NCBI GenBank assembly: GCA_027459645.1
Contig: DAIDHQ010000006.1
Coordinates: 124,001-188,000, forward strand
From: Vulcanimicrobiota bacterium
GTDB taxonomy: Bacteria > Vulcanimicrobiota > Vulcanimicrobiia > Vulcanimicrobiales > Vulcanimicrobiaceae
Direction of reading: 5' to 3'
Length of the DNA stretch: 64,000 nucleotides
Position numbers and translations under genes: made by a program. Shown piece by piece: positions 1 to 64,000 of the stretch (its first letter is position 1; each line of letters begins with the position of its first letter). The notes under the pieces are model-generated. The model made no database searches. It saw nothing but the letters and a program-made list of their open reading frames with translations, and was not told the origin of the DNA.

Positions 1-1971
<1,971 letters not shown>

Positions 1972-1994
1972 AGCAGGCCCCGAATACGTCGCCC

Positions 1995-2792
1995 GTGCAA
2001 GCTCCCCCTATGGCTGGCGCGGAGAACCCCTATGCCGAGGTCGCCCGGGAACTGCGCGGCACGCTGTTTTCGTGGATCCGCTACCTGCCCTCCACCGAGA
2101 GCACGAACGCGCTGGCGGCACCGCTGCTGGGCAGCGAAGACCAGTACGGAACGACCTTCGTCACCGACTATCAGACGGCAGGCGCTGGGCGAAAAGGCCG
2201 GTCCTGGCTCGCTACCCGCGGTTCCGCGCTGCTCATGACGACGATTCTGCCGCGCTCCATGCCCGCCTCACACCTGTGGGTCGTGCCCTTCGGCGTCGCG
2301 ATCTGCGTGCGGCGCGCCCTGCTGCAGAACGGCGTTCGCGCGGACATGCACTGGCCGAACGACCTGTTGGTCGGCGAGAAAAAGATCGCCGGCATCCTGT
2401 GCGTCTCGCGCGTCGTGGGCGAACGCGCCTGGGTCGCCGCCGGTGTCGGCATCAACGTCTATCGCAGCAGCGGTGAAAGCGAGCGCGTCGATCCCCCGCC
2501 CGCGTTCTGCGACGACGTCAATCCGGCGATCGACATCAATACGCTCCTGCGCGACGTGCTGCTGAACTACGAAGTCTGGCACGAAACGCTCGATATGCCG
2601 CCGCGCATCGCGCGCGTGTGGGAGCGTCAAGCCGGCCTTCCCGGCAAACGCTATCGCATCTTGAAAGACGGCTCGCCGGAACCGATCGACGTCACCGCGC
2701 TCTCGCTCGCAACCGGCGGCGGACTCGTCGTGCAACACGACGACGGCACGAAAGAAACGATCGCGCTCGCCGATGCTAGGGCCTTGCGGTAA
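1995..2792 (+). CDS. birA: Biotin--[acetyl-CoA-carboxylase] ligase
   Basis: Activates biotin to biotinyl-AMP and attaches it to the carrier protein of biotin-dependent carboxylases. The 265-residue protein has STESTNALA, a biotin/AMP loop variant AGAGRKGRSWLA, and the catalytic MHWPNDLLVGEKKIAGIL, followed by a C-terminal BPL_C-like region. It has no N-terminal helix-turn-helix, so it is the monofunctional (group I) type and would not repress biotin genes. The start given is a GTG at 1995; an in-frame ATG at 2010 is an equally good candidate, because neither has a clear ribosome binding site. No biotin or carboxylase gene is adjacent. Confidence 0.95.
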   Translation: MQAPPMAGAENPYAEVARELRGTLFSWIRYLPSTESTNALAAPLLGSEDQYGTTFVTDYQTAGAGRKGRSWLATRGSALLMTTILPRSMPASHLWVVPFGVAICVRRALLQNGVRADMHWPNDLLVGEKKIAGILCVSRVVGERAWVAAGVGINVYRSSGESERVDPPPAFCDDVNPAIDINTLLRDVLLNYEVWHETLDMPPRIARVWERQAGLPGKRYRILKDGSPEPIDVTALSLATGGGLVVQHDDGTKETIALADARALR

Positions 2793-2835
2793 GAGCCAAA
2801 GCGCCCTTCAGCGTTTGGGGGTGCGGCCCACTCCA

Positions 2836-2949
2836 TGTCATCCTGAGCGAGCATGTTGCGCGAAGCGCGACGTGCGGAGACGAAGGATCGGTACGAAGCG
2901 TAACGTTCGCCGCGATCCTTCGTCTCCGGCGCCTTCGCTCAGGATGACA
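2836..2949. repeat. Composite palindromic intergenic repeat (full copy)
   Basis: A 114-bp element with two nested perfect 15-bp inverted repeats: outer arms 2836-2850 and 2935-2949 (TGTCATCCTGAGCGA and its complement), inner arms 2876-2890 and 2913-2927 (GGAGACGAAGGATCG and its complement). The outer arm matches the TGTCATCCTGAGCG...GAAGGATC type of dispersed repeat seen between genes in many soil bacteria (from general knowledge, not searched). It sits between the convergent birA and S10 peptidase genes and could act as a terminator or REP-like element. A diverged half copy lies at 4497-4534. Confidence 0.8.
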
Positions 2950-2955
2950 CGTGAG

Positions 2956-4548
2956 CTACTGGCCGTCGGTCGTTTCGATGAAGTGCGCCACGTCGTTGTG
3001 CAAGTGCGCGTGCGACGTTGGGTTGAGATACACCATGTGTCCCGAATGGTAGTAGTGGATCGCGAAGTGCGATTGCAGTGCCGGCTGCAGGCCTAGATGC
3101 GAGAACGTCCATTCCGCGGCGCCGAAGGGCGTCGCCATGTCGAAGTATCCCGCGCCGACGAAGACGCGCATCTTGGGGTTCTGCGTCATCGCGTCTTGCA
3201 GGTCGCCGCTGGTCGTCGGAGCGAGCCAGTTCCACACGTTCTTACGCGTGTAATCCCACTGCCCGTTCACTTTGAAGTTGCATTGCGGATAGGCGGCTTT
3301 GCTCTTCCAATTGAGCTCGTTGCGCACGTAGCTGATGAAGCCGGATTGCAGCACGGGGCTCGTATAGCTATCGGACGGATCGAATTCGGCCGAATCGCCG
3401 ATTTGATCTTCGTCGTATCCGGTGTAGCGCGCATCTAGGCGGCCCGTCTGCAGACCCTCTTCGCGCATCAACTGTTTCTCGAAACGCTGCGGTTGCATGC
3501 GTAGATTCGATTGCTCGGCGTATTTTTCGGAGACGCCGGTGAGCGACGCGAGCTGTTTCGCGATCGACACAAACTGATCGTGCGGTAAGCGCGAGCCTTG
3601 CAGCAGTGCCGATGCATAGGGGCCGTTTGCAAACGCGCGAGCTTTGGCGACGACGGCTTGCAGGCTGCCGCGCGACGAGGCTTTCTCGTGATACCAATGC
3701 GTCGCCGCTTCGGTCGGCAGATAGGTGATGTACGGCAAATCGTTGCCCGGGCCGGGCGCGATCGTATCGAAATCGAGCACCGAACTGAGCAGAATCACGC
3801 CGTTCATCGCGATCGTATCTTGGTTGAGCAAACGGTCGACCAGCGCGGCGCTGCGCGGCGTGCCGTAGCTTTCACCGAACAGATATTTCGGCGAGTTCCA
3901 GCGATTGTTGTAGGTAATATAGCGGCGGATGAATTGGGCGAACGCGGCCGCGTCCTGATCGATGCCGTAGATGGTCTTCGGATTCGTCTTCGGGAAGAGT
4001 CTGCTGTAGCCGGTTCCCGGCGCGTCGATAAAGACCAGATCCGATGCGTCGAGTAACGTATCGGGGTTGTCCACGATTTTCGCGGGTGCTCCTGCGTTAG
4101 GGGCGGCGTTCGCGATGACGATCTTGCGCGGACCGAAGCCCAGCATGTGCAGCGGCGACGACGCGCAGCCGGGACCGCCGTTGTAGATGAACGTGACCGG
4201 GCGCTGGTTCGCGGGAACGCCGTCCTTCGTGTACGCGACGTAGAAGATGCTGGCTTCGGGTTGGTGCTTGGCGTTGCTCAACACGATGGTGCCGGCGGTC
4301 GCGGTGTACTGGATGCGCGTTCCGTTGATGGTGATCGAATGGTGCGTCACCGACTTTTTGTCGTGGGCGTTGGGCGTCGGCTTGGGCTTAGGCTTCGCCT
4401 TTGCCGCGTGGGCTTTCGCGGGCGCGGCCTTAGCCGGCGCTTTGGCGGCCAGAACGGCGACCGGAGAAAGGATGGAAAGCACGCAAAGCACCGTTACGAT
4501 CCTTCGACTGCGCTTAGCTCCGCTCAGAATGACACTGGGAATTTGCAT
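2956..4548 (-). CDS. Secreted S10 family serine carboxypeptidase
   Basis: Predicted exported serine carboxypeptidase that removes C-terminal residues from peptides. After a signal peptide (KRSRR followed by a hydrophobic stretch ending VAVLA) and an Ala/Lys/Pro-rich linker comes the S10 fold: the oxyanion segment FIYNGGPGCASS, DLVFIDAPGTGYS, the nucleophile motif LFGESYGTPRS, an Asp region, and the catalytic-His segment YYHSGHMVYL near the end. The frame is open to a TTG at 4578, but that codon lies inside the terminator of the upstream gene, so I use the ATG at 4548 (530 aa). A GTG at 4491 with GAAGGA 8 bp upstream is an alternative start. Residues 5-18 are encoded by a copy of the dispersed palindromic repeat. 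Confidence 0.88.
   Translation of the reverse strand: MQIPSVILSGAKRSRRIVTVLCVLSILSPVAVLAAKAPAKAAPAKAHAAKAKPKPKPTPNAHDKKSVTHHSITINGTRIQYTATAGTIVLSNAKHQPEASIFYVAYTKDGVPANQRPVTFIYNGGPGCASSPLHMLGFGPRKIVIANAAPNAGAPAKIVDNPDTLLDASDLVFIDAPGTGYSRLFPKTNPKTIYGIDQDAAAFAQFIRRYITYNNRWNSPKYLFGESYGTPRSAALVDRLLNQDTIAMNGVILLSSVLDFDTIAPGPGNDLPYITYLPTEAATHWYHEKASSRGSLQAVVAKARAFANGPYASALLQGSRLPHDQFVSIAKQLASLTGVSEKYAEQSNLRMQPQRFEKQLMREEGLQTGRLDARYTGYDEDQIGDSAEFDPSDSYTSPVLQSGFISYVRNELNWKSKAAYPQCNFKVNGQWDYTRKNVWNWLAPTTSGDLQDAMTQNPKMRVFVGAGYFDMATPFGAAEWTFSHLGLQPALQSHFAIHYYHSGHMVYLNPTSHAHLHNDVAHFIETTDGQ
4497..4534. repeat. Half copy of the dispersed palindromic repeat, inside coding sequence
   Basis: CGATCCTTCG, 14 bp, then CGCTCAGAATGACA: the same two landmarks as the right half of the 2836-2949 element, which has CGATCCTTCG, 13 bp and CGCTCAGGATGACA. 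It lies in frame at the 5' end of the S10 peptidase gene and is translated as SVILSGAKRSRRI, the recognisable translation product of this repeat type. Confidence 0.75.
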
Positions 4549-4588
4549 AAGAAAAGGGCATTGCTCCAAGCCGAGCAACGCCCTTCTA
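4545..4588 (-). terminator. Rho-independent terminator after the chemosensory/DUF3343 operon
   Basis: On the minus strand a 14-bp stem (arms 4573-4586 and 4553-4566, one G-T pair and a near-perfect match) with a 6-base loop is followed by TTTTCTTATGC. It lies 26 bp past the stop of the DUF3343 gene and just before the S10 peptidase ATG. Confidence 0.85.
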
Positions 4589-4613
4589 GCTCATAATCAA
4601 AAATCAATCAGTG

Positions 4614-4829
4614 CTACTTCACGACGCCCCCAAGCGCCACGCCGGCGCCGCTCAGCGCCGTCTTCGCCTGCGATTCCGCGCCCAAATCGATGCTCAAGCA
4701 CAGATTCGAGGCGGTATTGACCGTCGCGGGCTTAGGAATCATCTTCGCAGGAATGCCCGCATCCTTGAGCGCCTTGGTGGCGATCATCGTGTCGGCATTA
4801 CTGCTGAAGAATAGAATGACGTCGGCCAT
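4614..4829 (-). CDS. DUF3343 small protein (putative Se/S carrier-like)
   Basis: A 71-residue cytoplasmic protein. The pattern VILFFSSNADTMIATKALKD, then AGIPAKMIPKPA and a Cys-containing SNLCLSID strand, fits the DUF3343 family (annotated from family knowledge as putative Se/S carriers), including the single Cys, here residue 44. The family function is not established. It is the last gene of the chemosensory operon, 12 bp after the cache-sensor gene, with AAAGAGA as ribosome binding site, and is followed by a strong terminator. Its position suggests a link between redox/sulfur chemistry and the sensor cluster, but this is inference. Family assignment is by motif only. Confidence 0.7.
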   Translation of the reverse strand: MADVILFFSSNADTMIATKALKDAGIPAKMIPKPATVNTASNLCLSIDLGAESQAKTALSGAGVALGGVVK

Positions 4830-4841
4830 AATCTCTTTCTT

Positions 4842-6182
4842 TTAACCAGCTTCCCCCGTCACGAGTTCCGAAAGGCCCTTCGCCACGTCGTTCAATTCCT
4901 GAACGCGCGTGACCGCCTGCTGCATGCGATTGCTCATCTCTTGCGAGAGCGTATCGATGACGATCATATCGCCTTGCAGTTCCGCGTTCACCGCCTTCAA
5001 CTCGGTGATCTTCGGAGCGCCCGACGCGCCCTGGCCTTGACCCTCGAGTTCGTCCAGAAGCGTGCCCAAGCGTTCCACGGCGGCTTTCGTCATGGCAACG
5101 TGATCGCCTGAGACCTCGCTGCCGACGATCGCGACGCCGAGTTCCTTTGCCGCGGTGCGAACCTGTATGCTGCGCTTGGAAAGCGTGTCGGAGAGGCGTT
5201 GCACGATCGGGATCGCGAGGGCCAGCGCGAGCAGCGCCGCGATCGCGCCCCAGATGAGCAGCGTCAGCGTAGTCTTATTGATAATGGCGTCGAGCGTGGA
5301 GAGCGGAATGCCGTACCACCGCGCGCCGAGCACTTGATTCTGATCGTTGGTGATCGGATCGATGCGCACCAGATAGGCCGTTCCGCCTTCGGTGTCCACG
5401 CCGCTAAACGGCGCGTCGTTTTTCTCGACGTTCTGTGCGGCGGCGACCTGCTGATCGACCGCGCGCGTTCCATCGGGCATTTGAATCGTGCTCGAAATGA
5501 GACCGTCGCCTTCCAGGATCGCCGACGAGCCGCCGAGCGCGTGCGTCGCCTGATCGACCAAATCGTAGTAGTGATTCATCAGCACGCCGCCGACGATCGC
5601 CCCGATCGTGCGCTCGTTCGCATCGCTGATCGGCGCGGCCGCCACGATCGCGAGGCCGTTGTCGATGTGTTCGCTCTTTCCGTCCGCAGTCTTGATGTCG
5701 GCCTGCGCCTGCGGCGCGAGCCCTTCACCATTGAGGAACGCCGGCGAAAGCAGCGTCGCGGTGCTGACCGTCTCGCCCGTCAACGCGCGAGAGACGATGT
5801 CGTTGGATTTGAGCGAGCCGGGCGCCGGCCCGTTCGCGCGGGCGATGACGTTGCCGTTGGTATCGACGACGGTCAAGAACGAGAGCCCGGAAGTACGCGC
5901 GGCGTTCGAGAGCTGATCCTGCAGCGCCGCGACGTTCTTCGATTGCAGCGCCTTGCGCATCGTGTCGCTGACGGCGTCCTGCGCGACGAGCAGCTTGATC
6001 TGATCCTTACGCGAATCCCAATATCCGCCGAAGGCGCCCGCTCCGTTGTTCACTTGCGTCTGCGCGAGCGAACGAAGCTGATTGTTCAGCTCGATGCGCG
6101 ATGCGATCAGCGTGACGAGAAAGCAGAGAACGATCGCGCCGACGATGGTGCCAAGAAGCCGCGTTCTGAGACTTAATTTCAT
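4842..6182 (-). CDS. Membrane cache-domain sensor protein A, without MCP signalling domain
   Basis: A 446-residue protein. A membrane helix (about residues 9-29) is followed by a ~270-residue extracytoplasmic region with cache-type strands ([17 protein letters not shown], a second half IVGGVLMN...DLVDQ), a second helix (about 308-327), then a short cytoplasmic tail. The tail has an [19 protein letters not shown] signature and a coiled region ending [17 protein letters not shown]. There is no HAMP-plus-MCP hairpin, kinase or GGDEF domain. It is clearly paralogous to the gene at 7981-9240, sharing GSEVSGDHV and VIDTL-EMSNRM. The start codon overlaps the MCP stop (ATGA at 6179-6182), so the two are translationally coupled. 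The ligand is unknown. Confidence 0.85.
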
Positions 6183-7855
6183 GAGTGGACTTCCTCCGAG
6201 TCGCTCTCGGTGACTTTGAATTGCCCGAGACGGCCGTCGATTTCACCGGCAAACGCATTCATTTGATCGACCTTGTCCATCATGCGTTGTGCCGCTTCGG
6301 TAACTTCTTTGTTGACGTACGTGAGCACTTCAACCGACGAGGCGTTTTGTTGCGAAATTGACGAAATGTCGGAAAACGCTTTGCTGACCTCGTCGGACTG
6401 GCGCGTCATCGACTGCGTCGCCTTGAGGTTGAGGGCGACGGACTTGGTGATCTCCTCGATCTGCCGGATCACCTGATACGAGTTGGCGCTCATCGCGCGG
6501 GTCACCGAGCTAATCTCGCTGATCTGATTGTTCGAGGTCAGGACGGCCGAAACGATCTCTTGCAGCGCGTCCGATGCGGAATTGGTGCTGCCGGTGCTCT
6601 CTTCCACGCGTTCGGTCAGGCGCTCCATGGCGTTGACGACTTCCGAAATGACCGTCTGCGTCGAGGTGATGTGACCGGCGATCTCTTTGGTTGCCTGAAC
6701 GCTGCCGTCGGCGAGCTTGCGGATCTCGCTTGCGACGACGGCGAAGCCGCGGCCGTGTTCGCCGGCGCGCGCCGCTTCGATCGCGGCGTTGAGCGCGAGC
6801 AGGTTCGTCTGCTCCGCGATCCGGTCGATAACTTTGACAATGTCGCCGATTTGTTCGGAGTTGTTGCCCAACTGCCGAATATCTTGACCCAGTTCGTTGA
6901 TGGTGGTGCGAATCGTATGCATTCCGTCGACGATCGTGCCGATGGCGCTGCCGCCGCGCTCCGCCGTGCGCGACGTCTCGGTCGAGATGCTGGAGAGCGA
7001 ATCGACTTGCGCGGCGACTTCTTCAATCGACGACGCCATGTTCGAAACGGCGAGCGCCGTTTCGTCCAGGCTGCGCGTCTGTTGCTCCGCGCTCGCGGCG
7101 ATCGTGGAGATCGCTTCGGTGAGCGCGATCACTTTTGTGGTGGCCTCTTCGACGATGCGCCCTTGCTCCGCAATGCCTTCGTCGAGCTGCCCCTGCGCGA
7201 CCGAGGCGCCTTCGATAACGGCGAGTGCCGTCGACGCCGTGGTACGCAGTTCGCCGCCGGCTCCGCCGAGCTGCGATGCGTTGGCATGCAATTGGCGCAG
7301 AAACTCGCGCATCCCGAAGATGAGCTTGTTGAGCGCGATGGCGAGCTCTTGAAGCTGTCCGTCGCTGACGGCGATATTTTTGGTGAAATCGCCCTGCGAG
7401 ACTTCGCGAATGCCCGAGGCGAGCGCCGCGATGCTGACCGTGGCCGCGCCGTTGGAGCCCTCCCGCGGCAAAGCGACGCGCGAGGTCCCACGAAACGCGA
7501 GCTGGCCGCTCATGCCGTCGCCCAGTTCTTCGACGGGAACCATCTCTCCGAAGAAGAGCGCGCTGACGATCAGACCGCCGACGATCGCGATCGCGACCGG
7601 AATCGTGGGGTCGCCGCCGTGGTGCATCCGGACGTAGGCATCGACGCCGCCGCCTGCGATGGCGGTAAGCGCGCCGGTCCAAAAGCCGGTCGACGCGGCG
7701 GCGAGGGCAGTAATGACGAGCAGAACGGCTTCGACGGGGGTCGGCCGGCCGTACCAAGCGACCGCGGCAGCGATGAGGATTGCCACGACGGACAGCGCCA
7801 AGCGGGCCGGCAGTCCCAACCGTGCCCGGAGACCTGCGAAATAGGCGGAGATCAC
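6179..7855 (-). CDS. Methyl-accepting chemotaxis signalling protein with a membrane-embedded N-terminus
   Basis: Cytoplasmic MCP signalling domain on a four-helix membrane anchor (residues ~10-110, resembling the KdpD-type DUF4118 membrane domain), then a HAMP-like segment (SQGDFTKNI) and a long coiled coil. The hairpin tip is [20 protein letters not shown] followed by [20 protein letters not shown], the CheA/CheW-contact region. No periplasmic ligand-binding domain is present. The frame opens at a GTG (7897), but I chose GTG 7853-7855 because GAGAGGAG lies 5 bp upstream (7861-7868). It overlaps cache sensor A by 4 bp, and cache sensor B lies just upstream of sensor A's partner gene cluster boundary. 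Output is probably to CheA, which is not in this window. Confidence 0.93.
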
Positions 7856-7980
7856 TGAGCTCCTCTCACTGACGTGACAGATCCATAGCAACAACACGCT
7901 GCGGCACCCGCATGCGTGCCTTTTACCGATGTACGGCCAAAAATCGTGTAGGCTTTAGGAACTACCCGCCGCTTGGACGC

Positions 7981-9240
7981 TTAGTTGCTGCTCGGCCTAG
8001 CGCCTGCAACGAGCGCATCTAAGTCCCGAGCAACCTGGCTTAGGCGCTCGACCCGTTCCGCTGCGTCGCGCATGCGATTCGACATCTCGACGGTCAGCGT
8101 GTCTATAACCACGACGTCGTCGACCGCGGTTCGCGCCAGCGCGTGCAGTGCGGCGCCGTCGCCCCCGCGCTGCGCGAGCACGACAATTTCTTCCAAGGCC
8201 TGCCGCGTCCGGCTGACGTGATCGCCCGAAACCTCACTTCCGACGACCAGCACGCGCAGTTGGCGCGCCGACTCGTTGACCTCTTCACTGCGCGTCACGA
8301 TAGCCCGGCCGATGCGCGAGGCAACGACCGTTCCCGCCACGAGCGCAATTCCGAGACCGATGATGCCCCAGATGACGATCTGCCGTAACGTATTCTCGAC
8401 GATGCCTTCGAACTGCGAAAAGGGCACCGCAAACCACGTCGCACCAATCACGCTTCCTTCGAACCCCGTGAGGGGAGCGGTTTTCGCAAAGTATTGGATG
8501 CCGTCGATCGTTTCGGTGGCGGAGACCGACCGGCGATTCGCTACTTCGGTCGCATGCGCGATGCGAAGCCCCGTCTCTTTCACGCCCTCCTTCGTCTGAA
8601 TCGACGTGTCGACGAAACGTCCGTTCAGCACGATTCCGGTCGCGCCGCCGGTGAAGCGCGCAACGTCGTCGACGAACTTCGTGGTGGCGTTGATGACTTC
8701 GCCGCCGTACAGCACGCCGACGGCGGAGCCGTTGACGTTGACGGGCGAAGCGATCGCGATCGCGACGGCGGCCCCGCGCGAAGCAACGCCGAGCGCGGCG
8801 AGGTTTGCTGCATCGAGCTTCTGCACGCCGCCGGCCACGGCGGCTTCACCGGCCGTCACCACGGGATCGCCTGCGAGACTCCCCGACGCATCGCGGCTTC
8901 CTGCCAAAATCGCGCCTTTGGGATCGGTGACGACGACGAACGAAAGATTGTTCGCGACGGCGATATCCGCCGCCGCCGAAGCGATGGCGCGGCGATTCCT
9001 TTCCGCCAGCGCGCGGGCAAGCTCGGTCTGCGCGGAACCTTGCAAAATCGCCGAACGAATCTGCTCTTCGCGAGCGGCGATCGCGCCTGCGAGCGCGCTC
9101 GAACCGGCGTCGACGCTCTGCCGCGCCAGGCTTTGCACGTCCGAGCGCAAGCCGAAATTGACGCCGACGAGCAACAACACGAATGCGAGCACCATGACGA
9201 TCACGAGCATCGCAATCAGTCGAACGCGAAGACCCACCAC
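7981..9240 (-). CDS. Membrane cache-domain sensor protein B, without MCP signalling domain
   Basis: A 419-residue paralogue of the 4842-6182 product: N-terminal helix (VRLIAMLVIVMVLAFVLLLV), an extracytoplasmic cache-like region (LSFVVVTDPKGAILAG; SAVGVLYGGEVIN), a second helix (about residues 285-310), and a cytoplasmic tail with [18 protein letters not shown] and VVIDTLTVEMSNRMRDA. No recognised output domain. The start is a GTG preceded by GGGAGGGT. It is the first gene of the leftward chemosensory cluster; 125 bp separate its end from the MCP start. How these orphan sensors pass a signal is unknown; interaction with the neighbouring MCP through the conserved tail is my inference. Confidence 0.85.
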   Translation of the reverse strand: MVGLRVRLIAMLVIVMVLAFVLLLVGVNFGLRSDVQSLARQSVDAGSSALAGAIAAREEQIRSAILQGSAQTELARALAERNRRAIASAAADIAVANNLSFVVVTDPKGAILAGSRDASGSLAGDPVVTAGEAAVAGGVQKLDAANLAALGVASRGAAVAIAIASPVNVNGSAVGVLYGGEVINATTKFVDDVARFTGGATGIVLNGRFVDTSIQTKEGVKETGLRIAHATEVANRRSVSATETIDGIQYFAKTAPLTGFEGSVIGATWFAVPFSQFEGIVENTLRQIVIWGIIGLGIALVAGTVVASRIGRAIVTRSEEVNESARQLRVLVVGSEVSGDHVSRTRQALEEIVVLAQRGGDGAALHALARTAVDDVVVIDTLTVEMSNRMRDAAERVERLSQVARDLDALVAGARPSSN

Positions 9241-9339
9241 ACCCTCCCTTTTATAAGGCGCAAAACGATACGCTTCGAGCGTAACGGCGTCTTGGGAAGA
9301 GGCGCTTAAAAGCGACTTATCGAGGGATTAACGGAGCGT

Positions 9340-9882
9340 TCAGCGCTCGTTACGAGCGCGGCTGATGCGGCGATCGCACGTCTCACAGAAGTGCGACATC
9401 TTGTTGTCGGTTTCGAAGATCGAATTCGAATAGTACATCGCGCAGCGGGCGTTGTAGCAATGCTTGAGACCGAACGCGTGTCCGAGTTCGTGGACGCATT
9501 CCTTGAGCGTCCTCTGGAAGAGGGCGTTCGGATCGGCCTCCTCGCCATAGAATTCGGAGTGCAGGCGATGGAGGGAGACCGCCGCGACCGCTTGCGCTTC
9601 GTCGGCGTCGCCGTAGATGAACCGGTGCGACGTCTTGTAGAGGTCGTATTCCGTCAGCGCCAGATAGAGCGCGCCGCCTTCGGGGTGCGCGCGGCGCACG
9701 CGGGTGAAGAGCGTCGAAAGAAAGAGCTGCTGGCGGGTGGAGTTGAGCGAACTGCGCGGAACGGCGAGCGCACGTTCCACTTCAACGGTGCAGAGAAAGC
9801 GTTCTTCGAGACACGGCGCGAGCCGATCGAGGAACGCGCCGTCCATGGCGTTGATCGGAACGATGCGGATGCGGGATTCCAT
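9340..9882 (-). CDS. amzA: Archaemetzincin family zinc metalloprotease
   Basis: A 180-residue protein with the diagnostic archaemetzincin signature: HELGHAFGLKHC followed by NARCAMYYSN and the downstream FCETC pair. It supplies three zinc His ligands, the metzincin Met and four structural Cys. Archaemetzincins are predicted zinc aminopeptidase-like enzymes, mainly of archaea and scattered bacteria; their substrate in bacteria is unknown. The frame extends to 9966, but the ATG at 9880-9882 begins the family-typical MESRIRIVPI strand and avoids overlap with divergent acpS, so it is preferred. No signal peptide is seen, so it is probably cytoplasmic. Confidence 0.9.
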   Translation of the reverse strand: MESRIRIVPINAMDGAFLDRLAPCLEERFLCTVEVERALAVPRSSLNSTRQQLFLSTLFTRVRRAHPEGGALYLALTEYDLYKTSHRFIYGDADEAQAVAAVSLHRLHSEFYGEEADPNALFQRTLKECVHELGHAFGLKHCYNARCAMYYSNSIFETDNKMSHFCETCDRRISRARNER

Positions 9883-9946
9883 CTTGGAAGAGGTCGATTC
9901 GACGCCGCAGGCCGGAAAACTGCCGCCCCGGTTCGAAGGCCGCACG

Positions 9947-10305
9947 ATGATCGTTGGCATCGGCATCGACCTCGCGGAGGTCGAACGCTACACGTTCGAC
10001 GAGCGCAGCCTCGCGTGGTTTTCGCGAAAGATCTACACCGAGGAAGAGATGCGCTACGCGATGCGCAAGCGCAACTGGCCCGAACGGCTGGCCGGATTCT
10101 TCGCGGCGAAGGAAGCCACGCGCAAAGCATTCGGACATGCGATCCCCTGGCGGTGGGTCGGCGTTTCGCACGAACGAAGCGGCAAGCCCGTCATTCACCT
10201 CTTCGGCAAAGCCGAGGCGTTGATCGCGCAACGCAACGTTCGCGAGATCCACCTGACGATCACGCACACCGCGACGACGGCCGCAGCGGTCGTCATTTTG
10301 GAATC

Positions 10306-10309
<4 letters not shown>
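9947..10309 (+). CDS. acpS: Holo-[acyl-carrier-protein] synthase
   Basis: Transfers the 4'-phosphopantetheine arm from CoA to the acyl carrier protein. The 120-residue product opens MIVGIGIDLAEVERY, with the Mg-binding Asp, has the second signature RLAGFFAAKEATRKA and ends with LTITHTATTAAAVVI, all typical of AcpS. Longer upstream frames exist, but the ATG at 9947 begins exactly at the conserved first strand. The stop overlaps the GTG start of the NAD(P)HX repair gene by 4 bp, the common acpS-nnr coupling in bacteria. Confidence 0.96.
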
Positions 10310-14152
<3,843 letters not shown>

Positions 14153-14160
<8 letters not shown>

Positions 14161-17086
14161 GGGCCAAGCCTTCGAGCGCGGCCATATTCTCGCGTTCCAA
14201 ACGTTCGAGGGCTAACGCGTTGAGCTGGCCGTGTCCGACCGCGCGCTCGTCCGCTAACACGGGCAGCAGATACGTGCCGGTGTAGGAATCCGCATTACGG
14301 GCGAGTTCTTCCGGCGTGCCGGTACCGACGATCGTCCCGCCGCGGTCGCCGCCTTCGGGACCGAGATCGATGAGATAATCCGCGGTCTTGATCACGTCGA
14401 GGTTATGTTCGATGACGAGCACGCTGTTGCCGGTTTGTACCAGTCGCTGCAGGACCTCGAGCAGTTTGTGGATGTCGGCGAAATGCAATCCCGTCGTCGG
14501 CTCGTCCAACACGTAGAACGTCCGTCCGGTCGAACGGCGCGAGAGTTCCGTCGCAAGCTTTACGCGCTGCGCCTCGCCGCCCGAGAGCGTCGTCGCAGGC
14601 TGTCCCATCTTGACATAGCCGAGGCCGACTTCGCAGATGGTCTTGAGCTTGTTGTGGATGCGCGGGATGTTGGCGAAGAGCTCCGAGGCTTCGTCGACGC
14701 GCATCTCGAGCACGTCCGCAATCGTCTTGCCCTTATATTTTACTTCGAGCGTTTGCGCGTTATAGCGCTTGCCCTTGCAGACTTCGCACGGAACGTAGAC
14801 GTCGGGCAAGAAGTGCATCTCGATTTTGATGATGCCGTCGCCTTCGCACGCCTCGCAGCGGCCGCCCTTCACGTTGAACGAAAACCGCCCCGGCGTATAG
14901 CCGCGCATCTTCGATTCCGGTACGAGCGAGAAGAGTTCGCGAATCTGATCGAACGCGCCGGTGTACGTCGCGGGATTCGATCGCGGCGTGCGTCCGATCG
15001 GCGACTGATCGATCACGACCATCTTGTCGAGCTGATCGGCACCTTTGACCGTCCCGTACGTGCCGCCGGCAGGCTGACCGTGCAGATGCTGGTTCAGCGC
15101 GCGCACGAGCACCTGGTTCACGAGCGACGATTTGCCGCTTCCGCTCACGCCCGTAACCGCGGTAAAGACGCCAATCGGAAACTTCACGTCCAAGTTGCGC
15201 AGATTGTTTGCGCTGGCTTTTTTCACTTCCAGCCAGCCGCGCGGTTCGCGTCGCCGTTTGGGAATCGGAATGAACTTCCGGCCCGAAAGATAGGCGCCGG
15301 TTTCGGATTTCGGATTCGCGAGGATATCGTCGAGCGTTCCGACCGTGAGAATCTCGCCGCCTTCGGCGCCGGCACCGGGACCGATGTCGACCATCACGTC
15401 GGCGGTGCGCATCGTGTCTTCGTCGTGCTCGATCACGACCAGCGTGTTGCCCAGATCGCGCAGCGTCTTGAGCGTCGCCAGCAGCCGGTCGTTGTCGCGC
15501 TGGTGCAATCCGATCGACGGTTCGTCCAAGATGTACAAGACGCCGACGAGCGCGCTCCCGATCTGCGTCGCCAAACGAATGCGCTGCGATTCACCGCCCG
15601 AAAGCGTCGTCGCCGAACGCGCGAGCGTGAGGTAATTCAGGCCGACGTTGGTCAGGAAGCCGAGTCGCGCGCGAATCTCTTTGACGATCTGATGCGCGAT
15701 CTGCTCTTGCCGCTGCGTCAGTTGCAGTTCCCGGAAGAACTTCTCCGAATTTTCGATCGACATCTGCGTGAGTCCGGCGATGTTCACGCCGCCCACCGTG
15801 ACCGCAAGCGCTTCCGGCTTGAGCCGGGCTCCCTTGCACGTGGGACACGTCGACGCCGACATGTACTTTTCGATGTCTTCCTTGACGTAATCGCTCGAGG
15901 TTTCGTTGTATCGCCGCTGCAGGTTGTTGACGACGCCTTCGAACGACGAGCGGTACTCCCACGTCTTGCCGCTCTTCGAGGTAAACGCGAAATCTTGCTC
16001 GCGGTCGGTCCCGTAAAGCACGAGATCCAGCACGTCGTCGGAGAAGTTTTCCACCGGCGTGGTCATCTTGACGCGGTAACGCTTGAGCACGCGTTCGAGC
16101 TGCTGCAGATAGTAGGGATTCATCGACGGGAAGCGCCCGCTGCCGATGCTCTTGCTCCACGGCACGATCGCGCCGTCGGCAATGGACTTGCTGCGGTCGG
16201 CAATCACCTTCCACGGATCGATCTCGATCTTCTCGCCGAGGCCGCTGCACGTGGGGCACGCGCCGTACGGCGAGTTGAACGAAAACAGGCGCGGCGCGAG
16301 CTCTTCGAACGAAATGCCGCAGTAGACGCACGCAAATGCTTCGCTGTAGGTCAGTTCGCGCTCGCCCGCGAGCGCGGTGACCATGCCGCTCGAAAGCCGA
16401 AGCGTCGTTTCGATCGAATCCGCCAGGCGCTTGCGCACGTCGGGCTTCATCACCAGCCGGTCGACGATCACTTCGATCGTGTGTTTGCGCTTCTTGTCGA
16501 GAACGATCTTCTCTCGCAGTTCCTTGGTTTCGCCGTCGACGCGCACGCGAGCGAAGCCCTCTTTCGCGATCTCCTCGAAGAGTTTTTGATATTCGCCTTT
16601 GCGGCCGCGCACCAGCGGCGCGAGGATCTGCAGGCGCGTGCCTTCCGGCAACTCCATGATCGAATCGACGATCTGCTCGCTGGATTGCGAGCTGATCTCA
16701 CGCCCGCAGTTATAACAATGCGGCGTGCCGACGCGCGCGTAGAGCAAGCGCAGGTAGTCGTAGACTTCGGTTACCGTGCCGACCGTCGAGCGCGGATTGC
16801 GCGAGGTCGACTTCTGGTCGATCGAGATCGCGGGCGAGAGGCCTTCGATGTAGTCGACGTCGGGCTTCTCCATCTGCCCGAGAAACTGACGAGCGTACGA
16901 CGAGAGCGACTCTACGTACCGGCGTTGTCCCTCGGCATAAATGGTATCGAAGGCAAGCGACGATTTCCCGGAGCCCGACAGGCCGGTCACGACGATGAGG
17001 CGGTTACGAGGCAGGGTGAGGTCGACGTTCTTTAAGTTGTGCTCGCGCGCACCCTTAATGACGATCGAGTCGAGACCGGTGGCCAT
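14153..17086 (-). CDS. uvrA: Excinuclease ABC subunit A
   Basis: Damage-recognition ATPase of nucleotide excision repair, acting with UvrB. The 977-residue protein has two ABC modules, with Walker A sequences [14 protein letters not shown] (near residue 35) and [13 protein letters not shown] (near 650), signatures [12 protein letters not shown] and [12 protein letters not shown], and two zinc modules (CVYCG...CPTC and CEACEGDG...CEVC). Length is typical. It starts 41 bp after the stop of the membrane-protein gene, and a LexA-type box lies at 17105-17118, so it can be induced separately from uvrB. It leads the uvrA-VOC-ligA overlap chain. Confidence 0.99.
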
Positions 17087-17104
17087 ATAGCTACTCTAAA
17101 ACAG

Positions 17105-17118
17105 AAAACAGGTGTTCG
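17105..17118 (-). promoter_or_regulatory. LexA-type SOS box upstream of uvrA
   Basis: On the minus strand: CGAACACCTGTTTT, matching the Gram-positive/actinobacterial box CGAACRNRYGTTYC at 12 of 14 positions. It is centred 25 bp before the uvrA ATG in the only gap (41 bp) ahead of the gene, where a repressor would block transcription. Found next to a canonical SOS gene, so functional binding is likely but inferred. Confidence 0.65.
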
Positions 17119-17127
17119 GGTTCGCCG

Positions 17128-17865
17128 TCAGACGGTCGGTTGATCGCCGCCCGTCAACTTCAAATATTCACCGGCGATCACGAGGGAGGCGTACGCTACG
17201 ATGACCTGTTGGAGAAGTCCCGCCACGAGCCACCCGGCAAACTCCGAGACGTGCCCCACGAGGCTCCCGATCCAGGCGCCCACGAGGGAGATGACGACGA
17301 TCAATGCCACAACGCCCACGGTCGGCCCAAGGTTCCCGAGGGCCACCCGGGCCGATTCCGCGATGCCGTCGACCGCCGGCCGGCCACCGATAATGACCGA
17401 AGCGAGCGTATAGATGAAGAACACGGCATAGACGGCGAGCGGCACGCCGAACGTCACCGGCGAGAGCACCGCGGCACAGAGCCCGATCAGGAAGAGCAGC
17501 ACCGCCGCGGCGACCAGGTGCAGAAAGCGGTGCGCGAGGGCTTCCCAGCCGTCGCGCAGCGTTGCCGAACCTGTGCGCCAAGCCGCGCCCGCCATGCCGG
17601 TTACATAGACCATCTGCACGAGCCCGAAGGCCATGCCAACCAAGAGCATCGCGATCATCACGACGGCATGCGTTGCCGCGAGCGCATCGGGCGAGCCGTT
17701 CCCGCTGATCACGAACGCGCCGAGCACCGCGGTTCCGAAAACGTACTGGACCGCACCCGCTACTACCGCGATCACGATGCCGGACAGAATCAGCACCCAG
17801 TTGTGCGTCAAGAGCTCCCACGCACGCGCGAAGGTGCGTTCCAAATCGCGTGCCGACTGCTTCAT
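17128..17865 (-). CDS. Polytopic membrane protein of unknown function
   Basis: A 245-residue protein with about six hydrophobic helices (first near residues 20-45, WVLILSGIVIAVVAGAVQYV) and a short charged N-terminus (MKQSARDLERTFARAWELL). The overall pattern resembles DUF-type membrane proteins with a repeated pair-of-helices plan seen in glycerophosphodiesterase membrane domains, but no motif assigns a function. The frame opens at 17964; the ATG at 17863-17865 overlaps the stop of the HAD gene (ATGA) and is the obvious start. Operon with the HAD phosphatase, alpha-mannosidase and upstream genes. Confidence 0.8.
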   Translation of the reverse strand: MKQSARDLERTFARAWELLTHNWVLILSGIVIAVVAGAVQYVFGTAVLGAFVISGNGSPDALAATHAVVMIAMLLVGMAFGLVQMVYVTGMAGAAWRTGSATLRDGWEALAHRFLHLVAAAVLLFLIGLCAAVLSPVTFGVPLAVYAVFFIYTLASVIIGGRPAVDGIAESARVALGNLGPTVGVVALIVVISLVGAWIGSLVGHVSEFAGWLVAGLLQQVIVAYASLVIAGEYLKLTGGDQPTV

Positions 17866-18581
17866 GCGCGCTCCAGTGCGGTGGGAACGTCGTTGAGTGA
17901 CGTGACGATCGCGTGCGGCGCCGGTGCATCCGCGGGAATCGTTTCGTCGCGCACCTTCATCCAAATGGCGAACATACCGGCGTCGAGCGCGCCGCGAATA
18001 TCACGATCGTAGCGATCGCCCACCATCGCGCCGTGCATCGGCGACGCGCCGAGCGCCGTGCAGGCATGCGCGAATAGCAACGGATCGGGTTTGAGCATGC
18101 CGACCTCGTCCGCGATAAAGATCGCGTCGAAAAGCTCGCCCAATTGCAGCAGGGCGATCTTCTCTCGATGCGTTTCCGAAAAGCCGTTCGTCAAAATTCC
18201 CAGTTTCATCCCACGCTCCCGCAGCACGCGCAGCATATCGTACGCTCCCGGGAAAACGCTGAAGTATTTCTTGCGGTAGTCGTTGTACCGTCGTGCGCTT
18301 CCGCGAGCCAGCTCGCCGTCCGCGATGCCGAGCCGTTCCAGCGCCGCCTTCCACAGCGCTTCCCGTACGTTCGAAAGACGCGCCTGCAACTGCTCCCGAT
18401 TCAGACGCTGCCAGAATCCCTCGGCTTCCGCGACATAGGCGTCCTTCAGCGCGAGTGCGTCGATTCCGTGTTCGGCGGCCACCTCGCGCGCGACTTCTTC
18501 GGCAGCGTTGTGAAACGCGGCCGTGTCGTCGTGAAGCGTGTCGTCGAGATCGAAGAGCACGACGTCGATGCGGCGAGACAT
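17862..18581 (-). CDS. HAD-IA family hydrolase (YjjG-like phosphatase)
   Basis: A 239-residue phosphatase of the haloacid dehalogenase superfamily: motif I VVLFDLDDTLHDD, motif II ILTNGFSE, motif III Lys in KPDPLLFAHA and motif IV MVGDRYDRDIRGALDAG. The helical cap between motifs I and II fits the HAD-IA class that includes the 5'-nucleotidase YjjG and dehalogenase-like enzymes. Substrate unknown. It starts 5 bp after the alpha-mannosidase stop and overlaps the following membrane-protein gene by 4 bp. Confidence 0.9.
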   Translation of the reverse strand: MSRRIDVVLFDLDDTLHDDTAAFHNAAEEVAREVAAEHGIDALALKDAYVAEAEGFWQRLNREQLQARLSNVREALWKAALERLGIADGELARGSARRYNDYRKKYFSVFPGAYDMLRVLRERGMKLGILTNGFSETHREKIALLQLGELFDAIFIADEVGMLKPDPLLFAHACTALGASPMHGAMVGDRYDRDIRGALDAGMFAIWMKVRDETIPADAPAPHAIVTSLNDVPTALERA

Positions 18582-18586
18582 GGATG

Positions 18587-21019
18587 CTAGAACCGTACCC
18601 GAAGCGAGCGCAGGCCGAACGCGGGAACCGTCGTTACGATTTCTTCGGCAACGATGGCGGCCCCGGCCTCGACCGGACGTTCAAGAGCATCCACCGCGCT
18701 CACCTCGCGCATCCGCGCGCCGCAGCGCAGCCGAATCTCGCCGCCGGCTCCGTCGCACTCGCGCACGCGCACGATGAGTCCGTCGCCGTCCTCGGCCCGT
18801 TTTACCGCGGTTACAACGACGTTGCGGGCGCTCGGAACGAAGAGCCGCACGCGTTTGGGAAGCGCGAACGCTTCCCAAAGATGCTCGAGCGTCGAGGGTG
18901 CGCGATCGTCGAGCGGCGCAAAACCCCACGACAGGCGCGCTTCGCCACGATCCGATTGCGGATCGGGCCAGCGCGGCGAACGCAAGAGCGAATGACCGAG
19001 CTGCATTCCGCCGCGACGCAGATTTCGCGCACTCCAGCCGTACGTATCGAGCGTCAAAAGCGCAATGCCGCTCTTCGAATCGCCGGCGCTCGCAAATCGT
19101 TGACCCGGGACCTCGTACTTTGCGGGGTCGCCGCTCACGCGCTCGATCGTACCGTGGGGCGCTCCGTACAGCACGCGATCGCTCGCAACGGTAAGCCAGT
19201 TTTCGAGGCGCAAGACGATCTGCTCGCTACGCCAGTCGACCGCGCAATCCACGCGCAAAAACGGCTCTCCCGCGCGCAGCGAAACCCGCATCTCGAGCGG
19301 CGAGCCGGCAGCATCGAAGCGTGCGATCAGGCCGTCGCTTTCGACCTCTCCTTCGGCCGGACGCACGGGTACGCGCTTCTTTTGGTATCCGGCATCGAGA
19401 TTCCACGCCTCCCATTTTTTCGGCCGGTCCCGATAGGCGGCCAGCAGGTTTGCCTGCGCGACGGCATTGCGTCCGTTTGCGGTGCGCAACTCCAGCAGCG
19501 CGCCTTTGCGGTTGAGGCGCGCGTGCACGAGGCCGTTATCGAGGATCACATCGTCACCGTCGACCGACGGGCGAACCTCGACGTCGTCGTCTTGCCGAGC
19601 GGCGCGAGGCAACATCGCCTCGCACGACTTGCGCACGGCCTCCACGAGTTCGCGCGCACGCGCATACTCATCCAGCGATTCCACATATGCCGCGCGAACC
19701 GACGTGCCGGGAAGCACGTCGTGAAATTGGTTGCGCAGCACGATCTCCCACGCTTCGTGAAGCATCGGGAACAAGCGTTCCATCACGTCGTGTGGCGCGC
19801 GCACCGCGACGCACCACGCAAGGCGCTCCTCCGCCGCCGCGAGCTCGCGTTCCAGCATCGCGTTGTTGGCCTTGACGTCGTGATGCGTCGTGTAGGTTCC
19901 GCGATGATACTCCAGATACAGTTCGTCGCGATATTCGGGCAGCGCATCGGCTTCGATGCGCTCGAACCACCGCTGCGGCGGCTGCCATTCGCCCACGGCT
20001 TGGGCCGCGTGAACTTGACTGGCCGTCGGGCCACCGCCGCCGTCGCCGTAGCCGATGACGAGCGGTTCGCGGCGCTCGCGTGCGCGCAGCACGCGCGGCG
20101 CGTCGGGGCCGCCTTCGTAGGCGTCCAGCATGCCGGAGACGACGGCGGATCCATCCGGTCCGATCCAGCGGAAACGCGTGAACGGGAATCGATGCGTGTC
20201 GTTCCACTGCAATTTCGTGGTGGCGAAATAGCGAATGCCGCCGTGCGCGAGCAGGGTGGGCAAGGTGTTCGGGAACCCGAACGTGTCGGGAAGCCACGCG
20301 ATCGACGGTTCGAGGCCGAACCTGTCGGAGCAGTAGCGATGCGCAAAAATCATCTGCCGAAGCAACGACTCGCCCGAGATCAGATTGCAGTCGGGTTCGA
20401 CCCACAGCGCCGCAGGCTGCGCGCTGAAGCGCCCTTCGCGCACGCGCTCACGCACGCGCCCGAAGAGCGTCGCGTCGCCGTTTTCCACGAAGGCGTATAG
20501 TTGCGGCTGGCTTTGCATGAACACGAACGACGGATCGCGTTCGATCAAATCGAGCGCGTTGGCAAAGGTGCGCAGCGCCTTGCGCTTCGTGTCGCTGTAT
20601 GCCCATAGCCACGCGACGTCCAAATGCGAATGTCCCCACAACGGCAGCTCTTGATGCGCCGTGGCGCGCCCGTTCGCCGGAACGGCGTCGAACGCTCGAA
20701 CGTCCACGTAACGTTGTGGCCGCTCGTGTCCGCGGCGCAGCATCAGCGTCCAGCGGATGTCGGGACGCGAGGGGAGGCCGTTGGTCGGGAGCGCGAAGCG
20801 CTCGACTTCGAGCGTGAGTTCGCGTTCGCGCTCGCACGGCGCAAGAACGACGGCATGATGCTCGCGGTCGAACGCACCGGCGATTGCGCCGTCGATGCGC
20901 GCGAGCGCTCCCGTGCGCGTTGCATACCTGACCTCGACCGCAGCGTCGCTCGCCGGTAGGGACGCAGCGAGCGTGACAATAGCATCGTCACGCTCGCGTT
21001 CGTGCAATTCGAGGCGCAA
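18587..21019 (-). CDS. GH38 family alpha-mannosidase
   Basis: An 810-residue glycoside hydrolase removing alpha-linked mannose. Zinc-binding motif LWGHSHLDVAWLW (about residue 128), a second conserved block QSQPQLYAFVE, ALWVEPDCNLISGE, and the nucleophile Asp in IAWLPDTFGFPNTLP; the C-terminal half is the beta-sandwich of GH38. No signal peptide, so it probably acts on imported or internal mannosides. The start is a TTG (21017-21019), 2 bp after the stop of the preceding small secreted-protein gene. It sits in the same transcription unit as two DNA-repair genes. Confidence 0.93.
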   Translation of the reverse strand: MRLELHERERDDAIVTLAASLPASDAAVEVRYATRTGALARIDGAIAGAFDREHHAVVLAPCERERELTLEVERFALPTNGLPSRPDIRWTLMLRRGHERPQRYVDVRAFDAVPANGRATAHQELPLWGHSHLDVAWLWAYSDTKRKALRTFANALDLIERDPSFVFMQSQPQLYAFVENGDATLFGRVRERVREGRFSAQPAALWVEPDCNLISGESLLRQMIFAHRYCSDRFGLEPSIAWLPDTFGFPNTLPTLLAHGGIRYFATTKLQWNDTHRFPFTRFRWIGPDGSAVVSGMLDAYEGGPDAPRVLRARERREPLVIGYGDGGGGPTASQVHAAQAVGEWQPPQRWFERIEADALPEYRDELYLEYHRGTYTTHHDVKANNAMLERELAAAEERLAWCVAVRAPHDVMERLFPMLHEAWEIVLRNQFHDVLPGTSVRAAYVESLDEYARARELVEAVRKSCEAMLPRAARQDDDVEVRPSVDGDDVILDNGLVHARLNRKGALLELRTANGRNAVAQANLLAAYRDRPKKWEAWNLDAGYQKKRVPVRPAEGEVESDGLIARFDAAGSPLEMRVSLRAGEPFLRVDCAVDWRSEQIVLRLENWLTVASDRVLYGAPHGTIERVSGDPAKYEVPGQRFASAGDSKSGIALLTLDTYGWSARNLRRGGMQLGHSLLRSPRWPDPQSDRGEARLSWGFAPLDDRAPSTLEHLWEAFALPKRVRLFVPSARNVVVTAVKRAEDGDGLIVRVRECDGAGGEIRLRCGARMREVSAVDALERPVEAGAAIVAEEIVTTVPAFGLRSLRVRF

Positions 21020-21021
21020 GT

Positions 21022-21408
21022 CTATTGGATCGGCTTTATCCAGAGCCCGTCGATTTTTCCGTCGGGTCCGAGCTGGTAGATGAACTGGAGATCGCCGTTG
21101 GCCATCTTCACGTAATAGGCATAGACGCGTTCTCCGCCTATGGCGACGCCCTTGTTGAACTGGAAGAGGTTCAACGCTCCGCCTTGCGTGCCGACTTCGC
21201 CGGTCTTGGCGAGAATGTCGGGCGTCAACGCTTTCTGCAGTTTGTCCGACAACTGACTCGCGTCGAGCAGCTTCCCGGCGATGAGCGCTTCATACCACGC
21301 TTTTGCGTTCGCGTCGATCTTTGTATCTTGCGCAAGCGGCGACTGCGTCGGCGCGGGCGACGGGGCGGCCGTCGCTTGCGCGACGACCGCTGCAACGGTC
21401 AGGATCAT
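21022..21408 (-). CDS. Small secreted protein, tandem paralogue 2
   Basis: A 128-residue protein with a short hydrophobic N-terminus (MILTVAAVVAQATA), a Pro/Ala linker, and a domain of about 85 residues (AKAWYEALIAGKLLDASQLS ... LQFIYQLGPDGKIDGLWIKP). The latter resembles the DUF3887 layout: helix pair plus a beta-sheet ending in a G-K-I/V-x-G strand. It is a clear tandem paralogue of the next gene upstream, with which it overlaps by 4 bp (21405-21408). Function unknown; exported. Confidence 0.75.
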   Translation of the reverse strand: MILTVAAVVAQATAAPSPAPTQSPLAQDTKIDANAKAWYEALIAGKLLDASQLSDKLQKALTPDILAKTGEVGTQGGALNLFQFNKGVAIGGERVYAYYVKMANGDLQFIYQLGPDGKIDGLWIKPIQ

Positions 21409-21821
21409 TGCCCCGGCACGATGCGCATGCCCGCAACGCGCCCCTTGCCGTCGAGCTCGTAAATGAACGCGAAGGCTTTGTTATCGGCGAACGCCGCCCG
21501 ATAAACGTAGATCTTGATCGGGCCGCGCATGCCGCTGTCCTTCAGATCGAACGACGTAAGCGCCGCCGTGCCCAACATGCCTTGGATCATCTTCATGTTG
21601 TCCGGCGTAAAGAGCGCCTCCATCTGTTTGGTGACGACCGCGCCGGCAAGCGTTTTGCCTTGCTGCAGGGAGAGCAGCCAAGCTTTCGCAGCGGCATCCA
21701 CCTTTGGATCGGGAGGCAGCGTGGCGGTTGGGACCGGAGAGGCCGCGGCAGCGGCGGGGGACGCAGAGGCGGCAGGCGCGGGGGAGGCCTGCGCGACGAT
21801 AGCAGCAACGGTTAGAATCAT
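21405..21821 (-). CDS. Small secreted protein, tandem paralogue 1
   Basis: A 138-residue exported protein: MILTVAAIVAQA signal-like start, Ala/Pro/Ser-rich linker, then a compact domain AKAWLLSLQQGKTLAGAVVT ... FAFIYELDGKGRVAGMRIVP. The same strand-turn-strand end (G-R-V-x-G) as its partner. It starts 14 bp after uvrB stops, and its own stop overlaps the start of the second copy, so all are cotranscribed. Probable gene duplication; function unknown. Confidence 0.75.
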   Translation of the reverse strand: MILTVAAIVAQASPAPAASASPAAAAASPVPTATLPPDPKVDAAAKAWLLSLQQGKTLAGAVVTKQMEALFTPDNMKMIQGMLGTAALTSFDLKDSGMRGPIKIYVYRAAFADNKAFAFIYELDGKGRVAGMRIVPGQ

Positions 21822-21835
21822 GCGGGCAACTTGCG

Positions 21836-23857
21836 TTACCGCTTCACGAGTTCCTTGAGGCCGCCGAAATCGGTCCCGCCGATCTGCTTGCGCAGCTCCA
21901 CCAATTCATCGCGCATCGCGGCCGCCTTTTCGAACTCCAGGTTCGCCGCGTACTCGCGCATCTTCTTTTCGAGTTCGGCGGCCATGCGGGCGGCGACATC
22001 GCGCGGGATCTTCTCGAGCTTGATCTTTTCCGCCGTTTCCTCGTTGGCGCCGATCATGCTCAAGATGTCGCGGATCTCTTTGCGCACGCTGCGCGGTTCG
22101 ATGCCGTGTTCCGTATTGAACGCCACCTGCAGTTCGCGCCGGCGGCGCGTTTCGCCGAGCGCTCGCGCCATCGATTCGGTGACGACGTCGGCGTACATGA
22201 TGACCTTGCCTTCGACGTTACGGGCGGCGCGGCCGATCGTTTGGATGAGCGACGTAGCGCTGCGCAGATAGCCTTCTTTATCGGCATCCAGGATGCCGAC
22301 GAGCGAAACCTCGGGCAGATCGAGTCCTTCGCGCAGCAAATTGATGCCGACGAGCACGTCGAATTGTCCCAAGCGCAGATCGCGCAAGATTGCGACGCGT
22401 TCGAGCGTGTCGACCTCGCTGTGCAGATAGCGCACCTTTAACCCGTTTTCGATCAAGAAGTCCGTCAGATCCTCGGCCATCTTCTTGGTCAGCGTCGTGA
22501 CGAGCACGCGCTCCTCACGCGCGACGCGCTGGCGGATCTCTTCCATCAGGTCGTCGACCTGGTTGCGCGTCGGCCGAACGTCGACTTCGGGATCGACGAG
22601 GCCCGTCGGTCGAATGATCATCTCGACGGTTTGAGAGCTGCGGCCGATTTCGTACGTGCCCGGCGTCGCCGAAACGTAGACGATCTGATTGACGTGCTCT
22701 TCCCACTCGTCGTAGGTGAGCGGCCGGTTATCGAGCGCGCTCGGAAGGCGAAACCCGTGCTCGACCAGCGTCAACTTCCGCGAGCGGTCCCCGGCGTACA
22801 TGCCGTGCACCTGAGGGAGCGTCACGTGTGACTCGTCGACGAAATACAGGCAATCCTTCGGGAAAAAATCGAGCAGGCACCACGGCGTCGACCCGGGTTC
22901 GCGGCCAGTGAGGTGCCGCGAATAATTCTCGATGCCGTTACAGTAGCCGACTTCGCGCAGCATGTCCAAGTCGTAGCGCGTGCGCATTTCGAGCCGTTGC
23001 GCTTCGAGCAGTTTTCCGTGATCTTTGAAGTATTTCAGCCGTTCTTCGAGTTCGATTTCGATAGAAGAGATCGCGCGGCGCAGTTTCTCTTCCGGCGTGA
23101 TAAAGTGTTTGGCCGGGAAGATCAGCAGCTCGTCTTTGCTTTCGACGTATTCGCCGGTCATCAGGTTGACGACGTTGATGGCGTCGATCTCGTCGCCGAA
23201 GAATTCGATGCGGTGAACCAACTCTTCGTCGACCGCCACGAATTCGAGCACGTCTCCGCGCACCCGGAACGTGCCGCGCGTCAGGTTCAGATCGTTGCGC
23301 CGATACTGCATGTCGACGAGCTTGCGCAGCAGCACGTCGCGGTCGATCTCTTCGCTGACGCGAATGCGCGCCGTCATCTCCATATAGTCCGAGGGCGAAC
23401 CCAAGCCGTAGATGCACGAGACCGAGGCGACGATCAGCGTGTCGGGCCGAGTCAGAAGAGACTGGGTTGCCGAATGGCGCAAGCGCTCGATCTCGTCGTT
23501 GATCGAGGAGTCCTTCTCGATGTACGTATCCGTCGAGGGCACGTACGCCTCGGGTTGGTAGTAGTCGAAGTACGAGACGAAATACTCGACCGCATTTTCG
23601 GGAAAGAACTCTCGAAATTCGGCGCAGAGCTGCGCGGCGAGCGTCTTGTTGTGGCAGAGCACGAGGGTGGGCTTCTGCACGAGCTCGACCACCCGCGCCA
23701 TCGCCATCGTCTTGCCGCTGCCGGTCACGCCCAGCAACGTCTGAGCCCGGTCGCCGCGCAGAACGCCGGCGGCGAGCGCGTCGGTCGCCTTCGGTTGATC
23801 GCCGGCGAGGGCATATGGCGAGACCAGTTTGAACTTCTTCTGGGCCACGAGATTCAT
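21836..23857 (-). CDS. uvrB: Excinuclease ABC subunit B
   Basis: Helicase-like damage verifier of nucleotide excision repair. The 673-residue protein has [14 protein letters not shown], Walker [11 protein letters not shown], the DNA-wedging hairpin [24 protein letters not shown]-equivalent [36 protein letters not shown], and the C-terminal UVR motif ([17 protein letters not shown]). The open frame extends to 23965, but the family start [15 protein letters not shown] is the ATG at 23855-23857. A perfect LexA-type box begins 10 bp upstream, so SOS control is expected. First gene of a long leftward unit. Confidence 0.99.
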
Positions 23858-23867
23858 CCTAACACGG

Positions 23868-23881
23868 GGAACGTACGTTCG
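23868..23881 (-). promoter_or_regulatory. LexA-type SOS box upstream of uvrB
   Basis: Minus strand CGAACGTACGTTCC, a 14/14 match to the consensus CGAACRNRYGTTYC and palindromic in its core GAACGTACGTTC. It lies 10 bp before the uvrB ATG in the 139-bp divergent region shared with prs. Confidence 0.85.
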
Positions 23882-23996
23882 GTTGCGGCTAGGTGCGAAT
23901 TGCCGCCCTCGTGCGCGCAGGAGCTCCTGCAACGCGAAGTATGCTCGGCTTCCGCGGCATGACAACGAGCGACGGTCGAGGAAACCACCTCATCCC

Positions 23997-25025
23997 ATGA
24001 GCAGTAGTCCACTGATCTTTAGCGGCAATTCCAATCGCGCGCTCGCGGAAGAAATTGCCAAGCGGCTGAAGCTGCACGTTGGCAAGTCGCTTGTCGACAA
24101 ATTCAAGAACGAAGAGACGCGCATCGAAATCGGCGAGAACGTGCGAGGATCCGAGGTCTTCGTCATTCAGTCGATTTGCCGCTCGGCCGACGGAAAGATC
24201 GGCGTCAACGACTCGCTCATGGAATTGCTGCTGATGGTCGACGCCTTGCGACGCGCTTCGGCCGCGCGCATCACCGCCGTGATCCCGTACTACGGATACG
24301 CGAAGCAAGACAAAAAGACGAAAGGCCGCGAACCGATCTCGGCCAAGGTCATCGCGAATCTCTTAAAGGTGACGGGCACGAAGCGCCTCGTCACGATGGA
24401 TCTGCATGCGGCGCAGATTCAGGGCTTCTTCGACATCCCGGTCGACAACCTGATGGCGATGCCCGTACTCTGCAATTATCTCAAGAAAGAGGGACTCTCG
24501 CGCGATCGCGTCGTGGTCGTTTCGCCCGACGCGGGCGGCGTCCACCGCGCGGAACTCTTCGCCAAGCGTTTGGAGAGTTCGTTAGCGATCGTCTTCAAGC
24601 GGCGCCCCGAACCGGACGTCTCGGAAGTAACGGACATCGTCGGCGACGTTAAAGGCAAGATCGCCGTCATCGTGGACGACATGATTTCGACGGGCGGCAC
24701 GCTCGCGAAAGCCGCCGAAGCGATCAAGGCGCGCGGCGCGACGCAAGTGTACACCGTCGCAACGCACGGCATCTTCGCCGGCGACGCGGTGCGCGTGCTG
24801 GAAGATTCCGACATCGAAAAAGTGATCGTGACCAACACGATCCCGCTCCACAACGCGGGCGACCATCCAAAATTCGTGCAGCTATCGATCGCGCAGACGT
24901 TCGCGGACACGATCAGCCGCATCACCACCAATCGCTCGGTTTCGGCTCTCTTCGACGGCGAGGAGGGCGGTACGTCCGAACCGGGCCCTAACGAAGCGCC
25001 CGTCTTACAGACGGCGACTGCATAA
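23997..25025 (+). CDS. prs: Ribose-phosphate pyrophosphokinase
   Basis: Makes PRPP from ribose 5-phosphate and ATP for nucleotide, His and Trp synthesis. The 342-residue protein has LIFSGNSNRALAEEIAKRL, RDE-like segment EVFVIQSICR, the catalytic flexible loop PYYGYAKQDKKTKGREPISA, the PRPP-binding loop VIVDDMISTGGTLA, and a longer than usual C-terminal tail (about 25 extra residues, acidic and Gly/Pro rich). The ATG at 23997 starts the conserved region; upstream in-frame sequence is the antisense of uvrB. It is followed after 12 bp by rplY. Confidence 0.98.
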   Translation: MSSSPLIFSGNSNRALAEEIAKRLKLHVGKSLVDKFKNEETRIEIGENVRGSEVFVIQSICRSADGKIGVNDSLMELLLMVDALRRASAARITAVIPYYGYAKQDKKTKGREPISAKVIANLLKVTGTKRLVTMDLHAAQIQGFFDIPVDNLMAMPVLCNYLKKEGLSRDRVVVVSPDAGGVHRAELFAKRLESSLAIVFKRRPEPDVSEVTDIVGDVKGKIAVIVDDMISTGGTLAKAAEAIKARGATQVYTVATHGIFAGDAVRVLEDSDIEKVIVTNTIPLHNAGDHPKFVQLSIAQTFADTISRITTNRSVSALFDGEEGGTSEPGPNEAPVLQTATA

Positions 25026-25037
25026 CAAAGGAACGCA

Positions 25038-25685
25038 ATGTCTAGTAAAAATCTCACGCTCCCCATCGAACGCCGCGAAACGACCGGCACGACCGGCGCG
25101 CAAGCGCTGCGCCGCGAGGGCAAGGTTCCCGGGGTGCTCTACGGGCACGGAACCGAACCGCTTCACCTCGCCTTCGAACTTCGCGCGTTCGACGACGTCA
25201 TGCATCACGGCGGCCGCTCCAACGTCATCACCTTGATGATGAACGGCAAAAAGGCCGATACGGCACTGATTCGGGAGATCACTCGCAACCCGGTCTCGCG
25301 TCAGATCCAACACGTGGATCTCCAACGCGTCAGCGAACACGAAGCCGTGCACGCGAAGATTCGCCTGGTCACGACGGGCGTGGCGCGCGGCGTGAAAGAA
25401 TTCGGCGGCGTCATGGACGTGCTCGTCCACGAGATCGACGTCGAAGGTCCGGTCGACGAACTTCCCGATCACGTGGAAATCGACGTAACCGAGCTCGGCA
25501 TCCATCAGCACTGCAGCGCATCCGACGTGAAGCTTCCCAAGGGCTTTAAACTGCTGACTGCGCCCGATACGATCGTCGTTTCGGTCGAAGCTTCGAAGAC
25601 CGCCCAGCATTTGGAAGAAGCCGCGTCCGGAGCCGGAGCGGAACAGACCGCGCCCGAGGTCATCGGAGCCAAGCCGGAGGCGTAA
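25038..25685 (+). CDS. rplY: 50S ribosomal protein L25/general stress protein Ctc
   Basis: 5S rRNA-binding ribosomal protein of the long (Ctc/TL5) type, 215 residues: an N-terminal L25 beta-barrel (RRETTGTTGAQALRREGKVP, GVLYGHG, IQHVDLQRV) and a C-terminal TL5-like domain (VDVLVHEIDVEGPVDELPDH ... LPKGFKLLTAPDTIVVSV). Ribosome binding site AAGGAA. The prs-rplY(ctc)-pth order is common in bacteria. The last codons contain the GGAGG that appears to serve pth, and the stop TAA is in the same frame as pth. Confidence 0.96.
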   Translation: MSSKNLTLPIERRETTGTTGAQALRREGKVPGVLYGHGTEPLHLAFELRAFDDVMHHGGRSNVITLMMNGKKADTALIREITRNPVSRQIQHVDLQRVSEHEAVHAKIRLVTTGVARGVKEFGGVMDVLVHEIDVEGPVDELPDHVEIDVTELGIHQHCSASDVKLPKGFKLLTAPDTIVVSVEASKTAQHLEEAASGAGAEQTAPEVIGAKPEA

Positions 25686-25691
25686 CCGATC
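25676..25691 (+). promoter_or_regulatory. Shine-Dalgarno and AUC start codon of pth
   Basis: GGAGG at 25676-25680, inside the last codons of rplY, followed 8 bp later by ATC at 25689-25691. Between the rplY stop (25683-25685) and the conserved Pth N-terminus there is no in-frame ATG, GTG or TTG, while this GGAGG is ideally spaced for the ATC. Confidence 0.65.
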
Positions 25692-26261
25692 GCGCAGCAG
25701 TCGCCGCCCAAGCTCATCGTCGGGCTTGGAAATCCTGGGAAAGAGTACGAACGAACCCGGCACAATGCCGGGTTCATGGTTGTTGACGAGCTTGCGCGCC
25801 GCTTCGGCGCGACATCGTGGAAGACCAAGGACAGCGCGAAGCAGTTCTTCGACTCCTCGCGTCGCGTCGTGCTCGTCGAACCGACGTCGTTCATGAATCT
25901 CAGCGGCACGCCCGTACGGCTGATTTCCTCGTGGTATCGCACGCCGCCCGAAGACGTGCTGGTCGTCGTCGACGACATGGATCTGCCGTTCGGCAGCTTG
26001 CGAATGCGGCCGTTCGGCGGCCACGGCGGCCACAACGGCCTGCGTTCGATCATCGCAACGATCGGCGAACGCTTTCCGCGCCTGCGGTTCGGCGTCGGGC
26101 GGCCGCAGTTCGATACGATCGATCACGTGTTGAGCCCGTTTAGCGCCGAAGAATCCCGCTCGCTCGATGCAGTCGTCGAGGCGGCAGCCGAAGGGTCTCA
26201 ACTATGGCTCGAATCGGGCCTCGAACGCGCGATGCAGTTCGTCAACAACTGGAAGCTCTAG
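25689..26261 (+). CDS. pth: Peptidyl-tRNA hydrolase, probably started at an AUC codon
   Basis: Releases peptides from stalled peptidyl-tRNA. From the ATC start it is 190 residues, the usual size: KLIVGLGNPGKEYERTRHNA with the catalytic His, then PTSFMNLSGTPVRLI, VLVVVDDMDLPFG and GHGGHNGLRSII. The first ATG (25776) would remove GLGNPG and the catalytic His and cannot be the start. Reading upstream in frame meets only CCG and the rplY stop TAA, so initiation must be at a non-AUG codon, most plausibly ATC 25689 with GGAGG 8 bp before it. A stop-readthrough L25-Pth fusion is a remote alternative. Confidence 0.93.
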   Translation: MAQQSPPKLIVGLGNPGKEYERTRHNAGFMVVDELARRFGATSWKTKDSAKQFFDSSRRVVLVEPTSFMNLSGTPVRLISSWYRTPPEDVLVVVDDMDLPFGSLRMRPFGGHGGHNGLRSIIATIGERFPRLRFGVGRPQFDTIDHVLSPFSAEESRSLDAVVEAAAEGSQLWLESGLERAMQFVNNWKL

Positions 26262-26316
26262 CGATACACCGGCCGCTTCATTCGTTTCCGGGTAAGACCG
26301 ATATCCGGAGTAGACG

Positions 26317-26985
26317 ATGTTTTCAGGCAAACCCTTGGTCGTACGAGTCGACGATGCCACGGCGAGCGACGAACGCGCGACCCTAATCGACGATCTGCAC
26401 GTCCTGGCGCAGCGAGGAGTGCCTTCGATCGTCGTCGCGCCCAATCCCGAGGCCGCGCGCAACATCGTTCGCACCATCAATCGGAGCGCCAACGTGGCGG
26501 TCGCCCTATCCGGCTCGGATGCGGCGCTCTTGCCGAAGGGGCCCAACGGCATCGCGCGCGTGCAGCCGCGCATCTTGGAGACGCTTACGTCGGCCGGTTT
26601 CATTCCGGTCGTAGAGCCTACCGCATTCGCCGTCTTCGATTCCGCCGATCCCGCCGTCGTTGCCGACGACGTTGCGGCCGCAATCGCCACCGCGTGCGGG
26701 GCGGCCCGCGCAATCTTCTTTCACCCGGCGGGCGGCGTGACCGATCCGGAGACGCAGTCGTTTATCGCCGAACTCACGCCCGCCGAGGCGTTGGCGCTGG
26801 CCGACGACGAGCGGCTTGCGCACGATCTCCGCGCCGCGATTCGCGCCGGAGCCCTCGGCGTGCGCGCCGGGGTTTCAGAGGCGCAGATCGTCGACGGGCG
26901 CGTCGCGCACGCGGTCGTCGTCGAAGTGCTGACGACGCAGCACCTCGGCACGCGCGTCACCGGCGGCTTGCTGCTCGCCGGCTAA
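26317..26985 (+). CDS. Acetylglutamate-kinase-fold protein lacking catalytic residues (pseudokinase candidate)
   Basis: A 222-residue protein with the amino-acid-kinase fold of ArgB. Its C-terminal part aligns well by eye (GGVTDPETQSFIAELTPAEA, GVSEAQIVDGRVAHAVVVEV, LGTRVTG). However it is about 40-80 residues shorter than usual. The N-terminal K-x-GG phosphate loop is replaced by LVVRVDDAT, the GGG substrate loop by VAPNPEA, and the Asn-Ala-Asp of the nucleotide site by VAD; the MIPKL Lys is absent. I therefore read it as a non-catalytic relative. It follows pth by 55 bp with GGAG 8 bp before the ATG. Role unknown; it may be a binding or regulatory protein. Confidence 0.75.
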   Translation: MFSGKPLVVRVDDATASDERATLIDDLHVLAQRGVPSIVVAPNPEAARNIVRTINRSANVAVALSGSDAALLPKGPNGIARVQPRILETLTSAGFIPVVEPTAFAVFDSADPAVVADDVAAAIATACGAARAIFFHPAGGVTDPETQSFIAELTPAEALALADDERLAHDLRAAIRAGALGVRAGVSEAQIVDGRVAHAVVVEVLTTQHLGTRVTGGLLLAG

Positions 26986-26994
26986 TTTCGCGAT

Positions 26995-28248
26995 CTAGGG
27001 ACAGCCGTCCGGAACGCCGTTTGCGACGCGCACGGCGCGCGACGGATCGAGCGTGCGCCCCAGGAACATCGTCGTCAGGCCCTTCTGACACACGTCGTCG
27101 AGCCGCTGATCCGCCATTCGCACGATGCTTCGCACGGCGGCGGCGCGGTCGTGCGTGAGTGCGAGCGCGTAGCGCTCCGACGCTTCGTCGAGCGAACGCA
27201 ACATCGCGTTATCGAGCGGAACGATGATCAAGAACGCGACGCCCATGAGTGCGGCGACCAGCGCGATGCGCGCCAGGGGATCGTCGTCGCGTCTGAACCG
27301 GATGCGATCCGCGATGCCCACCGCAAACGCAATCCCGAGAATAGTAAAGACGGCGTCACCGATGACGACGCGCCACGTTCCGCCGATGCGAATGTATCCC
27401 AATTGCTGGGCAATGCCGTAGGCGAACTCACGCGGCGAAGAGCCGTCGATAAACCCGTCGGCAACGATGATGCGCGACGAATCGCCGAGCCCCGTAACAT
27501 AGGCATAGCCCAGATGACTTCGATCGTTGACGTGTTCCAGTACGTCGACGTGTTCGCCGGCTCGCGCTTCGAGCGCGTTCACGATGCGCTGTTGTTGGGG
27601 ATGCAGCGGGGTATAGGCTCCGAAATGCGGCAACACGATAAAAGGTCCGGCAAAACCGAGCGCCACGTTCACCGCCAGAATCGCGCCGATCAAGTAGAGG
27701 TACCACAGGGGCGTGAGATCGACGAGCCATAGCGCCACCGCAACGACGATGCCGGCGAGCAGCATCGTAATCGCCGTGTTGACCACCCAATCGGCCGCCC
27801 ACGATCGCAAGAGCTCGTCGTTGAGGCTCATGATTCGCGAGACGCGATAGGTGTAAAGGTCGGGCAGCACCGAGGCCAGCCGGGCGATCAAACCGAGCGC
27901 CGCGCCAAAATATAGACGCATGGCAAAGCGCGAACGCGTGCGCCAGCGCAGCCAATCGCGCAAGCGCGCCGCAAAGCCGGACTGCCAGAAATAGGCGAGT
28001 ACCAGAATCTGCAGCAGAATCGTGGCAAACCAGCCCGGCAGCGTCAGGTCGGCATAGTGCGCGGCGGCCGCGGCGCGGTCGGGATCGATCAGGTCGCGGG
28101 CAGAGTGCGCGAGAAGCGTCGCATCCGAAATCGCGTTGACGGCACGATCCAACTCGTTGGGACGCGGCGCCGCGGCATGCGCGGCGTGCGGCAAGGCGAA
28201 AAACGCCGCCGCAACGATACCGAAAATGACTGCGCGAAGAGGCACCAC
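26995..28248 (-). CDS. Ste24/M48-like membrane protein without the HExxH zinc site
   Basis: A 417-residue polytopic membrane protein. The Ste24 (M48A) layout is visible: YRVSRIMSLNDELLRSW, a loop FAGPFIVLPHFGAYTPLHPQ, DRSHLGYAYVTGLGDSSRII, a helix, then NAMLRSLDEASERYALAL, the position of the third zinc ligand. The catalytic helix, normally EI..VLAHELGH, reads EFAYGIAQQLGYIRIGG, so both His and the Glu are lost. A signal-like start (MVPLRAVIFGIVAAAFFALP) precedes it. It lies 39 bp downstream of the diguanylate cyclase gene on the same strand. Predicted inactive homologue; function unknown. Confidence 0.8.
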   Translation of the reverse strand: MVPLRAVIFGIVAAAFFALPHAAHAAAPRPNELDRAVNAISDATLLAHSARDLIDPDRAAAAAHYADLTLPGWFATILLQILVLAYFWQSGFAARLRDWLRWRTRSRFAMRLYFGAALGLIARLASVLPDLYTYRVSRIMSLNDELLRSWAADWVVNTAITMLLAGIVVAVALWLVDLTPLWYLYLIGAILAVNVALGFAGPFIVLPHFGAYTPLHPQQQRIVNALEARAGEHVDVLEHVNDRSHLGYAYVTGLGDSSRIIVADGFIDGSSPREFAYGIAQQLGYIRIGGTWRVVIGDAVFTILGIAFAVGIADRIRFRRDDDPLARIALVAALMGVAFLIIVPLDNAMLRSLDEASERYALALTHDRAAAVRSIVRMADQRLDDVCQKGLTTMFLGRTLDPSRAVRVANGVPDGCP

Positions 28249-28287
28249 GGTCGGTCGTCTTTCGACGCCGGGCCATCGAACCCGGCC

Positions 28288-29394
28288 TCACGCCCGGTAG
28301 ACCGAAAACCGTCCTCCGTCATGCGCGAAGGCGACGCGGTCGCGCCCTTCGCGCTTGCTGTAATACATCGCCGCGTCGGCGGCTTCGAGCAATCCGCTCG
28401 CATCGTTTGCGTCGTAGGGGTAGGATGCGACGCCGATGCTCGCGGTGATCTGCATTCCTATTCCAAAGTCGTAACGGCGTACCGCCTCGCACAAGGCTTG
28501 CGCCCGTTCGATCGCAACGCTCTTTTGCGCGTCGAAGATCAGCGCGCAGAATTCGTCGCCGCCGTTGCGCGCGGGGACGTCCACATCGGTGACGCAATGC
28601 GCGCGGAGCAATCGCGCCATCGACTGCAGTACGCGGTCGCCGGCGGCATGGCCGTGTTCGTCGTTGACCGCCTTAAAGCGGTCGGTGTCCACGAACCAGA
28701 GCGAGAGGAGCGCCGACTTCCGTAACGGCGTGCGGGCGATCTCTTCGCGCAGCCGTTCCCGCAGTGCCCGTGGCGTCATTAGTCCCGTCAAGCCGTCATA
28801 CGTTGCTTCCGCGCGGGCGCTCTCGCGCTCGATCGCAAGCGCGAAAGGTGACGCCGCATGTTCGATCGTGCGAACGATCGTTTCCTCGTCGCAAGAGCGA
28901 GATGCCGTGCACGACGACACGTACACGACGGCATGCAGTCCGCCGCGATCGGCCATCGGCACGGCGAGCGCGCTTCGATCGTTGGGTACGAGCGGCCGAT
29001 CGACGCCCGCAATGCGATGTCCGGCACACGCCGCGAGCGACGGAAGTGCTTCTCCGCCGTCGCGGCGCAGCCGCATGCTGCGGTAATAATGGGCGCGCGC
29101 TCCGTCTGCATAGGTGCAGGCGAGTTCTTCCCCTTCGGGCGCGAACAGTAGAAACGTATCCAGCGCCGGATCGCGCCGCCGTACGCTTTCCGCCAGGCGC
29201 GCGATCACCGCGTCGCTCGAGATGCGCGATGCCTCCATGAAATCGCGCGTCGCATCGAGCACGTACGTCTCGCGAGCGCGCAATGCGTCGATATGGGCGT
29301 GCCGGTCGCGAAGTCGCCCGTGCGCGCGCCAGGCGGCGAGAGCCGTGAGTGAGGCGACGAGCGCCAATGCCGAAATCGCGGTGAGAAGCGTCAT
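28288..29394 (-). CDS. Membrane-anchored diguanylate cyclase with a GAF-like sensor
   Basis: A 368-residue protein: one N-terminal helix (MTLLTAISALALVASLTALA), a coiled linker, a GAF-like domain (residues ~70-200) and a C-terminal GGDEF domain with the intact active loop RNGGDEFCAL and DGLTGLMTPRALRERL. It should make cyclic di-GMP. The usual RxxD inhibitory site before the loop reads TDVD, so product inhibition at that site is unlikely. The frame opens at 29529, but the ATG at 29392-29394 precedes the membrane helix and leaves 65 bp to the divergent decarboxylase gene. Confidence 0.9.
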   Translation of the reverse strand: MTLLTAISALALVASLTALAAWRAHGRLRDRHAHIDALRARETYVLDATRDFMEASRISSDAVIARLAESVRRRDPALDTFLLFAPEGEELACTYADGARAHYYRSMRLRRDGGEALPSLAACAGHRIAGVDRPLVPNDRSALAVPMADRGGLHAVVYVSSCTASRSCDEETIVRTIEHAASPFALAIERESARAEATYDGLTGLMTPRALRERLREEIARTPLRKSALLSLWFVDTDRFKAVNDEHGHAAGDRVLQSMARLLRAHCVTDVDVPARNGGDEFCALIFDAQKSVAIERAQALCEAVRRYDFGIGMQITASIGVASYPYDANDASGLLEAADAAMYYSKREGRDRVAFAHDGGRFSVYRA

Positions 29395-29459
29395 GGCTGT
29401 CTGGCGTTCCGGTACCCGGAACGCGGAGCGGCGGGACGCGAGCGCGAAGGGTCCCCGCT

Positions 29460-30881
29460 GTGTTGGACCCCAAAGACTGGGCGGCTTTTCGTGCGTTGCT
29501 GCACGAAGCTGCCGACGACGCGGTGGCATACCTCGAACACGTGCGGGAGCGGCCCGCCTGGGAAGCGATGCCGGAGGGCGTGATCGCCGGCCTTTCGGAA
29601 CCGATGCCGCGCGATCCGATGCCGCTCGACGACGTCTATGCGGAGTTCGTTCGCTCGATCTTTCCGTACTCGAGCGGCAACATTCATCCGCGCTTCTTCG
29701 GATGGGTGCAAGGAACGGGGACGCCCACGGGCGTGCTCGCCGATATGCTGGCTGCCACGATGAATCCCAACGTCGGCGGCCGCAACCACGGTGCGGTGTT
29801 CGTCGAGCGTGCGGTTCTGCGATGGTTCTGCGATCTCTTCGGCTTTCCGGAAGGCGCGAGCGGCGTCATGACGGTCGGCACTTCCGCCGCGAATCTGATC
29901 GCGGTGCTCGTCGCGCGCCAACGCGCGCTTCCCAACGTGCGCGAGACCGGCGTATTTTCGGAACGCGGCCGATTGATGGGCTATGCGTCCACGGCGACTC
30001 ACGGCTGCGTGCGCCGCGCCTTCGAAGTCGCCGGGTTGGGCAGCGCTTCGCTGCGCGTGCTTCCCACGGACTCGCTGCACCGTATCGACCCGGCCATCGT
30101 AAAGCGCGCGATCGACGAAGACCGGGCGCAAGGCCGCGTGCCGTTCATGATCGTGGGAAACGCGGGCACGGTTGACGTCGGTGCGATCGATCCGCTTGCC
30201 GAACTCGCCGATCTCGCCGCGGCGGAAGACGCGTGGTTTCACGTGGACGGTGCGTTTGGTGCGACGGCCGTTATGTCGCCGCTGCTCGCGCCGAGGTTCG
30301 CCGGCATCGAACGGGCCGATTCGATCGCCTTCGATTTTCATAAGTGGCTGCAAGTGCCGTACGACGCCGGGTGCTTGATCGTGCGCGACGGCGAACTGCA
30401 CCGTTCGACGTTTGCATCGTCACCGAACTATCTGACGCGCATGCCGCGCGGCCTCGCGAGCGCTCAGCCGTGGCTGACGGATTTCACGCTCGATCTTTCG
30501 CGCGGCTTCCGCGCGCTGAAAGTGTGGTTCACGATCAAGGAGTTCGGATCGCTCGCACTCGGCCGCGCGATGGAAGAGAACGTGCGGCAAGCGAAGCTGC
30601 TCGCCGACTTGATCGACGCCGACGCAGCGCTGGAGCTGCTCGCGCCGGTTTCCCTCAACGTCGTCTGCTTCCGGTTCCGCCGTCCCGGCATGAGCGAAGC
30701 CGAACTCGATGCGTTCAACGACGAACTCGTCATCGGCTTGCAGGAGAGCGGGGAAGCGGTCACGTCGTCCACGACGATCGGCGGGCGCCGCGCGATCCGC
30801 ATCTGCATCGTCAATCAGCGCACGACGGACGACGATATCGTTCGCACGCTCGACGCGCTACGGCGCCTTGCGGCATTTTAG
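29460..30881 (+). CDS. PLP-dependent group II amino acid decarboxylase family protein
   Basis: A 473-residue enzyme of the aromatic-L-amino-acid/glutamate decarboxylase family. It has SSGNIHPRFFGWVQGTGTP, TVGTSAANLIA (PLP phosphate loop), AGTVDVGAIDPLAELADLAA, the pre-Schiff-base VDGAFGATAVMSP and the PLP Lys in AFDFHKWLQVPYDAG. The PHARFFG-like start is typical of tyrosine/tryptophan/dopa decarboxylase relatives found in many soil bacteria, but the substrate cannot be read off. Starts with GTG TTG; no Shine-Dalgarno evident. Confidence 0.92.
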   Translation: MLDPKDWAAFRALLHEAADDAVAYLEHVRERPAWEAMPEGVIAGLSEPMPRDPMPLDDVYAEFVRSIFPYSSGNIHPRFFGWVQGTGTPTGVLADMLAATMNPNVGGRNHGAVFVERAVLRWFCDLFGFPEGASGVMTVGTSAANLIAVLVARQRALPNVRETGVFSERGRLMGYASTATHGCVRRAFEVAGLGSASLRVLPTDSLHRIDPAIVKRAIDEDRAQGRVPFMIVGNAGTVDVGAIDPLAELADLAAAEDAWFHVDGAFGATAVMSPLLAPRFAGIERADSIAFDFHKWLQVPYDAGCLIVRDGELHRSTFASSPNYLTRMPRGLASAQPWLTDFTLDLSRGFRALKVWFTIKEFGSLALGRAMEENVRQAKLLADLIDADAALELLAPVSLNVVCFRFRRPGMSEAELDAFNDELVIGLQESGEAVTSSTTIGGRRAIRICIVNQRTTDDDIVRTLDALRRLAAF

Positions 30882-31021
30882 ACGCGCGCGGGCGAGTCTG
30901 CGGCCGATCTTTTCTATTGCATCGTCGCAGTCCAGGTGAAGCGTTGCGCTCCTCCTTCTTCCTCGCTCTGGTCGAGCGCGTTTAAGCGGGAGCCCAGCGT
31001 CGATGGGTAGCATCGACCATT

Positions 31022-31471
31022 ATGTCGTTCAAACATCTTATTTCTCTTGCTGCCACGGGCGCAGTGCTGGCATGCTCCGCATCGCCGGCCTTCGCGCAGG
31101 GCAGCATCGGCGGCGGCGTTTATGCGGGGAGCGGTAACGGACGAAGCACGACCGGCGCGGCCATTATGATCGGAAGCACCGCCGGCATTCCCCTCGTGCC
31201 GTTCACGCTCGGCGTCACCGGATTCGCACCGCTCGCGCGCGGCGGCGGCTATGCGCTGACGCTCGACGGCACGTTTGCCGCATCAAAAACCGATGCGTTC
31301 GGCGGCGGTTACGGCGTGGGGCAATTCGGAAACGCCGCCTCGGGCGGAACGCTTACCGCCTTCTACGATCACCGGCTGGCACCGTTCACGACGCTCGAAG
31401 TTCGCGGCTATAAGACCATGGCGGCGGGCGGCGGCACCGCCGGTTTTATCGGTCTGAAGGTTTCGCTTTAG
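31022..31471 (+). CDS. Small secreted Gly-rich protein
   Basis: A 149-residue protein with a good signal peptide (MSFKHLISLAATGAVL, cleavage after SPAFA) and a Gly/Ala/Thr-rich mature part of alternating hydrophobic and small residues, reminiscent of a short beta-barrel or surface protein (IGGGVYAGSG; LTAFYDHRLAPFTTLEVRGY). No family recognised. There is no clear Shine-Dalgarno; a 7-bp hairpin (GTCGATG/CATCGAC, 30999-31017) lies directly upstream. Its last 26 bp overlap the convergent glmU 3' end. Confidence 0.7.
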   Translation: MSFKHLISLAATGAVLACSASPAFAQGSIGGGVYAGSGNGRSTTGAAIMIGSTAGIPLVPFTLGVTGFAPLARGGGYALTLDGTFAASKTDAFGGGYGVGQFGNAASGGTLTAFYDHRLAPFTTLEVRGYKTMAAGGGTAGFIGLKVSL

Positions 31472-32804
31472 GCGCCAACGGACGCGCCGGATTTCCGGCA
31501 ACGCGACCACCGGGCGGGACGTCCTTCGTCACGACGGATCCCGCGCCGGTGAGCGCCCCGTCGCCGATCGTACGCGGCGCGACGATCGCGGTATCGGAAC
31601 CGATCGAAACGTTCTTTCCGATGACCGTCTTGTGCTTCTGCGACCCGTCGAAATTGCACGTGATCGTCCCGCACCCGATGTTCGTCTCTTCGCCGATCTC
31701 CGCGTCGCCCAAATACGAGAGGTGCGCGGACTTCACGCCGCGTTCGTAATGTGAGTTTTTGATTTCGACGAAGTTGCCGACGCGATTGTCGCCGTCGAGC
31801 TTGGCGTGCCCGCGTATGTGCGCGAACGGTCCGACGACGCTTCCGTCGCCGATCTCGCTCTGCACGATCACGCTCTCGCGCACCGTTACGCCGTTGCCGA
31901 TCTTCGCATCCGAAATACGCGTGTGCGGCCCGATAACGCAGCCTTCGCCGATCTCGGTTAAGAGCGAAACCGTCGTTCCGGGATAAATCACCGTGTCGCG
32001 TCCGATGCGCAGCTCGGGCTCCAAATAGGTCGTCTGGGGGTCGACGATCGTCACCCCGTCGAGCATGTGGCGCTCGCAGATGCGCGCGTTCATCTCTCTG
32101 CGCGCCTTCGCAAGTTCCGTACGATCGTTGATGCCGAGCACGTGCAGGTGATCGGCGGCCGGAACCGGCCGCACACGTTTGCCTTGGCGCACGAAATGCT
32201 CGACCGCGTCGGTCAAATAGTATTCCTTCTGCGCGTTGTCGTTCTTCAAGTTTGCGACCGCGTCGCGCAGCTCGCCTTCGGTGAAGGCATAAATGCCGGC
32301 ATTCATCTCGTCGATCGCGAGCTCGCCGGCGCTTGCGTCGCGCGCTTCGACGATCCGCTCCACGTCCGCACCCTTGCGCACGATGCGCCCGAAGTTGGAC
32401 GGCAGCGGCATTTTGACCGTGACCAGCGCCATCGATGCGGCACCGTCGGAATCCAGGGCGTCGGCCGTCTCGCGAAAGATTGCGGCGGGCACGAGCGGCA
32501 TGTCGCCGTAAGCGATGACGATGCGGCCGTCGTCGAAGCGCGGCAGCGCATCGAGCGCGACCTTCACGGCGTGCCCCGTGCCGAGCTGTTCGCGTTGAAC
32601 GATGCTGCGCACGCGAAACTCGCCGATGCGGGCTTCCAACTCGTCGTTGGTAACGACGATTACGTCGTCGATGCCCGCTTCGCGAAGCGCCGCGACCGTA
32701 TACCACAACATCGGGCGCCCGCAAATTTCGTGCAATACCTTCGGGATCGCGCTCTTCATCCGCGTCCCTTTTCCGGCTGCCAGCACGATCGCGCGCAATC
32801 TCAT
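31446..32804 (-). CDS. glmU: Bifunctional UDP-N-acetylglucosamine pyrophosphorylase/glucosamine-1-phosphate acetyltransferase
   Basis: Makes UDP-GlcNAc for peptidoglycan. N-terminal nucleotidyltransferase with LRAIVLAAGKGTRMKSAIPK, IAYGDMPLV and NAGIYAF; C-terminal left-handed beta-helix acetyltransferase with hexapeptide repeats and the catalytic segment NSHYERGVKSAHLSYLGDAE plus GCGTITCNFDGSQKHKT. The start at 32802-32804 overlaps the gltX stop (ATGA), with GGAGAGCGA just ahead. 452 residues, normal. The 3' end overlaps the convergent secreted-protein gene by 26 bp. Confidence 0.98.
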   Translation of the reverse strand: MRLRAIVLAAGKGTRMKSAIPKVLHEICGRPMLWYTVAALREAGIDDVIVVTNDELEARIGEFRVRSIVQREQLGTGHAVKVALDALPRFDDGRIVIAYGDMPLVPAAIFRETADALDSDGAASMALVTVKMPLPSNFGRIVRKGADVERIVEARDASAGELAIDEMNAGIYAFTEGELRDAVANLKNDNAQKEYYLTDAVEHFVRQGKRVRPVPAADHLHVLGINDRTELAKARREMNARICERHMLDGVTIVDPQTTYLEPELRIGRDTVIYPGTTVSLLTEIGEGCVIGPHTRISDAKIGNGVTVRESVIVQSEIGDGSVVGPFAHIRGHAKLDGDNRVGNFVEIKNSHYERGVKSAHLSYLGDAEIGEETNIGCGTITCNFDGSQKHKTVIGKNVSIGSDTAIVAPRTIGDGALTGAGSVVTKDVPPGGRVAGNPARPLAPKAKPSDR

Positions 32805-34297
32805 TCGCTCTCCTCCGCGCTCGCCGCGGCCAGCTTCTTCCACTCGTCCTGTTCTTTCTTACTCGGCGCACCGAGAACGTCGAGCGCCGTGCGTAACCGT
32901 TCGCGAACCATGTCGCGGCCCAAGAGCTCCATCGCGTCAAAGAGCGGAACCGACGTGGGGCTGCCCGTGATCGCCACGTAGAACGGTCGCGCGACGTCGC
33001 GGAACTTACGCTCCAGCGCGTCGGCAACGCCTTTGAGCACGCGTTCTATACCCACGACGTTCCACTCGCGTAACGCATCGAGCTCCCATTGGGCGAGCGC
33101 AAACGCCTGACGCATCGCGAGATCGTCGAGTTTTCCGCCGCGCAACTGCTCCGCCGTGACCGGCAAGCGGCCCGCAAAGAAAAACGCGGTCAGTAACCCG
33201 AGGTCGCTCAAGCGCTCGATGCGGCTCTGCGCCAAACCGGCGATGCGCGACAAGCGCGCCGGCGCAAACGCCCACGAACGCACGCGCCCCACGAACGCGT
33301 CGTGATCGAGGCCTTCGCGAATAAAGCGGCCGTTGAGCCAGTCCAGCTTTGCGACGTCAAAGACGGGGCCGCCGAGCGGTATGTGCTCGACAGAAAATCG
33401 CTGCGCCATCTGTTCGAGCGACATCATTTCGTCTTGACCCTCGACGACCGAATTCGAAAGCAGTCCCAAGAAATTCAGTAAGGCTTCGGGCAAATAGCCC
33501 ATCGCCTGATAGAACAGAATGCCCGTCGGATTCTTGCGTTTGGACAGCTTGGACTTATCCGGATTGCGCAGGAGGGGAAGATGGATCAACTTCGGCATCT
33601 CCCAGCCGAAGTAGCGATAGAGCAGCACGTGCTTCGGCGCGCTCGAGACCCATTCTTCACCGCGCATCACGTGCGTGATTTCCATCAGATGATCGTCGAC
33701 GACGTTCGCCAGATGATAGGTCGGCAGGCCGTCGGATTTCATCAGCACCTGCATATCGACCGCACGCCACTCGAATTCGATCTTTCCGCGGCGCACATCT
33801 TCGACGACGCAAACGCCGGAATCGGGAACCTTCATGCGCACGACGTACGGTTCGCCTGCCGCTTCGCGGCGCGCGGTCTCTTCGGGCGGATACGTCAGGC
33901 ATAGGCCGTCATAGCGCGAAGGCTGCGCCGCAGCCCGCTGCGCCACACGCATCTCTTCGAGCCGCGCGGGCGTGCAGAAGCATTTGAACGCGTCGCCCTG
34001 GTCGAGCAACTGCCGAACGTGCTTCTTATAAATCTCGCTGCGTTCGCTCTGACGATATGGCCCGTGGGGACCGCCGATATCCGGACCTTCATCCCACGAT
34101 AGTCCCAGCCAATGCAGCGAATCGAGAATCGCGCGCTCGCTCTCGGGCGTGCTGCGCGCCTGATCCGTATCCTCGATGCGCAGCAAGAACTCGCCGCCAT
34201 GATGCTTTGCGAAACAGTAATTGACGAGCGCTACATACGCCGTGCCGACGTGCGGGTCGCCCGTCGGCGACGGCGCGACTCTGGTTCTAACTTTCAC
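32801..34297 (-). CDS. gltX: Glutamyl-tRNA synthetase
   Basis: Charges tRNA-Glu (possibly tRNA-Gln too if the organism uses GatCAB). The 498-residue class I synthetase has the HIGH-equivalent APSPTGDPHVGTAYVALVNY, SDGLPTYHLANVVDDHLMEI, HVMRGEEW and the KMSKS-equivalent KLSKRKNPTG. C-terminal anticodon-binding domain present. GTG start. It is the upstream gene of gltX-glmU, translationally coupled by a 4-bp overlap; its promoter must lie in the AT-rich strip between 34298 and the palindromic element at 34338. Confidence 0.97.
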   Translation of the reverse strand: MKVRTRVAPSPTGDPHVGTAYVALVNYCFAKHHGGEFLLRIEDTDQARSTPESERAILDSLHWLGLSWDEGPDIGGPHGPYRQSERSEIYKKHVRQLLDQGDAFKCFCTPARLEEMRVAQRAAAQPSRYDGLCLTYPPEETARREAAGEPYVVRMKVPDSGVCVVEDVRRGKIEFEWRAVDMQVLMKSDGLPTYHLANVVDDHLMEITHVMRGEEWVSSAPKHVLLYRYFGWEMPKLIHLPLLRNPDKSKLSKRKNPTGILFYQAMGYLPEALLNFLGLLSNSVVEGQDEMMSLEQMAQRFSVEHIPLGGPVFDVAKLDWLNGRFIREGLDHDAFVGRVRSWAFAPARLSRIAGLAQSRIERLSDLGLLTAFFFAGRLPVTAEQLRGGKLDDLAMRQAFALAQWELDALREWNVVGIERVLKGVADALERKFRDVARPFYVAITGSPTSVPLFDAMELLGRDMVRERLRTALDVLGAPSKKEQDEWKKLAAASAEESE

Positions 34298-34337
34298 GGT
34301 CTCTATTCTATTTCTTATTTTTCGAAGAGCTGTGTCG

Positions 34338-34497
34338 GTTGAGGCGTGGGCGCATGTGTGGGCGAAACCTGCAACTTTTTTGTGTAAAACAGGATGTTTT
34401 CTTCAAAACTTGTTTTCACAAAAAAGTGCCGGAACAGAAAATCCACAGGAGGTGGATTTTTGAGTGTTTTCGTCCACACATGCGCCCGCGCGTCAAC
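34338..34497. repeat. AT-rich palindromic element with terminal inverted repeats (MITE-like)
   Basis: A 160-bp element unlike its GC-rich surroundings. Terminal arms 34338-34367 and 34468-34497 match at 27 of 30 positions, with a perfect 14-bp core (GGGCGCATGTGTGG). Inside are a second imperfect inverted repeat (34374-34391 with 34411-34427, ACTTTTTTGTG...AAAACA) and a perfect 9-bp terminator hairpin (34438-34460). The right arm runs into the stop codon of the mutase small-subunit gene. No coding capacity. No clear target duplication at the ends. Confidence 0.65.
34438..34461 (-). terminator. Terminator of the acyl-CoA mutase operon
   Basis: Perfect 9-bp stem AAAATCCAC/GTGGATTTT with a 5-base loop; read on the minus strand it ends in a U-rich run, 32 bp past the mutase small-subunit stop. 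It lies inside the palindromic element and is T-rich in both directions. Confidence 0.75.
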
Positions 34498-34906
34498 CTA
34501 CCAACTCCCGGCGCTTTCCGCACTCACTCTCAACGAAGTCGATGATCTCTTGCAGCGGCGCGCCCGGCGTAAACACGGCCTTCACGCCCAGCTTACGCAG
34601 TTCGTCCGCGTCTTCGGGCGGAATCGTACCGCCGCCGAAAAAGACGACGTCTTCGGCGCCTTGCGCCTTGAGTTGTTCGAGCACGAGAGGGAAGAGCGTC
34701 ATGTGCGCGCCGGAGAGTATCGAAAGACCGATGCCGTCGGCATCCTCTTGAATCGCCGTTTGCACGATCTGCTCGGGCGTTTGGAAGAGCCCGGTGTAGA
34801 TGACTTCCATCCCCGCGTCGCGCAGCGCGCGCGCGATCACCTTCGCCCCGCGGTCGTGCCCGTCGAGGCCGGCCTTAGCGACGACGATGCGTAGTGGTCT
34901 TGCCAT
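34493..34906 (-). CDS. Acyl-CoA mutase small subunit (cobalamin-binding)
   Basis: A 137-residue B12-binding domain protein. It has the base-off cobalamin motif GLDGHDRGAKVIARAL (D-x-H-x-x-G), then GLSILSGAHMTLFP and FFGGGTIPPEDADELRKLGV. It supplies the corrinoid half of a two-subunit methylmalonyl-CoA-type mutase; the catalytic large subunit is encoded just upstream. Single-domain small subunits of this size occur with archaeal-type methylmalonyl-CoA mutases and isobutyryl-CoA mutases. Last gene of the operon. Confidence 0.95.
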   Translation of the reverse strand: MARPLRIVVAKAGLDGHDRGAKVIARALRDAGMEVIYTGLFQTPEQIVQTAIQEDADGIGLSILSGAHMTLFPLVLEQLKAQGAEDVVFFGGGTIPPEDADELRKLGVKAVFTPGAPLQEIIDFVESECGKRRELVG

Positions 34907-35021
34907 AAGCTCCCTTGTGTTGACGTTGTTCGCTCAAACGAAGCGCCTCTTCCAACTTGCTCTTGACTTCCGCGAGCGTTCGGCGCACGCGATGCCGGTC
35001 GAACTCATTTGCCAGACGCAT
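34875..35021 (-). CDS. Possible 48-residue protein between the mutase subunits
   Basis: A short frame starting at an ATG that overlaps the large-subunit stop (TAATG at 35019-35023) and ending 32 bp inside the small-subunit gene. Product: [20 protein letters not shown], a charged heptad-like helix (SKLEEALRLSEQ) and a basic tail. Codon choice looks like its neighbours. The fused stop-start arrangement is typical of real coupled genes here, and it fills the otherwise unexplained 114-bp gap between two subunits. No family known; could be a spacer without product. Confidence 0.4.
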   Translation of the reverse strand: MRLANEFDRHRVRRTLAEVKSKLEEALRLSEQRQHKGAYGKTTTHRRR

Positions 35022-36670
35022 TAAAATGCCGATCGCTCCGTGTAGCGCCCGAAGACCTTGACCATCGCATCGACGATCTCGCCTTCGGTGCAATAGGCGT
35101 TCACGCAATCGATGAGATGCGGCATGACGTTGTCGCCCTCATCGCGGCACGCACGTTCCAGTCGATCGAGCGTCGCTTGGACGCGAGCCGCGTCGCGACG
35201 CGAGCGCAGTTCGGCAAGAGAGCGGGACTGCTCGCGCGCAACTTCTTCGGTGATCCGCAGCAAGTCGATGTCGAGTTGCGGTTCTTCCTTCTGGAAGTAG
35301 TTGACGCCGACGATGATGCGGTCTTTGCTTTCGATCGAACGCTGGTAACGATAGCTCGCTTCAGCGATCTCTTTCTGGAAGAAGCCCGCTTCGATCGCCT
35401 CGATACAACCGCCGTACTCTTCGATCTGTTCGAAGTACGCTTCGGCCTGGCGCTCCATCTCGTCGGTCAACGCTTCGACGAAGTACGATCCGCCGAGCGG
35501 ATCCACGACGTTCGTCACGTTGGTTTCATATGCCAGAACCTGCTGGGTACGCAGCGCGATCTCGACGGATTTTTCCGTTGGGAGCGCCAGCACTTCATCC
35601 ATCGAGTTCGTGTGCAGCGATTGGGTGCCGCCGAGCACGGCCGCCATCGCTTCAAACGCCACGCGAACGATGTTGTTTTCGGGCTGCTGCGCCGTCGCGC
35701 TGCATCCGGCGGTCTGCGTGTGAAAGCGCAGCTGCCACGATTTGGGGTTCTTCGCACCGTAACGTTCGCGCATACGCTTGGCATAGATGCGGCGTGCGGC
35801 GCGGAACTTCGCGATCTCTTCGAAGAAATCGATGTGCGAGTTGAAGAAGTACGATAGACGCGGTGCGAACGAGTCGACGTCGAGTCCCCGCTTCATCGCC
35901 GCTTCGACGTACGCGAAGCCGTCGGCGAGCGTGAAGGCGAGTTCTTGCGCGGCCGTCGATCCGGCTTCGCGAATGTGATAGCCCGAAATCGAAATCGTAT
36001 TCCACTTCGGCATCTCGGTCGTGCAGAATTCGATCATGTCCACGATCACGCGCATGTGCGGACGCGGCGGGAAGATCCATTCTTTCTGCGCGATGTATTC
36101 TTTCAGGATGTCGGCTTGAATCGTTCCGCCGAGCTGTTTGCGGGAAATGCCCTTCTTCTCGGCAGCGGCGACGTATTGCGCGACGGCGATCGCGGCAGGC
36201 CCGTTGATCGTCATCGACGTCGTGATCGCGCCCATGTCGATGCCGTCGAAGAGCTGCTCCATGTCGAGCAGCGAATCGATCGCGACGCCGCACTTGCCGA
36301 CCTCGCCGCGCGCTTGCGGCGCGTCGGAGTCGTAGCCCATCAGCGTCGGCATGTCGAACGCGACGGAGAGTCCCATCTGTCCCTGTGAGAGCAGGAAATG
36401 ATAGCGCTCGTTCGTCTGTTTCGCGTTGCCGAACCCGGCGAATTGCCGCATCGTCCACAGCCGGTCGCGATAACCGTTCTTGTGAATGCCGCGGGTGTAG
36501 GGGTACTCTCCCGGAGGCGGGTTGAGATGGGTGACGTCCTCCGGCCCATAGACGGTCTTGAGCGGAACGTCCGAGAGCGTGCGGTCCACGGCACCCGAAC
36601 CCGGACCCGTCCGCAAGTACGCCTGCGACGCCTTCGCTCCCGTTTCGGGGCGGTCGATCATCTTAGCCAA
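35021..36670 (-). CDS. Methylmalonyl-CoA mutase family, large (catalytic) subunit
   Basis: A 549-residue adenosylcobalamin-dependent TIM-barrel mutase: [106 protein letters not shown]. It lacks the C-terminal B12 domain, which is the separate small subunit. The residue normally Tyr in R-G-x-Y-x-T-M-Y is His here (RGIHKNGY), so the substrate may be methylmalonyl-CoA or another branched acyl-CoA; I cannot decide. The frame starts at TTG 36670; an ATG at 36661 is the alternative. Operon with MeaB. Confidence 0.93.
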
Positions 36671-36800
36671 GCTGGAACTACCTCTTATGGTGTGTCGGAA
36701 GCCCTATTCTCCCAAACCCTCACCCGCCCCGCAAGGGCGCATGTCGTGGCCCCGGCCAAGCTTCCGGCCCACCGCCCGGCCGGTCCCGGCCCGGCACCCT

Positions 36801-37613
36801 CTAGCCGCTGAGGTCGTTCGGGAACACCGTCGTCAGGTAGTCGGGATCGCCGGCGCGCCGATGCGCTTCGTACTGCTTCGCATCGAAGAGCCAGGCCGGG
36901 AGCGCGTCCGGGAACTTCATCTTGAGCAACCGGACGATCCGATAGACCGGCTTGCGCAAATTCGGAGAATAGTAGATGACGATCCAATCGGCCGCGATGC
37001 GATAATTTCCGACCGTTTGAAAATCAACCGTCAATTCGGCTTTGCCGGCGAAGAGATTGAAATCCGGCGGCTCTACGTACCGCGCACGCCGTATGTCGTA
37101 GGTCTGCGTGTCGATCCACAACTCGCGCAGGGCATTGTGCATCGGATGGAAGCGGGGGCGCAAGCTTATGTGATACACGCTGCGTCCGTCGATCTTTTCG
37201 ATACCGTCCATCGTCACGTTGTAGAGACGTCCGTGCGCGGATACGGCGACGATCGTCTTGAGCGTCGCGCCCAGTTCCGTCGTCGGTGGCGCGGGCGTGG
37301 CTAAGGGCGCCGGCGTCGCGATCGCTTGCTGCACCGTGTAGGAGAGCGGGCCGACGAACGCCCGATAGATGCGCGCTTGCGGCAGCGTCTTTCCCGACGG
37401 ATAGAGCGACTCGTTCATCATCGAATCGCGCGCGCGAAACGCAATGCGATCCTGTTCGCCGTTTTCGTCGATCAGGTAGACGACGTACGGAGGCGAGCCG
37501 TACGACTGCAGCCGCGCGAGCGCATGATAGAGCACGGTATTCGCGGAAGGCATCGACGCCGGCTGTGCCGGCGGCGCGGCCGCCAAGATCAAAGCAAAAA
37601 GTACGGCAAACAT
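36801..37613 (-). CDS. Secreted LolA-like/outer-membrane-sorting-type protein of unknown function
   Basis: A 270-residue exported protein: short signal (MFAVLFALILAAAPPAQP), then repeated long beta-strand pairs: PPYVVYLIDENGEQDRIAFR, GRSVYHISLRPRF, LRELWIDTQTYDIRRARYV, AELTVDFQTVGNYRIAADWI. The half-barrel pattern resembles LolA/LppX-like or DUF4292-like lipid-binding proteins, but no diagnostic motif is present. It sits between meaB (43 bp upstream) and the mutase large subunit (130 bp downstream), an unexpected place for an exported protein. Confidence 0.7.
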   Translation of the reverse strand: MFAVLFALILAAAPPAQPASMPSANTVLYHALARLQSYGSPPYVVYLIDENGEQDRIAFRARDSMMNESLYPSGKTLPQARIYRAFVGPLSYTVQQAIATPAPLATPAPPTTELGATLKTIVAVSAHGRLYNVTMDGIEKIDGRSVYHISLRPRFHPMHNALRELWIDTQTYDIRRARYVEPPDFNLFAGKAELTVDFQTVGNYRIAADWIVIYYSPNLRKPVYRIVRLLKMKFPDALPAWLFDAKQYEAHRRAGDPDYLTTVFPNDLSG

Positions 37614-37656
37614 CTTACTGATCCGAAGGTTCGATCGCTCGCGACGCGCGCCGGCG

Positions 37657-38643
37657 TCACGTCAAGCCTTTGACTACCGCGCGCGGACGCGCCGCCTGAT
37701 CGCCGTCGTCGCCGCCCTCTTCGTCATCGCCCATGTTGAAATGCGCGAGCAAGATGCCGGCGGCGGCATAGGGATCGACGTCGGTGCGCGCGTGCTGCAA
37801 TTCGTGCTGCAGCCGCTTTTGAATGCGCCCGAGCGCGAGTTGGCGCACCTGATGCGTGAAGGCCTCGCGACGCTTCGTTTCGATTTCACCCGTCTCGTGT
37901 AAATACGCGACGTGGCTTTCGATCGCGCGCCACAGATCGTCGATGCCTTCGCCCGAAAGCGCCTGCGTCATCACGAGTTCCGGCACCCAGCCGGTGAATT
38001 GCAACATCTCCATCATGCCGCGAATCTCGCGGCGCATTTGATTGGCCATCGGGTGATCGGCCTTATTGACGACGAAGATGTCGGCAATCTCCATGATGCC
38101 GGCTTTGAGCACTTGAATGGAGTCGCCGCTCCCCGGCTGCAAGGCAACGAGTGTCGTCTGCGCGAGTTCCGCGATTTCGATTTCGCTCTGACCGACGCCG
38201 ACCGTTTCGATCAAGATGACGTCTAAGCCAAATGCATCCATCAAAAGCGCGGCGTCGGCACTGGCACCGGCAAGGCCGCCGAGATGCCCGCGGCTTGCCA
38301 TCGAGCGGATAAAGACGTCGGGATCGACGAAGTGCTCGGTTAGGCGAATCCGATCGCCCAGCAACGCTCCGTGCGAAAACGGGGAACTGGGATCGACGGA
38401 AATGACGCCGACGGTTTTACCAAGCGAGCGCGCTTTGCGCACGATAGCCGACGAAAGCGTCGACTTCCCCACGCCGGGCGGCCCGGTCAGGCCGATGGTG
38501 ATCGCGCGACCCGTGCGATTATAGAGGCGGCGGATCAGCTCCGCGCCGCGTCCGCTCTCCGCCCAGGAAATCGCGCGCGCCAAGCCGCGCGGGCGCCGTT
38601 GGTTGAATTCGCGCACGAGCGCGTCGATGCCGAGGTCTGCCAA
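37657..38643 (-). CDS. meaB: MeaB/ArgK family G-protein chaperone of the acyl-CoA mutase
   Basis: GTPase that loads cofactor onto and protects B12-dependent acyl-CoA mutases. The 328-residue protein has Walker A TGPPGVGKSTLSSAIVRKA, ISVDPSSPFSHGALLGDRIR, switch/DxxG-region LIETVGVGQSEIEIAELAQT, VVNKADHP for guanine specificity, and a C-terminal helical arm. Starts at TTG (38641-38643), 12 bp after the DUF4097 gene stop. Its presence next to both mutase subunits supports an active B12 mutase. Confidence 0.96.
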   Translation of the reverse strand: MADLGIDALVREFNQRRPRGLARAISWAESGRGAELIRRLYNRTGRAITIGLTGPPGVGKSTLSSAIVRKARSLGKTVGVISVDPSSPFSHGALLGDRIRLTEHFVDPDVFIRSMASRGHLGGLAGASADAALLMDAFGLDVILIETVGVGQSEIEIAELAQTTLVALQPGSGDSIQVLKAGIMEIADIFVVNKADHPMANQMRREIRGMMEMLQFTGWVPELVMTQALSGEGIDDLWRAIESHVAYLHETGEIETKRREAFTHQVRQLALGRIQKRLQHELQHARTDVDPYAAAGILLAHFNMGDDEEGGDDGDQAARPRAVVKGLT

Positions 38644-38655
38644 AACACGGCTGTA

Positions 38656-39330
38656 TTAACCGGCGCTGATGCCGATTCCGCCGTTCGAGGTCTTCACCGT
38701 GATCGTTCCGGGACCGCTGCCGTTGCCGAGCGCGTTTGAAACGGCGCCGTTCGACGTCGCCGTCTCGACGCGTGCGCGCGTTCCCTTCGGCACCCGGACG
38801 TTGACGCCGCCGTTATCGGTGTGCACGTCGATCGCGACGGGTTTGCCCTCCAGCGACGCCACGTTCACCGAAACGCCGCCGTTGTCGGTGCGGACGCGAA
38901 CGTCGGGACCGGCGTGATCCACGGAGACGCCGCCGTTGTCCGTACCGACGTCGACCGCACCGCGGACGCCGTCCACGCTCACACCGGCATTCACGCTTCG
39001 CACCGTCACGGTTTTAGTCGCGGGCACGTGTACGATCCACTTCACGCCTTTATGGTCGCCCCAGTGAAAAAGGCCGAAGAACGCGGTGTTGTGAGGCCCC
39101 GTGTATACCGCTGTAACGCGCGTCACGTTGCCGGTTCGATCGATGCGCGCGCGCACGTTCGGATTGGGCGTCTGCGCTTCGACGTCGACTTCGTTCTTGG
39201 CCCAACCGACGACGCTGACGTGGACGCCGACCCAGTTATTGGCCTTGACGGTCGTGACGAGAACCCCGCTGCCCGGTACGGGTGCAGAGGTCAGGGTGGC
39301 AGCGGCAAGGACGACGGCAAAGATACTCAT
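38656..39330 (-). CDS. Secreted DUF4097-type beta-strand repeat protein
   Basis: A 224-residue protein, signal-like start (MSIFAVVLAAATLTSAPV), then a right-handed beta-helix-like run of short repeats around the motif T-D/S-N-G-G-V-S-V (VGTDNGGVSVDHAG, VRTDNGGVSVNVAS, VHTDNGGVNVRVPK, VKTSNGGIGISAG). This is the hallmark of DUF4097/putative adhesin-type proteins, which occur in envelope-stress loci. The frame opens at 39432; the ATG at 39328-39330 is used. Divergent from the beta-lactamase-fold gene, 12 bp before meaB. Confidence 0.85.
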   Translation of the reverse strand: MSIFAVVLAAATLTSAPVPGSGVLVTTVKANNWVGVHVSVVGWAKNEVDVEAQTPNPNVRARIDRTGNVTRVTAVYTGPHNTAFFGLFHWGDHKGVKWIVHVPATKTVTVRSVNAGVSVDGVRGAVDVGTDNGGVSVDHAGPDVRVRTDNGGVSVNVASLEGKPVAIDVHTDNGGVNVRVPKGTRARVETATSNGAVSNALGNGSGPGTITVKTSNGGIGISAG

Positions 39331-39391
39331 GCTTGCTGTACGTTCGAGGGTAGGCACGGGTTTCAGCCACCCTTGTGGAAAGACCGCAGGA

Positions 39392-40714
39392 ATGCTGGCC
39401 GCCGCGTTACTGGCCGGATCGCTCGCGCTCACGCCCGCGCAATCGGATACGATCGATGCGCTCGTCGCGCGCGTGATGTCGGAGAACCATATAGCGGGCC
39501 TCTCGATCGGGATCGCGCGTAACGGCGACCCGCTCTTCGTGCGCGGCTACGGCTCGGCCAACCGCGAGACCGGCGCCGTCCCCGACGGAAACACGATCTA
39601 CGGCATCGGCTCGCTCACGAAGCAGTTCACCGCCGCGCTCGTGCTGCAAGAAGCGGCGCAACAGAAACTTTCGCTCTCGCAGACCGCCTACGGCGCAACG
39701 GTGCAGCAGCTGCTCGCGCAAACCAGCGGCCTTCCCACGTATACGACCGCCGGTGCCACGATCGACGCCGTCTTAAAAGAGCCGCCGCTCTTTAAAGCGG
39801 GCACGCAGTGGGCGTACAGCAATACGAACTATTACGTTTTGGGGACGCTGCTGCAAAATGCGACCGGCATTCCGTATGGCGATCTGTTGGCGCGGCAAAT
39901 CCTCGATCCGCTCCACCTGGAACGCACCCATCTCGCCCTGCCGTCGGGAGCGAATGCTGCGATCGGTTACGATTACGACGACGGAGGCTATATCGCGCTC
40001 GATCCGCAGGATGCGAACGAAACGCTCGAATTCTCCGCAGCGGGGATGAGCAGCAGCGTCAACGACATGCTGCAGTGGCTCAACGATCTGCGCACCGGGA
40101 AAGTCGTAAGTGCGGAAGACTTCGACCGCATGACCAACTCCGCGCAGTTAACCGACGGCGCGCCGACCCACTACGGATACGGGTTTTACATTCGCAATTG
40201 GTATGGATGGCGCACCGCCGAACACGCGGGCAACGTCGACGGCTATAGTGCCGACGACGCCATCGTGGTCGACGACGGCCTCGAGATCGTGGTGCTGGCA
40301 AACGCGTCGAACGTGTGGCTTCTTCCGCTCACGAAGAGCGTCGTCGCGATGCTGGAACCGCCGCGCGACACGGCGCTCGTGGTGAGCCTGAACGCGCCGC
40401 CCGTCAACGAAAATCCGCGTGTGACGCGAGAGATTCGCGCCATCGTGCTCGGCATCAAGAACGGGAGCCTGAACCGGTCGATGTTCACGCCGAAGCTCAA
40501 TCGAACGTTGACGCGCGGAGAGCTCGCGATCGGGCGAAAGCTCTTCACGGACGTGGGGCCGCTGCGCGATCTCGAGTTCGTGGAGCACTCGGTGAAGAAC
40601 GGCGTCGCGTACGAGAAGTACCGCGTCACGTTTTCCGTACAGCAGTTCTGGGTGACGATCAGCTACTACGGTTGGAAGATCAACACGCTCTCCGTCGAGC
40701 CGGACAACGAGTGA
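39392..40714 (+). CDS. Serine hydrolase, beta-lactamase (class C/penicillin-binding) family
   Basis: A 440-residue exported enzyme: weak signal peptide (MLAAALLAGSLALTPAQS), catalytic Ser-x-x-Lys in GIGSLTKQFTAAL, Tyr-x-Asn in WAYSNTNYY, and the third-motif region TAEHAGNVDGYSADDAIVV. About 100 further residues follow (from near 340), an extra C-terminal domain. Such enzymes include esterases, D-aminopeptidases and PBP4*-like proteins; true beta-lactamase activity cannot be assumed. The start at ATG 39392 is chosen from a much longer open frame whose upstream part is antisense to the DUF4097 gene. Confidence 0.9.
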   Translation: MLAAALLAGSLALTPAQSDTIDALVARVMSENHIAGLSIGIARNGDPLFVRGYGSANRETGAVPDGNTIYGIGSLTKQFTAALVLQEAAQQKLSLSQTAYGATVQQLLAQTSGLPTYTTAGATIDAVLKEPPLFKAGTQWAYSNTNYYVLGTLLQNATGIPYGDLLARQILDPLHLERTHLALPSGANAAIGYDYDDGGYIALDPQDANETLEFSAAGMSSSVNDMLQWLNDLRTGKVVSAEDFDRMTNSAQLTDGAPTHYGYGFYIRNWYGWRTAEHAGNVDGYSADDAIVVDDGLEIVVLANASNVWLLPLTKSVVAMLEPPRDTALVVSLNAPPVNENPRVTREIRAIVLGIKNGSLNRSMFTPKLNRTLTRGELAIGRKLFTDVGPLRDLEFVEHSVKNGVAYEKYRVTFSVQQFWVTISYYGWKINTLSVEPDNE

Positions 40715-40809
40715 TGGCTCGTAGGTGGTCGAGTTCGGCCGTGTTTCAAAGCGGGGCATCTGAGCGAGGCCCAAAGCCAGGATGGCGAGAGGGCCGAGGA
40801 AGTGAGTAG

Positions 40810-40859
40810 CGTTTTAGCAGGATGCTAAAACGCGCGCGTCCCCGCGTGAAACGGGGACG
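40810..40859. terminator. Two strong hairpins between convergent genes
   Basis: A perfect 10-bp stem CGTTTTAGCA/TGCTAAAACG (40810-40832) followed by a perfect 8-bp stem CGTCCCCG/CGGGGACG (40837-40859). They lie in the 157-bp gap between the convergent beta-lactamase-fold gene and uppS; neither has a long T tract, so they may be bidirectional weak terminators or mRNA 3'-end stabilisers. Confidence 0.55.
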
Positions 40860-40871
40860 AACCCGACCGCA

Positions 40872-41588
40872 TCACGAGCCAAAGCGGCGCTGACGGCTCG
40901 CGAACTCTTCGATCGCCGCTGAAAACTGCCGTTCGTCGAAATCGGGCCACATCACCGGAAGGGTGAGCAGTTCCGTGTAGGCGAGTTGATAGAGCAAGAA
41001 GTTCGAAACGCGATGTTCGGCACCGGTGCGTATGAGCAAGTCCGGGTCGCGGGCGTGCGGAGCGTACATGCGCGACGCGAGCGTGGCTTCGTCGATCGCA
41101 TCGGGAGAGAGCCGCGCGCTTGCGACGTCGCGTGCGATCGATTGCACCGCGCGAACGATTTCGCTTCGGCCGCTGTAGTTGAGCGCGAGCGCGAGCGTGA
41201 TCCGGGTGCCGCCTTTGGTCGAGGCAACCAGGTCGCGTAGCGCCGCTCGAGCCGGAAACGCGAAGGCGTCGAGCTCGCCGATGACTTCGACGCGCACGCC
41301 TTGGCGGATCAGGTCGGGCTTTTCGCTCTGCGCGCAGGCCGCGTAGAGCTGCATCAGCAGCCCGACTTCGCCCGCTTCGCGCCGCCAATTCTCGGTCGAG
41401 AAGCCGTAGACGGTCAAGCGCTCCACCCCGGCCGCAGCGGCCGACCGAACGGCCGACCGAAGTGCGTTCACGCCGCGGCGGTATCCCTCGACGATGGGAA
41501 GGCCGCGCTCTTTAGCCCAGCGACGGTTCCCGTCCATAATGACGGCGACGTGGCGCGGGGTGACGGCGAGCGACCGGGCTTCGATCAT
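40872..41588 (-). CDS. uppS: Isoprenyl transferase (undecaprenyl diphosphate synthase)
   Basis: Cis-prenyltransferase making the C55 carrier lipid for cell-wall synthesis. The 238-residue protein has HVAVIMDGNRRWAKERGLP, GYRRGVNALR, LTVYGFSTENWRR, ALNYSGRSEIVRA and the C-terminal DLLIRTGAEHRVSNFLLYQL with AYTELLTLPVMWPDF. The frame continues to 43037 as antisense of the tricorn gene; the ATG at 41586-41588 is the family start. Divergent from the tricorn homologue across 72 bp containing a perfect palindrome. Confidence 0.97.
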   Translation of the reverse strand: MIEARSLAVTPRHVAVIMDGNRRWAKERGLPIVEGYRRGVNALRSAVRSAAAAGVERLTVYGFSTENWRREAGEVGLLMQLYAACAQSEKPDLIRQGVRVEVIGELDAFAFPARAALRDLVASTKGGTRITLALALNYSGRSEIVRAVQSIARDVASARLSPDAIDEATLASRMYAPHARDPDLLIRTGAEHRVSNFLLYQLAYTELLTLPVMWPDFDERQFSAAIEEFASRQRRFGS

Positions 41589-41593
41589 GAATA

Positions 41594-41610
41594 ACTTTGT
41601 ATCACAAAGT
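41594..41610. promoter_or_regulatory. Palindromic operator candidate between uppS and the tricorn gene
   Basis: ACTTTGT-ATC-ACAAAGT, a perfect 7-bp inverted repeat in the 72-bp region shared by the two divergent genes and 5 bp upstream of the uppS ATG. AT-rich against the local background. Likely a binding site for a dimeric repressor; regulator unknown. Confidence 0.45.
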
Positions 41611-41660
41611 AACTCCCGGACGCAAGGGCGTACCGGCACTCCGCCAAACTCGTCGGTCCT

Positions 41661-44600
41661 ATGACCGAAGGTTACTATCGCTATCCCACGATCGCTCGCG
41701 ATCGCATCGTCTTCGTCTGCGAGGACGATCTCTGGTCGGCACCCGCCACCGGCGGCGTCGCCACGCGGCTGACCGTCAGTTTCGGAACGTGTTCGACGCC
41801 GCGCCTGTCGCCCGACGGAGAGTGGATCGCCTTCGTTTCCAACGACGACGGTAATCCGGAAGTGTACGTCATGCCCGCCGCCGGCGGCCAGCCGCAGCGG
41901 CTGACGTTCTTGGGTTCGACGATCGCCGAAGTAACCGGTTGGAGCCCCGACGGCAGCGAGATATATTTCGTTGCCAATCCGCGTGCGTGGTACGAGCGCG
42001 AGACCAAGCCGTTTGCGGTTCCGCGCGCCGGCGGCGAACCGCGCGATCTCAACGTGGGACACGCGCGAACGTTTTCCATCGGCCCGAACGGCGCACTCGC
42101 GCTCGGACGCAACGCTTTCGATCCGGCGCGCTGGAAGCGCTATCGCGGCGGAACCGCAGGCGAGATCTGGGTGGAAGCGCGTCAGCCGCTCGACTTCGAA
42201 CGTTTGCCGCTGCCCGGCAATCCGGTTTCGCCGATGTGGATCGGCGAGCGCATCTTCTTCCTCGACGATCACGAAGGCATCGGCAACATCTATTCCTGCG
42301 CGCTCGACGGCACCGACATCGTGCGCCATACCAACGAAGCCGAATACTACTGCCGCTTTCCGTCGACCGACGGCGCACGCATTATCTATGGCGCCGGCGG
42401 CGCGCTCTCCGTTTTCGACGTCAACGCCGGCAGCGTTACGGAGCTGCACGTCGAGGCGCCGTCGGCGCAGCCGCAGACGGTACGGCGTTTCGAAAGCGCG
42501 GCCGATACGCTGGAACATTTCGCTCCCCACCCCGACGGCACGCGCGTCGCGTTCGTATCGCGCGGTCAGGCATTCACGATGCCGCTCTTCGAAGGCGCGG
42601 TCACACATCACGGCGGCGGAAGCCGCGTGCGCACGCGTCTGACGGAATGGATGAAGGACGGCAAGCATTTCGTCTGCGTCACCGATCGCGAAGGATACGA
42701 GCAGATCGCGTTGCATCGCGCCGACGTTTCGGACGAGCCGAAGATCATCACGAGCGGCGACATCGGGCGCGTGAGCGAACTCGCCGTGTCGCCGCAGAGC
42801 GACACGATCGCGTTTGCAAATCATCGCCACGAGCTGTGCTTGCTCGATCCCGACGACGGCACCGTGCGCGTCGTCGACACCAGCCCGGCGCGGCGCGTTA
42901 CGGGCCTCGCCTTTTCGCCCGACGGACGCTTCGTCGCCTATACCTGGGCGCCGGTCTATGGAACGTCGATCATTCGCGTGGTCAAAATTAAATCCGGAAA
43001 GGTTCACGACGTCACCGCGCCGCTGCGCGTCGATCATTCTCCCGCGTGGGATCCCGAAGGCAAATACCTCTACTTCATCTCGACGCGCGATTTCAATCCG
43101 GTCTACGACGCGCTGCAGTTCGATCTAAGCTTTCCGCAGGCACAACGCCCGTTCTTGGTGACGCTGCGCGGCGACGTTCCCTCGCCGTTCGTGCCGCAAC
43201 CGCGCCCGGTTCATCGCAATCACGACCACGATCACGATCACGAACACGACAAGAAAAACGGCAAGTCCGACGACTTGAAGATCGACATCGATTTCGACGG
43301 CATCGCCGGACGCGTGCTCGGGTTTCCGATCGAAGAGGGCGAGTACGATCAGATCGCGGCCGTGAAGGGACGCGTGTTTTACACACGTTTTCCGGTCAAA
43401 GGCATTAAGCCGGCGGGACGCGACGATGACGACGACGCGACGCTCGGAACGCTCCTCGCCTACGATTTCGAACAACTTCGCCAAGCCGTCATTGCAACCG
43501 ACGTCGGAGAGATTCGCCTGGGAGCGGACGGACAGACGCTGATCTATCGCTCGCACGAACGCTTGCGCGCGATCGATGCGACGAGCGATATGCCCGAAGA
43601 CGAGCCCGAGAAACCGGCGAGCGAACCCGGCCGCAAGAGCGGCTGGCTGGATTTAGACCGCGCGAGCGTCGAGATCGTTCCGCGTGACGAATGGGCGCAG
43701 ATGTACCGCGAAGCGTGGCGCTTGCAGACCGAGCAATTCTGGGTCGAAGATATGAGCGATATCGACTGGGATCGCGTCTACGATCGCTATAAAGCCGTGC
43801 TGCCGCGCGTGCGCACGCGCACGGAACTCTCCGACCTCATTTGGGAGATGCAAGGCGAACTCGGAACGTCGCACGCGTACGAAATGGGCGGTGACTATCG
43901 CGTGCCGCCGCAGTACCAGCGCGGATTCCTCGGTGCCGAACTCGCGTGGGACGACGCACACGCCGGATACCGTATCGAGCGCATCTACCGCGGCGACTCG
44001 TGGAACCGCGACACCGATTCGCCGCTTGCCGAACCGGGACTCGACATTCACGAAGGCGACACGCTGACCGCGATCGGCGGCAAACGCTTGACGCGCGACG
44101 TCACGCCGAGCCGTCTGCTCGTCAACGCTGCCGGAAGAGACGTGTCGGTTACCGTTCGCGGGCGAAAGGACGAAGAGCGCACGGTGCTCGTCAAAGCGCT
44201 CGCGAGCGAAGCGCCGCTACGCTATCGCGCGTGGGTGGAAGCAAACCGCCGCTACGTGCACGAAAAAACCGAAGGGCGCGTGGGTTACGTCCACATTCCC
44301 GACATGGGTCCCTGGGGATTCGCGGAGTTCCATCGCGGCTATCTGAGCGAATTCGGACGGCGCGGATTGATCGTCGACGTACGCTATAACCGCGGCGGCC
44401 ACGTCTCACCGCTGCTGCTGGAAAAACTCGCCCGCAAGCGCGTGGGATACGACGTTCCCCGCTACGGCTCGGCCGTGCCGTATCCGCCGGAATCGGTCGG
44501 CGGTCCGATGATCGCCATCACCAACCAATTCGCAGGCTCCGACGGCGACATCTTCAGCCATTGCTTCAAGCTCTATAAACTCGGGCCGCTCGTCGGCAAA

Positions 44601-44891
44601 CGCACGTGGGGCGGCGTGATCGGCATCGATCCGTACCATCATCTGGTCGACGGAACCATTACCACGCAACCCGAGTATTCGTTCTGGTTCTCCGACGTCG
44701 GCTGGCGCGTCGAGAACTACGGCACCGATCCCGATTACGACGTGGACTTTGCGCCGCAGGACTATCGCGAGGGACGCGACCCGCAACTCGACGTCGCGCT
44801 GAGTTTGATGGACCGCGCGCTCGAACACACGGTGGAACTTCGCCCCGATCTCTCCACGCGTCCGTCGCTTCCGCTGCCGACGCTGACGTAA
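41661..44891 (+). CDS. Tricorn protease homologue (S41-type)
   Basis: A 1076-residue protease that trims oligopeptides. Two N-terminal beta-propellers (residues ~1-490: repeats such as SPDGEWIAFVSNDDGNPEVY and FSPDGRFVAYTW), a tricorn C1 region (~680-770), a PDZ domain (~770-850) and the S41 catalytic core. Catalytic His in LGTSHAYEMGGDY, Ser in NQFAGSDGDIFSH, and Glu in WRVENYGTDPDYD. An unusual linker at about 513-545 is His/Asp rich (HRNHDHDHDHEHDKKNGKSD), followed later by a DDDDD run. No signal peptide, so cytoplasmic. Start ATG 41661. Confidence 0.95.
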   Translation: MTEGYYRYPTIARDRIVFVCEDDLWSAPATGGVATRLTVSFGTCSTPRLSPDGEWIAFVSNDDGNPEVYVMPAAGGQPQRLTFLGSTIAEVTGWSPDGSEIYFVANPRAWYERETKPFAVPRAGGEPRDLNVGHARTFSIGPNGALALGRNAFDPARWKRYRGGTAGEIWVEARQPLDFERLPLPGNPVSPMWIGERIFFLDDHEGIGNIYSCALDGTDIVRHTNEAEYYCRFPSTDGARIIYGAGGALSVFDVNAGSVTELHVEAPSAQPQTVRRFESAADTLEHFAPHPDGTRVAFVSRGQAFTMPLFEGAVTHHGGGSRVRTRLTEWMKDGKHFVCVTDREGYEQIALHRADVSDEPKIITSGDIGRVSELAVSPQSDTIAFANHRHELCLLDPDDGTVRVVDTSPARRVTGLAFSPDGRFVAYTWAPVYGTSIIRVVKIKSGKVHDVTAPLRVDHSPAWDPEGKYLYFISTRDFNPVYDALQFDLSFPQAQRPFLVTLRGDVPSPFVPQPRPVHRNHDHDHDHEHDKKNGKSDDLKIDIDFDGIAGRVLGFPIEEGEYDQIAAVKGRVFYTRFPVKGIKPAGRDDDDDATLGTLLAYDFEQLRQAVIATDVGEIRLGADGQTLIYRSHERLRAIDATSDMPEDEPEKPASEPGRKSGWLDLDRASVEIVPRDEWAQMYREAWRLQTEQFWVEDMSDIDWDRVYDRYKAVLPRVRTRTELSDLIWEMQGELGTSHAYEMGGDYRVPPQYQRGFLGAELAWDDAHAGYRIERIYRGDSWNRDTDSPLAEPGLDIHEGDTLTAIGGKRLTRDVTPSRLLVNAAGRDVSVTVRGRKDEERTVLVKALASEAPLRYRAWVEANRRYVHEKTEGRVGYVHIPDMGPWGFAEFHRGYLSEFGRRGLIVDVRYNRGGHVSPLLLEKLARKRVGYDVPRYGSAVPYPPESVGGPMIAITNQFAGSDGDIFSHCFKLYKLGPLVGKRTWGGVIGIDPYHHLVDGTITTQPEYSFWFSDVGWRVENYGTDPDYDVDFAPQDYREGRDPQLDVALSLMDRALEHTVELRPDLSTRPSLPLPTLT

Positions 44892-44892
44892 C

Positions 44893-45573
44893 GTGCGGAT
44901 ACCGACCCTCGAAACCCAGCGGCTCCGTTTGGAGCCGCTCGGGCCCGCGCACGCACCGGCATATCTCGACTACGTGGTGCGCAATCGCGAACATCTGCAA
45001 CCATGGGAGCCGCTGCGCGGCGATCGCTTCTTTACCCGCGAAGGCGTTGACGAGGAGATCGCGCGCATCGCGGTGCTGCAAGAACGCGGCGAAGCCGCGC
45101 GGTTTGCCGCTTTTGAACGCGACACGCAGTACCTCGCGGGCGTGACCGGTTTGTGGAACATCCGGCGCGGCGTCATTCACGCCGCAACCATCGGCTATTC
45201 TGCCGATGCCGCGGTGCAAGGGCGCGGCTTAACGACGGAAGCGGCGGCCGCCGTCATCGCCTGGGCCTTCGGCGAGCTGCGCCTCCACCGTATCGAAACC
45301 AGCTATCAGCCGACCAATGCCGCCTCGGCACGGGTCCTGCGAAAACTGGGGTTCGCCGTGGAAGGCTACGCCCGCGACTATCTCTACCTGAACGGGAGCT
45401 GGACCGACGGGATCCTGGTGGCGAAAATCAACGACGGGTGGCAGGCGCCGGAACGTCCCCACGCCTTCATCAGCCCACCGCACCCCAACGGCGCAACGCT
45501 CGATGGTGCGGCGGAACTCCGATACGGTCTCCCGATAACCCGTCGCTGTAGTAGACGAAGCCCGAGCAGATGA
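44893..45573 (+). CDS. GNAT acetyltransferase (RimJ/RimL-like)
   Basis: A 226-residue N-acetyltransferase: LETQRLRLEPLGPAHAPAYL at the start, IGYSADAAVQGRGLTTEAAA as the acetyl-CoA loop (Q/R-G-x-G-L), then LRLHRIETSYQPTNAASARV and LRKLGFAVEGYARDYLYLNG, the RimJ/RimL pattern. Typical length is about 190; the last ~30 residues are an unusual Ser/Arg-rich tail. GTG start 1 bp after the tricorn stop, so probably cotranscribed. May modify ribosomal proteins or antibiotics. Confidence 0.9.
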   Translation: MRIPTLETQRLRLEPLGPAHAPAYLDYVVRNREHLQPWEPLRGDRFFTREGVDEEIARIAVLQERGEAARFAAFERDTQYLAGVTGLWNIRRGVIHAATIGYSADAAVQGRGLTTEAAAAVIAWAFGELRLHRIETSYQPTNAASARVLRKLGFAVEGYARDYLYLNGSWTDGILVAKINDGWQAPERPHAFISPPHPNGATLDGAAELRYGLPITRRCSRRSPSR

Positions 45574-45610
45574 AGGAGCCCAAGCCGAAACGGCACAGGC
45601 TCCTTTGTGT
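45574..45610. terminator. Terminator between convergent genes
   Basis: Perfect 8-bp stem AAGGAGCC/GGCTCCTT around a 16-base loop, immediately after the acetyltransferase stop, followed by TGTGTCTTCT. It also precedes the 3' end of the convergent small membrane-protein gene. Confidence 0.6.
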
Positions 45611-45622
45611 CTTCTCCTCGAT

Positions 45623-45808
45623 CTAGCCGTGCTTCGAGTAGTAGCCTGCAATATAAGCGAGTGCTACTACGACGAGAAAGACGATCGAACGAACCACTTC
45701 CCTCGTATTGCCTGAGGCAAGAGCGGGAACAAGAGCCGTGCGGCGACTCTGGAACGCCAGAAATCCGATGGCTAAGACGAGCGGTAAAAGAAACAATACG
45801 GTTGTCAT
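45623..45808 (-). CDS. Small two-helix membrane protein
   Basis: A 61-residue protein: MTTVLFLLPLVLAIGFLAFQ, a polar loop with QSRRTALVPALASGNTRE, then SIVFLVVVALAYIAGYY and a short SKHG tail. Two membrane helices. An in-frame TTG 12 bp earlier exists, but the ATG lies 3 bp after the stop of the upstream lipoprotein gene. Probably a two-gene unit with that lipoprotein. Function unknown. Confidence 0.65.
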   Translation of the reverse strand: MTTVLFLLPLVLAIGFLAFQSRRTALVPALASGNTREVVRSIVFLVVVALAYIAGYYSKHG

Positions 45809-45810
45809 GA

Positions 45811-46386
45811 TTAGAGGCAATTTTGCTCCTGCAACTGAGCGGCCATGTCCTCGGCCACGGCCGCCGCTGCAATAAGGGCAACGGGATCGAGGGAGGCGCC
45901 CGCGGCCACTTCCGCGGCGATCGCTACGGCGTAAGCGATCTTGAGTGTGTTGCAGCTACCCGACATCGCATGTAAGTCCTGCCCTTTTGGCAGGGCCTTC
46001 GTTGCTAGCAGCTGACCACTCGCACCGCGTAGTTCCAGGTTTCCGTTCGCCGTGTCAGCACTTGCAATGATGCTACCGTTTGCCGAATAGACCGTAGCGT
46101 GTGTTGGGGATTCGAAACGCAAAACGCGGCCGCCACTCAAGCGCACGACACCTGATGCAATATCGGCGAGTCGCATAGTGTCGTGCACGCCATTTGCAAA
46201 GTCGGATTGAATGTACGTGCGGCCGTCCGTTGTCAGCGTAGCGATCCTGCTTTTGGTGGCGTCTCGAATAGTCCAGCTCATTGCCGAGTCGGGCCCATTG
46301 CTCACTAGCGATTGCATAGCTTGCGTGCCAGAACAAGCCGATACCATCGTCGAGACAAATAGCAAAGCAAGAACTTTCTTAAGCAT
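45811..46386 (-). CDS. Lipoprotein of unknown function
   Basis: A 191-residue protein with a lipoprotein signal (MLKKVLALLFVSTMVSAC, Cys at residue 18). Its mature part has several strand repeats (SRIATLTTDGRTYIQSDFA; VVRLSGGRVLRFESPTHATV; GSIIASADTANGNLELRG) and ends in an Ala-rich helix (AVAIAAEVAAGASLDPVALI) with two further Cys. Ribosome binding site AAAGGA; a CCCCGAATGCGGGG hairpin lies upstream. Base composition is lower in GC than the neighbours, compatible with acquisition by transfer. No family recognised. Confidence 0.7.
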   Translation of the reverse strand: MLKKVLALLFVSTMVSACSGTQAMQSLVSNGPDSAMSWTIRDATKSRIATLTTDGRTYIQSDFANGVHDTMRLADIASGVVRLSGGRVLRFESPTHATVYSANGSIIASADTANGNLELRGASGQLLATKALPKGQDLHAMSGSCNTLKIAYAVAIAAEVAAGASLDPVALIAAAAVAEDMAAQLQEQNCL

Positions 46387-47062
46387 ACCAGTCCTTTCGA
46401 AAGTGTCATCCCCGCATTCGGGGTCGCGATTTTACTTCCGCCCCCCCCCAACCACGATCCCTAGCGGCTGGGCCATTATAACTATGACCAGAACGGGCGA
46501 GACGCAAAATCTGGGACCGTCGGACTTAGCGACAAATCAGCAAAAGAGCTTCCCGGGACAGACTCCAAGGGGAGTGCGCGCGAAAACCTGCATCCATGCG
46601 CGAACCCGCTTGTCGACCCCAACTCCATTTCCGCTGCTCTCGAAACGTAATTGACCCATTCCGAGCGCGTTCACTTCCCGCAGGCGATACGATCAAACGG
46701 CTTGTTCACCCTAGCTAACGCAGAGCGCACGCGAAACCGTGTCAACGGTTTCTTAAACAAAAGCCTTAGGCGATTGAAGTTCGACGAACGCTTACAGTTT
46801 GCCGGGCTCAATAAACACGTGGCGCGGGCGGCCCCACTCGAAGGTTCGCGGAACGAGCGGGGCGCTGCGGCAAAGTACCTCGGCGTTTTTCTGCGCGAGA
46901 GTCGACCGGTAGCCTCACCCCTGTCCCACGGCCGCAAAACAGTCGGCATGACCGATCAGTGGCACACATTGGTGCAACACCCGACAGAAATGCCTAGGTC
47001 ATCACTGGGCATCAGCGCTATCCATCTGATGGGCTAATTATTAAAAATATCAATAGGGCGTA

Positions 47063-47091
47063 TTGACATATGTTTTCCGACTTTGTATACA
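47063..47091 (+). promoter_or_regulatory. Sigma-70-type promoter of aceA-aceB
   Basis: TTGACA (47063-47068), 17 bp, TATACA (47086-47091): consensus -35 and a 5/6 -10 at ideal spacing. Predicted start about 47098, giving a leader of ~95 nt before the aceA GTG. Confidence 0.8.
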
Positions 47092-47101
47092 GGGTATAGC
47101 A

Positions 47102-47165
47102 GTCCAACGTTCTGATGCAAGCCATCCAATTGAATCGGTCCAATCAGAACTTTGCGCAGTCCAAT
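47102..47165 (+). repeat. Four direct R-TCCAA-Y repeats in the aceA leader
   Basis: GTCCAAC (47102), ATCCAAT (47124), GTCCAAT (47138), GTCCAAT (47159), spaced 22, 14 and 21 bp, just downstream of the promoter. Spacing near two helical turns for two of the three gaps suggests protein binding. Confidence 0.4.
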
Positions 47166-47191
47166 TTTCCACTCCCTCGGAGGATGAATCG

Positions 47192-48511
47192 GTGAGCACG
47201 AACGAGCGCGCGGCGGCCCTAGAGCAACGGTGGGCTAGCGAAAGCCGCTGGAGCGGTATTTCACGCCGCTATACCGGCGAAGACGTCGTCAAATTGCAAG
47301 GCAGCGTGGTCGTGGAGCAAACGCTCGCGCGGCTGGGCGCGGAACGGTTGTGGTCGCTGCTGCACGAAGCCGACGCGACGGCTGCGCTCGGCACGATGAC
47401 CGGCGGACAAGCCGTCCAAGCGGTGAAGGCCGGGCTCAAAGCCATTTATTGCAGCGGCTGGCAAGTCGCGGCAGACGCGAACGTCTCGGGCCAAGTCTAT
47501 CCCGATCAAAGCCTCTACCCGGTCAACAGCGTTCCGCAATTGGTCAAGCGCATCAACAACGCGTTCCAACGCCTCGATCAGGTCGAAACGGTCGAAGGGC
47601 GTGGAGGCGCGCACAACTATCTGCCAATCGTCGCCGATGCGGAAGCGGGCTTCGGCGGTCCGCTCAACGTCTTCGAACTCACCAAAGCGATGATCGAAGC
47701 CGGCACCGCGGGCGTGCATCTGGAAGATCAACTCAGCTCCGAGAAAAAGTGCGGCCATCTCGGCGGCAAGGTGTTGATTCCCACGCAACAAGCCGTGCGC
47801 CATCTGATCTCCGCGCGCCTCGCGGCCGACGTCCTCAACGTGCCGACCGTAATTATCGCGCGCACCGACGCCAACGCCGCTACGCTCGTCACGAGCGACG
47901 TCGATCCCGTCGATCGTCAATTTATCACGGGCGAACGCACGCCCGAAGGGTTTTTCCGCACGAAGCAAGGGTTGGAAGCGTGCATCGCGCGCGGACTCGC
48001 CTACGCGCCGTATGCCGATCTGCTGTGGGTAGAAACCTCCGAGCCGAATATCGAGGAAGCGCGTCAATTCGCCGAAGCGATTCACGCGAAGTTCCCCGGC
48101 AAGCTCCTTGCGTACAATTGCTCGCCGTCGTTCAATTGGAAGAAAAAGCTCGACGACGCGTCGATCGCAACGTTCCGCGAGCAACTCAACGCGATGGGTT
48201 ATAAGTTCCAATTCATCACGCTCGCCGGCTTCCACGCGTTGAACTTCAGCTTCTTCGAACTCGCGCGCGATTTCAAGGAGCGCGGCATGCCGGCGTACGC
48301 GGAGTTCCAACAACAAGAGTTCGCGAGCGAACAGTTCGGCTATACGGCGACGCGTCACCAGCGCGAAGTCGGCACCGGCTACTTCGACGAAGTCGCTCAA
48401 GTGATCAGCGAAGGCCGTTCCTCGACTACTGCGCTGCACGGATCGACCGAAGCCGAGCAGTTCTACGAGACCGGTAAAAACGGCCACGCCAAGGAAGTGG
48501 TCGTAGCGTAA
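47192..48511 (+). CDS. aceA: Isocitrate lyase
   Basis: Splits isocitrate to succinate and glyoxylate in the glyoxylate shunt. The 439-residue protein has [20 protein letters not shown], the catalytic-Cys motif [24 protein letters not shown] and [13 protein letters not shown]. The frame opens far upstream, but the GTG at 47192-47194 has GGAGGA 7 bp ahead and begins the usual N-terminus ([13 protein letters not shown]). It stands just after the near-consensus promoter and 1 bp before aceB. Confidence 0.98.
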
Positions 48512-48512
48512 G

Positions 48513-50000
48513 ATGAACGTCGCGCCCGCCGCCTTCGACCTGCACCGCGATCTCCCGGCGGGCTTCGCCGATTTTTATCTGCCGCTGCACGCCCGTTTCA
48601 CTCCATGGCAGCAGCAACTGGCACGCGCGCGTGAGGAACGCCTCGCGCGCGCGCACGCCGGGCAGTTGCCCACGTATCTTGCGCCGTCGGAAGCGACGAC
48701 GGCCGATTGGCACATCGAGTTGCCATCGTGGTGCCGCGATCAGCGCAATCAAATGACCGGCCCGGCCGACGACGCGGAACTCGTCGTCAAAATGCTCAAC
48801 TCGGGCGCACCCGGCGTCATGCTCGATCTCGAAGATTCGATGGTCAACGCCTGGGAGCACACGATGCTGGGCCACCGCAACGTGGTGAGCGCGCTCTACG
48901 GCGAACTGACTTACGAAGATAAGAAGCGCGGCGGCACCGTCGGCATAAAGCCGAGCGAAACCGTCGTCTTCACCCGCGTACGCGGTCTGCATCTCTCACA
49001 ATCGGGCGTCCTGCGGCACGGCCACGACGACGCGGACGAACTCACCAGCGCATCGCTCTTTGATGCGGCGCTGCTCGCCTATAATGTCGATGCGAAAAAG
49101 CTCAAGCATCCGCTCTGCATCTATATTCCGAAATCGGAATCGGCCGACGAAGCGTTGTGGTGGAAGGCGCTCTTCGATGCGTTGATCGCGGCAAAGGGAT
49201 GGGAGCCGAATTCGATCAAGGCGATGGCGCTGGTCGAATCCCACCCGCTCGCGTATGAGATGGAAGAGTTTCTCTTCAATCTACGCGACTATATCCTCGG
49301 CTTGAATCTCGGCCGCTGGGATTACATGGCGAGCCTGATCCACTTCAATCTGCACGATCCGAACTGGCTGCTTCCCGATCGCAATACCATTCCGCTCGAC
49401 GTACCGTTCTTTCAAAACCTTCGCACGCTGCTGCCCGAGATCACGCACAAACACGGTGCGCTTGCGATCGGCGGCATGACGGCGCTCTATCCCAGCCGCG
49501 AGGACGCCGAATTGAACGAACGCGCGCTCGCGGTACTGGAGCGGGACAAGAAAAACGAAGCGAACTGCCTTATGGATGGCGCGTGGACGGGCCACCCCGA
49601 TCAAAACGCGATCGCCGTCGCGCAATTTCCGTATCCAAATCAACTCGACCGGCGCCCGCATTTGGAAACGGCGCATCCCGATCTTCGCCCGTCACCCAAA
49701 GGCGTCGGCACGACGACGCTCGACGGCACGCGCGCCGCGGTACGCACCGTGATTCGCTACCGCCAAGGCGTGCTCGAAGGCCGCGGTGCGAGCCTCCTGG
49801 ACGGTTACATGGAAGATCTCGCGACCGATCGCATCTACCGGTTGATGATCGCGCAGCGCATGCGCTTCCCCGGCGACTACACGCCCGCCTCGCTCTCGGC
49901 GATGTTCGACGAAGAGCTTGCGAAGCTCGGCCCCGAGTACCAGAAGGCCCGCCACCTCTCCGAAGAGATGATCCTCACCGGCCGCTTCGACCCGCGTTAG
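48513..50000 (+). CDS. aceB: Malate synthase A
   Basis: Condenses glyoxylate with acetyl-CoA to malate. The 495-residue type A enzyme has LPSWCRDQRNQMTGPADDAE, VMLDLEDSMVNAWEHTMLGH, the Mg/glyoxylate region IKAMALVESHPLAYEMEEFL and FNLRDYILGLNLGRWDYM, and LMDGAWTGHPDQNAIAV with the catalytic Asp. Starts 1 bp after aceA, same operon. Together with aceA it lets the cell grow on acetate or fatty acids. Confidence 0.98.
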   Translation: MNVAPAAFDLHRDLPAGFADFYLPLHARFTPWQQQLARAREERLARAHAGQLPTYLAPSEATTADWHIELPSWCRDQRNQMTGPADDAELVVKMLNSGAPGVMLDLEDSMVNAWEHTMLGHRNVVSALYGELTYEDKKRGGTVGIKPSETVVFTRVRGLHLSQSGVLRHGHDDADELTSASLFDAALLAYNVDAKKLKHPLCIYIPKSESADEALWWKALFDALIAAKGWEPNSIKAMALVESHPLAYEMEEFLFNLRDYILGLNLGRWDYMASLIHFNLHDPNWLLPDRNTIPLDVPFFQNLRTLLPEITHKHGALAIGGMTALYPSREDAELNERALAVLERDKKNEANCLMDGAWTGHPDQNAIAVAQFPYPNQLDRRPHLETAHPDLRPSPKGVGTTTLDGTRAAVRTVIRYRQGVLEGRGASLLDGYMEDLATDRIYRLMIAQRMRFPGDYTPASLSAMFDEELAKLGPEYQKARHLSEEMILTGRFDPR

Positions 50001-50020
50001 TCCCGCTCGTCATCGTGGCC

Positions 50021-50050
50021 TTGACCCCTTGAGGCTCGAGGCCGTATGAC
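50021..50050 (+). promoter_or_regulatory. Possible promoter giving a leaderless LytS mRNA
   Basis: TTGACC (50021-50026), 18 bp, TATGAC (50045-50050). The expected start point coincides with the ATG at 50057, and no Shine-Dalgarno precedes that ATG. Match is moderate. Confidence 0.35.
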
Positions 50051-50056
50051 CTGAGC

Positions 50057-51115
50057 ATGACCTTCCGCAAGCCGGTTGCCATGCTGTGGACGTTTCTGAT
50101 CTTTACCGGGATCGGGCTCTTCTTTGCACTGCACCAGCATCTCGATGACCTGATCTACAACCCCGGCATATCGCTCCAGTCGCGCCTCCTGTACGAACTC
50201 TCCGGCGCTTGGGGTGCCATGGTGATGCTGCCGTTTCTCAACTGGGTCGCGCAGCGCTTCCCATTCAGCCGATCGACGGTCTGGCGCGCCCTCGGCGCAA
50301 ATTTGCTTGCATTTCCCGTATACACCCTCGGCCATACGGCCGCGAACGATATCCTGCGCTTTACGCTCGCGCCGCTGCTTGGCGTGCCCGGCGTCGGCCC
50401 GTTCAACATGCTGATCCAAACGTCGTCGGAGGCATCCAACGACACCGTCTACTTCGGCATGCTCATGGCGACGATCTATCTCGTCAATCACTTCATCAAG
50501 ACCCAAGGCATCGAAACGAAGCTCGCGGAGGCTCGCCTAGAGAACCTGCGCCTCCAACTGCAGCCGCATTTTCTCTTTAATACGCTCAACGCGATATCGT
50601 CCGTCATGTACGAAGACGTTCGCAAAGCGGACCGCATGCTTTCGAGCTTGAGCGACTTTTTGCGCGCGGTTCTTGCGACCAGCGGCGTGCAGGCGGTTCC
50701 GATCGATGAGGAGCTGCGCATCGAGCAGATGTACGTCGACATCATGAAGACGCGGCTGGAACGCAACTTACACCTCGGCGTCCGCGTTGGCGAAGGCGCC
50801 GGCGGCGCGCTGGTTCCCTTCATGCTGCTGCAGCCGCTGCTTGAAAACAGCATTCGGCACGGCATGGGCTCCGAGCGCAAATCGATCGATCTCGATATCG
50901 ACGTGACGCGCCGCAACGGCTCGACCGTCATACGGGTCGGCGACGACGGCATCGGATATACCACTACGGCCTGCGACGGCATCGGGTTGAGCAACGTCCG
51001 CGCGCGGCTGCACTATATGTACGGAGAAGATGCGACGTTTGCCATCGAAGCACGCAGCAATGGCGGGACGATAGCCACGATCACCCTGCCGTTCAAGGAA
51101 GGAGCGCTCGAATGA
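50057..51115 (+). CDS. LytS/YehU-type membrane sensor histidine kinase
   Basis: A 352-residue kinase. Four hydrophobic helices in the first ~150 residues, then the His_kinase domain with the phospho-acceptor in LQLQPHFLFNTLNAISSVMY, and an HATPase with LLQPLLENSIRHGMG, VGDDGIGYTT and GLSNVRARLHYMYG. Sensor signal unknown. Its stop overlaps the LytTR regulator start by 4 bp, and the two with the glycosyltransferase form a coupled three-gene unit. Confidence 0.95.
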   Translation: MTFRKPVAMLWTFLIFTGIGLFFALHQHLDDLIYNPGISLQSRLLYELSGAWGAMVMLPFLNWVAQRFPFSRSTVWRALGANLLAFPVYTLGHTAANDILRFTLAPLLGVPGVGPFNMLIQTSSEASNDTVYFGMLMATIYLVNHFIKTQGIETKLAEARLENLRLQLQPHFLFNTLNAISSVMYEDVRKADRMLSSLSDFLRAVLATSGVQAVPIDEELRIEQMYVDIMKTRLERNLHLGVRVGEGAGGALVPFMLLQPLLENSIRHGMGSERKSIDLDIDVTRRNGSTVIRVGDDGIGYTTTACDGIGLSNVRARLHYMYGEDATFAIEARSNGGTIATITLPFKEGALE

Positions 51116-51864
51116 GCCTGGCGGTCATGATCGCCGACGACGAAGCGCCGGCGCGCCGAAAGCTCGCGCGCTTTCTCGGCGAGCACGACGACGTGAAGAT
51201 CGTCGCCGAAGCATCGAACGGCATCGACGCGCTCGATTTGATCGCGATCACGAAGCCGCAGGTAGTGTTCCTCGACATTCACATGCCCGATCTCGACGGC
51301 TTGGGTGTCGCGGAGGCGCTCGTGCGCGCCGAAGAGCCGCCGTCTATCGTGTTCGTGACGGCGTTCGACCAATACGCGGTCAAGGCGTTCGAAGTCAGCG
51401 CGCTCGATTATCTGCTCAAGCCCTACGACAAGGAACGCTTCGAGAACGCCCTGGAGCGCGCGCGCAGGGCCACCGAACAACTTCCCGACGCGGCGCAGCT
51501 TGCCGACACGCTTGCCCACATCCGCAACGAGCAGCAGTACGTTCGCCGCCTGCTCGTTCCGAACGAAGGACGCTCGTTCTTTATCGCGACCCGCGAAATC
51601 GTGCGTTTGGAGTCCGACGGGAATAGCGTCCTCGTGCACACCGCCCACGGCGCTCGCGCGTTGCGCGCCACGCTCGAATCGCTCGAATCGCGTCTCGATC
51701 CCGCATTGTTCGCGCGCGTGCACCGGTCGCATCTCGTGAACATCGACGAGATCGCCGAAATTCACCCCTGGTTTCACGGAGACTACAAGATCACGATGCG
51801 CGACGGAGCCGAAATCGGTTGGAGCCGCCGCTACGCTGCAAAAAGGACGGATTTGTTGAAATGA
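51112..51864 (+). CDS. LytTR family response regulator
   Basis: A 250-residue regulator: receiver domain with the acidic pocket DDEAPARRKL, phospho-acceptor Asp in VVFLDIHMPDLDGLG, FVTAFDQYAVKAFEVSALDY and Lys in LLKPYDKERF, then a LytTR DNA-binding domain (IVRLESDGNSVLVHTAHG; FARVHRSHLVNIDEIAEIHP). Partner of the upstream kinase; stop overlaps the glycosyltransferase start (ATGA). Confidence 0.95.
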   Translation: MSLAVMIADDEAPARRKLARFLGEHDDVKIVAEASNGIDALDLIAITKPQVVFLDIHMPDLDGLGVAEALVRAEEPPSIVFVTAFDQYAVKAFEVSALDYLLKPYDKERFENALERARRATEQLPDAAQLADTLAHIRNEQQYVRRLLVPNEGRSFFIATREIVRLESDGNSVLVHTAHGARALRATLESLESRLDPALFARVHRSHLVNIDEIAEIHPWFHGDYKITMRDGAEIGWSRRYAAKRTDLLK

Positions 51865-53366
51865 AACGGCGCGCGATTCCCTGGCTAGCAGCGGCCGTCG
51901 TTTTACTCGTACACGTCGTCGGAAACGCGCACTACGGCTTCTTCCGCGACGAACTCTATTTCATCATTTGCGGCCGCCATCCGCAGTGGGGCTACGTCGA
52001 CCAACCCCCGGTGGTGCCGTTGCTTGCGGCGCTCACGCAGATTTTCGGACATTCGCTCTTCTTGCTTCGTCTCGTTCCGGCGCTTTTTGCCGCGGCGGGG
52101 GCGTACGTCACCTGCCTCCTCGTCGTCGAATTCGGCGGCGGCGTCTTCGCGCAGATCGTCGCTGCACTCGCGTTTCTCTTCTCGCCAGTGCTCTTGAGTT
52201 TCGGGATGAAGGCCGGGACGGACGAAGTCGGCCTGTGGACCTGGCCGCTGCTCGCGTATCTGATCGTACGCATCGTTCGCGGCGCGGACCCGCGCTGGTG
52301 GATAGCGGCCGGCGTCGTCGCCGGCCTTTCGCTTCAGAGTAAGTACAGCGTCGTATTCTTTATCGCCGCTGCAATCGCCGGTCTCGTCGCGACACCACAG
52401 CGACGCGTGCTCGGAAGCCGCTGGTTAGTTCTCGGTTCGCTCGTGATGCTGCTCATCGCGCTGCCGAACGTGCTGTGGCAGGCGCACTACGACTTTCCGA
52501 TGTGGCAATTACTCGAAAACGGCCAACACGGCAAGAACGTGATCGCAGGGCCGCTCCTGTATATCTTTCAGGAGATCCTGATCGCGGGCATCTTCCTCTT
52601 TCCGGTCTGGCTCATCGGACTGATCTGGCTTCTGCGCACGCCGATGTTTCGTTTCCTCGGCTATGCCTACGTCATCTTGATGATCGAGATGATGGTGCTG
52701 CACGGCAAGCACTACTATCCGGCAAACGTGTACCCGATATTGATGGCCGCCGGAGGCGTGCAGATCGAACGCTGGGCGTCGAATGCGCGCGCCGTCCAGG
52801 CTGCGATCGTGGCCTACGCGCTCGTAGTCGGGCCCATATTCATGCCGTTCGTCCTTCCCATTCTTCCCGAGAATACGTTTATCGCCTACCAGAATCGCGT
52901 CTTCGACGTCCTTCACATTTCGAAAGCGACGTTGGCCACCGAACACGGCCGTGAGAAATCCGCGTTGCCGGGTGACTGGGCCGACATGCACGGATGGCCT
53001 CAGCTTGCGGCGACGGTCAAATCGATCTACGACGCGCTGCCGCCGTCGGAGCGCGCGCAAGCGGTCGTCGCCGCGAGCAATTACGGAGAGGCGTCGGCGG
53101 TCGAGTTTTTCGCGCCGGGCATACCGGTTATCAGCGGACACAACCAATATTGGCTGTGGGGAACGCACGGCTATACCGGCAACGTCGTCATCGACGTCAA
53201 CGGCGACTGCGGCGCGAAAGAACATCTCTTCGAGCATGCGACGCGCGCGGCCGTGTTTGACGCACCGTACACGATTGGATGGGAAACACACATTCCGATC
53301 ATGGTCTGCCGCGACCTCAAAGTTCCGCTTGCGAAACTCTGGCCGTCGCTCAAGAACTATATCTAG
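51861..53366 (+). CDS. ArnT/GT39-like membrane glycosyltransferase
   Basis: A 501-residue polytopic protein of the GT-C type: MKRRAIPWLAAAVVLLVHVV, then the catalytic loop GFFRDELYFIICGRHPQWGY with VDQPPVVPLLAAL, about 10 further helices, and a C-terminal soluble region (~370-500). GT39/ArnT enzymes use lipid-linked sugars to modify protein or envelope glycans. The frame opens earlier, but the ATG at 51861 is coupled to the regulator stop. The stop overlaps the convergent hydrolase stop by 4 bp (CTAG). Confidence 0.88.
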   Translation: MKRRAIPWLAAAVVLLVHVVGNAHYGFFRDELYFIICGRHPQWGYVDQPPVVPLLAALTQIFGHSLFLLRLVPALFAAAGAYVTCLLVVEFGGGVFAQIVAALAFLFSPVLLSFGMKAGTDEVGLWTWPLLAYLIVRIVRGADPRWWIAAGVVAGLSLQSKYSVVFFIAAAIAGLVATPQRRVLGSRWLVLGSLVMLLIALPNVLWQAHYDFPMWQLLENGQHGKNVIAGPLLYIFQEILIAGIFLFPVWLIGLIWLLRTPMFRFLGYAYVILMIEMMVLHGKHYYPANVYPILMAAGGVQIERWASNARAVQAAIVAYALVVGPIFMPFVLPILPENTFIAYQNRVFDVLHISKATLATEHGREKSALPGDWADMHGWPQLAATVKSIYDALPPSERAQAVVAASNYGEASAVEFFAPGIPVISGHNQYWLWGTHGYTGNVVIDVNGDCGAKEHLFEHATRAAVFDAPYTIGWETHIPIMVCRDLKVPLAKLWPSLKNYI

Positions 53367-54250
53367 CCGGCGATTCCCAGAACGTCGATCAGCTTCGGAT
53401 AAACGACCCCGGTCTCGGCGAGCGGATTGTCGGGATCGATCACGTCGTGATTTTCGGGAAGGTCGCGAAGCTCCACGTATTCGATCGAGGCTTTGCGCAG
53501 GTGCCACGCGTCGGCGACTTCCTTGGCGACCTGGTTGTTGACGGCCGGATCGGCACGATTGACGACCATTGAGATGCGCCCGGCGCGCGGCGCTTCGTCT
53601 TTCGCTGCGTCAAAGACGTCGGCACCGATGTAGAGCGTCTGCATCAAGGCATGCGTCGAGAAGCGCGGATACGCGGTCTTCGGGCGCTGCTTCTCGCGAA
53701 TGCGCGGATCCCACCACAGAAACATATTCGGGAGATGTTCTATGACCCACGCGAGCGTCATCGTAACGCCGCGCGAGAGTTGAAGAACGGCAAAATCGGG
53801 CGCAACGGGCACGCTGACGTCCACGTCGTCGCGGTATTGGCCCAGATACGCGCATTGCAGGCCGCCGGCGGAGATGCCGAGCACCGCGACGCGCTCGCCG
53901 AGTCCACGTGCGACGTCCACCGCATCGTAGGCTGCGTCGACCAGATCCTGTGCGGTCAGCTTTGCTAGCGCTTTGGTGAGCCGGTCCGCGTAGCCTTGAT
54001 ACGGCATGCGCGGAACGTACACGTTCGCGCCGAGCTGGTGGATCTTCGGCGCGAACTCACAGTACTGCCCCGGGTGATTCGTCAGCCCGTGAAAGAGCAC
54101 CACGGCCCACGGACGGCGCTCGCCATGGGCGAGCAGCATCGTGCGAGCGTTCGGTGCAATGCGGGCATCGTCGCGCGCTTGAACCTCGTTTGCGCGACGG
54201 ATTGCATCGGGGTAGCTACCGGCTGGACGACTAGCGGGACGCCGAATCAT
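53363..54250 (-). CDS. Alpha/beta hydrolase (paralogue of the 54794-55654 product)
   Basis: A 295-residue serine hydrolase: AVVLFHGLTNHPGQYCEFAP as oxyanion region, nucleophile GISAGGLQ, Asp in NRADPAVNNQ, catalytic His in LPENHDVIDP. It closely resembles the hydrolase gene on the other side of tag (VVLFHGL; YPRFSTHA/YPRYATHA; ENHD/SHDI). The ATG at 54248-54250 is chosen; it overlaps the end of tag by 20 bp. Substrate unknown, possibly a carboxylesterase/monoacylglycerol-type enzyme. Confidence 0.85.
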   Translation of the reverse strand: MIRRPASRPAGSYPDAIRRANEVQARDDARIAPNARTMLLAHGERRPWAVVLFHGLTNHPGQYCEFAPKIHQLGANVYVPRMPYQGYADRLTKALAKLTAQDLVDAAYDAVDVARGLGERVAVLGISAGGLQCAYLGQYRDDVDVSVPVAPDFAVLQLSRGVTMTLAWVIEHLPNMFLWWDPRIREKQRPKTAYPRFSTHALMQTLYIGADVFDAAKDEAPRAGRISMVVNRADPAVNNQVAKEVADAWHLRKASIEYVELRDLPENHDVIDPDNPLAETGVVYPKLIDVLGIAG

Positions 54251-54797
54251 GCCACGCACATTCGACGAGATGGTCGTTGACCATACCGGTTGCCTGCATG
54301 AACGCATACATAATCGTCGGTCCGACGAAGCGAAACCCGCGTTTGCGAAGATCCGCGCTGAGCGCGCGCGATTCGGCGGTTTCCGTGGGAAGGTCCGAAG
54401 ATTTCTGCGGCCGGTTCACGCGCGGCTTCCACTCCACGAAGCGCCAGACGTAGGCATCGAACGAATCGAACTCGTCCTGAACTTTTAAAAACGCGCGCGC
54501 GTTGGTTACCGCCGATTCCAGCTTGGAACGATTTCGGACGATGCCTTCGTCGTGCATGAGCTTTTCGATGCGTGCGCGCGTAAAGCGCGCGACGCGAACG
54601 GGATCGAAATCCGCAAATACCGTACGATAGCGCTCGCGTTTGCGCAAAATCGTCTCCCAACTCAGGCCCGCCTGAGCGCCCTCGAGGATGAGAAACTCGA
54701 AGAAGACGCGATCGTCGTGTACGGGACGCCCCCATTCGTTATCGTGATAGGCGATCGATAGTTCGGTCGTCGCCCACGAACAGCGCGTGTCTTTCAT
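54231..54797 (-). CDS. tag: DNA-3-methyladenine glycosylase I
   Basis: Excises 3-methyladenine from alkylated DNA. The 188-residue protein has CSWATTELSIAYHDNEWGRP, EFLILEGAQAGLSWETIL and VGPTIMYAFMQATGMVNDHL, the Tag signature, with the zinc Cys/His ligands near both ends (C5, H17, and a C-terminal H/C pair). Start overlaps the upstream hydrolase stop by 4 bp. It lies between two paralogous hydrolases. Confidence 0.96.
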   Translation of the reverse strand: MKDTRCSWATTELSIAYHDNEWGRPVHDDRVFFEFLILEGAQAGLSWETILRKRERYRTVFADFDPVRVARFTRARIEKLMHDEGIVRNRSKLESAVTNARAFLKVQDEFDSFDAYVWRFVEWKPRVNRPQKSSDLPTETAESRALSADLRKRGFRFVGPTIMYAFMQATGMVNDHLVECAWHDSASR

Positions 54798-55654
54798 GCA
54801 GTCCCCTCGAGAAGAGCGAGTATCGTTGGGAAGACGCGATCCGCGATCTGCGGATGGCGTAAAGGTTCGATGATATCGTGCGAAAACGGCACGTCGGTCA
54901 ACACGACGTGTTGCAAACGCTCGGCGCTTTGGTCTCGCAGCCGCATCTCCAGACGCCGAACCGCGCGATTGTTCACCGCCGCTTCACGAGCATTCGTCAC
55001 GAATATCAATTTCTTTGCCGCAATGCCTCCAGTCGCATCGCGCATGACCTCGCGTGCGAGCAAATACGACTGCGCGACCGCATGCGTCGCATAACGAGGA
55101 TAGCCGTGGGCCGGCATCTGCCTTTCACGCGCGATCGGATCCCACCATTGGAATTGATTCGGCAGCGCGAGCATCAAGCGCGAAAACGACCCCATGAAAC
55201 GATTCGGAACCCACGAGATGCCGAAAAACGGAGCGATAGCGACCGCTCGTTCCACGGCAAAGTGTTCGGCGATCCACGTCGCGAGCAATCCGCCCAGGGA
55301 AAAGCCGCCCACGACGGTTCGCTCTCCCACCCCGTGCGCGAGCTCGACGCTCTCGCGCGCGAGTTGCCGCAACTCGTCCGCGGTCAAATGCGCCAGGGCG
55401 GTGCTCAGCCGGTCTTCGTGTCCGTGCCGGGGCAAACGCGGCACGATGACGTTGTGCCCGTGTTCGTGAAGCGCGTGTGCGAAACGCACGAATTGGGTCG
55501 GACTGGCCGAGAGGCCGTGAAAGAGCACGACCGAAAGCGGCCGCACCTCGTCGTGAAGCAGCAATTTCGTCCGTCCGGCCTCGCTGACGCGGCCGTGGTC
55601 GCGGTTGCGCAGGCGCTCGAGCGTCGCCTGGGTACGCGGTGAGATGCCTTTCAC
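54794..55654 (-). CDS. Alpha/beta hydrolase (paralogue of the 53363-54250 product)
   Basis: A 286-residue hydrolase: VVLFHGLSASPTQFVRFA, nucleophile GFSLGGLLAT, His in PFSHDIIEPL. At the position of the Asp in its paralogue's RADPAVNN it has AREAAVNN, i.e. Glu instead of Asp. GTG start (55652-55654). It leads the hydrolase-tag-hydrolase unit. No signal peptide. Function unknown. Confidence 0.85.
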   Translation of the reverse strand: MKGISPRTQATLERLRNRDHGRVSEAGRTKLLLHDEVRPLSVVLFHGLSASPTQFVRFAHALHEHGHNVIVPRLPRHGHEDRLSTALAHLTADELRQLARESVELAHGVGERTVVGGFSLGGLLATWIAEHFAVERAVAIAPFFGISWVPNRFMGSFSRLMLALPNQFQWWDPIARERQMPAHGYPRYATHAVAQSYLLAREVMRDATGGIAAKKLIFVTNAREAAVNNRAVRRLEMRLRDQSAERLQHVVLTDVPFSHDIIEPLRHPQIADRVFPTILALLEGTA

Positions 55655-55708
55655 GTCAGGAAGGTGGGCCTCTGGGACGTCCTTAAGACAAGCAGGGAAG
55701 TGTTCCTA

Positions 55709-55736
55709 GAACATGGGCGTTTGCGCCCCCATGTTC
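55709..55736. repeat. Palindrome upstream of rocD
   Basis: Perfect 9-bp inverted repeat GAACATGGG/CCCATGTTC with a 10-base centre, 43 bp before the rocD start. No T tract, so an operator or leader hairpin is more likely than a terminator. Confidence 0.4.
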
Positions 55737-55778
55737 CTTGTGAGCGGAAGCTCCGAGTAAACACGCGCGGCGCCCGTT

Positions 55779-56999
55779 ATGAGGATCATGCATGTAGGAG
55801 AACCGAAAAGTTCGCAGCATTTCGTCGAATTAGACGAACGCTACGGCGCACATAATTATAAGCCGCTCGATCTCGTCGTCGAGCGTGCCGAGGGCGTCTG
55901 GTTGTGGGACGTCGAGGGACGGCGTTACCTCGACTGCATCAGCGCCTATTCCGCCGTCAACCAAGGCCACTGCCACCCTAGGATACGCGCCGCGCTCGTC
56001 GCGCAGGCCGGAAAAGTCAGCTTGACGTCGCGCGCTATGCGCAACGATCGCATGGGCCCCTTCCTTCGCAAGCTCACCGAGACGTGCGGCTTCGAACGCG
56101 CGCTGCCGATGAATACGGGCGCGGAAGCGGTGGAAACGGCGATCAAGCTCGCGCGCCGCTGGGGATACGAAATCAAAGGCATCCCCGACAACGAAGCCGA
56201 GATCATCGTCTTTTCGAATAATTTCCACGGCCGCACGACCGCGATCATCAGCGCCAGCACCGACCCGTCGTATAGACGCCACTTCGGCCCGTTTACGCCG
56301 GGCTTCGTTCCGGTGCCCTACGGTGACGCCGACGCGCTGCAACGAGCGATCACACCCAACACGTGCGCGATCCTGATCGAACCGATTCAAGGCGAGGGCG
56401 GCGTGATCGTTCCGCCCGAAGGATTCATGAAGCGCGCGTGGGCGATCTGCAAAGAACACGACGTGCTCTTTATCGCCGACGAGATTCAAACCGGCTTCGG
56501 ACGCACGGGCGATCTCTTCGCGTGCGACTACGACAACGTCAAACCGGATATTCTCGTCGTCGGCAAGGCGCTCGGCGGCGGATATTATCCCGTTTCCGCC
56601 GCGCTTGCAAACACGGCGCTGATGGAACTCTTCCAGCCCGGCGATCACGGCAGCACCTTCGGCGGCAATCCTCTCGCGTCGGCGGTTGCCGAAGCTTCGC
56701 TCGACGTCATCGTCAACGAAAAGCTCGCTTCACGCGCTCGCTATGCCGGCGCGAAGGTGATGCAGGGGTTGCGCGCGGCGCAATCGCCGCTCGTGAAAGA
56801 GGTGCGCGGGCGCGGATTGCTGATCGGTATCGAATTGACGGTGCCCGCGAAGAAGCTCTCCGCCGCGCTGCTCGATCGCGGAATTGCCGCGAAAGACACG
56901 CACGACCGCGTTTTGCGCATCGCACCGCCGCTCGTCATCGAAGACGACGCGATCGAACTTCTCCTGGAGCAGTATAACGCAGCCCTAGCCGCCATATGA
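55779..56999 (+). CDS. rocD: Ornithine aminotransferase
   Basis: Class III PLP transaminase converting ornithine and 2-oxoglutarate to glutamate semialdehyde in arginine/ornithine breakdown. The 406-residue protein has DERYGAHNYKPLDLVVERAE, WDVEGRRYLDCISAYSAVNQ, MNTGAEAVETAIKLARRWGY, FHGRTTAIISAS, IADEIQTGFGRTG and the PLP Lys in VVGKALGGGYYPVSA. A second ATG at 55788 is a possible start. The acyl-CoA synthetase gene follows 8 bp later. Confidence 0.94.
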   Translation: MRIMHVGEPKSSQHFVELDERYGAHNYKPLDLVVERAEGVWLWDVEGRRYLDCISAYSAVNQGHCHPRIRAALVAQAGKVSLTSRAMRNDRMGPFLRKLTETCGFERALPMNTGAEAVETAIKLARRWGYEIKGIPDNEAEIIVFSNNFHGRTTAIISASTDPSYRRHFGPFTPGFVPVPYGDADALQRAITPNTCAILIEPIQGEGGVIVPPEGFMKRAWAICKEHDVLFIADEIQTGFGRTGDLFACDYDNVKPDILVVGKALGGGYYPVSAALANTALMELFQPGDHGSTFGGNPLASAVAEASLDVIVNEKLASRARYAGAKVMQGLRAAQSPLVKEVRGRGLLIGIELTVPAKKLSAALLDRGIAAKDTHDRVLRIAPPLVIEDDAIELLLEQYNAALAAI

Positions 57000-57007
57000 G
57001 GTAGACG

Positions 57008-58627
57008 ATGGAGACGATGGACCCGAGAGTGTCGTTCCGCTGGGACGTCCCCGCGCAATTCAATTTCGCGCGCGACGTCGTCGACCGGCACGCTCCCGAC
57101 GACAAGCTCGGGTTGCTCTTCGTTTCCTCCGAAGCAACGCGGCGCGCCTACGGCTTCGCCGAAATCTCGGAAACCTCGCAAAAGTATGCCCGCGTCCTTA
57201 AGGACGCGGGCGTTTCGCGCGGTTCCCGCGTGCTGGTCGCGTTGCCGAAGATTCCCGAATGGATCTTCACGATGCTCGCGCTCGACCGCTTGGGTGCCGT
57301 CGCGATACCGTGCCCGGAACAACTTCGCGCAGACGACCTGCTCTATCGCGCGGATCATGCCGAAGCCGTCGCGATCGTGGGTGACGTCAACAACCTCGAA
57401 CAATTAGAGCCCGTTCGCGCGAACGCCAAAACGTTGAAGACCTTCTTCATCACGCGCGGTGAGGGCGATGGCTGGCAGACGCTCGAGGCGATGTTTCATC
57501 ACGCGGACCCGTTCGAAGGCGTGGACACCTCGGTCGACGAGTGGGCGTACGTCGTCTACACGAGCGGTACGACGAAGGAACCCAAAGGCGTCGTTCACGA
57601 TCGCGGCTACCAGTACGCAAAGCGCATGCAGGCGAAATTCTGGCTCGATTGCCGCGAAGACGATCTCGTTTGGTGCACGGCGTCGACCGGCTGGGCGAAG
57701 TCGCTGTGGAACGTACTGCTCGGTCCGTGGTCGTGCGGAAGCGGCATCGTGCTGCACGAAGCACCGTTCGATCCGATTGCGCGTATGGATCTGATCGCCG
57801 ATCTGCGCGTCACGGTGCTCTGCCAAGCGCCGACCGAATACCGCATGGAAGCGAAACTCGCGGATCTGAGTAAATGGAAGCTGCCGCATTTACGTCACTG
57901 CGTAAGCGCGGGCGAACCGCTCAATCCCGAAGTGATTATCCGATGGAAAGACGCATTCGGTCTAACGATCTACGACGGATACGGTCAGACCGAAAATTCG
58001 TTGCTCATTGCGAACCTGCGCGGCGATCACGTGCATCCGGGATCGATGGGACGGCCGACGCCGGGACACGACGTCGTCGTGATCGACGAAGACGGCAACG
58101 AAACCAAGACGGGCGAGACCGGCGACATCGCCGTACGCGGCAACCCGCCGACGCTTTTTAAAGGATACCTGAAGAACGACGCCGAGACCGAAGCCTGCTA
58201 TCGCAACGGGCAGTATCTCACCGGCGACCGCGCGTACGTCGATGAAGACGGATATTTTTGGTTCGTTGGACGCGCCGACGACGTGATTAGTTCGGGTGCA
58301 TACCGCATCGGGCCGTTTGAAGTAGAAAGCGCGCTGCTCAAACACGAAGCCGTCGCGGAATCGGCCGCGGTGGGAAGTCCCGATCCCGATCGCGGCAACA
58401 TCGTGAAGGCGTTCGTCGTGTTGCGTCCGGGATTCGATCCGAGCGACGAACTGACAAAAGCGCTGCAGGAGCACTGCAAACGCATCACCGCTCCGTACAA
58501 ATATCCGCGCGAGATCGAATTCGTCGCCGAACTGCCGAAGACGCGTTCCGGAAAGATTCGCCGCGTCGAATTGCGCCAGCGAAAACTGGAACGCAAGGGC
58601 GCGACCCGCGCGAGCGGCTACAGCTAG
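57008..58627 (+). CDS. Medium-chain/branched acyl-CoA synthetase (AMP-forming)
   Basis: Activates carboxylic acids to acyl-CoA. The 539-residue ANL-superfamily enzyme has P-loop YTSGTTKEPKGVVHD, WCTASTGWAKSLWNVLLGPW, YDGYGQTENSLL, GDIAVRGNPPTLFKGYLKND, TGDRAYVDEDGYFWFVGRADD and the catalytic Lys in TRSGKIRRVELRQ. The W-C-T-A-S-T-G-W pattern fits the medium-chain (ACSM/MACS) group. Could feed the acyl-CoA mutase and glyoxylate shunt. Convergent overlap of 4 bp with the next gene. Confidence 0.93.
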   Translation: METMDPRVSFRWDVPAQFNFARDVVDRHAPDDKLGLLFVSSEATRRAYGFAEISETSQKYARVLKDAGVSRGSRVLVALPKIPEWIFTMLALDRLGAVAIPCPEQLRADDLLYRADHAEAVAIVGDVNNLEQLEPVRANAKTLKTFFITRGEGDGWQTLEAMFHHADPFEGVDTSVDEWAYVVYTSGTTKEPKGVVHDRGYQYAKRMQAKFWLDCREDDLVWCTASTGWAKSLWNVLLGPWSCGSGIVLHEAPFDPIARMDLIADLRVTVLCQAPTEYRMEAKLADLSKWKLPHLRHCVSAGEPLNPEVIIRWKDAFGLTIYDGYGQTENSLLIANLRGDHVHPGSMGRPTPGHDVVVIDEDGNETKTGETGDIAVRGNPPTLFKGYLKNDAETEACYRNGQYLTGDRAYVDEDGYFWFVGRADDVISSGAYRIGPFEVESALLKHEAVAESAAVGSPDPDRGNIVKAFVVLRPGFDPSDELTKALQEHCKRITAPYKYPREIEFVAELPKTRSGKIRRVELRQRKLERKGATRASGYS

Positions 58628-59076
58628 GCGAGATCCAGGCGCATCTCGTCGCTCGTCACGAAGCCGAGCGATTCGTAAAGTGGCCGGCCGGCCGCCGAGG
58701 CCCGCAAGCGGATTCGCGCGCATCCGGCTTCCCGGCACAGCTCGATCAGCGCGGTGACAAGCCTTCGCGCCAGCCCTTGGCGCCGGTACTCCGGGAAGGT
58801 GTAGATTCCGGCGAGCGTCGCGGCGGGCCGCATGAGCGCCACGTCCGAACCCGCCCTGAAGATTGCGCAGCCGGTGGCGGCAATGCGGCCGTCGGCCTCG
58901 ACGACGAGCCAGCGCTGCTCGCCGCCCTGCATGGCTGCCGCAAAACGCCGTTCCAGGCTCTCGCGCCAGAGCGGGTCGAGCTGCGGCTCAAGCAGGCCCG
59001 ATTCGTCGAGCATCGCGTACCAGGCGCCGGCCAGTAGGGGAATCTCTTCGGGTAGGGCCGGCCGGATGGTCGTCAT
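58624..59076 (-). CDS. GNAT family acetyltransferase
   Basis: A 150-residue N-acetyltransferase: TTIRPALPEEIPLLAGAWYA, acetyl-CoA loop LAGIYTFPEYRRQGLARRLV (R/Q-x-x-G-x-A), and ASAAGRPLYESLGFVTSDEM at the C-terminus. Substrate unknown. The frame opens at 59169, but the ATG at 59074-59076 is used, leaving the infC promoter free. Divergent from infC, convergent with the acyl-CoA synthetase. Confidence 0.9.
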   Translation of the reverse strand: MTTIRPALPEEIPLLAGAWYAMLDESGLLEPQLDPLWRESLERRFAAAMQGGEQRWLVVEADGRIAATGCAIFRAGSDVALMRPAATLAGIYTFPEYRRQGLARRLVTALIELCREAGCARIRLRASAAGRPLYESLGFVTSDEMRLDLA

Positions 59077-59106
59077 ACTGGTACTGCCAATACCACGAAA
59101 AGCGCG

Positions 59107-59136
59107 TTGACACCCCGCTGCGGCCCGTGCTATTCT
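59107..59136 (+). promoter_or_regulatory. Sigma-70-type promoter of infC-rpmI-rplT
   Basis: TTGACA (59107-59112), 18 bp, TATTCT (59131-59136). Predicted start about 59143, leaving a leader of ~130 nt with several hairpins. Confidence 0.75.
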
Positions 59137-59150
59137 TCGCAAGCCGAAGA

Positions 59151-59262
59151 AGCGGGGAGACCCGCTCACCGGATGCCCTCGGGCGATCCGGTACCATACG
59201 AGGAACCGCCGGTAGGTTCCACTTGTGGGGTTGCTTCGGCGACGCCATTTTTTCTTTTTATA
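59151..59262 (+). promoter_or_regulatory. Structured leader with a rho-independent attenuator ahead of infC
   Basis: Hairpin 1: AGCGGG-GAGA-CCCGCT (59151-59166, GNRA loop). Hairpin 2: ACCGGAT...ATCCGGT (59168-59192) with an inner GCCC/GGGC. Hairpin 3: GGAACC/GGTTCC (59202-59220). Then a GGGGTTGC-TTCG-GCGACGCC stem (about 59226-59247) followed by ATTTTTTCTTTTTA: an intrinsic terminator placed just before the infC Shine-Dalgarno. This is the layout of the L20-type autoregulatory leader known in Firmicutes, though sequence homology was not tested. Confidence 0.65.
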
Positions 59263-59274
59263 GGGGATATCGCC

Positions 59275-59895
59275 ATAGCTCGACCGCTACGAGTAAACGA
59301 GCAGATCCGGATTCGCACCGTCCGTGCGATCGACGAAAACGGAGAACAGCTCGGAATCATGCCGACCGAGGACGCGCTCGCGCGCGCCCGGGGTGCGGGC
59401 CTGGATCTCATCGAGATCTCGCCCAACGCCCAGCCGCCCGTCGTGAAAATCGGCGATTACGGCCGGTTGAAATACGAGCAGTCGAAAAAAGACAAAGATG
59501 CCCGCAAGAAGCAGCGCAACTTCGAACTTCGCGAAGTAAAACTGCGGCCGAAAATTGAGACGCACGACTATGAAACGAAAGCGCGCATGGCCGAGCGTCT
59601 ACTGTTGGACGGCAGCAAGATCAAAGTAACGATCATGTTCCGCGGGCGCGAGATCACCTATACGGGCTTCGGGAAGCGATTGTTGGATCGCATGGCCGAA
59701 GATTTGGCGCCAATTGCCCTCATCGAGCGCGAAGCGCGCCTCGAAGGAAAAAATATGTTCATGATTCTGGCACCGCGTCCCACGCCGACCGGTCCGCCGA
59801 AGTTCTCTTCGCAGAAAGAACATGCGCAGGATCATAAGGACGAGACGCAAGCCGAGGATCATGAAGAGAACCTGAAGGAGCCTACCAGTGCCTAA
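59275..59895 (+). CDS. infC: Translation initiation factor IF-3
   Basis: Checks start codons and prevents subunit joining. From an ATA start (59275-59277; AGGGGA 7 bp upstream at 59262-59267) it is 206 residues: RPLRVNEQIRIRTVRAIDEN, LGIMPTEDALARARGAGLDL, ISPNAQPPVVKIGDYGRLKY, and the C-domain TITIMF-like KVTIMFRGREITYTGFG. It ends in an acidic/Lys tail of about 35 extra residues. No ATG, GTG or TTG is available before RPLRVNEQ except far upstream across the terminator. Noncanonical starts are known for infC in many bacteria and allow IF-3 to repress itself. Confidence 0.95.
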   Translation: MARPLRVNEQIRIRTVRAIDENGEQLGIMPTEDALARARGAGLDLIEISPNAQPPVVKIGDYGRLKYEQSKKDKDARKKQRNFELREVKLRPKIETHDYETKARMAERLLLDGSKIKVTIMFRGREITYTGFGKRLLDRMAEDLAPIALIEREARLEGKNMFMILAPRPTPTGPPKFSSQKEHAQDHKDETQAEDHEENLKEPTSA

Positions 59896-60094
59896 GATTC
59901 GTACCCATCGTGGTACCGCAAAACGTGTCAAAGTGACGGGGACCGGCAAGGTCATGCATCGTCACCAATTCGATGGTTGCGGCCACATTCTCAGCAAAAA
60001 GACGCGCAAGCGTAAACGGAAGTTCCGTAAGGATCAGCCGACCTTCAAAGGCGATCTGAAGCGCTTGGCGCCGACGATTCCGTACTTGGTTTAG
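59888..60094 (+). CDS. rpmI: 50S ribosomal protein L35
   Basis: A 68-residue basic ribosomal protein: PKIRTHRGTAKRVKVTGTGK, HILSKKTRKRKRKFRKDQPT, ending in RLAPTIPYLV. GTG start overlapping the infC stop by 8 bp; AAGGAG 7 bp upstream. Conserved infC-rpmI-rplT operon. Confidence 0.97.
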   Translation: MPKIRTHRGTAKRVKVTGTGKVMHRHQFDGCGHILSKKTRKRKRKFRKDQPTFKGDLKRLAPTIPYLV

Positions 60095-60110
60095 GGAGGG
60101 TTGGATTTAA

Positions 60111-60470
60111 ATGGCACGCATCAAACGCGGCTCTCACGGAATCAAGCACCGCCGCAAGGTCATGAAGCTCGTCAAGGGCTTCCGCGCCGCTCGCCGCCGC
60201 AATTATCGCGTCGCGAACGAAGCGCTCTTGAAATCGCTCGCCTATGCGTTCCGCGATCGCCGCGTGCGCAAGCGCGATTTCCGTTCGCTGTGGATCAGCC
60301 GCATTAACGCGGCCGTCCGTCGCGAAGGCTTGACGTACTCGGTCTTCATGAGCGGGCTCAAGAAGTCGGGCGTGACGCTCAATCGCAAGGCGCTTTCGGA
60401 GCTTGCGATCAACGACGCGTCGGCATTCGGCTCGCTGGTCAAGATGGCGAAGGGCGCGGTCGGCAAATAA
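60111..60470 (+). CDS. rplT: 50S ribosomal protein L20
   Basis: A 119-residue 23S-rRNA-binding assembly protein: MARIKRGSHGIKHRRKVMKL, YAFRDRRVRKRDFRSLWISR, INAAVRREGLTYSVFMSGLK. GGGAGGG precedes the ATG. In many bacteria L20 represses its own operon; the structured leader before infC fits this. Followed by a strong terminator. Confidence 0.98.
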   Translation: MARIKRGSHGIKHRRKVMKLVKGFRAARRRNYRVANEALLKSLAYAFRDRRVRKRDFRSLWISRINAAVRREGLTYSVFMSGLKKSGVTLNRKALSELAINDASAFGSLVKMAKGAVGK

Positions 60471-60493
60471 CGCCGAACCCACGTTAAAGGCGA

Positions 60494-60528
60494 GAAGGCT
60501 CGGAGCGATCCGGGCCTTCTTCATTTTT
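60494..60528 (+). terminator. Terminator of infC-rpmI-rplT
   Basis: 11-bp stem GAAGGCTCGGA/TCCGGGCCTTC (one G-T pair) capped by a GCGA tetraloop and followed by TTCATTTTT. Confidence 0.9.
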
Positions 60529-60530
60529 CG

Positions 60531-61139
60531 CTACGCAAACGCGTGCATGTGTTGCGCGATGGCCAGCATCACGCAGAGCCACCCGGCACCGAAGAGCAAG
60601 CCGCCGAGGACGTCGGTGAAAAAGTGCGCCGAAAGCGCGAGACGCGACCAGGCCACGCCCGCTCCCCACAGGAAGAGCGCGCCGGCCAGCGGCGCGCGCA
60701 CCCACAACGGGATCGGCGCAAACCACGCGACGACCGCCCACGCACCGTAAAAGGTCATCGCGCTCGATGCGTGGCCGCTCGGATATGAAAAGCCGTACTC
60801 ACGGCGGATCAGATAATCGTTTGGCCGCAGGCGGCCATATAGGCGTTTTACGCCTTCCACGACCGCCTGCGATGCGATCTGCGAGAGCAAGACGCCCGCG
60901 GGAATCCACAGCGGCCATCGCATGACCAGAAAGACGACGAACGCCGCGATGCCAACGGCCGTGAGCGGCCGCGTGCGCCCCGACTGCGTGAGCACGACCG
61001 CAATTTCGACGGCCCGTCCGCGCAGGCGCGCGGCATGAAGATCGAAGGCGCTGTGCTGCATGCGGCTCACGACGATGCCAAGCAGCACGAAGGCCACAAG
61101 CGCATCGACCCCGACGGCTAGAAGCGTGCGCGCGGTCAT
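60531..61139 (-). CDS. PAP2 family phosphatase (lipid phosphatase-like)
   Basis: A 202-residue membrane phosphatase with about six helices and all three PAP2 motifs: KRLYGRLRP, YPSGHASSA and SRLALSAHFFTD. It would dephosphorylate phosphatidic acid, PGP or undecaprenyl-PP. Start overlaps the lipid kinase stop by 4 bp, so a kinase/phosphatase pair acting on lipids in opposite directions is coupled. Confidence 0.92.
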   Translation of the reverse strand: MTARTLLAVGVDALVAFVLLGIVVSRMQHSAFDLHAARLRGRAVEIAVVLTQSGRTRPLTAVGIAAFVVFLVMRWPLWIPAGVLLSQIASQAVVEGVKRLYGRLRPNDYLIRREYGFSYPSGHASSAMTFYGAWAVVAWFAPIPLWVRAPLAGALFLWGAGVAWSRLALSAHFFTDVLGGLLFGAGWLCVMLAIAQHMHAFA

Positions 61140-62023
61140 TCGGTACCCGGCAACGCTCCGGGCAGAAATACCATCAGCGCGCGCGGTTCGACCGAGAACG
61201 TTGCCGGCGTGTGGCAGGCTGCGGCGCCGTCGACTGCGACCAGGGCTTTGCGCGAGGTCGAGATCGTAAGCTTCTTCGCACGAAAATAGTGCGCTCCCGG
61301 AATGCGCGTTTGCGTATCGGTTAAAAATGCGACGTATGTTTTTGCGACGTCGACCGGGTGCGTACGCTGCGTGGCAAAAAACGTCAGCATGCCGTCGTTC
61401 AGACGAGATTCCGGCGTTACCGGCGTGTGCCCGTACATACGGCCGCTCACCACGATCGCTTGCTGCGTCTTGAGTTTCAAACGATTCTTCTTCCAGCGCA
61501 CGCTGATTTCGAACGGTTTGTGCGAGAAGAGCGGCTTGATCGCCGCAACGCCGTAAGCGATCGGGCCGATCGCGTGTTTGAGCCAGCGGGGCGTCTCTTC
61601 GCCGATCACCGACGCGAGACCGATCGTCGCAAAGTTCGCAAACCGTTGCCCGTTGACGACGCCGACGTCCACGCGATCGATGCGGCCATAAGCGATGGCA
61701 TCGAACGCAGCTTGCGGCGTCGAGATCCCAAGGCTCTCGGCAAAACTATTTCCCGTGCCCGCAGGAACCACACCGAGGACGCATTTCGAATGCGCGAGCG
61801 CGGAAGCGGCGATCGTCTGCGTTCCGTCCCCGCCGATGGTCACGACGATTTCCGCGCCAGACTTTACCGCTTGCTTGATGCGCTTGCGCAACGCCTTGTG
61901 CCCGGTCTCCAAATGCGATTCCACGACCTCCACGCCGCGCGCGCGCAACTCGACGCCGGCTTGCGCAAGCGTGGTGATACCGTTACGTGAATGTGACTGA
62001 GCTATAACGATTGCTCGGCGCAT
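61136..62023 (-). CDS. Diacylglycerol/lipid kinase family protein
   Basis: A 295-residue DagK/YegS-type kinase: MRRAIVIAQSHSRNG start, nucleotide loop VVTIGGDGTQTIAASAL, GVVPAGTGNSFAESLGI, and a C-terminal beta-sandwich. Phosphorylates diacylglycerol or another lipid. The frame opens at a TTG (62029) but the ATG at 62021-62023 is used. Divergent from the DUF4142 gene across 41 bp. Confidence 0.92.
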   Translation of the reverse strand: MRRAIVIAQSHSRNGITTLAQAGVELRARGVEVVESHLETGHKALRKRIKQAVKSGAEIVVTIGGDGTQTIAASALAHSKCVLGVVPAGTGNSFAESLGISTPQAAFDAIAYGRIDRVDVGVVNGQRFANFATIGLASVIGEETPRWLKHAIGPIAYGVAAIKPLFSHKPFEISVRWKKNRLKLKTQQAIVVSGRMYGHTPVTPESRLNDGMLTFFATQRTHPVDVAKTYVAFLTDTQTRIPGAHYFRAKKLTISTSRKALVAVDGAAACHTPATFSVEPRALMVFLPGALPGTE

Positions 62024-62064
62024 ACCCAAGCTATTCCCAAGCCGGGCGTGGGAAAATACGCAGT

Positions 62065-62544
62065 ATGAAGTATCTTGCGATGATCGCTGTCATTTTTGCC
62101 GGCACGCTCCTTGCCGGAACCGCTATGGCAGCAAGCGACCAAACATTCGTCAACAAAGTCCAGCAAGATCTGTTGGGCCAGTATGCGCTCGCTTCCGTCG
62201 GGCAGAGTCATGCCTCCAGCGCGGCCATGAAGAAGCTGGCCTCTGAAGTCGCGGCGAACGCGGCCGCCGGCAATTCGTGGCTGAAGTCGTATGCGCCGGA
62301 ACACCATCTGCGCCTGCCCGATAAGCCGTCGATCATTGCCGACATGCAGTACGGTCAACTGAAAGGCACCTCGGGCCACGCGTTCGACAAACAACTCGCC
62401 CAAGATCTCATCGTCGATACCGAGGTTCGCATGGATACCCTCAAAGCCGAAGCGGCGACGAACTCAGGCCTCGGCCGCTTTGCAAAGAAGCAACTCGCAC
62501 TCATGGAGAAGTTTTCCAAGGAAGCGCACAAGCTCGACCACTAG
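62065..62544 (+). CDS. DUF4142 domain exported protein
   Basis: A 159-residue protein: signal peptide MKYLAMIAVIFAGTLL (cleavage after TAMA), then a ferritin-like helical domain with QTFVNKVQQDLLGQYALASV, KKLASEVAANAAAGNSWLKS and a final KFSKEAHKL. This is the DUF4142 layout; the function of the family is not established. Upstream frame to 62011 is not used. A strong terminator follows. Confidence 0.88.
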   Translation: MKYLAMIAVIFAGTLLAGTAMAASDQTFVNKVQQDLLGQYALASVGQSHASSAAMKKLASEVAANAAAGNSWLKSYAPEHHLRLPDKPSIIADMQYGQLKGTSGHAFDKQLAQDLIVDTEVRMDTLKAEAATNSGLGRFAKKQLALMEKFSKEAHKLDH

Positions 62545-62567
62545 CACCTAGCGCCACAGATCGATCC

Positions 62568-62594
62568 GGAACGCCCTCGCGGGCGTTCCCTTTT
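62568..62594 (+). terminator. Terminator after the DUF4142 gene
   Basis: Perfect 9-bp stem GGAACGCCC/GGGCGTTCC with a TCGC loop and CTTTT tail. Confidence 0.85.
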
Positions 62595-62674
62595 ATATGA
62601 TCGCCCTTTTGCGTCCGCTCCCAGGCGACCGGACGGCAGGCCGTCGAACGCTCGGGCTGATGGAGGTTCGGGGT

Positions 62675-63202
62675 GTGGACGAGGTTCTGTCCGCGGCGTT
62701 CGCGGCAAAAGAGCCTTGGGCATTCGACGACGCATACCAGCGCTACGGTTCGCTGCTCTATTCGGCTGCGTATCAAGTGCTCGACGATCGCGAAGACGCG
62801 CGCGATTGTGTGCAAGAAGCGCTTGCACGCGTCTGGCGCTCGCCCGACTCGTACACGCGGGCGCGCGGCGCGCTGCGAAGCTTTCTCGTGGTGTGTGTGC
62901 GCAACGAAGCGATCACGCGTCTTCGCGCGAAGACGCGCCGGTTGCGCGTGGTCGAGCGGGTCGCGGCGCTACCCCAAGAACACGCGGAACTCGGTGACGT
63001 GGACGTGATCGAACGCGACCGCCTGCGCGCCGCGCTTGCAACGCTTCCGGCAGAACAGCGCCGCCCGCTCGAAATGGCGTATTACGAACAGAAAACGCAC
63101 ACCGAGATCGCGCGAGAGTTGGATCAGCCGCTCGGCACGGTGAAGAGCCGCATCGCATTGGGCCTACGCAAACTGGGCGCTGCACTGGGAGGTGGCCGAT
63201 GA
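62675..63202 (+). CDS. ECF-type RNA polymerase sigma factor
   Basis: A 175-residue sigma-70 family factor: region 2 FDDAYQRYGSLLYSAAYQVL, DDREDARDCVQEALARVWRS, and region 4 ATLPAEQRRPLEMAYYEQKT, HTEIARELDQPLGTVKSRIA. No region 1 or 3. The start is a GTG with GGAGG 8 bp upstream (62662-62666); an ATG at 62660 and a longer frame from 62597 are alternatives. It overlaps the anti-sigma gene by 4 bp. Confidence 0.93.
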   Translation: MDEVLSAAFAAKEPWAFDDAYQRYGSLLYSAAYQVLDDREDARDCVQEALARVWRSPDSYTRARGALRSFLVVCVRNEAITRLRAKTRRLRVVERVAALPQEHAELGDVDVIERDRLRAALATLPAEQRRPLEMAYYEQKTHTEIARELDQPLGTVKSRIALGLRKLGAALGGGR

Positions 63203-63795
63203 GCGAACATATCGGCGACGACGCCGCCCTCTACGCCCTTGGGACGCTCGACGAAACGGAACGCGCGAAGGTCGAGTCACACGTTGACGCGTGCGATGCA
63301 TGCAGCCGCCTGCTCGCTCAAGCGCTCGACGACGTGACCGCGGTGGTCGAAGCCGGGGTGCAAAGCCGCATGCCGCTCCCGGCGTCACGGTCGAATTGGC
63401 GGCGGTGGTTCGCGCCCGTCGCCGCAGCGATCGTGCTCGCGATCCTGCCAACCGCCTACTTGCTTCAACAGAATCTGGCCATGCATCGCGCGATGGTCGC
63501 CGAATCGCAGGCGATGGAGCGCGTCGCAACGTCCCCGCACCGGATGGTGGCTTTCACCGGGATGGACGCGAAAGTGATGTACGGAATGCACGGATCGTGG
63601 TACGTCGTGATCGTGCGTAACGCAAAGGCTCCCGTGGACGTTGCTTGGATGCATGACGGCACCAAGACGATGCTCGGCAAGGCCGAGCCACACGGCGACG
63701 TCGCTTTGCTCTATCTTCCGAAGAGTCACCGCATGGACCAGCTAGCGCTGGTCAGCAACGACCACACGATGGCCCAGGCGACCCTGGTCTATTAA
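63199..63795 (+). CDS. Anti-sigma factor (ZAS/RskA-like)
   Basis: A 198-residue membrane protein: cytoplasmic ZAS domain with LYALGTLDETERAKVESHVD and the zinc motif H-x3-C-x2-C in HVDACDACSRLL, a membrane helix (WFAPVAAAIVLAILPTAYLL, about residues 71-90) and an extracytoplasmic RskA-like domain. It holds the upstream sigma factor until a signal arrives. Coupled by a 4-bp overlap. Confidence 0.93.
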   Translation: MSEHIGDDAALYALGTLDETERAKVESHVDACDACSRLLAQALDDVTAVVEAGVQSRMPLPASRSNWRRWFAPVAAAIVLAILPTAYLLQQNLAMHRAMVAESQAMERVATSPHRMVAFTGMDAKVMYGMHGSWYVVIVRNAKAPVDVAWMHDGTKTMLGKAEPHGDVALLYLPKSHRMDQLALVSNDHTMAQATLVY

Positions 63796-63814
63796 CCGAA
63801 CAACGAACGACGAT

Positions 63815-64000
63815 ATGCTGCCTTGCTTAGCCGTGGTGGGCGCGTTAATCGCAGCAGCCCCTTCGCCGCCCCCGGCACATACATTGACTGCAACAATGGC
63901 CAATCGCATCGACGCGCTGGGCCGGCGGCAGATCATGCAACATCGTACGCCGGGGCTCGCGATCGCGGTCGTCGAGGACGGGCGCATCGTCTACGCGCAC
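63815..64000 (+). CDS. Beta-lactamase-family serine hydrolase (partial, runs off the right edge)
   Basis: The first 62 residues: exported start (MLPCLAVVGALIAAAPSPPP), then TMANRIDALGRRQIMQHRTP and GLAIAVVEDGRIVYAH, the N-terminal strand pattern of class C beta-lactamase/PBP4*-like proteins, as in the gene at 39392. It starts 19 bp after the anti-sigma gene and may belong to the sigma regulon. Active-site motifs lie beyond the window. Confidence 0.8.
   Translation, partial: MLPCLAVVGALIAAAPSPPPAHTLTATMANRIDALGRRQIMQHRTPGLAIAVVEDGRIVYAH

Follow-up and report, generated by a model that had tools for sequence, protein, structure and literature searches.

How can a signal from outside the cell reach the chemotaxis machinery when the domain that would read it and the domain that would pass it on are encoded by different genes? 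This question is raised by positions 4614-9240 of the window, i.e., the whole stretch of 64,000 nucleotides analysed here, whose host family consists of uncultured bacteria (Eremiobacterota). Canonical dCache chemoreceptors, such as PctA and McpB, share the outer fold (Foldseek) and the signalling domain of these proteins, but carry both functions in one chain, whereas here the functions are split, and no single chain at the locus combines a Cache domain with an MCP signalling domain.

Gene content of the locus

The original prediction described three genes, namely two membrane sensors without output domain and an MCP between them without outer sensor domain. These three genes were recovered, but a conserved DUF3343-like gene at one end of the interval had been overlooked. 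All four genes lie on the minus strand, with the following features:

4614-4829, minus strand: DUF3343 / Se_S_carrier-like protein of 71 aa, obligate third gene of the module (PF11823, 33.3 bits; cut-off 25)
4842-6182, minus strand: sensor A (SensA), 446 aa, with TM1, dCache domain, TM2 and cytoplasmic helical hairpin, without output domain (Pfam, AlphaFold2, Foldseek)
4845-5207, minus strand: tail of sensor A, residues 326-446, a family-specific helical hairpin (tail HMM; Pfam-negative in 21 members)
4923-4961, minus strand: 13-residue motif of the VIDTLxxEMSNRM type, sensor A residues 408-420 (alignment, AlphaFold2 model)
5100-5126, minus strand: VGSEVSGDH motif, sensor A residues 353-361, (nearly) invariant in the alignment of SensA and SensB
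6179-6182, minus strand: ATGA overlap of MCP stop and SensA start (4 bp in 46/46 loci)
6179-7855, minus strand: sensor-less MCP, 558 aa from the GTG at 7855, in a frame open to 7897 (PF00015, 148 bits; AGGAG; model)
6302-6349, minus strand: invariant segment of the MCP C-terminal arm, residues 503-518 (16 residues; column conservation)
7301-7447, minus strand: HAMP-like helix-connector-helix of the MCP, residues 137-185 (model; Pfam HAMP E 0.56, G003 orthologue E 7e-4)
7556-7813, minus strand: four membrane helices of the MCP, residues 15-100 (hydropathy and model)
7981-9240, minus strand: sensor B (SensB), 419 aa, optional paralogous dCache sensor (Pfam, alignment; 32% identity to SensA)
8218-8244, minus strand: VGSEVSGDH motif of sensor B (sequence and alignment)

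Both sensors bear out the predicted Cache region facing outside, with PF14827 (dCache_3) scoring 31.7 and 26.6 bits for SensA and SensB, respectively (gathering cut-off 25.7), and sCache_3_3 also above its Pfam cut-off in each. No output domain was detected in either sensor with Pfam or NCBIfam, and no PAS match was found in the sensor partner of the MCP by Pfam, the SensA model or Foldseek. Pfam and AlphaFold2 describe SensA as two membrane helices plus a Cache domain. In its AlphaFold2 model (mean pLDDT 84 overall), a long first helix (5-70) leads to a double Cache domain (residues 102-293). The second membrane helix (294-381) extends into the cytoplasm and is connected to a return helix (389-442) by a hairpin tip whose length differs among relatives. 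The double-Cache fold is backed by Foldseek, which retrieved McpB, PctA, LuxQ, DctB and further Cache sensors, while sequence searches found no relatives of solved structure for either SensA or the DUF3343 protein.

SensA and SensB end in a common helical tail of about 120 residues, predicted at moderate confidence in SensA (pLDDT 54-76). The two-part signature that had been noticed in this tail is present in both proteins, and is retained in SensB despite the low overall identity. In the SensA model, VGSEVSGDH and VIDTLSQEM (408-416) are located at approximately equal distance from the hairpin tip, and thus would form a single belt across the hairpin. No sequence match to the tail was found in Pfam, NCBIfam or the PDB, and the possibility that it is a known output domain is countered by the lack of any matching Pfam or NCBIfam domain. 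By its sequence, the tail is a previously undescribed family. A HAMP domain in the tail was also considered and rejected, since Pfam HAMP matched 0/21 members and the model displays an uninterrupted helix. Across 149 genomes of the phylum, strong matches to the tail HMM occurred only in the window's family, and no plasmid copies were found. Five weak matches outside the family (E 0.002-0.009) were treated as chance or coiled-coil similarity; one weak match that was inspected falls within a coiled-coil stretch of an MCP-DctP protein.

The MCP exhibits an intact signalling hairpin, in which 58 of 70 columns are invariant. Its start is probably the GTG at 7855 rather than 7897, given an AGGAG just upstream and orthologues that align from 7855. 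The model, of low confidence (pLDDT 63), shows four membrane helices joined by short loops, as well as a disordered linker and the HAMP-like element, whose topology is seen at low confidence and whose Pfam score lies below the cut-off in the window. The loops between the four N-terminal helices are too short for an outer sensor domain, in agreement with the prediction. Moreover, residues 499-530 contain 14 invariant columns, in a segment not seen in the other MCPs examined.

The small DUF3343 protein belongs by its Pfam score to a family proposed to function in Se or S trafficking by means of one conserved Cys (PMC5322559). This Cys is present in the window protein and most relatives, but is replaced by Ala in one clade (L077, L078, L081-L083, L086 and L114), and the gene lies beside chemotaxis genes rather than selenium genes, in contrast to the described family (PMC5322559). 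The stretches NADTMIATKALKD and KMIPKP are nearly fixed, also where the Cys is Ala. As judged from these sequences, it is more likely a binding or adaptor protein than a sulfur or selenium carrier.

Linkage, sensor number and chemotaxis genes

SensA, the MCP and the DUF3343 gene are each carried by an identical set of 18 genomes, out of 37 in the window's family, at a single chromosomal site with the order eno-ndk-birA-[optional S10]-DUF3343-SensA-MCP-[optional SensB]-M54-acpS-naxE-ligA. The 4-bp overlap that had been noted between sensor A and the MCP is confirmed in the window and recurs in every one of the 46 loci covering both gene ends (a few assemblies are represented twice); an arrangement seen so often, with the overlap in every case, is not due to chance. 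In 11 module-less genomes, birA directly adjoins the M54 gene, and therefore the three genes were gained or lost as a block. Gene order alone is weak evidence, since synteny within the family extends over the entire neighbourhood. Homologues of the tail, which might have turned up mostly without an MCP, were always found beside the sensor-less MCP where the contig was long enough.

Two peptidase genes border the module. The M54 peptidase gene (archaemetzincin-like, window 9340-9966) is a fixed neighbour that stays when the module is absent. The S10 serine carboxypeptidase gene (window 2956-4578), located between the DUF3343 gene and birA, is restricted to G000, G031, G034 and L060/L154, nearly the same genomes as those with SensB or its remnant.

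The number of sensors varies. SensB is present in four genera (G000, G027, G031 and G034), and in two further loci (L154:4030-4443 and L060:4893-5306) its first 29 and last 52 residues are joined in one short frame, a remnant that by its sequence has lost most of the sensor through an internal deletion. In another genus, outside those with SensB, two species have a second copy of the SensA-DUF3343 pair: G007 (L037, L038) carries a tandem SensA-DUF3343-SensA-DUF3343 downstream of one MCP, and the same duplication is implied by contig ends in G088 (L155, L156). Thus, there seem to be one or two sensors to each MCP, with the DUF3343 gene accompanying SensA. The idea of a modular receptor with swappable sensors is upheld as regards modularity, by the optional SensB and the duplicated pair, but not as regards free swapping: the module occupies one fixed locus and is apparently vertically inherited, so sensors were added or lost rather than freely exchanged.

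The module is associated with chemotaxis genes. CheA and CheW are present in 18/18 carriers, while neither is present in 13 of the 19 other genomes of the family (Fisher p 1e-5, phylogeny not corrected for). The assembly of the window's genome comprises 3.14 Mb and encodes four proteins with a total of five MCP signalling domains (three further MCP genes besides that of the module). Its CheY, CheC, CheA and CheW genes come after flhB, flhA and a PilZ gene, with a CheR gene on the same contig. This co-occurrence and the flagellar gene context make it very likely that the module feeds flagellar chemotaxis with one CheA. Six genomes of the family possess CheA/CheW without the module, which is therefore not essential for chemotaxis.

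Proposed signal transfer between sensor and MCP

The linkage, the complementary domain content and the two conserved segments argue that a Cache sensor drives the MCP sideways, and we consider it probable that the module constitutes a bipartite chemoreceptor, with a sensor-less MCP under the control of an extracytoplasmic Cache sensor. We infer a physical complex of the two proteins, with the signal running from sensor to MCP. Sensor A, probably as a dimer, would read an outside ligand, and the resulting change would pass via TM2 into its short cytoplasmic helical hairpin. The hairpin and the membrane helices would then act sideways on the co-translated four-helix MCP, most likely through membrane and upper-bundle contacts between Cache sensor and MCP, and the MCP would signal through CheW and the cell's single CheA to the flagella. 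The tail may dock on the HAMP-like or membrane region of the MCP, as the original prediction proposed. Sensor B would represent a second sensor feeding the same MCP, while the DUF3343-like protein may be an obligate accessory, more likely one that binds the sensor or the MCP than a sulfur or selenium carrier.

The bipartite receptor is supported by the gain or loss of its genes as a block, by the conserved belt of tail motifs and by the invariant MCP segment, which is lost in G003. This genome carries a diverged MCP at the same site (L097:4892-6625, minus strand) without SensA and without the DUF3343 gene. Its identity to the window MCP is 51% in the HAMP-like part, 16% in the invariant segment of the C-terminal arm and 39% at the signalling tip. 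Such a pattern would fit an MCP released from its partner, as a single weak case in which most of the protein has diverged; for this reason, the loss of the segment is not a clean test. An extended version, which we regard as plausible yet tentative, is a three-part receptor, with the MCP as a hub, one or more dCache sensors attached via the motif-belt tail to the invariant upper bundle of the MCP, and the DUF3343 protein repurposed as an obligate subunit or regulator.

Two alternatives appear unlikely to a similar degree. According to the first, the sensors would be tip-less receptors derived from MCPs that insert among MCP dimers of any kind and bias the kinase across the array. The tail indeed folds in the model as a helical hairpin resembling a shortened MCP cytoplasmic domain, and among 320 offsets compared for its C-terminal arm, the highest-scoring one (z 3.2) places it on the C-terminal arm of the MCP, a placement that is also the best position in 23 of 33 orthologues. 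However, the N-terminal arm has no corresponding match on the MCP hairpin, and hhalign of tail versus MCP is marginal (E 0.03, probability 1.6%). Moreover, the strict pairing with one sensor-less MCP, although three other MCP genes are present, points to a dedicated partner. Descent of the tail from a shrunken MCP hairpin is therefore not claimed, its C-terminal arm being suggestive and its N-terminal arm failing.

The second, equally doubtful alternative is that the MCP senses alone via its four-helix membrane bundle (e.g., membrane potential or redox), SensA and SensB acting elsewhere and being merely co-expressed. Membrane MCPs that lack a sensor domain are known, and the remaining MCPs of the genome function with no partners of this kind. 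The membrane bundle could itself be a sensor. Nevertheless, the membrane region is the least conserved part of the protein, with 0 invariant columns in 108; SensA lacks a separate output domain and, wherever the assembly shows its surroundings, is accompanied by the MCP; and the overlap of their genes is fixed. Finally, it is very improbable that the adjacency merely reflects conserved synteny of functionally unlinked genes on a slowly rearranging chromosome, since, despite the syntenic eno-ndk-birA to ligA region, the three genes appear or disappear together between flanks that stay in place, the overlap is universal, SensA and DUF3343 have been duplicated jointly and module presence tracks CheA/CheW.

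Known split receptors and wider context

To our knowledge, the detached sensor of known bipartite chemoreceptors is either a cytoplasmic PAS protein or a rhodopsin, and no published description of a detached Cache sensor with a sensor-less MCP was found in the open-access literature searched, which is not proof of novelty. By analogy, the module would work like two such systems while being a member of neither.

A similar gene arrangement is that of CetA/CetB, bipartite energy-taxis receptors of Campylobacter jejuni (PMC2628428), with CetA2/CetB2 in Magnetospirillum gryphiswaldense (PMC12442639). In these systems, sensor and MCP are also encoded by adjacent genes, which overlap in M. gryphiswaldense (PMC12442639), and the MCP paired with the sensor gene likewise possesses membrane helices and a signalling domain, without a ligand domain, and has a HAMP region where the module has a HAMP-like element. 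However, CetB is a PAS protein, cytoplasmic or peripheral, proposed to sense redox state via FAD (PMC2628428, PMC12442639), whereas the sensor described here is embedded in the membrane, carries an outward-facing dCache domain and has a tail of its own. The module also differs in that it may have two sensors per MCP and in that the DUF3343 protein is always present.

The SRII/HtrII system of haloarchaea resembles the proposed mode of action, as a membrane sensor without a kinase-control domain acts sideways on a separate membrane MCP (PMC5292967). Complex formation is known for SRII/HtrII (PMC5292967). The sensor is in that case a seven-helix retinal protein, whereas the dCache sensor described here has two membrane helices and a hairpin in the cytoplasm. 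The co-component systems VtrA/VtrC and ToxR/ToxS are similar in that adjacent gene pairs encode membrane proteins forming one receptor for the outside, but they have a DNA-binding output and a joint ligand pocket (PMC9214523), whereas here one partner has no outer domain.

If the bipartite receptor is real, a transmembrane ligand signal would cross sideways between receptor proteins, which bears on signal sharing in receptor arrays, and a cell could add sensors without new MCP genes. Detached Cache sensors of this kind would offer a natural template for plug-in biosensors. Furthermore, the proposal would provide the first functional lead for the uncharacterised tail family and would place a DUF3343 protein outside selenium metabolism.

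A separate observation concerns the MCP-DctP protein (885-888 aa), encoded at L053:10235-12892 (plus strand; G000:C28) and at L153:2788-5454 (minus strand; G094). It contains a complete DctP solute-binding domain (PF03480, 235 and 217 bits) between two MCP signalling domains, with no evident signal peptide or membrane helix. Judging from this domain order, it is apparently a periplasmic-type binding protein used as a cytoplasmic sensor.
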